This document shows, in pieces, positions 1-23,054 of a stretch of DNA of 23,054 nucleotides. Positions within the stretch are counted from its first letter, which is position 1; every line of letters begins with the position of its first letter. This stretch comes from a virus, in IMG/VR virus record IMGVR_UViG_3300046642_000749, positions 1 to 23,054 of that record; one strand, given 5' to 3'. A program made the position numbers and the translations under genes. The notes beneath the pieces are model-generated. The model was not told where the DNA came from, searched no databases, and saw nothing but the letters and a program-made list of their open reading frames with translations.

Positions 1-5
1 CACAT

Positions 6-20
6 TTCACATCGGGTGAA
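6..20. promoter_or_regulatory. Inverted repeat TTCAC-N5-GTGAA, candidate operator O1
   Basis: Perfect 5-bp arms (TTCAC at 6-10, GTGAA at 16-20) around ATCGG. The same arms with the same 5-base spacer recur at 422-436, and an imperfect copy lies at 66-80, so three sites bracket the small HTH gene at 87-302. I infer that this HTH protein or a related phage repressor binds them; nothing in the sequence proves it. Confidence 0.4.
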
Positions 21-57
21 CTTTCCACCGCCGGAACGTGAATGTCGGCAATAGCCC

Positions 58-86
58 TTGACGTTTTCATGTGACGTGAATTATCA
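58..86 (+). promoter_or_regulatory. Possible promoter overlapping candidate operator O2
   Basis: TTGACG at 58-63 is a good -35 match, and 17 bases later TTATCA (81-86) is a poor -10 match directly before the ATG at 87. The imperfect operator TTCAT-N5-GTGAA (66-80) lies in the spacer, where a bound repressor would block polymerase. If this promoter is used, the mRNA of the HTH gene would be nearly leaderless, which fits the lack of a Shine-Dalgarno sequence. The -10 is weak, so this is tentative. Confidence 0.3.
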
Positions 87-302
87 ATGCCTATGCCTCG
101 TTTGGTCGATGAACTCGTCGATGTTTTGGGTGGCTCAGCCGCCACCGCCGAGATCGCCGGCGTCGGCATATCCGCGGTATCCAACTGGAAGACGAACGGT
201 GTGATCCCCGCCGCGTACTTTCTGGTCTTTTCCAAGGAATTCAAACGCCGCGACTTGCGTCTTGACCCGGCAATTTTTGCTTTCAGGCGCGACGTCGCAT
301 GA
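87..302 (+). CDS. Small Cro-like helix-turn-helix regulator
   Basis: A 71-aa protein dominated by one predicted helix-turn-helix at roughly residues 8-35: a helix containing LVDVLGG, then TAEIAGVG and a recognition helix with SAVSNWKTNG followed by IPAAYF. This is the pattern of Cro/YdaS-like DNA-binding proteins of phages and their hosts, in which the W and the NGIP turn are typical. It probably binds operator DNA as a dimer and controls early phage genes. TTCAC-N5-GTGAA type repeats lie before and after it, supporting autoregulation. ATG at 87 or at 93 could be the start; neither has a clear ribosome binding site. The family-level call is fairly safe, but whether it acts as a repressor, a Cro or an antitoxin-like protein cannot be told. 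Confidence 0.65.
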   Translation: MPMPRLVDELVDVLGGSAATAEIAGVGISAVSNWKTNGVIPAAYFLVFSKEFKRRDLRLDPAIFAFRRDVA

Positions 303-471
303 CCTGCGAAGCTGACAATTTCGCCCACTGTATCGCCACCTACGCGACTTCAAACACGCATTTGAAAATTGGTGCGCACGCATTACAAGCACCGGAAATT
401 TAACGAGTTCGGTCAGCGTACTTCACGCAATGTGAAGCTGTCAAGCGTTCCAGTTAAAGGAGCCAGCCCTG
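303..471. other. Intergenic regulatory region before gcrA-like gene
   Basis: 169 bases without a credible gene. It contains the CTTCAC-N5-GTGAAG inverted repeat (421-437) and, just before the GcrA gene, an AAAGGAG Shine-Dalgarno sequence. No convincing -35/-10 pair was found; TTGAAA at 362-367 has no good partner. Confidence 0.4.
421..437. promoter_or_regulatory. Inverted repeat CTTCAC-N5-GTGAAG, candidate operator O3
   Basis: Perfect 6-bp arms with a 5-base spacer, ending 34 bases before the gcrA-like start codon. It has the same core and geometry as the site at 6-20. It is placed to control the GcrA/methyltransferase operon. The bound protein is inferred, not shown. Confidence 0.45.
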
Positions 472-951
472 ATGACCGATCTGCCCGCCGCGCCCGATAT
501 CGTTCTGCCAACGCCGGACAAACGGGTGACTTGGACCCAGCGGCGGCTCGACCGTGCCGTGGCAATGTGGAAAGCGGGCCAAAGCGGATTAGAGATCGCG
601 GTTGAGCTCGGCATCACACGCTGTGCGGTGATCGGCAAGTTAATTCGCGTCGGCCTGCGCCGCGGGTCGGGTGAAGGAGCGATCAAGGCATACAGCGGCA
701 AGCCCGCAACGCTGCGGCGCGCCCCAAAGCAGGAAAACCGCGCGCCGTGGGTGCCGTCGCCGCAACCAAAGCCAAAACCCGAAACCGTCGGCATGCCGAT
801 CGCGCTGATCGATCTTCAATCGCATCATTGCCGCTGGCCGGTCGATGGTCGGGGTGCCGCAACGCTGTTCTGCGGCGGCAATGCTCACGACGGGCATCCG
901 TACTGCATCGGGCATTGCCGCAGGGCGTATCAGCGATGGGGTGCGGCGTGA
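472..951 (+). CDS. gcrA: GcrA-family cell cycle regulator homologue
   Basis: A 159-aa protein of about the usual GcrA length. The N-terminal DNA-binding part (about residues 20-62) begins [10 protein letters not shown] and carries an HTH with [12 protein letters not shown] and a recognition helix around [11 protein letters not shown]. The C-terminal motif (about 115-155) has CRWP, then FCG, then PYC..HC, the conserved part that in Caulobacter GcrA contacts sigma-70. In the host, GcrA activates promoters carrying methylated GANTC sites with sigma-70. A phage copy could redirect host transcription or cell-cycle timing; that is inference. The start is well supported by AAAGGAG upstream. Its stop overlaps the GTG of the adenine methyltransferase gene, so the two are probably translated together. 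Divergent phage copies of GcrA are common in alphaproteobacterial prophages. Confidence 0.88.
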
Positions 952-1916
952 AAGGACTCGCCAAATACAACGCCGCCAAGCGTGCCCTGGCCGAAAGTCA
1001 TCGCGTCGACGAGGTCAAAGATATTCGCGACAAAGCCGTTGCGATGCAGGTCTACGCCACGCAGGCAAAGGACTCCGAACTTATCGATCACGCCACCGAC
1101 ATCAGGATGCGCGCCGAGATCAGAGCGGGCGAGCTGCTGGCGGAAATGGCGAAGCGGAAAGAACGCAAGACCCAGAGCGGCGATAAAAGAGCGAAATCGC
1201 AGCCTGCTATTTCGCTTTTTGATCTCGGCCTGACTGCGACGCAATCCTCGCGCTGGCAAGCACTCGCCGCGCTGCCGAGGCAAGATCAGGAGCAAAAGAT
1301 CGCGCGGGCCAAGCGCAAAGCGAAGGCCGCGCTCGACGGGACGGCAAAGCGCGAGCGCGCAGAAATGCGGCTTGAAGACGAGGCGCGAGTCCGCGCGCTT
1401 ATTCCCCGCGTTGGCCGATTCCGTGCCCTCGTTATTGATCCGCCGTGGGATTACGAATGGCTGTCAATCGCTGGCCGGGCGTCGCCTGGCTACGCAACGA
1501 TGACACACGAGGAATTAATAGCGCTCGATGTGGCGCAATGGGCGGAAGATAATTGCCACCTTTACCTGTGGACTACCAACAATTTTATGACGCGCGCCGT
1601 CGATCTGATGGCGCGATGGGGATTCCAGCACAAGACGGTGTTGACCTGGGTAAAGCCGCGCTGGGGACTCGGCTCCTATTTCCGCAATTCGACAGAGCAT
1701 ATTCTGTTTGGAATCCGTGGCGAATTGCGCACGCGATCCGACAGCATTGCCACGCACTTTGAGGCCCCTGTTTCCAAGCATAGCGCCAAGCCTCCGATCT
1801 TCTATGAGATCGTGCGCAAGGCATCCTACGAGCCTTTCGGCGAAGTTTTCCAACGCGAAGAAAGGGCCGATTTCACCAATGTTTTTGTGGCCGCCACGCA
1901 AGAGGCGGCAGAATGA
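948..1916 (+). CDS. MT-A70 family DNA N6-adenine methyltransferase
   Basis: With the GTG at 948 the protein is 322 aa; an in-frame ATG at 936 is an alternative that would add four residues. An N-terminal helical part (1-75, rich in K, R and E) is followed by a linker and the MT-A70 catalytic domain from about residue 155. The catalytic DPPW motif is at residues 164-167 ([10 protein letters not shown]), and further family segments are [10 protein letters not shown] and the stretch around [27 protein letters not shown] (visible in pieces). The family transfers a methyl group from SAM to adenine N6. In phages it can protect DNA from restriction or alter regulation. GTGA overlap with the GcrA gene and ATGA overlap with the next gene indicate one operon. 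The target sequence cannot be read from the protein. Confidence 0.88.
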
Positions 1917-2482
1917 ATTTCGCGGAACGAGATTGGCGACTAGACGATATCTGGCAGCGGCAGATGCGTGACCGAATTTTAGCGCCGGGCTTCTATGGCA
2001 AATATTCTGCCGATGGCCGCTACGTTTTTATCGATAAGGGACGCTTGGCCTTTCATTTCCAGCGCGAGCTCGCGGTGGACACCATAGTCCAGCGAAAAGA
2101 TGGCGGCATTGTTTGCATTGAGGAAAAGATAGTCCGATGGCCGAAGCGCGGGCATCCATATGATGCGTTTACCCTTGAAACAAAAAGCTGCACAAGTCCC
2201 GGCCGCGAAAAAACCGGCTGGATGATGTATGGCGAGGCCGATTATTTATTCTATTGTTTTTCAAATGCGACAGAGGATGAGCTGGATTGTCACCTCATCG
2301 AATTTCCGCGCCTGCAAAAATGGTTTTGGGACAATATCGAAGCGGCTAACTGGCCGCGAACTGTTACTGAACAAATCAATCGCACTGAGTGCTGCGTAGT
2401 GCCGATCGCCGAAGTCGCTGCGAACGTAAAAACCCGGCAATATAAAATTACAAGACCCAGTTGGTGGGAAGACGCGCTATGA
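1913..2482 (+). CDS. Phage protein of unknown function, possible PD-(D/E)xK nuclease core
   Basis: A 189-aa protein that I do not recognise by name. A central segment (residues about 52-80) reads VDTIVQ, then [13 protein letters not shown]: an acidic residue on a strand followed by E-x-K on the next strand, the layout of a PD-(D/E)xK nuclease active site. It continues with AFTLETKS and a strand YLFYCF, as in Holliday-junction-resolvase-like folds. No other domain is evident. Its ATG overlaps the methyltransferase stop (ATGA) and its stop overlaps the next start in the same way, so it is translated as part of this group. The pairing with a methyltransferase suggests DNA processing or restriction-type activity, but this rests only on motif and context. 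Confidence 0.6.
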
Positions 2483-3153
2483 GCAAGGCTTGGATGCCGT
2501 TCTATGGTGCCGATTTTGTCGGCAACACGCTTAACCTAACCCGCGGCGAGATTGGTTCCTACGTGCTCCTGCTTTGGCATCATTGGGAACACGGCTCTTT
2601 GCCGGCCGATGAAAACCAACTGCGCCGCATCGCGCGCGTAACTGTACCATCACAGTGGCCCCGCCTTTGGGCAGCGCTAAAGCCGCTTTTCCAGTCCGAC
2701 CTGGATAGTCCTACTAGGATAGTCCAACATAGATGTCTAAGTGAACTGTCTAAGGCGGCTAAAATCTCTAGCAAACGCAAGGCTGCGGCTGAGCAAATGC
2801 TCAAACACAAACGAGCAAATGCTGAGCAATTGCTCACACATTCACAATCACATTCACAGTTAAGAAAGAAAGATAGATCTTATAATGAGGTTTCATGTGA
2901 AACAGGGGTGAAGACACCGCGGCATGGCGTTCGGTCAGCCGACGCCCGCTTTGTTTATTTCAAGCGCGATACCGACGAATTTGCTGCCTACGTCAATGAC
3001 TACCTCGAAGGAACCGGCGACGAGCCCAATGCCACGGCAGACGGCCGCTGGTTCAAAGTTTACGGCGAGGAGCAACAGGTAGCCGAAAAGGGAAAAAGCA
3101 ACGGCGTAAGTTCGGAACTCGAGGCAACCGTCAAAGCAAGGGGATGGGCATAA
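2479..3153 (+). CDS. DUF1376 (YdaU-like) phage replication-associated protein
   Basis: Using the ATG at 2479, which overlaps the preceding stop as ATGA, the protein is 224 aa. Residues 5-75 form the DUF1376 domain: WMPFYGADF, LTRGEIGSYVLLLWHHW, GSLPADENQLRRIARV and WPRLWAAL. The domain resembles the winged-helix N-terminus of phage replication-initiation proteins. Residues 92-140 are a low-complexity, charged linker (KRKAAAEQ, HSQSHSQ, RKKDRS) encoded by a repeat-rich, AT-rich stretch. The C-terminal part (about 155-200) is a small conserved-looking segment ending WFKVYGEE. Family members sit in early phage regions next to replication genes. A role in replication initiation is likely but not demonstrated, and no helicase loader partner is visible. 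Confidence 0.75.
   Translation: MSKAWMPFYGADFVGNTLNLTRGEIGSYVLLLWHHWEHGSLPADENQLRRIARVTVPSQWPRLWAALKPLFQSDLDSPTRIVQHRCLSELSKAAKISSKRKAAAEQMLKHKRANAEQLLTHSQSHSQLRKKDRSYNEVSCETGVKTPRHGVRSADARFVYFKRDTDEFAAYVNDYLEGTGDEPNATADGRWFKVYGEEQQVAEKGKSNGVSSELEATVKARGWA
2703..2754. repeat. Two pairs of short direct repeats, part of putative origin
   Basis: GGATAGTCC occurs at 2703-2711 and 2717-2725 (14-base period), and TGTCTAAG at 2734-2741 and 2747-2754 (13-base period). They lie inside the DUF1376 gene, in the segment that encodes its linker, immediately before the iteron-like repeats at 2791. Confidence 0.5.
2791..2835. repeat. Iteron-like repeats GAGCAAWTGCTC, putative phage replication origin
   Basis: Three units: GAGCAAATGCTC at 2791-2802, GAGCAAATGCT at 2813-2823 and, directly abutting, GAGCAATTGCTC at 2824-2835. 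The arms GAGCA/TGCTC make each full unit nearly or perfectly palindromic. They are followed by tandem 12-base repeats and an AT-rich patch, all inside a replication-type gene, as in lambda where ori lies within gene O. The origin role is inferred from this arrangement. Confidence 0.55.
2837..2860. repeat. Tandem 12-bp direct repeat (CACATTCACAAT-like)
   Basis: Two head-to-tail 12-base units (2837-2848 and 2849-2860) that differ at one position. They lie between the iteron-like repeats and the AT-rich stretch 2860-2890, and encode part of the HSQSHSQ linker of the DUF1376 protein. Confidence 0.55.
2881..2903 (+). promoter_or_regulatory. TATAAT box followed by perfect palindrome inside the DUF1376 gene
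   Basis: TATAAT at 2881-2886 is a perfect -10 match, and four bases later comes the 14-base perfect palindrome GTTTCATGTGAAAC (2890-2903), where a transcript would start. There is no good -35 element 16-18 bases upstream, so this may be part of the putative origin (unwinding region plus protein site) rather than a promoter. Confidence 0.35.
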
Positions 3154-3154
3154 C

Positions 3155-3172
3155 AGCGCATCGCGCTATAGT
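3155..3172 (+). promoter_or_regulatory. Small hairpin and TATAGT box upstream of the 3196 gene
   Basis: AGCGC (3155-3159) and GCGCT (3163-3167) form a perfect 5-bp stem with a triloop, just after the DUF1376 stop codon. TATAGT (3167-3172) overlaps its right end and could be a -10 element, but no matching -35 is visible. There is no T run, so it does not look like an intrinsic terminator. Confidence 0.25.
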
Positions 3173-3195
3173 GGCCGCAGAACAGGAAGCGTCGC

Positions 3196-3822
3196 ATGAA
3201 CGATATCGCCATCGTGACCCGCGAAGCGCTGCGCCGTGCGATCCTGACCCTCGCCGCCCTGCCCGATCCTGATCAGCGCTATCTGCGCTATGTGACGCCG
3301 AATATTTCCGTGGTGCGCGATGCGGCCGAAGCCTACGGCTGGACACCGGCTCGGCTGCGGTTCTTCCCGACGCCATTCGACTGCTCGGTTTATCTGCAAG
3401 TGCTCGGTTGGTTGTCGTGGTATGAACGCTCGATCGTGCAAGGCGCCCATGCCGTTAGGATCGTCATGGCCTGGGCCACCGGCTGCGAATATTGGCAGCT
3501 ATCGAAACGCTTTTCATGTTCCGAACGAACTCTGCGCCGCAAGATCGATAGCGTCGCCGACATCATCGGACACACGTTCGAACCGGAGATCTACAAATTA
3601 TTACTTGACGGTTGTCACGAATGTCCGCCAAAATGCCGTTCTTCGTTGGATGAGTGGAATTCCGCCAGCGACCTTCTCACAAGCCCCGAATACTGGATCG
3701 CAAGCGGCCCTAAGCCGTGCTCCGACTTGAGTAATCCGGCAATTATCAAAGATCGCAACCGCACAATCCGCAAGATAGAACGCGGCAACGCTAAGCGTCG
3801 CCGACGAACTGCGGTGGCCTGA
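3196..3822 (+). CDS. Phage HTH protein, DUF6362-like
   Basis: A 208-aa protein. The central part contains SWYERSIVQGAHAVRIVMAWATG followed, at about residues 95-120, by a helix-turn-helix: WQLSKRFSCSERTLRRKID. Alphaproteobacterial phage proteins with this layout (DUF6362-like) have an aromatic-rich helix, then an HTH containing RFGCSR-type turns. The N-terminal part and the basic tail (ending KRRRRTAVA) are not assigned. It probably binds DNA, perhaps as a late regulator placed just before the packaging and structural genes; this is inference from position. ATG 3196 has AGGAAG at good distance upstream. It is separated from its neighbours by short intergenic gaps, unlike the overlapping genes before it. 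Confidence 0.6.
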   Translation: MNDIAIVTREALRRAILTLAALPDPDQRYLRYVTPNISVVRDAAEAYGWTPARLRFFPTPFDCSVYLQVLGWLSWYERSIVQGAHAVRIVMAWATGCEYWQLSKRFSCSERTLRRKIDSVADIIGHTFEPEIYKLLLDGCHECPPKCRSSLDEWNSASDLLTSPEYWIASGPKPCSDLSNPAIIKDRNRTIRKIERGNAKRRRRTAVA

Positions 3823-3931
3823 GTAGTCCCGTGGCCGCTGTGGTGAGGCAGGTGAGCCAATTGCCTCAGGCTCCGCAAGCCAGCTCCCAAATCATCGGGC
3901 CTGCCTCATGCATCGATTGGAATGAACTATC
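3823..3931. other. Intergenic gap with interlaced inverted repeats
   Basis: TGAGGCA (3844-3850) can pair with TGCCTCA (3862-3868), and GAGCC (3854-3858) can pair with GGCTC (3869-3873). The two pairings interlock, so they are alternatives. TGCCTCA recurs at 3902-3908. No gene is visible. A regulatory RNA fold or a protein-binding site is possible. Confidence 0.35.
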
Positions 3932-4225
3932 TTGAGGCTAATCAAACCGCCCATCCCGAAGGGCAATTACCGCACCGTCGAACTACCGCCAAGGCAGCGT
4001 GATCCAATATACGGAACGCCTGACCATGTCGCTTGGTCCAACGAAGTGCGCAAGCGAGCGCATTGGCAATGCGAGCGATGCGGCAAGCGTGAAGGTAGAA
4101 TGTTCGCCGACCACATCATCGAGCTTAGCGATGGCGGTCAGCCATTCGACCTAGCCAATGGTCAATGCCTCTGCGGCTCATGCCACACGATCAAGACCAT
4201 GCAAGAGCGTGCCAAGCGTCGCTGA
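3932..4225 (+). CDS. HNH endonuclease, phage packaging-associated type
   Basis: A 97-aa protein, typical of single-domain phage HNH enzymes. A structural zinc site is formed by C47-x2-C50 (CERC) and C81-x2-C84 (CGSC). The catalytic beta-beta-alpha-metal motif is ADHIIELSDGG (D60, H61), then N76, with H85 at the end of the motif. In HK97-like phages an HNH protein encoded next to the terminase assists terminase cutting of concatemeric DNA, and the terminase genes follow here, which supports that role. The start is the TTG at 3932: an in-frame stop lies just upstream at 3923-3925 and no ATG is available. Function is secure at domain level. Confidence 0.85.
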   Translation: MRLIKPPIPKGNYRTVELPPRQRDPIYGTPDHVAWSNEVRKRAHWQCERCGKREGRMFADHIIELSDGGQPFDLANGQCLCGSCHTIKTMQERAKRR

Positions 4226-4296
4226 TCCTGCGCGTGGATGGTCGAAGCAATAAACGTAGCAACAATACTGACAAAGCAATGCTGGAAAATTGCATG

Positions 4297-4317
4297 AGCC
4301 ATCGGGGGGTGGCTTTT
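4297..4317 (+). terminator. Weak terminator-like hairpin
   Basis: AGCCA (4297-4301) and TGGCT (4310-4314) form a 5-bp stem around a G-rich loop, followed by a short T run. It lies 72 bases after the HNH gene and before the terminase operon, a sensible place for early/late transcript separation. The stem is short and the T run is only four bases, so this is tentative. Confidence 0.25.
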
Positions 4318-4403
4318 AACAACGAATGCAAAATTGCTATGACCGCGCAGCCGCTCATCGGTGTCTTTTTATTTTCAAAAATTCCGGACCTAATTTAAGT
4401 TTT

Positions 4404-4456
4404 GTCTAGCATGGCTAGATGAGAAAAAACAAACCCTTAAGGCGAGCAAGCTAGAC
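4404..4456. promoter_or_regulatory. GTCTAGC / GCTAGAY inverted repeats abutting terS start
   Basis: TCTAGC-ATG-GCTAGA (4405-4419) is a perfect 6-bp inverted repeat. A third half-site, GCTAGAC (4450-4456), is the exact reverse complement of GTCTAGC (4404-4410) and ends at the base before the ATG at 4457. The outer pair encloses the AAGGCGAG ribosome-binding region. It could be a binding site for the terminase small subunit (packaging or autoregulation), a late-gene operator, or an mRNA fold controlling translation; the sequence alone does not choose. Confidence 0.4.
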
Positions 4457-4831
4457 ATGGCGCAGGAACCTCACAAACCGACTGGCCGATTGCGGAAGAA
4501 GGTTTGCTTGCTTGTGGCCGCAGGAATGAGCGAGCCCGAAGTCGCGACCGCGCTGAAGATGGCTCGCGAGACGTTGCGCAAGTACTACGCGGATGAACTG
4601 TTGAACGGGCGCGCGTCGTTTCGGCGTGAGTTATTGGAAATGTTAGAGACAGCGGCACGTAAGGGCAGCGTTGCGGCGATGAAGCATCTTGATCTACGAA
4701 CCTCGGGCGAAGCTGTTTCACAGCCGCCGCTAGTCGGCAAAAAGATCGAACAGGCCAAAGCGGCCGCGACTGCCGGAGCTGGAACGGTGTGGGCTGAGAT
4801 TATTCAAATGCCCAACGGACAGGCAAATTGA
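4457..4831 (+). CDS. terS: Terminase small subunit-like HTH protein
   Basis: A 124-aa protein. An N-terminal HTH (about residues 14-45) contains KKVCLLVAAGMSEPEVATAL, then RETLRKYYADEL, typical of small terminase subunits and related phage HTH proteins that recognise the packaging start on phage DNA. A helical part (about 50-80, with FRRELLEMLETAARKG and AAMKHLDL) would make the oligomerisation region. The C-terminus is low-complexity and Ala-rich. Assignment rests on the HTH and on the position: its TGA overlaps the TTG start of the large terminase (TTGA, 4828-4831). GTCTAGC-type inverted repeats end exactly at its start codon. Confidence 0.75.
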   Translation: MAQEPHKPTGRLRKKVCLLVAAGMSEPEVATALKMARETLRKYYADELLNGRASFRRELLEMLETAARKGSVAAMKHLDLRTSGEAVSQPPLVGKKIEQAKAAATAGAGTVWAEIIQMPNGQAN

Positions 4832-6480
4832 CTTGGGACACTTCTTGCCCGGACTGGGAGGAACTTCTTTTAGCCGGCAAAGTCCCGATTGCGGATTTGC
4901 CACTGTTTGCTGACGAGGCCGAAGACGGATTAACAGCCTATCGGGAGCTTAGATTACCCGACGTGCAAGGAACGCCAAAGCTCGGCGATGTTGGCGGCCC
5001 CTGGTTTGAACGCATCGCAGCAGCGGTTTTTGGTAGCTATGACGTGGCGACGGATAGGCGCCTAATCCAAGAATTTTTCATTTTAGTTCCCAAGAAAAAC
5101 GGCAAATCGACTTGCGCCGCCGGCATTATGGTCGCGGCGATCGTTCGTAATCGAAGACCCGACGCCGAATTTACTTTTCTTGCGCCGACCATAGAGGTCG
5201 CGGGCATTTCGTTTCGCCAGGCGCGAGGTATTATTAAACTTGATCGGACTCTGACCAAGCTTTTCCATATCCAGGACAATATTCGCCGCATTACGCGGCG
5301 CGATACCGGCGCTTATCTGCAGATCAAGGCGGCTGACGTTGACGTGGTGACCGGTGCCAAGGCACTCGGCACGCTGGTAGATGAGACGCACGTGTTTGCG
5401 CAGAAATCGCATGCGTCGGACATTTTCATCGAGATGCGCGGCGCGCTGGCGGCGCGGCCGGACGGTTTTCTGATCCAGATCACCACGCAATCGAAAGCAC
5501 CGCCGGCCGGCATCTTCAAATCCGAACTGCAGCGCGCGCGCGACGTTCGCGACGGTAAGCTGAAATTGCCCAAGCCGTTGTTGCCGGTGCTTTATGAATT
5601 GCCGCTGAAATGCGACTGGCGCGACGAGAAAAATTGGCCGCTGGTCAATCCGAACCTCGGCCGTTCGGTTGATGCTGAGTTTTTGCGCAGTTCGTTGATC
5701 GATGCCGATCGCAAGGGCCGCGGCGATCTCGCGCTATTTGCCTCGCAGCATTTTAATGTCGAGATCGGGTTGTCGCTGCGGTCGGACCATTGGGCCGGCG
5801 CCGAGTTCTGGGAGAAGGCGACCGACCCGGAGCTCGACCTCGAGCGGTTACTCGATCAGTCAGAGGCGGTTGTCGTTGGCATAGACGGCGGCGGATTAGA
5901 TGATTTGTTCGGCGTGGTCGTACTCGGCCGCAGCAAGGAAACAAAAGACTGGCTGTGCTGGTCGCATGCCTGGTGCCATCGCGGCGTGCTGCAACGGCGG
6001 CAGACAATTGCATCGGCGCTTGAGGATTTTGCGGCGCGCGGGGAGTTGACCATTGTCGACGATGAGCTGGCCGACATTTCGGAGATCGTCGCCATTATTG
6101 CGGATATTAAGGACCGTACCCTATTGGCGAGCGTCGCAGTCGATCCGGCTGGCATCGGTGAATTCGTTGATGCGCTGGCTGAAATCCGCGTCACGCCGGA
6201 AGCCAAGAACATTGTCGGCGCGCCGCAGGGTTATCAGCTGATGAATGCGATAAAGACCTGCGAACGCAAGCTGCTCAATGGCACGTTGCGGCATAGTGGA
6301 TCGGAGTTGATGGCGTGGTGTGTCGGTAATCTCAAGATCGAGCCGACGGCCACCGCGATACGAGCGACCAAACAAAACGCGGGTGACGCCAAGATCGATG
6401 CGGTGATGGCATTGTTCAACGCCGCTACCGTGATGTGGCAGGTCAAGCCGGCGCCCGAATATCAGATGATTTTCGCCTAG
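4828..6480 (+). CDS. terL: Terminase large subunit (packaging ATPase-nuclease)
   Basis: A 550-aa protein, normal length for the HK97-type Terminase_1 family. The ATPase domain has the Walker A variant VPKKNGKST at residues 87-95 and Walker B TLVDETH at 182-188. The C-terminal RNase H-like nuclease shows GIDGGG (351-356), VAVDPAG (437-442) and an aspartate in KIDAVMAL (D524), the expected three acidic positions. It pumps DNA into the prohead and cuts the concatemer; it works with the small subunit upstream, the portal (9258) and probably the HNH protein. The start is a TTG overlapping the previous stop. No truncation or frameshift is seen. Confidence 0.95.
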   Translation: MTWDTSCPDWEELLLAGKVPIADLPLFADEAEDGLTAYRELRLPDVQGTPKLGDVGGPWFERIAAAVFGSYDVATDRRLIQEFFILVPKKNGKSTCAAGIMVAAIVRNRRPDAEFTFLAPTIEVAGISFRQARGIIKLDRTLTKLFHIQDNIRRITRRDTGAYLQIKAADVDVVTGAKALGTLVDETHVFAQKSHASDIFIEMRGALAARPDGFLIQITTQSKAPPAGIFKSELQRARDVRDGKLKLPKPLLPVLYELPLKCDWRDEKNWPLVNPNLGRSVDAEFLRSSLIDADRKGRGDLALFASQHFNVEIGLSLRSDHWAGAEFWEKATDPELDLERLLDQSEAVVVGIDGGGLDDLFGVVVLGRSKETKDWLCWSHAWCHRGVLQRRQTIASALEDFAARGELTIVDDELADISEIVAIIADIKDRTLLASVAVDPAGIGEFVDALAEIRVTPEAKNIVGAPQGYQLMNAIKTCERKLLNGTLRHSGSELMAWCVGNLKIEPTATAIRATKQNAGDAKIDAVMALFNAATVMWQVKPAPEYQMIFA

Positions 6481-6493
6481 GGAGTTCACCAAG

Positions 6494-6664
6494 ATGACGC
6501 TCGGGCTTTGTTATTGGATTCTGATGCTGATCTGGTTGGTGTTCGGAATCTTTGTTCACTTCGGTTATGGCGGTGTCTATGCCGCTGCTGGCAACACGGT
6601 CCTGCTGTTCGTTTTGTTCTTGCTGTTGGGCTGGCAAATTTTTGGTCCGCCGTTGCACCGATGA
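6494..6664 (+). CDS. Small two-span membrane protein (56 aa)
   Basis: A short gene with GGAG nine bases before its ATG. The 56-aa product has two hydrophobic segments: about residues 6-22 (starting CYWILMLIW) and 35-50 (VLLFVLFLLLGW), joined by a Gly/Tyr-rich turn, and ends GPPLHR. Similar tiny membrane proteins occur next to head genes in Bradyrhizobium- and Burkholderia-type prophages, without known function as far as I know. Its stop overlaps the start of another small membrane protein (ATGA, 6661-6664). A holin-like or superinfection-exclusion role is possible, but nothing in the sequence establishes it. Confidence 0.7.
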   Translation: MTLGLCYWILMLIWLVFGIFVHFGYGGVYAAAGNTVLLFVLFLLLGWQIFGPPLHR

Positions 6665-6840
6665 CGCCAGCGGGTGCAATGATTGACAGCTTGTCGATCG
6701 CCGAGCGCGCCTGGCTGATTGGCATCACGGTGATGGCCGTCAGTTCGCTGCTGCTGGGCCTTTGTCTGCTCAACGCCGTCATGGAAGTCGATAAAGCGCC
6801 GTCGCGGCCGCGCGATAGGAGGCGAGATGCCCTTACCTGA
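6661..6840 (+). CDS. Small single-span membrane protein (59 aa)
   Basis: The start is taken as ATG 6661, coupled to the previous stop, rather than an upstream in-frame alternative codon. The 59-aa product has one strong transmembrane helix at about residues 17-40 (AWLIGITVMAVSS, then LLLGLCLLNAV) and a basic C-terminal tail (RPRDRRRDALT) that would be cytoplasmic by the positive-inside rule. It overlaps the capsid gene by 14 bases. With its upstream partner it forms a two-gene membrane cassette in the head operon. Function unknown. Confidence 0.65.
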   Translation: MTPAGAMIDSLSIAERAWLIGITVMAVSSLLLGLCLLNAVMEVDKAPSRPRDRRRDALT

Positions 6841-9058
6841 TCCGCACAAAAACGAGACTCAGCAAGACTTTGTCTCGCGCTGCATCGCCGGCGCTGTTGG
6901 CGATGCGACGGTGCCCAATACCGAGAACGGCCGCGCCCAGGCGGCGGCAATGTGCTTCGACGTTTGGCGCAACCGCGACAAACCGGCGAAGGCCGGCCCG
7001 ACCGCGGCCGACTGTCCGATGATGGGCGATTGCCCGATGCAGGCGAAGGCCGGCGCGATAGCCGATTGCCCGCGCGGCGATTGTCCCATGAAACCGATGG
7101 CCGGCTCGCTGGCCGGCTATGCTTACGCGACGATCGAAATCAAATCGTTCGATAACGATCAGCGGGTGATCGAGGGCATCGCGTCAACGCCCACAGCTGA
7201 TCGTCTCGGCGATGTCATGAATCCGCTCGGTGCCAAGTTCGCTTTGCCGATGCCGTTGCTATGGCAACACGACAGCAAATCGCCGATCGGCCAGGTGGTG
7301 TGGGCCGAGGCACGCGAGACCGGCATTCCGTTTCGCGCCAAGATCGCCAACGTGGCGGAACCAGGCCGATTGAAGGATCGTCTCGACGAGGCCTGGCAAT
7401 CGCTCAAGGCCGGTCTAGTTCGTTTTGCGTCCATTGGCTTCACTGCCGCATCTGACAAAGTGAAGCTGCTCAAGGGCGGCGGCCTGCAATACGACGAATG
7501 GTCCTGGCTCGAATTGAGCGCCGTGACCATCCCAGCCAATGCCGAAGCCACCATCACCGCTATCCGTTCCATCGATCAGGTGCTGCGCGCCGCGTCCGGC
7601 GATTGCAAGCTGATCGAAACCGTGCCGGCTCCGTCGAGCCAGAAGAAGGAAAAACCCGCCAGCGTCCTGGCATCCCGATCAATCAAGCTTGGAGCCACGA
7701 CAATGGCTACGAAGACAAACTCAGAAAGAATTAAGGATCTCGAGGCAAAACGCGGGGCGGAAGCGGCTGCGCGCGATGCCATTCAAACCAAGGTTGCCGA
7801 TGAGGATCGTACCAAAGATGAGGCCGAGCAGACCGCGTTCGACGAGCATTCGGCAACCATCAAGGCGATCGACCGCGAATTAGCCGATTGTCGAACGATC
7901 GAGAAAGAAATGATCATGCGGGCGCAGCCAGTCATCGGCGACGGCAGCATGGAAATCCACAGCCCGGGCAGCATCCAGGTCAGGGCGCCAGTGCTTGAGC
8001 ACGGCCTCGGCTTGATCAAGGCACTGGCTTGCGAAGGGCATGCTATTAAATACCATCGCGATGTTTACTCAGTGGCGCGGCAATTCTGCGGACAATGGCC
8101 GCAAGTGGAAAACCATTTGCGGACCAAGGCCGCAGTGGCGACCGGCACGACGACGGGGACGACTTGGGCCAGTCCCCTGGTGTATCCGGCAAATTTAGTC
8201 GCTGACTTCTTCGAGTTTTTGGTGCCGCAAACTTTCATGGGCCGCATTCCCGGTCTGACGCGGGTGCCGTTCAACTCGCGGGTGCCGCGCGAGAACTCGG
8301 TGATCACCGCGCAGTGGGTTGGGGAAGGCCGGTCCAAGCCGGTCGCTGCCGGCAGCTTCGACTTTGTGTCGCTCAGCTTCGCCAAGACCGCCTGCATCAT
8401 GGGCGTCACCGATGAGCTGGTGCGGTTCTCGTCGCCGTCGATCGAAACGTTGGTGCGTAACAATTTGGCCAAGGGCATCGCCAAGTTTCTTGATGTCCAG
8501 TTCATCGATCCGTCGGTGGCTGCTGTCGTTGGCCAGAATCCGGCATCGATAACGAACACTTGCGATCACGATGCGGCGTCGGGCACGGATATCACGGCGG
8601 TCATTCACGACATTCGTGAGATTCTGTTCCACTTCCAGGAGTACAATATTCCGACCGATGGCCTCGTGCTGATTATGCAGCCGGTGCTGGCGACTTCGAT
8701 CGGTACTATGATGACGACGCTCGGCGTTCGCCAATTCCCCGAGGTTAACGGCCAGGGCGGCTCGATTCTCGGTGTGCAGGTCATAACCTCGAACAACTCG
8801 CCATCGGGGCAGATCACGGCGATCCATCCGCCGTCGGTTCTTTTGGCCGATGACGGTGGCATCCAGATCGATCTGTCGAATGAGGCCTCGGTTGAGATGC
8901 AAGACAACCCGACCTCGACCGATTGGCATCTCGTCTCCGCATTCCAGCAAAACTTGCTGTTCGTGCGGGCCGAGCAATACATCACCTGGGCGCGCGGCCG
9001 TGATAAGGGCGTTTATTATATCAATGCCGCCAACTATGCCGGAGCCGTCACCGGATGA
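6827..9058 (+). CDS. HK97-type prohead protease fused to major capsid protein
   Basis: One 743-aa reading frame holding two normally separate proteins. Residues 1-95 are an N-terminal extension with six cysteines, including four DCP motifs (62-88). Residues 98-250 are the S78 prohead protease: catalytic His148 in LLWQHD, Ser202 in RFASIGF and Glu229 in WLELSAVTIPANA. Residues 293-370 are a charged, coiled-coil-like delta/scaffold region, and 385-743 are the HK97 capsid fold (with WASPLVYPANL, GRIPGLTRVPF, TSTDWHLVSAFQQNL). ATG at 7703 (residue 293), with GGAG eight bases upstream, could also give a free capsid protein. AGGAGG precedes the ATG at 6827. Fused forms are known in prophages; the internal start suggests both products may be made. 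Confidence 0.92.
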   Translation: MPLPDPHKNETQQDFVSRCIAGAVGDATVPNTENGRAQAAAMCFDVWRNRDKPAKAGPTAADCPMMGDCPMQAKAGAIADCPRGDCPMKPMAGSLAGYAYATIEIKSFDNDQRVIEGIASTPTADRLGDVMNPLGAKFALPMPLLWQHDSKSPIGQVVWAEARETGIPFRAKIANVAEPGRLKDRLDEAWQSLKAGLVRFASIGFTAASDKVKLLKGGGLQYDEWSWLELSAVTIPANAEATITAIRSIDQVLRAASGDCKLIETVPAPSSQKKEKPASVLASRSIKLGATTMATKTNSERIKDLEAKRGAEAAARDAIQTKVADEDRTKDEAEQTAFDEHSATIKAIDRELADCRTIEKEMIMRAQPVIGDGSMEIHSPGSIQVRAPVLEHGLGLIKALACEGHAIKYHRDVYSVARQFCGQWPQVENHLRTKAAVATGTTTGTTWASPLVYPANLVADFFEFLVPQTFMGRIPGLTRVPFNSRVPRENSVITAQWVGEGRSKPVAAGSFDFVSLSFAKTACIMGVTDELVRFSSPSIETLVRNNLAKGIAKFLDVQFIDPSVAAVVGQNPASITNTCDHDAASGTDITAVIHDIREILFHFQEYNIPTDGLVLIMQPVLATSIGTMMTTLGVRQFPEVNGQGGSILGVQVITSNNSPSGQITAIHPPSVLLADDGGIQIDLSNEASVEMQDNPTSTDWHLVSAFQQNLLFVRAEQYITWARGRDKGVYYINAANYAGAVTG
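7691..7705 (+). promoter_or_regulatory. Internal ribosome-binding site and start for a separate capsid protein
   Basis: GGAG at 7691-7694 is followed eight bases later by an in-frame ATG (7703) exactly at the junction between the protease and capsid domains. Initiation here would give a 451-aa capsid protein without the protease. Translation from this site is inferred. Confidence 0.45.
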
Positions 9059-9261
9059 TGATGATGCGAGCCTTGAAGACGTTGCGGTACAACAACCGTA
9101 ACCTTGCAGCGGGTGACGTCTTCAAGCTCGTCAACGAGCATGGCGATGTTGATGTGCATCGCCATGTCTTGCTTTCGGCGCAACTGGCTGAAGATCTGGA
9201 CGGCACGGAACCGAAAAAGAAACGAATCTATAAACGTCGCGACATGGTGGCCGAGGAATGA
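9055..9261 (+). CDS. Small phage protein of unknown function between capsid and portal
   Basis: A 68-aa protein that starts in a run of four consecutive ATG codons (9055-9066), the first of which overlaps the capsid stop; any of them could be used. Visible features are a region ending LLSAQLAEDLDG and a strongly basic stretch (PKKKRIYKRRD). The layout resembles small head-completion or capsid-accessory proteins, but I recognise no family. Its stop overlaps the portal start (ATGA, 9258-9261), so it is translated with the head genes. Confidence 0.6.
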   Translation: MMMMRALKTLRYNNRNLAAGDVFKLVNEHGDVDVHRHVLLSAQLAEDLDGTEPKKKRIYKRRDMVAEE

Positions 9262-10613
9262 AGCTGTTCGGGTTCGAGGTCACGGTGCGCAAGCAGATGC
9301 CGGCGCTGCCATCGAATTCGCTCTATGACCGCGGCTGGTTTCCGGTTGTTCGCGAGCCGTTCGCCGGCGCCTGGCAACAGAACCGTCCGCTGGTCATCGG
9401 CAATCCCTTACAGAACGCGACGCTCTATCGCTGCGTGACCATGCCGGCCGCTGATATCGCCAAGATGCGATTGAAGCTGATGACGGATATCGGCGACATC
9501 TCCAAGGAAACCACCGCGGCGGCATTCTCGCCGATCCTTAACAAGCCGAATCGTTACCAGACCCGCATCCAGTTCTACGAGAGTTGGATTATTTCCAAGC
9601 TGCGCACCGGCAATGCCTACGTTCTCAAGGAGCGCGATGCACGCAATGTCGTGGCCGCGATATATGTGCTCGATCCGTATCGCGTGCGCGTCCTGGTCGC
9701 GCCGGATGGTTCGGTGTTCTATGAATTGAATGCGGATGCGCTGGCTGGCGTGCCGGCGGACAAGGTGATGGTGCCCGACAGCGAGATCATGCACGATCGT
9801 ATCAATTGTCTGTTTCATCCGCTGTTCGGCATGTCGCCGCTTTATTCGACTTCGCAAGCCGCCTCGGCAGGATTGTCGATGCAAGAATTCTCGGCGCGCT
9901 TTTTCACCAATGCGGCGCGGCCGTCCGGCGTGTTGACGGCGCCGGGCGATATTCCGCAGGCGACGGCGGACCGATTGAAAAATCATTGGACCGAGGAATA
10001 TTCGCAAGGTAATTCCGGCCGCGTCGCCGTGCTTGGCTCGGGCCTCAAATTCGAGGCGATGCAGCAGAATGCGGTTGATAGCCAATTGATCGAGCAACTC
10101 AAGCATAGCGACGAAAGCATCTGCGCCGCATTCGGCATTCCGGCATTCATGGTCGGCGTCAAGGACCCGCCGAACTACAACAATGCCGAATTATTGGATC
10201 TGCAATATTACAAACAATGCTTGCAGAGCCTAATCGAGCACATCGAACTCATTCTCACCGAAGGTCTTGCACTCGATGGCGCCGGCTATCATGCCGAATT
10301 TGACCTCACCGGTCTGTTCCGCATGGACAGCCAGACGCAGATTGCGACGCTAAGCACAGCGGTCGATAAGGGCATCATGACCCATAACGAGGCGCGCGAG
10401 ATTTTGGACCTGCCGCCGGAGCCCGGCGGTGACGTGCTGATGGCGCAGCAGCAGATGTTCTCGCTCGAGGCATTGGCCAATCGCGGCAACGCGCCGGCCT
10501 TGCCCGCAGCGCCGGCGCCCGGTGGCCCTCCCGCCGCGGCGCCGAGCGAGCGGCCGTTCAATCCGCAGGCAATGCTCGAGGCTTTGCGCAAGGAGTTTGG
10601 CTGTGCAGCTTGA
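9258..10613 (+). CDS. HK97-family portal protein
   Basis: A 451-aa protein, of usual size for this family. Recognisable segments are ATLYRCVTMPAADIAKM (about 55-71), the middle-domain piece LRTGNAYVLKERD (about 115-127), the HPLFGMSPL motif (about 190-200), ARFFTNAARPSGVL (about 215-228), and the C-terminal VAVLGSGLKFEAM, then FGIPAFMVG and YNNAELLDLQYY. It forms the dodecameric DNA channel at the capsid vertex that receives the terminase and later the connector. In most HK97-like phages the portal gene precedes protease and capsid; here it follows them. The C-terminus is Pro/Ala-rich. Confidence 0.94.
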   Translation: MKLFGFEVTVRKQMPALPSNSLYDRGWFPVVREPFAGAWQQNRPLVIGNPLQNATLYRCVTMPAADIAKMRLKLMTDIGDISKETTAAAFSPILNKPNRYQTRIQFYESWIISKLRTGNAYVLKERDARNVVAAIYVLDPYRVRVLVAPDGSVFYELNADALAGVPADKVMVPDSEIMHDRINCLFHPLFGMSPLYSTSQAASAGLSMQEFSARFFTNAARPSGVLTAPGDIPQATADRLKNHWTEEYSQGNSGRVAVLGSGLKFEAMQQNAVDSQLIEQLKHSDESICAAFGIPAFMVGVKDPPNYNNAELLDLQYYKQCLQSLIEHIELILTEGLALDGAGYHAEFDLTGLFRMDSQTQIATLSTAVDKGIMTHNEAREILDLPPEPGGDVLMAQQQMFSLEALANRGNAPALPAAPAPGGPPAAAPSERPFNPQAMLEALRKEFGCAA

Positions 10614-11241
10614 GGAAAGCATGGCGAAAGAACTCGCCAGCATTGTCAATGAACGATTGGCCAAATGCTTTGATGAAGTTGCGGGTCTCAAAAGCCGCAT
10701 AGGCGTGTTGGAGCTGCGCCAGCCGGAGCGCGGCGAAAAAGGCGAGCGCGGTCTAAACGGCGAGAAAGGCGACAAGGGCGATCGCGGCGACAAGGGAGAT
10801 CCAGGCATTATCGGCCGCGATGGCCTGTCCGGAGTGCCGGGCCGTGACGGCAAGGACGGCCGCGATGGCGTGGACGGCAAGGATGGCGCCTCCGGCAAGG
10901 ATGGCGCCGATGGCCTCGGCTTTGACGATGTGACGTTTGAATTGGTCGATAATGGCACCAGCGTCATCGAGCGTTATGCCAAGGGCAACGTGGTCAAGAC
11001 TTTGAAGCGGCGGATTCGCAGCCGCCATCACGGACCATGGAAACATGACGGCGAGTATTTCTTCGAGGACAGCGTGACCTCCGGCGGCTCCAGCTGGATG
11101 GCGATGGTCGATGCGCCGAAGTGCAAGCCCGGCGACGGCAAGGATTGGCAATTGTGGGTTCGCAAGGGCCGCGATGGTAGGGATGGCGAGCGCGGGCCAC
11201 CTGGTCCGGTTGGTCCGCCCGGTAAAGACGCGAGTTACTGA
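10603..11241 (+). CDS. Collagen-like phage protein with two Gly-X-Y stretches
   Basis: GTG 10603 has AAGGAG seven bases upstream (212 aa); ATG 10621 with GAGG is an alternative giving 206 aa. Residues 1-40 are a helical, coiled-coil-like segment, a usual trimerisation element. Residues 44-106 are an uninterrupted run of Gly-X-Y triplets (21 glycines at every third position), mostly charged (GEKGDK, GRDGKD). A small beta domain follows (107-188, with GGSSWMAM and KDWQLWVRKG, resembling carbohydrate-binding-like modules in such proteins), then a second short collagen stretch (189-209, GPPGPVGPPG). It is probably a trimeric surface fibre or head decoration. Such proteins are frequent near the portal in alphaproteobacterial phages, but their exact role is not settled. 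Confidence 0.85.
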   Translation: MQLEESMAKELASIVNERLAKCFDEVAGLKSRIGVLELRQPERGEKGERGLNGEKGDKGDRGDKGDPGIIGRDGLSGVPGRDGKDGRDGVDGKDGASGKDGADGLGFDDVTFELVDNGTSVIERYAKGNVVKTLKRRIRSRHHGPWKHDGEYFFEDSVTSGGSSWMAMVDAPKCKPGDGKDWQLWVRKGRDGRDGERGPPGPVGPPGKDASY

Positions 11242-11242
11242 A

Positions 11243-11896
11243 ATGCATTCCATCGTTGTGGTGCAGCAAACCGCAAGCGTTTACGACTTGACCACGGTCG
11301 CTGCGGCCAATGCGTTTCTCGGATTGACTTCGTCCGTTGAGAATGATGCGAACATAGCGGCGCATATCACTTCGGCATCGCAGATTATCGCCAATCAATG
11401 CGACCGGGTATTCGCCATGCAGGACGTGGTCGAGACCTTCTTCATGCGGTCGGGCGAATACGGCGAGGTGCTCAATCTCGATCGCCCGCCAGTCATTGCG
11501 ATTTCTTCGATCGTCCAGAATGGCCAGTCATTGACGCCGGATTTTTACGACGCCGATCTGGACAAGGGTTTCATTTGGCGGCGTTGCGACTTTCTGCCGT
11601 GGACGTCCGCGCCCTATCCTTACGGTTACGGCAACAATCGCATCGCCGTGACTTACACCGGCGGTTATGACCTGCCTACGGGCGCGCCGGCGGACTTGGC
11701 GCTTGCTTGCCTGCTGTTGATGAAAGAGCAGCGCTTCATGCAGGCGCGCGGCGATCCGAGTATCCGCAGCCTTTCGCATGGTGACGTGACGATCTTCTAT
11801 CAACAAACCGCAGCCGGCATCGGCGCCGGCCAGGGCGCATTGCCGCCCGCGGTCGATCGTCTCCTGGCACCATACAAGTTCCCGGCCGCGGCGTGA
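11243..11896 (+). CDS. Head-tail connector (adaptor) protein, gp6-like
   Basis: Taking ATG 11243 right after the collagen stop gives 217 aa. It begins with a helical bundle: YDLTTVAAANAFLGL, then ANIAAHITSASQIIANQCDRVF, as in HK97 gp6 / SPP1 gp15 adaptors, where residues from the N-terminal helices line the ring. The middle has beta segments (VLNLDRPPVIAISSIVQNG, NRIAVTYTGGYDLP), and the C-terminal part contains LALACLLLMKEQRF. These are hallmarks of the phage connector family that seals the portal after packaging. The usual neighbours (head-tail joining, tail terminator) are not next to it but about 9 kb downstream. Confidence 0.8.
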   Translation: MHSIVVVQQTASVYDLTTVAAANAFLGLTSSVENDANIAAHITSASQIIANQCDRVFAMQDVVETFFMRSGEYGEVLNLDRPPVIAISSIVQNGQSLTPDFYDADLDKGFIWRRCDFLPWTSAPYPYGYGNNRIAVTYTGGYDLPTGAPADLALACLLLMKEQRFMQARGDPSIRSLSHGDVTIFYQQTAAGIGAGQGALPPAVDRLLAPYKFPAAA

Positions 11897-12516
11897 GTGC
11901 GCAATATTGGGATATCCCGCCGGAATGGACCGGCGAAACGGCATTCATTGTTGCCGGCGGTCCTTCGGTTGGATTGATCGACTTGGAAGCGCTGCGTGGT
12001 CAGCGCATCATTGCGATCAATACATCCTATCAGGCGGTGCCGTTCGCCGATTTCATAATCTTTGCCGATGCGCGCTGGTATGAAAATTACCGCTCGCAAT
12101 TGGTCGACTGGAAGGGGCGCATAATCTGCTGCTCGCAATCGTCGCGTTCGCCGCAGCTGTTGCGTGTGGCGCGGCGCAACCGTCCGACCGATGATGCGCG
12201 CGATACCTTGTTCGTCCAGTTCACCACCGCGACGGCGGCGATCGAATTGGCGGTCAAGCTCGGGGCCGTCAAAATTGTGCTGTTAGGTCTCGACGGCAAA
12301 AGCGGGCCAGATGGCAAGACCCATCACCATCGGTCGCAGCCGTGGCGGCCACTGCCCGGCTGGGAGGCCAAGCATAGGACAGATCTGATCCAGTTGGTCG
12401 AGCCGTTGAAGGCTCGCGGTATCGAAGTCTGTCATGGCACGCCCGGCTCGGCCTATGAGTTCTGGCCGACCGTTGCCTTGACCGAGGTGCTCGGCCGTGT
12501 CCTCGCCGCCGCCTAG
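11893..12516 (+). CDS. DUF115/GT42-like protein with AGGPS motif (first copy)
   Basis: A 207-aa protein starting at a GTG that overlaps the connector stop (GTGA). The N-terminal Rossmann-like part has FIVAGGPSVG (about 18-27), INTSY (about 43-47) and FADARW (about 57-62). The second half has TTATAAIELAVKLGAVKIVLLGLDG (about 112-135), histidines in KTHHH, and YEFWP near the end. This order (AGGPS loop, D-A-R, Ala-rich helix, LGLDG, His) is shared by DUF115/MptE-like proteins and resembles GT42 sialyltransferases. A nucleotide-sugar transferase is therefore plausible, not proven. A second protein of the same type is encoded at 14678. It opens the five-enzyme cassette. Confidence 0.65.
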   Translation: MSAQYWDIPPEWTGETAFIVAGGPSVGLIDLEALRGQRIIAINTSYQAVPFADFIIFADARWYENYRSQLVDWKGRIICCSQSSRSPQLLRVARRNRPTDDARDTLFVQFTTATAAIELAVKLGAVKIVLLGLDGKSGPDGKTHHHRSQPWRPLPGWEAKHRTDLIQLVEPLKARGIEVCHGTPGSAYEFWPTVALTEVLGRVLAAA

Positions 12517-13450
12517 GCTTCTCATCCGCGGCCAATGGGGTCTCGGCGATAACATCTACGCTCGCGCATTCGTCAAGGAGTTGGTCAAGACGAACGAGCT
12601 TTACCTGGAAACGCCGTGGCCGGAAATCTACGCCGATCTGAACGTGAAATTTGTGCTCGGCCGGAAATCGCTGCGCACGCAGAACAAGAACATCGCCCGC
12701 CAGCCCGGGGGGCGATGGTGCAACGTGCCGGCGCTGTATCCATCGCAAATCAAGACCGTTAATTATGGCGGCCGTGCATTCCCGCACCAGAACATCCCCG
12801 GTGCGTTGCAATTGGCCTTTGGCGTGCGGGCGGATTGGTCAAAATGGGATCTGCCGGATTGGGGTCTGCCCTGTCCGGTGGCTGCGGACCGGCCGATTGC
12901 AGTTATTCGCCCGGTAACCGTGCGTCATGAATGGTTCAACAGCGCGCGCAATCCGAAGCCGGAATACATTAGCGCCATCGCCGAACAGTTTATGACCACG
13001 CATCGGGTCGTCTCAGTGGCTGATTGTGATGCAAGTGAACCCTTAGTCGGTCCCGAGCCGCCTTGTCACGATAAGTTTCACGGCGGCGAACTGACGGTGC
13101 GGGAATTGCTGACGCTTTTACATCATGCCGACATTGTGGTCGGCGGCGTCGGCTGGATCGTGCCTGCAGCCATTGCGCTCAAGATCAAGGCCTTTGTGAT
13201 CCTCGGCGGCCATGGCGCGCACAACGGTCCGACTGTTGTCACCGACCCGGTCATGGATCTGACGCGAATTGGTTTCGCCAAACCGGAAAAGTTCTGCCAA
13301 TGCACGAACATGCGCCACAACTGCGAGAAGACGATTCCGGATCTGATGGAACAATTTTGCCGTTTTCTCGAAAGCCAACGTTGCACGATATTGTTGCCGC
13401 AAGTAGGCTGCAGTGGTTTCCAGAACTCGGCGTCGGCTATTTCCCCGTAA
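12497..13450 (+). CDS. GT-B fold glycosyltransferase-like protein (GT9-like)
   Basis: A 317-aa protein starting at GTG 12497, overlapping the previous gene by 20 bases. It starts LLIRGQWGLGDNIYARAFVKEL (in pieces at residues 8-29), like the G-x-L/W-GD loop of ADP-heptose:LPS transferase-like (GT9) enzymes. The C-terminal half has ELTVRELLTLLHHADIVVGG, a GVGW loop, PAAIALKIKAFVILGGHG and a Cys-rich end (CQCTNMRHNC), matching the donor-binding half of that fold. The HxxADIVVGG helix-strand pair is typical. Donor and acceptor cannot be told. The reading frame runs 70 bases into the following methyltransferase, an unusually long overlap for this window. Confidence 0.7.
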   Translation: MSSPPPRLLIRGQWGLGDNIYARAFVKELVKTNELYLETPWPEIYADLNVKFVLGRKSLRTQNKNIARQPGGRWCNVPALYPSQIKTVNYGGRAFPHQNIPGALQLAFGVRADWSKWDLPDWGLPCPVAADRPIAVIRPVTVRHEWFNSARNPKPEYISAIAEQFMTTHRVVSVADCDASEPLVGPEPPCHDKFHGGELTVRELLTLLHHADIVVGGVGWIVPAAIALKIKAFVILGGHGAHNGPTVVTDPVMDLTRIGFAKPEKFCQCTNMRHNCEKTIPDLMEQFCRFLESQRCTILLPQVGCSGFQNSASAISP

Positions 13451-14004
13451 TAGGATCGCCTTACGATCAGGCTTATTTCGACCGGTTTGCCAGGCAGGCG
13501 CTGGAGCCGATTGGGCAAAAATTACTGCGGGCACGCGTCAGCTTTGTTGACAAACATTATTCCGGTGCATTGCTCGACGTTGGTATCGGTTCTGGCGCTT
13601 TCATTGAGAAACGAAACGATTTGCGGCCAGGTTCAACATTTGGTTTCGACATAAATCCAGCGGGCGTAGCGTGGCTGAAAAAGCGGAATCTCTGGTACAA
13701 TCCTTATGACGGCGATGTTCCGGCGTTATCGATGTGGGACGTGCTAGAGCACATGCATGATTTTCGGTTGTTGCTGGGCGGGGTGAGGCGTCTGCTGTTT
13801 CTATCGTTGCCGATATTCCGCGACGTCGAGCATGTGTTGCGTTCGAAGCATTTCAGGAAAGACGAACATTTTTGGTATTTTACGAGGTCTGGATTGATTA
13901 CGGTCCTGCACAATTTCGGCTTTGAATTGATCGCCGAGAGCGACATGGAAATCCGCGCTGGCCGGGAAGATATCGGCACGTTTGCATTTCGCCGGAGAGT
14001 TTAA
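13381..14004 (+). CDS. Class I SAM-dependent methyltransferase (first)
   Basis: The frame is open from ATG 13300 (234 aa), but recognisable sequence begins near SRLQWFPELGVGYFPV, so I place the start at TTG 13381 (207 aa). Motif I is LLDVGIGSGAFIE (about residues 63-75), followed by FGFDINP (motif II region) and MWDVLEHMHD (the DVLEH signature of Methyltransf_23-type enzymes). The C-terminal part WYFTRSGLITVLHNFGFEL is typical of small-molecule or sugar O-/C-methyltransferases. The substrate is unknown; neighbouring glycosyltransferase-like genes point to a sugar or glycan. The start choice is uncertain because both options overlap the upstream gene by 70-151 bases. Confidence 0.75.
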   Translation: MHDIVAASRLQWFPELGVGYFPVIGSPYDQAYFDRFARQALEPIGQKLLRARVSFVDKHYSGALLDVGIGSGAFIEKRNDLRPGSTFGFDINPAGVAWLKKRNLWYNPYDGDVPALSMWDVLEHMHDFRLLLGGVRRLLFLSLPIFRDVEHVLRSKHFRKDEHFWYFTRSGLITVLHNFGFELIAESDMEIRAGREDIGTFAFRRRV

Positions 14005-14094
14005 ATGAGCATCGCTTACGGAGAAGCTGCCACATTTCTTATAGTTGGGCTCGTCATCATACTGATTGGGTCCACGATTATTGGGGCAAGGTAG
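14005..14094 (+). CDS. Putative 29-aa membrane microprotein
   Basis: ATG 14005 follows the methyltransferase stop directly and has GGAGAG about six bases upstream. The 29-aa product is almost entirely one hydrophobic helix (residues 10-26, TFLIVGLVIILIGSTI) with a basic C-terminal end (GAR). It sits between the two methyltransferase genes of the cassette with no other gene in the gap. The ribosome-binding site and the clean transmembrane segment make it more than a random frame, but it may be a coupling or spacer element. No homologue is known to me. Confidence 0.45.
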   Translation: MSIAYGEAATFLIVGLVIILIGSTIIGAR

Positions 14095-14102
14095 TTGAAT
14101 CC

Positions 14103-14681
14103 ATGTTGCACATCGGCGACAGCACGGCGCCGGAAAGACTCAAGTATGAGGAAATCTGGAGCTATCCAGAATATAAAAATTACTCGCCTGGGCTGGAAAA
14201 CGTCGAGCGCTTCATCGAAGTGCTCGAGCCGATTGCGATGGCGACGCTTATCGACATTGGTTGCGGCTCCGGTTGCGCCGGCATGAAATTCGCCAATCTC
14301 GGTTTTCGGGTCTCATGGCTCGACCTGACCGATGCCGCACTCGATCCGCAGATTGATAGGAGGCGCTTTGTTCAAGCCGCGCTGTGGGACGATTGGGGCG
14401 TCAATAGAAGGATGGGCTGGGATTACGGTTTTTGCTGCGATGTCATGGAGCACTTGCCGCCAGAATACACCATGCTTGCGCTGGACCGCATATTCAATGC
14501 TTGTCGGACGACTTGGCTGCAGATCGCTTTGCATGACGACGGGTACGGCAAGTTCATCGGCAAGCCGTTGCATCTGACCGTGCAGAATTTCGCCTGGTGG
14601 CGCGATCGAATCGCGACATTGGGCAATCTGATCGAGGCGCGCGATCTGTGCGGGACCGGGCTCTATGTGGTGCAACAATGA
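14103..14681 (+). CDS. Class I SAM-dependent methyltransferase (second)
   Basis: A 192-aa protein. SAM-binding motif I is LIDIGCGSGCAGM (about residues 49-61), followed by a D-containing strand end (VSWLDLTDAAL) and, at about 107-118, YGFCCDVMEHLPPEY, the post-I motif shared with methyltransferase families acting on small molecules and sugars. The C-terminal part includes FAWWRDRIATLGN and ends LYVVQQ. It shares fold but little obvious sequence with the methyltransferase at 13381, so the two are probably not recent duplicates. Its stop overlaps the next gene's ATG (ATGA). Substrate unknown; a glycan is inferred from the cassette. Confidence 0.75.
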   Translation: MLHIGDSTAPERLKYEEIWSYPEYKNYSPGLENVERFIEVLEPIAMATLIDIGCGSGCAGMKFANLGFRVSWLDLTDAALDPQIDRRRFVQAALWDDWGVNRRMGWDYGFCCDVMEHLPPEYTMLALDRIFNACRTTWLQIALHDDGYGKFIGKPLHLTVQNFAWWRDRIATLGNLIEARDLCGTGLYVVQQ

Positions 14682-15565
14682 GCAGTCGCGGCCGGCATGA
14701 CGCGGCGCAGACGCATGTCATTCCGTTTGATCCGAAGAAGGTTCGCGAGATTGAATTCTCGCCGGACTGTCGGGTCAACGTCACCGACGAGCAATTGCTG
14801 GTGCAGGTGGCGGAGAATATCAAACGCGGCCTGCCGCAAGCGATGCCTTACGATCCCAATCCTGATGTCGCTATTTTGGTTGCCGGCGGGCCATCGCTCA
14901 AGAGCACCGAGAAGGAGCTCGTTGAAACGATCTGGCGGACCGGCGGTAAGGTGTTCACCGTCAACGGCGCCTATCAATGGTGCATCGATCACAATATTCG
15001 CCCGGTCGCCGCGGTAGTCATGGACGCGCGCGAGTTTAATGCGCGGTTTATCGAAACGCCGGTGCATGATTGTCACTATCTGTTGGCCTCGCAGTGTCAT
15101 CCAAAGACATTCGAGATGTGCCGCGATCGCATCGTTACCATCTGGCACGCGTTGAGCGCCGGCGACGATGAGATCAAGTTGCTCGATAAATATTATTTCA
15201 AGCGGCACAATCCGGTAACCATTGGCGTCACGGTTTCGATGCGCGCCATATCGCTGATGCGGATGCTCGGCTTTCAGCGGCTTGAAATATTCGGCCTGGA
15301 TTCATGCTGGCTCGATGGCGAGCATCACGCCTATGAGCAGATAGAGAACAACAACGAGAAAACCATGAGTGTGTGGTGCCGCCCCAAGGGGCGCGACGAT
15401 CTCGCGCAACGTTTTGTTTGCTCGGTGTGGCAGGCCAAGCAGGCGGAAGACTTCCTTCAGCTCGTAAAGGAACGTGGCGAGTTGTTTCAATTGAACGTGC
15501 ACGGTCTCGGACTTATCGCAACCATGATCCGCACTGGCGCGGAATTGGAAATAGAGGAGGCCTAA
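14678..15565 (+). CDS. DUF115/GT42-like protein with AGGPS motif (second copy)
   Basis: With ATG 14678, overlapping the previous stop, the protein is 295 aa. The order of motifs matches the protein at 11893: AILVAGGPSLKS (about 65-76), VNGAYQW (about 94-100), VVMDAREF (about 112-119), then TIGVTVSMRAISLMRMLGF and LEIFGLDSCW, then an acidic/His segment (GEHHAYEQ). The N-terminal 60 residues, including NVTDEQLLVQVAENIKRGLPQ, are an extra part not seen in the first copy. DUF115/MptE-like or GT42-like sugar-nucleotide chemistry is the best guess. It closes the cassette; the next gene begins directly after its stop behind a strong GAGGAGG. Confidence 0.65.
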   Translation: MSSRGRHDAAQTHVIPFDPKKVREIEFSPDCRVNVTDEQLLVQVAENIKRGLPQAMPYDPNPDVAILVAGGPSLKSTEKELVETIWRTGGKVFTVNGAYQWCIDHNIRPVAAVVMDAREFNARFIETPVHDCHYLLASQCHPKTFEMCRDRIVTIWHALSAGDDEIKLLDKYYFKRHNPVTIGVTVSMRAISLMRMLGFQRLEIFGLDSCWLDGEHHAYEQIENNNEKTMSVWCRPKGRDDLAQRFVCSVWQAKQAEDFLQLVKERGELFQLNVHGLGLIATMIRTGAELEIEEA

Positions 15566-16021
15566 ATGGCAGTCGGCGCCTGGACGTTTTACAACAAATT
15601 CAAGCGTAACCTTGGGCAAGCGTTCCCGATCAACCTTGGTACGGGCAACTTCCGTATTGCCCTGTACACGTCGGCGTCGAACGCCGCGACCGCGACACTC
15701 TCGATCATTTCGAGCGTGACCAGCGAGGTGACGGAGGCGAACGGCTATTCGTCATCCGGCAAGCCGTTGGCTTCGAAGACGTGGACCGCTGGCGCATCGG
15801 GCGGACAATTGCGCTTCAACGCCGCGGCGACAGTGTGGACTGGCACCGGCGGCACGATCAGCAATATCAAGTTTGCGGTGATCTGGGCCTCCGGTGCATC
15901 GGCCATCGCCCGCAAGTTGATTTGCTACAGCCAGTTGTCAACGTCACAGTTCAACTTGACGATCAACAACACGTTGACGATTACGCCGTCAGCGACGGGC
16001 ATCTTCAATCTCGCGGGTTGA
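15566..16021 (+). CDS. Phage structural-type beta protein (151 aa)
   Basis: ATG follows GAGGAGG by five bases, one of the strongest ribosome-binding sites in the window, which suggests high expression. The sequence begins MAVGAWTFYNKFKRNLG and alternates short strands rich in T, S, A and G (FRIALYTSASNA, TAGASGGQLRFNAA, LTINNTLTITPSATG), ending in FNLAG. Proteins beginning with this pattern occur in many tailed phages near structural genes without an established role. A capsid decoration or tail-associated role is inferred. It has no cysteine pair, membrane segment or enzyme motif. Confidence 0.7.
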   Translation: MAVGAWTFYNKFKRNLGQAFPINLGTGNFRIALYTSASNAATATLSIISSVTSEVTEANGYSSSGKPLASKTWTAGASGGQLRFNAAATVWTGTGGTISNIKFAVIWASGASAIARKLICYSQLSTSQFNLTINNTLTITPSATGIFNLAG

Positions 16022-16023
16022 CC

Positions 16024-16176
16024 ATGGCAGAGGAAGTGATCCAACGCGATGACGGAAAGCGCGTCAGGTTGAGCTCAGATCCGCCTACCGTGGATATCAA
16101 GTCGCGGCAATCGGATCCGAAGGATAGCGGTCCGATCGTTCTCAATCCGCCGCCGGCAGGATTTGGTGTTGGATAA
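16024..16176 (+). CDS. Small hydrophilic protein (50 aa)
   Basis: Start taken as ATG 16024, two bases after the previous stop, giving 50 aa rather than a longer frame shadowing the upstream gene. The product is charged and Pro-rich (EEVIQRDDGKRVR, then PIVLNPPPAGFGVG), likely disordered. Its TAA overlaps the next ATG by one base (TAATG). No family recognised. Coupling on both sides is the main evidence that it is a gene. Confidence 0.5.
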   Translation: MAEEVIQRDDGKRVRLSSDPPTVDIKSRQSDPKDSGPIVLNPPPAGFGVG

Positions 16177-16496
16177 TGAGAACGAAACGTTCCAACGAGG
16201 CCTATCTTTTAATTGATCATCGCAATTCGCCAGGCATCAGTCAGGAATTTGTCCAGGCCAATAAATTAGATGTTCCTGCGGTTGGTGCTGGGCAAGTATT
16301 TGAGTCGGCAATTTCGGTCTGTCATTGCTGCGGCAGCGATATCATCCTTAATCCGGGCCGGACGCGCGAGCGCGAATGGTGCATGGAACATGATGCTTAC
16401 ATGTGCGACCGTTGCGCATTGATGCGAAAGCTAACTGGTTCCTGCGTCCCATTGCTAAAGAGAGTGCAGGACATTTTCAATAAACTCACGCGCTAA
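16176..16496 (+). CDS. Small zinc-binding-type phage protein
   Basis: A 106-aa protein with a probable zinc site made of two Cys-rich knuckles: CHCC (about residues 49-52) and, after a spacer with REREWCMEHD, MCDRCA (about 75-80). The N-terminus reads AYLLIDHRNSPGI and the end is helical (LLKRVQDIFNKL). The spacing is compatible with a treble-clef or zinc-ribbon fold, but no HNH or other catalytic motif is seen. I recognise it only as a conserved type of uncharacterised phage protein. It sits between structural-type genes. Confidence 0.6.
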   Translation: MRTKRSNEAYLLIDHRNSPGISQEFVQANKLDVPAVGAGQVFESAISVCHCCGSDIILNPGRTREREWCMEHDAYMCDRCALMRKLTGSCVPLLKRVQDIFNKLTR

Positions 16497-16517
16497 GGAC
16501 GCGAAAGGAAGGCTGCA

Positions 16518-17039
16518 ATGTCTACATTTGCTTTTGCCGTCGGCACAATCACTCCGGGTGCTGGAACCGCTGACAACGCCTCCCTCACCACGGCGACCTA
16601 TATGGTGTTGCAGGGCGGCACTGCCACACAGTTGAACTTCGTTGAAGAAATCTACATGGGCGGGCAAGCAGCCTCGAGCGCTCCGCTCATCATGTTGCTC
16701 GGTCGCGACTCGACTGTAACGGTTGGCGGCAGCGCGCTTGCGACGCCGAATTCCAACGGCCCAACGCATCCCGGTGCCGGCGTGCTGACCGCGCCGGCAG
16801 TTGGTTTCGTCGCTGCCGCTACGACGCAGCCGATTCGTTCCAATTCGGTTTCACTCGCAAAGAAGAATTTCACGTTCAATGCGTTCGGCGGAATTGTCCG
16901 CGCGAATTATGCCAATACCCAGGATCGCTTTGGCATTCTCGGCAATACCGCTTCGCTCGGCGAACTCAGCTTAAGTTCGTTTACTGGCTCGACTGCGGCG
17001 GCCGCGATCGGCGCGCATATCATTTACGAAACACTATAA
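16518..17039 (+). CDS. Beta-rich structural-type protein (173 aa)
   Basis: AAGGAAGG lies seven bases before the ATG. The 173-aa sequence is poor in charged residues and rich in A, T, G and S, with repeated short strands (TYMVLQGGTATQLNFVEEIYMGG, LIMLLGRDSTVTVGG in pieces) and a C-terminus IGAHIIYETL. It looks like a capsid-decoration or tail-surface protein of the kind found in alphaproteobacterial phages; the similar closing residues of the next gene (FSLVYE) hint at related folds. No enzymatic motif. Confidence 0.6.
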   Translation: MSTFAFAVGTITPGAGTADNASLTTATYMVLQGGTATQLNFVEEIYMGGQAASSAPLIMLLGRDSTVTVGGSALATPNSNGPTHPGAGVLTAPAVGFVAAATTQPIRSNSVSLAKKNFTFNAFGGIVRANYANTQDRFGILGNTASLGELSLSSFTGSTAAAAIGAHIIYETL

Positions 17040-17052
17040 GCAGGAGAACGAA

Positions 17053-17550
17053 ATGGCCGGCGGCCCGCTTCTTCCCAGTTCTATCTACCTCGGCGGCGGG
17101 TCAGGCTTGATCTATCCGTCGTATTATATTTCAGGGGTCAACACTAATGCCGCCTCGGCATTAGAAGGTATCGGGGTCATTGCATCGTTGACTGCCGATG
17201 CGCCTGCGGTCTTGCAGTTCAACATGCCGGAGGTGATCCCCAGTGGGGTGTTGAAGCTGCGCATCTTGGCGATGGCCAACGCCACCACAGGCAACGCCAA
17301 GTTAACGATTAAGGACGCTAGCACCAGCGCCGGTGCCAACATTGGCGTTACATCGCTCACCACTGAAGCGAGTGCGAACCCGCTAACGCAGACTTGGGCC
17401 ACCGCGGATATCCTTGTCGAGAACAAGATAACCCTCACCGCCACCGCGCCCGTGGCCAATCAAATCACAACCATCCTCGCGACCTTCAACACCGCCGGTT
17501 GGACCCTCGCGCAAGCGAGTGTTTGGCAATTCAGTTTGGTCTACGAATAA
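17053..17550 (+). CDS. Beta-sandwich structural-type protein (165 aa)
   Basis: GCAGGAGAACGAA precedes the ATG. A 165-aa protein with regular alternation of strands: VLQFNMPEVIPSGVLKLRILAMAN, NAKLTIKDAS, WTLAQASVWQFSLVYE (in pieces), as in jelly-roll or beta-sandwich proteins of phage surfaces. The N-terminus (GGPLLPSSIYLGGGSGLIYP) is Gly-rich. It probably assembles on the virion; no cofactor or active-site motif is visible. Neighbouring genes of the same type suggest a multi-part surface structure. Confidence 0.6.
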   Translation: MAGGPLLPSSIYLGGGSGLIYPSYYISGVNTNAASALEGIGVIASLTADAPAVLQFNMPEVIPSGVLKLRILAMANATTGNAKLTIKDASTSAGANIGVTSLTTEASANPLTQTWATADILVENKITLTATAPVANQITTILATFNTAGWTLAQASVWQFSLVYE

Positions 17551-17560
17551 GGGGCAACAA

Positions 17561-17857
17561 ATGACAACTCTTACCGCGCAACAACTCCATGACACTTCCG
17601 CCTTCTGGGCGAATAAATGGTTTGTCGGGCAAGGCATGACCGCTACTTATTCCACCGATGACCTGAACGCTGCGATAGCACAGATCGATAACGCTTTCGA
17701 TCTGACGCTCAACGCCGCGGTCTCGGCTGGTCACGGTGCCCAGACCGTCATCCAGGCGCTGAACTCCGTCATCCCCGCGCCTGTTTCTGGCGCCACCAAC
17801 CAGCAGAAAGCCGAGCTGGTCTGCTTCGCCATTATGAAACGGTTTGGGTTGATCTGA
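17561..17857 (+). CDS. Small helical phage protein (98 aa)
   Basis: ATG 17561 is chosen (98 aa) because GGGG lies about seven bases upstream and it starts right after the previous stop; a longer frame would overlap that gene. The sequence is mainly helical: LTAQQLHDTSAFWANKW, DDLNAAIAQIDNAFDL, QQKAELVCFAIMKRFGL. Its stop overlaps the next ATG by one base (TGATG). No family recognised; it may be a partner of the adjacent lectin-like gene. Confidence 0.55.
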   Translation: MTTLTAQQLHDTSAFWANKWFVGQGMTATYSTDDLNAAIAQIDNAFDLTLNAAVSAGHGAQTVIQALNSVIPAPVSGATNQQKAELVCFAIMKRFGLI

Positions 17858-18621
17858 TGGCGCGGTCCTTTATTCAAGCCAACTCTGATAACATTTTAAC
17901 TGCTGCTGTTCAGTTTCCCCAAACGGCTTGCACCTGTGCGACCTGGTTGTCGCTGAATACGATCCCTATTACTTCGGTGTGGTTATCTCATGTAATCGGT
18001 TCAACAAGCGCGGCGATGCAATTTTTTTGCGCAACCGACGGCACTATTAACGCGCGCATTATTCAAACTATCAATACAGTTTATATAGGTCGATCCTCGA
18101 ACGCGGCGGCAATTTCCGGTGATGGGCTATGGCATCATCTTGCAATGGTTTGGAATGGCGGGGCGACCAATGCCGCCATTACTATTTACGTTGCTGGTTC
18201 GCAAGTCGATACAACAAACAGCGGTGCGGGCAGTTTTGCGGCAATCTATTCTGGGGCGCTGCCAAGGATGGGCATTGGTTTTCAGAACAGCATTGGAGGC
18301 ACTAGTAACGCTAACATTAACGGCAGAATGGCAGACGCCGTTATTTATAACACCAATCTCACGGTGGCCGAGATTGTGGCTCTAGCAAAAGGCGCGCGTC
18401 CTTTCACCGTTCGTCCACGGTCAATTCAGTGGTATTGGCCGCTGGACGGCATCCAATCACCCGAGCCTGATTTTTCTGGCAATGCTCTCAATGGAGTCGT
18501 GACTGGAGCCGCCTTGACGGCTGGCCCGCCCCTCATGCCCTTCACCCCCCGCTGGCCGCAGTTTAGTGAACCGCCGCCGCCGCCGCCAACAAGCATCCTG
18601 TTTGCCCAGGCCTCTCTTTGA
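17857..18621 (+). CDS. LamG/concanavalin A-like lectin-domain phage protein
   Basis: A 254-aa protein whose first 190 residues look like a LamG-type jelly roll: an early strand CTCATWLSLNTIP, the conserved GDGLWHHLAMVWNGG (about residues 86-100) followed by ITIYVAGSQVDTT, and the closing GRMADAVIYNTNLTVAEI (about 150-167). This family binds carbohydrate or protein surfaces; in phages it is found in tail fibres and receptor-binding proteins. The C-terminal part contains WYWPLDG and a poly-proline run (PPPPPPTS) encoded by CCG repeats at 18571-18588. It is likely to take part in host recognition together with the 22-residue-repeat protein that follows. Confidence 0.75.
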   Translation: MARSFIQANSDNILTAAVQFPQTACTCATWLSLNTIPITSVWLSHVIGSTSAAMQFFCATDGTINARIIQTINTVYIGRSSNAAAISGDGLWHHLAMVWNGGATNAAITIYVAGSQVDTTNSGAGSFAAIYSGALPRMGIGFQNSIGGTSNANINGRMADAVIYNTNLTVAEIVALAKGARPFTVRPRSIQWYWPLDGIQSPEPDFSGNALNGVVTGAALTAGPPLMPFTPRWPQFSEPPPPPPTSILFAQASL

Positions 18622-18636
18622 CGGGTGAACGCCCGT
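18621..18636 (+). promoter_or_regulatory. Hairpin covering the GTG start of the repeat protein
   Basis: ACGGG (18621-18625) and CCCGT (18632-18636) form a perfect 5-bp stem with a 6-base loop. It bridges the lectin gene's last base and the first two bases of the GTG start at 18635. It could make translation of the repeat protein depend on ribosomes finishing the upstream gene. Tentative. Confidence 0.3.
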
Positions 18637-20983
18637 GTTCTCACGAATCAATATCGGCACCGCTACCGGGGCCAGCGGCGCCACGCTCGCCGTCACCGTT
18701 CCGGCCGGCGGCATTCCTGCCGGTTCGCTGATCGTCGTTGCTGTTACCGAGAAATCCACGTCCGGCACCAGCGGGACGCTGGCCGATACCGCCAGCAATA
18801 CTTGGAACGCATCGCAGGCGGCGAACCTTGCCGGCCTGGCCGCGAATGGCCGCGGCATGGTCTTCTTTGCCTTCAATTCGAAGGCACTGGTTTCCGGCAA
18901 TACTATTACCTATACGCGCAATTTAACGGCGTCGTCGTGCTCGATCTCGGTCAGTTATTTCAGCGGCATTCTGCAGGGCGCAAATCCTGAAGACACTGCG
19001 GCTCGCGCCAATGCGACCGGTACGACAGGAACGATCACTGTAACGTCTGGTACGCCGGCCAATGCCGGCGATCTGTTTATCGGCGCGCTGTGTTCGAGTG
19101 GCACCTCGACTGCCGGTGGCAGCGCGACATTCACACAAGCGGCGAATTGGAGCACGCCGCCGAATGAAGCGACGACCGGAGGTGCGGCTGGCTCGCGTGT
19201 CAATGGCGGCTTTATCCAGCAAAGCGGTGCCATCGCAACCGCCGTTTACGCTCCGACGCTGTCGAGCACCGCGCAGCAATTTGCGGTATTCGTCACCGCG
19301 TTTCGTACGATCCCTGATGCTGCCGACAGCACCAACGAAGACTTGCCGGAACTGCGGCTGCGGACGGCTAAGCAGCAGACGGATTATCCGAATCTGCTGT
19401 TATCGACTTTAGCGGCGGTTAATTTCCCGGAAATTCCGGCGGCGGGAAATCTGACGTTATCGGGAAGTGCTCCGGGCGCAATCATCGGTACGCCGAACTA
19501 CATTCTGCGCGGGCCGATCCATCACAAAATACCCGGAACGCAAAAAGCCAGCGTTGACGACGTAGTCAACCTGTTGCCGGCTTTCCCGGTTGATTTCCTA
19601 AAAGTCCCGGCGGCGGCGAATCTCGCGCTTGCGGGTGCTGCGCCGATTGTCTCAACGGCGTTTCTTGACGCGCCCGCCGCAGCATCGCTGACGCTGAGCA
19701 GCGCCGCGCCTTCTGCTGTTGCTGGCGCGCTTGAAGTTCCTGCGGCTGGATCTCTGGCCCTGACCGGCATTGCGCCGATCTTGGTCCAGGATCTCCGGGA
19801 TTCGCCCGCCGCTGGCGGACTGGCGCTGACTGGCGTTGCGCCAAGTGCGACCGTCAACGTCGCCGACACTCCGGCGGTCGCCAGTCTCGCGTTATCGACT
19901 ACGCCGCCGGTTCTGGTTCAGGATCTGCGGGATTCGCCCGCCGCCGGGACGCTGACCCTGACCGGTCAAGTGTCCCTCGCCGGGCAGAGTTTGTTCGACG
20001 TTCCGGCGGCGGCCGGTCTGACTCTTTCGGGCGCTGCTCCAAGTAGCATTGCCGCGCTTCCGACCGTTTTCCGCTCGCCGATTTATCATCGCCGGCCTGA
20101 GCTACGGCCGAAGATTTTCGCCGAATCGTTCGCTACGCCGCGGCCGTTATTGACCGTCGGCGGGATTGATTTCCCGAAGGTCCCGGCGGCTGCGAGCCTG
20201 ACCCTTACTGGGCCGGCGCCGTCGCTGACCTTGGCCGTTATCGATATTCCGGCCGCAGCTGCTCTAACCCTGCAGGCCAATGCACCGACTCTAGGAGGTA
20301 ATCTACAGCCGATCCCGGCTAGCGGGAGCTTAACGCTAACCGGTGCCGCGCCCAGCCTATTACGGACGTTCCAGGTTGCGCCAAACGCCGGTGCGCTGGC
20401 CCTAACGGGGAACGTCCCAAGCCTTACCCAGAGCCTTCTCCAGACTCCTGCGGCCGCGTCCCTGGCGCTATCTGGCGCTGCCCCGAGCCTACTGATCGCG
20501 CTTGCCAAGCAACCGACGGCGGCCAATCTGGCGCTGTCGGGCAATGTTCCGACTGCCGCTCAGACCTTTAATCAGTCTCGGACGCCGGCAGTTGGAACGT
20601 TGGCAGTCGCCGGTGCGGCACCGGCAATTCAGGTCAGCGGTGCCGTCAAGCCGGCGGCGGCCAGTCTCGCGCTCTCGTCTGCTCCACCCACGCTTTCGTT
20701 TGGCGCCAATCGCGTTCCGGCCAGTGCCGTGCTGGCGCTGGTTGCCGCTCCGCCGGTCGCGCGTCGAGATATTATTCTACGAGCTGCAACAGGCAGCCTC
20801 TTGCTATCGTCCGACGCGCCCTCCGTTGTCCGGGCGAGCTCGGCCGAGCACAAATGGCTGGTCTGCACTTCGATCAGTATCAATCCGGAGATTGGCGGCG
20901 AGGCCTCGATCGCCGCCGAGCTGCAAGGCCTAGTCGAGATCAATGCTACGCTGGCCGGTAAGCCAAACGTGAAGGAATGCTAA
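18635..20983 (+). CDS. Large repeat fibre-like protein, 22-residue repeats
   Basis: A 782-aa protein starting at GTG 18635, the first start after an in-frame stop at 18626. Residues 1-225 form a beta-sandwich-like head (VTVPAGGIPAGSLIVVAVT, NTITYTRNLTASS, FAVFVTAFR). From about 268 to 730 there are about 18 copies of a unit PAAxxLxLxGxAP with a nearly constant 22-residue period (prolines at 325, 347, 369, 391, 413, 435, 457, then 517, 539, 561, 583, 605, 627). Two related spacers (RGPIHHK at 292-298, RSPIYHR at 480-486) interrupt it. The end (740-782) is a different domain. An elongated virion fibre is the natural reading; the partner is probably the lectin-like protein. Confidence 0.75.
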   Translation: MFSRINIGTATGASGATLAVTVPAGGIPAGSLIVVAVTEKSTSGTSGTLADTASNTWNASQAANLAGLAANGRGMVFFAFNSKALVSGNTITYTRNLTASSCSISVSYFSGILQGANPEDTAARANATGTTGTITVTSGTPANAGDLFIGALCSSGTSTAGGSATFTQAANWSTPPNEATTGGAAGSRVNGGFIQQSGAIATAVYAPTLSSTAQQFAVFVTAFRTIPDAADSTNEDLPELRLRTAKQQTDYPNLLLSTLAAVNFPEIPAAGNLTLSGSAPGAIIGTPNYILRGPIHHKIPGTQKASVDDVVNLLPAFPVDFLKVPAAANLALAGAAPIVSTAFLDAPAAASLTLSSAAPSAVAGALEVPAAGSLALTGIAPILVQDLRDSPAAGGLALTGVAPSATVNVADTPAVASLALSTTPPVLVQDLRDSPAAGTLTLTGQVSLAGQSLFDVPAAAGLTLSGAAPSSIAALPTVFRSPIYHRRPELRPKIFAESFATPRPLLTVGGIDFPKVPAAASLTLTGPAPSLTLAVIDIPAAAALTLQANAPTLGGNLQPIPASGSLTLTGAAPSLLRTFQVAPNAGALALTGNVPSLTQSLLQTPAAASLALSGAAPSLLIALAKQPTAANLALSGNVPTAAQTFNQSRTPAVGTLAVAGAAPAIQVSGAVKPAAASLALSSAPPTLSFGANRVPASAVLALVAAPPVARRDIILRAATGSLLLSSDAPSVVRASSAEHKWLVCTSISINPEIGGEASIAAELQGLVEINATLAGKPNVKEC
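19436..20824 (+). repeat. Degenerate 66-bp coding repeats (22-aa unit)
   Basis: The DNA encoding residues 268-730 of the preceding protein is a degenerate tandem array with a 66-base period, in two blocks separated by the second spacer at about 20072-20182. DNA copies have diverged while protein positions P, A, L, L and P are kept, suggesting old duplications under selection. One near-identical local pair encodes VQDLRDSPAAG at residues 384-394 and 428-438. Confidence 0.75.
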
Positions 20984-21312
20984 TGACGGCCGTCGCTTTT
21001 ATCGGCAACACCAACGATTTGCTTTTGACCGGGCTTAAAAGTGAAGTCGAAGGGACATTCCTCGACGATGCCGTTGTCACGGTGACGCTCAAGAATTTAT
21101 CCGGCGTTCCAGTGGCCGGCGAGACCTGGCCAAAACCGATGGCCTACATTGCCGGCTCGGAAGGCAATTATGTCGCCGGGCTTTCGCATCTGTTGGTTTT
21201 TAGCAAAGATATCAAATACACGGCTTTCATTGATGCAGATGCCAGTGACACCAGTGCTGAGCGGATCGGCCATTGGGAATTCACATTCACGGCAAGGACG
21301 CGCGTCAAATGA
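20983..21312 (+). CDS. Small beta-rich phage protein (109 aa)
   Basis: ATG 20983 overlaps the previous stop by one base and has GAAGGA six bases upstream; an ATG two codons earlier is an alternative. The 109-aa sequence has an Ig-like strand pattern: VEGTFLDDAVVTVTLKNLSG, then VAGETWPKPMAYI and HWEFTFTARTRV. Such small proteins are found just upstream of head-tail joining genes in related prophages. It could be a cap for the fibre or a neck component. No clear family name. Confidence 0.6.
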   Translation: MTAVAFIGNTNDLLLTGLKSEVEGTFLDDAVVTVTLKNLSGVPVAGETWPKPMAYIAGSEGNYVAGLSHLLVFSKDIKYTAFIDADASDTSAERIGHWEFTFTARTRVK

Positions 21313-21656
21313 CAGTCGATTATCAAGGCGTGCTCTATAACCCGGTCTATGCTGCCGTCGCTGTTGATGCGACGCTGACGTCCCCGGATGGCTCGGAGAT
21401 CACTGTCGCCGTGGTCGACAAGACTGCAGGCGTGGCATTGTCGGATCGCATGAATGTCGAAAGCATCCGCCCGGTCGCCCGCGTACGCACGGCCGAGCTC
21501 GTCGCCAATGGCATTGAGATGGCCGATCTGCCGAATAGCCAGATCACCTTCAACGGCGCGAGTTGGCGTATCAAAGCCTACCGACAAATGCCGGCGCCGA
21601 CCGGCGAGATGACCGGCGAAACCATGCTCATTCTGCTCAGCGAAGGCGAAGCGTGA
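21309..21656 (+). CDS. Head-tail joining protein (FII/attachment-like)
   Basis: ATG 21309 overlaps the preceding TGA (ATGA), giving 115 aa, the right size for lambda gpFII-type head-tail attachment proteins. The order of features also fits: an N-terminal segment with YNPVYAAVAVDATL, an alternating strand region ITVAVVDKTAG, a helix-to-strand part with SIRPVARVRTAEL, then FNGASWRIKAYRQMP with the final strand TMLILLSEGEA. It would connect the capsid neck to the tail tube. Placement just before the tail terminator supports this. Confidence 0.65.
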   Translation: MTVDYQGVLYNPVYAAVAVDATLTSPDGSEITVAVVDKTAGVALSDRMNVESIRPVARVRTAELVANGIEMADLPNSQITFNGASWRIKAYRQMPAPTGEMTGETMLILLSEGEA

Positions 21657-22105
21657 GCACTGATAATCGTGAAATAATCCTGGCCCAGTTAGCGGTCCTG
21701 CTCGGTCAGATCGACGGTGTTAGCGTTGCCGCACGCAACCTCGAGGAAATCAGCGAAGTGCCGCCCGGCGGCGCTATCGCGGTGCTTTATGACGGCGATG
21801 AGATTGCCGCCGAGAACATCAACGCGATCGGTGGTGCCGGCAACATTGTTCACATGACGCCGGAGATCGTGATCTCGCTCGGCGAAGTGCCGGAAACTGT
21901 CGGCACCAGCACCAATGCTTGGCGCGTCAAACTGCTCAAAAAAGTGCTGCTCGATACCACCCTGAAGACTTTATGCGGCGGCGGTCGTCACGGTGGCCCG
22001 CGATATCTTGGCTGCTCGACCAGCCTGCATCCCGGTCGCGCCACGCAGGTGATGCTGACCGCACAGTTCTCGGTCGGTTATGAATTTGTCCCAACGGCTC
22101 TGTGA
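21653..22105 (+). CDS. Tail terminator / minor tail protein U-like
   Basis: A 150-aa protein starting at a GTG that overlaps the previous stop (GTGA). It begins with a helix (REIILAQLAVLLGQIDGV), then AARNLEEISEVPPGGAIAVLYDGDE, a layout typical of tail completion/terminator proteins: a first helix, a strand with P and an exposed loop with D. Later parts (TPEIVISLGEVPE, a helix LLKKVLLDTTLK, MLTAQFSVGYEF) alternate strand and helix as in lambda gpU-like folds. It would cap the tail and bind the head. Strength rests on layout and on the order with its neighbours. Confidence 0.6.
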   Translation: MSTDNREIILAQLAVLLGQIDGVSVAARNLEEISEVPPGGAIAVLYDGDEIAAENINAIGGAGNIVHMTPEIVISLGEVPETVGTSTNAWRVKLLKKVLLDTTLKTLCGGGRHGGPRYLGCSTSLHPGRATQVMLTAQFSVGYEFVPTAL

Positions 22106-22118
22106 AAGGAAATAAGCC

Positions 22119-22607
22119 ATGACAATACTCGGTAACTGTAAGTCGTTCGTCTACTCGGCATCGGTGCAGACCAAGGATCATTACAGCAAAATGAGTTCGG
22201 TCCGCGCTCTCGACTTTTCGATCGTCAGCCAACTCGGCGCCAATATCAAAATGGAATTGGAGGAAATCAATCAATATAATCTGGCGCTTTATTTGTTGGC
22301 GCAGGTCGGCGCTACGGCCCATCTAACCGGGCTCACTGCGCCGCAGCTCATGGGCGATCTGGTCTTCACCGGCACCAACGCCATCGGCGCTCTATTGACT
22401 TTTAACGGCCTGGTGCAGCTGCAGCCTGGCGGTGACTTCTCGGTGCTTGCCGACAACGATGATTTCGCTTTCTTGCCGGTCAGCGCCAAGGTGCTGTTCT
22501 CAGGCGGTGGCTATGGCCATTGGACTACCAATGGCATCACGGCGCCCAGCACGAAAAATTATACGATCTCGCAGGGTACGGTCACGTTTGTGCCGAACAC
22601 CGTATGA
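22119..22607 (+). CDS. Major tail (tube) protein, putative
   Basis: GAAAGGAAA precedes ATG 22119. The 162-aa protein is beta-rich: VRALDFSIVSQLGANIKMELEEINQYN, then GDLVFTGTNAIGALLTFNG and GGDFSVLADNDDFAFLPVSAKVLFSGGG (in pieces), ending TISQGTVTFVP, consistent with a tail-tube monomer with a two-sheet sandwich and a long loop. It sits exactly between the tail terminator and the tail-assembly gene, where the tube gene lies in most siphoviruses. The identification is mainly by position and size. Confidence 0.65.
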   Translation: MTILGNCKSFVYSASVQTKDHYSKMSSVRALDFSIVSQLGANIKMELEEINQYNLALYLLAQVGATAHLTGLTAPQLMGDLVFTGTNAIGALLTFNGLVQLQPGGDFSVLADNDDFAFLPVSAKVLFSGGGYGHWTTNGITAPSTKNYTISQGTVTFVPNTV

Positions 22608-23054
22608 GTGGACTTGCTGATCTGCTACCCGGCCCGAAACAGGTCGAGATCGACGGCAAGAGCTTTGCCGTCAACGGTCTCAGCCTGGCCGAATTTGCCG
22701 GCCTGTTGACCCGGTTTCCGCTGCTGGACACTATTTTTTCCGGCAAGGGGCCAGCAGCTGTCGGGGAATTGTTGAACGCCGGCAACCCGGCGGTCGGCGC
22801 CATCATCGCTGCCGGCTGCGGCCATGCCAACGACGAGAAATGGGAAACCAATGCGGCAGCCTTGCCGGCGCAGTATCAGGTCAAATTCCTGGCGCCGATC
22901 GTATCGCTGACCATGCCGCGGGGCTTCGGCCCTTTCGCCGAGGATCTGGCAACGGTGCTGACCACACTGTTTCCGCCGACGCCGGATCAGATTCGCGACA
23001 AAGCGTTAGCGAAAGTTATGCGGAAGCAGTCACAGCTCTCATCGAATGCTGGGG
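22604..23054 (+). CDS. Tail assembly chaperone / pre-tape-measure protein, partial
   Basis: ATG 22604 overlaps the tail protein's stop (ATGA), and the frame runs open to the window end (150 residues visible). The sequence is helical: GLSLAEFAGLLTRFPLLDTIF, ELLNAGNPAVGAIIAAGCG, PIVSLTMPRGFGPFAEDLATVL, KALAKVMRKQ. Proteins of this type lie between the tube and tape-measure genes in alphaproteobacterial siphoviruses. In many siphoviruses this gene ends in a programmed frameshift to give a longer chaperone; the relevant end lies outside the window. Confidence 0.65.
   Translation, partial: MSGLADLLPGPKQVEIDGKSFAVNGLSLAEFAGLLTRFPLLDTIFSGKGPAAVGELLNAGNPAVGAIIAAGCGHANDEKWETNAAALPAQYQVKFLAPIVSLTMPRGFGPFAEDLATVLTTLFPPTPDQIRDKALAKVMRKQSQLSSNAG

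Follow-up and report, generated by a model that had tools for sequence, protein, structure and literature searches.

Why would a phage carry a run of glycosyltransferase- and methyltransferase-like genes among those that encode its particle? The question is raised by a 23,054-base virus record, analysed at full length and called the window here, whose plus-strand genes include those for a large terminase, a protease-capsid fusion, a portal, a collagen-like protein (10522..11241; PF01391, 47.6 bits) and a head-tail adaptor (11111..11896; PHROG 442, 1.8e-32). The run lies 3' of the adaptor gene, and structural and tail genes then follow downstream, also on the plus strand. The initial annotation, made from the letters alone, had described five enzyme-like genes at 11893-15565, directly after a head-tail connector, as a single unit that might modify a virion protein. 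All the genes that it named were found at their coordinates, and the gene upstream of the run is indeed the adaptor, which overlaps the first gene of the run, g1, by 4 nt. The true start of the adaptor probably lies later than in its listed frame, past the end of the collagen-like gene. A megablast search with the window DNA against sequenced phages found no DNA similarity. Elsewhere in the window, a DNA methyltransferase gene occupies positions 747-1916 (PHROG 359).

Gene content and predicted folds

The five enzyme genes, all on the plus strand, have the substitution pattern of protein-coding sequence. Relative to L003 and L004, two related loci, changes fall mostly at codon position 3 in every one of them (at positions 1/2/3, 6/5/38 in g1 and 18/10/93 in g6), and this excess indicates that all five are selected as proteins. 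The initial statement that most genes overlap the next is correct for three of the five junctions of the run, while one pair abuts and another is separated by 8 nt.

The g1 gene (11893..12516; PHROG 4603, 3.9e-24) encodes a protein of the MptE/DUF115 family that scores 27.6 bits against the MptE-like/Maf model PF01973, under its gathering cut-off of 34.6. Its AlphaFold model (pLDDT 89.4) is nearest to Maf (PDB 5mu5; VIA-align Z 16.1 over 187 residues, rmsd 3.3), followed by the GT42 enzymes CstI (2p2v; Z 13.2) and CstII (Z 12.6), whose fold it shares, and by the pterin pyrophosphokinase HPPK of M. jannaschii (8sd5; Z 11.5). These results bear out the earlier description of g1 as an AGGPS-motif protein of DUF115/GT42-like type, with Maf as the closest structure.

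For g2 (12497..13450; PHROG 6804, 2e-88), the AlphaFold model (pLDDT 89.0, pTM 0.88) retrieves TibC as the best Foldseek match (7e-10) and WaaF as the next (4e-7), whereas VIA-align places the GT9 protein 3tov, TibC and WaaF level or nearly so (Z 18.2, 18.0 and 17.0, respectively). Alignment of the g2 family by hhalign with 13 GT9-type proteins (E 4.1e-7, 265 columns) pairs the GxGD region and the C-terminal Cys cluster; GxGD and C-x-C-x4-H-x-C (C267, C269, H274, C276) are invariant in g2. None of the Pfam glycosyltransferase models, including Glyco_transf_9 (PF01075), matched any of 41 g2 relatives at E 0.1. The BAHT/TibC model TIGR04414 (cut-off 200 bits) matched one of these 41 at E 0.028, and in a further search its sole hit was orf12 of phage D3 (13.8 bits, E 0.02). 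By its model and the GT9 alignment, g2 is a heptosyltransferase-type GT-B enzyme, in line with its initial assignment as a GT9-like GT-B protein, and we lean toward TibC over the lipopolysaccharide (LPS) enzymes as its closest counterpart, a preference that falls short of proof. Judged from these models, the solved structures nearest to g1 and g2 are those of protein O-glycosyltransferases (flagellin Maf and TibC, respectively), but such a fold class carries no substrate information, since the LPS enzymes WaaF and WaaC share the fold of g2 and the M. jannaschii pterin pyrophosphokinase shares that of g1. Sequence-profile searches of the PDB with g1, g2 and g7 gave no significant match.

Two SAM-dependent methyltransferases had been proposed, and both can be recognized. 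The product of g3 (13300..14004; PHROG 6564, 4e-60) exceeds the cut-off of Methyltransf_23 (PF13489, 40 bits versus 27), and that of g5 (14103..14681), whose changes also show third-position bias, matches Methyltransf_12 at 1.4e-5, below the cut-off. The 150-nt overlap of g2 with g3 rests on ATG 13300 as the g3 start, which is uncertain in its exact position, and substitutions inside the overlap follow the g2 frame. In the relative L007, however, the first part of the g3 frame offers no alternative, later start codon, so a long overlap is possible.

The g6 protein (14678..15565) is, by sequence, a member of the MptE/Maf-like family (PF01973, 57.4 bits versus a cut-off of 34.6), and its family is homologous to g1 (hhalign E 6e-9). 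We moved its start from 14597 to ATG 14678, the most likely position given that, in L004, a stop codon closes the frame that begins at the upstream GTG; with this start, g5 and g6 overlap at an ATGA junction. Resemblance to FlagModPseD is weak (8.4e-5), as it is in 6 of 11 relatives, and the best PDB match of the g6 profile, again M. jannaschii HPPK, is weak as well (E 0.011).

Directly after g6 lies g7 (15566..16021, plus strand; PHROG 644, 1e-19), which encodes a Ser/Thr-rich protein with a combined Ser and Thr content of 24.5%, the highest among the 22 window proteins measured, and with the invariant stretch E-V-x-E-A-N-G-Y-S-S-S-G-K. Searches with g6 and g7 against annotated phages returned no match. 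Kinship of g7 with the Gp80 fibre protein (PF23140), which is encoded after a cassette in L213, found no support (hhalign probability 0.3). In one relative, g7 is interrupted by a group I intron with an endonuclease.

Two separable modules

Rather than the single five-gene unit proposed initially, the run consists of two modules: module A (11893-14004), which comprises g1-g2-g3, and module B (14103-16021), which comprises g5-g6-g7. Because g7 belongs with g5-g6, the natural unit extends to 16021, beyond the interval originally reported. Conversely, the hydrophobic 29-aa open reading frame at the junction of the modules (14005..14094, plus strand), which had been listed as a membrane microprotein of the cassette, has no conservation support; it is a lineage-specific element inside an inserted stretch, about 95 bp long, which is present only in the near-identical L001 and L002 and is missing from L003 and L004.

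A scan for g2 relatives confirmed at least 583 in viral sequences, and HMMs of g1, g2 and g3 were then run over loci found with g2. Many of the sampled g2 loci are near-identical (about 40 sequences are left after redundancy reduction at 85% similarity), and the following counts should be read accordingly. All three genes are present in 93 of 101 g2 loci, in the order g1-g2-g3 on a single strand in 92 and in the order 2-3-1 in one; g1 is missing from five loci and g3 from three. Counted separately, g3 accompanies g2 in 99 of 102 loci, and the loci that lack it are cut at a contig edge in two cases and have a truncated frame in the third. Four of the loci without g1 (L008, L014, L028 and L093) are not cut at a contig edge, suggesting that g2-g3 can act without g1. 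In the Bordetella prophages L099 and L100, g1 is joined to g2 in a single open reading frame, and this natural fusion hints at a joint function.

A control anchored on the portal gene, with 42 loci that have at least 5 kb of downstream sequence, found g1-g2-g3-g5-g6 in 17, g1-g2-g3 in five, g1 alone in six and none of these genes in 14. In this set (22 loci with g2 and 20 without), g2 is always accompanied by g1 and g3, and g5 always by g6, which indicates that the cassette is accessory but that g2/g3 and g5/g6 are each all-or-none. The g6 relatives all occur together with g5. When loci are anchored on g7 instead, 29 of 31 have g5-g6 directly before it, including lineages whose g7 proteins are only 51-65% identical. 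Furthermore, DNA identity to the relatives L105, L108, L111 and L112 climbs to 81-84% at 14103 and drops at about 16020, where g7 ends, and the flanks are either about 70% identical or unalignable. This profile indicates that module B is exchanged as one block.

Relatives that carry g1 but not g2 often have other glycosyltransferases and methyltransferases beside g1, including a Methyltransf_24 protein with a TOD1/MUCI70-type glycosyltransferase in L203, a GT8-like protein, a GT9 protein and a methyltransferase in L207, a Methyltransf_23 protein in L213 and a Methyltransf_24 protein in L193. Such variable partners are expected around g1 if it performs the common first step of a glycan locus.

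Module A is widely distributed. The Klebsiella jumbo phage Eowyn carries g1, g2 and g3, Enterobacter Mulvp2 has g2-g3 plus a g1-like frame upstream, and the g2-g3 pair is found in Psp6 and in a Synechococcus phage. Loci also occur in genomes of Mesorhizobium, Bradyrhizobium, Bordetella, Mixta, Buttiauxella, Citrobacter, Izhakiella, Methylophaga and Pseudomonas; among genome contigs, an alignment-based g2 scan yielded 12 loci and a scan with a single g2 protein yielded none. The position relative to structural genes differs between carriers: in Mixta and Buttiauxella the module precedes the terminase, in L028 it separates capsid from portal, and in Pseudomonas phage D3 it is found among connector and tail genes. 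Unrelated folds, or gene sets that never recur, had been named in advance as grounds for abandoning the initial annotation; the models of g1 and g2 and the neighbourhood survey instead returned related folds and recurrent g1-g2-g3 and g5-g6-g7 sets.

A possible route to modified virion proteins

Taken together, these observations make it probable, in our judgment, that cytosolic enzymes of the two modules O-glycosylate and methylate a virion protein late in infection, where we infer both the acceptor and the sugar. In module A, the Maf/GT42-like g1 protein would place a first sugar on Ser/Thr residues of a virion protein, the TibC/GT9-like g2 protein would add a second sugar or might itself also act on protein, and g3 would methylate the resulting glycan. 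In module B, the Maf-like g6 protein and the methyltransferase g5 would modify a dedicated partner, most plausibly the product of the adjacent g7. Late expression is suggested by the position in the structural operon, and the site among virion genes likewise supports a particle protein as the target. Unrelated cargo genes also adjoin virion genes, however, which counts against this reading of the location.

The earlier proposal that a virion protein is modified keeps its support from gene location, but the collagen-like protein cannot be a necessary acceptor. Although it is a common neighbour, with a collagen frame no more than 3 kb upstream in 52 of the 76 g2 loci that have 3 kb of upstream sequence, the cassette occurs without one in the other 24. 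With regard to the candidate acceptor g7, its motif is kept in L246 and L249, where there is no g5-g6 in the available stretch, and so the motif alone is no proof of modification.

Possible sugar donors were sought in seven host genomes, of which two encode NeuB, all seven an HldE domain and six a KdsB above the cut-off. Most of these hosts therefore lack nonulosonic acid synthesis, which points to CMP-Kdo for the Maf-like step and ADP-heptose for g2, so that LPS inner-core sugars are the most economical guess. Genes for ADP-heptose and Kdo are near-universal in such hosts, meaning that their presence discriminates little and speaks against nonulosonic acids more than for heptose. Maf and TibC are alike in acting on Ser/Thr residues of proteins, as described for TibC in PMC4358343, and there is precedent for a Maf enzyme that is able to use CMP-Kdo (PMC11339370). 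The fully specified scheme is a swappable system of proteobacterial phages in which a Maf-like and TibC-like relay builds on a virion protein with the LPS-core precursors Kdo and heptose, a methyl group caps the product, and g5-g6-g7 serves as a second writer-acceptor set that marks a Ser/Thr-rich particle protein of its own at the invariant GYSSSGK. We regard this detailed version as possible but doubtful.

The same enzymes could instead act on the host surface, altering a glycan or receptor there (LPS, capsule or flagellin) at a late stage of infection or during lysogeny, and thereby cause superinfection exclusion or seroconversion. In fold, g2 is about as close to WaaF, an LPS heptosyltransferase, as to TibC, weak signals of the LPS Kdo transferase WaaZ appear in g1 and g6, and temperate phages or prophages are among the carriers in several cases. 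Nevertheless, the genes reside within the structural operon of D3-like phages, the run encodes neither a flippase nor a membrane-bound transferase, carriers also include jumbo and T4-like cyanobacterial phages, and the solved structures that come closest to g1 and g2 are protein-acting enzymes, and we consider a surface-glycan role unlikely. A small-molecule or nucleotide-derived modification, installed by the MptE-like proteins and methyltransferases through pyrophosphokinase chemistry with no transfer of sugar, is less likely still. Membership of g1 and g6 in the MptE/DUF115 superfamily and the resemblance of both to HPPK noted above fit this possibility, but Maf and GT42 outrank HPPK for g1, which is moreover linked to a GT-B enzyme and, in relatives without g2, accompanied by other glycosyltransferases.

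Could the modules be mobile passengers, retained by linkage and with no role in the virion? The block exchange of module B, the accessory spread (20 of 42 portal-anchored relatives are without g2) and the intron and endonuclease in one g7 would all be expected of such genes. Against this, all five enzyme genes are under strong purifying selection, the g1-g2-g3 order is kept across very different phages and g1 and g2 are naturally fused in some, and we give passengers a chance at least as slim as that of pyrophosphokinase chemistry. Most improbable of all is DNA hypermodification, with glycosylation or methylation of the phage DNA: the window does encode a DNA methyltransferase, but the cassette lies among structural genes, none of its members was identified as a nucleotide-modification enzyme, its methyltransferases match Methyltransf_23 and Methyltransf_12 instead of any DNA methylase family, and the closest structures are protein or LPS glycosyltransferases.

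Relation to known systems

The autotransporter heptosyltransferases TibC/Aah (BAHT; PDB 4rap, 4rb4; PMC4358343) resemble g2 in their GT-B fold and perhaps in a metal-type Cys cluster near the C-terminus. An Asp in the N-terminal GxGD region of g2 falls near the place of the catalytic Asp110, and the C-x-C-x4-H-x-C residues lie in the same region as the four iron-finger residues Cys 339, 342, 358 and 370 of TibC (PMC4358343), but with another spacing. Unlike TibC, g2 is without the N-terminal beta-barrel (TibC residues 1-97), such that residue 1 of its model aligns to TibC residue 90, and it scores far under the TIGR04414 cut-off that defines BAHT/TibC. No true TibC gene over this cut-off was detected in 198 genomes from the order of the Citrobacter host. 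Similarly, the Maf/PseD transferases that attach nonulosonic acids to flagellin (PDB 5mu5; PF01973) share their fold with g1, sequence similarity with g6 and the AGGPS motif, but g1 and g6 are short proteins of a phage operon, and most of the host genomes examined have no NeuB.

Among phages, the nearest analogue is found in Corndog-type mycobacteriophages, in which an O-methyltransferase and glycosyltransferases encoded between portal and protease were proposed to modify the capsid (PMC4351075); for Che8-type mycobacteriophages, a later report of glycans on the capsid is cited in PMC11256854. Like Corndog gp35-gp38 of cluster O (PMC4351075), the present run places glycosyltransferase and methyltransferase genes within a structural operon. 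Corndog differs in its portal-protease site, its actinobacterial hosts and its enzymes (an O-methyltransferase, glycosyltransferases and a GlcNAc-transferase), with no Maf/TibC-like pairing described, whereas the present cassette uses other enzymes in phages of Proteobacteria.

Among the papers searched, none joins DUF115, phage, glycosyltransferase and methyltransferase. The earlier remark that no named system has this composition is consistent with that result, but it needs amending to the extent that Corndog has an analogous cassette and that the classic phage D3 already carries module A. If our reading is correct, hundreds of environmental phages, and D3 with them, add sugars and methyl groups to their own particles, and protein O-glycosyltransferases of types so far known from flagella and autotransporters also work on phage particles. 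This would bear on receptor contact and immune recognition of phages, assign a function to genes that have long lacked one and provide compact writer-acceptor modules. The homologues of g1-g2-g3 are orf7, orf12 and orf13 in D3 and gp10-gp12 in Pseudomonas phage PAJU2, in both cases within the virion operon; connector genes part g1 from g2-g3 in D3, and no module B is seen in either phage. In existing annotations of D3 and PAJU2, the three homologues are listed as a sialyltransferase, a hypothetical protein and a methyltransferase, respectively.

Variants of g1 and g2 in relatives

In two Bordetella prophages, g1, which encodes an MptE/DUF115-family protein with a Maf/GT42-like glycosyltransferase fold, and g2, which encodes a TibC/GT9-like GT-B glycosyltransferase, form a natural fusion within a single open frame (L099:8230-9945 and L100:8362-9963). 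The g2 homologue of Pseudomonas phage PACT201 (PP931175.1) is split over several frames and is not annotated as a whole, and therefore it is either decayed or carries sequencing errors. At four further loci (L193, L203, L207 and L213), g1 homologues are accompanied by different glycosyltransferase and methyltransferase genes, with a Gp80-type fibre protein (PF23140, 168 bits) encoded after the cassette in L213.

Interruptions of g7 in relatives

The start of g7, the gene for a Ser/Thr-rich protein, is broken after codon 8 in locus L003 by a group I intron and an endonuclease-like ORF (L003:8275-9198); the intron itself matches Rfam RF00028 at L003:8926-9162 (58.7 bits). Interruptions of similar size are present in L004, L111 and L112, and the L004 insert, at about 11729-12514, carries an endonuclease-like ORF related to that of L003.

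Window genes outside the cassette

A single 743-aa gene at 6827-9058 of the window apparently fuses the head maturation protease to the major capsid protein, as is also the case in Pseudomonas phage PAJU2. Also outside the cassette is a putative DNA methyltransferase gene at 747-1916 (PHROG 359, 1.1e-40).
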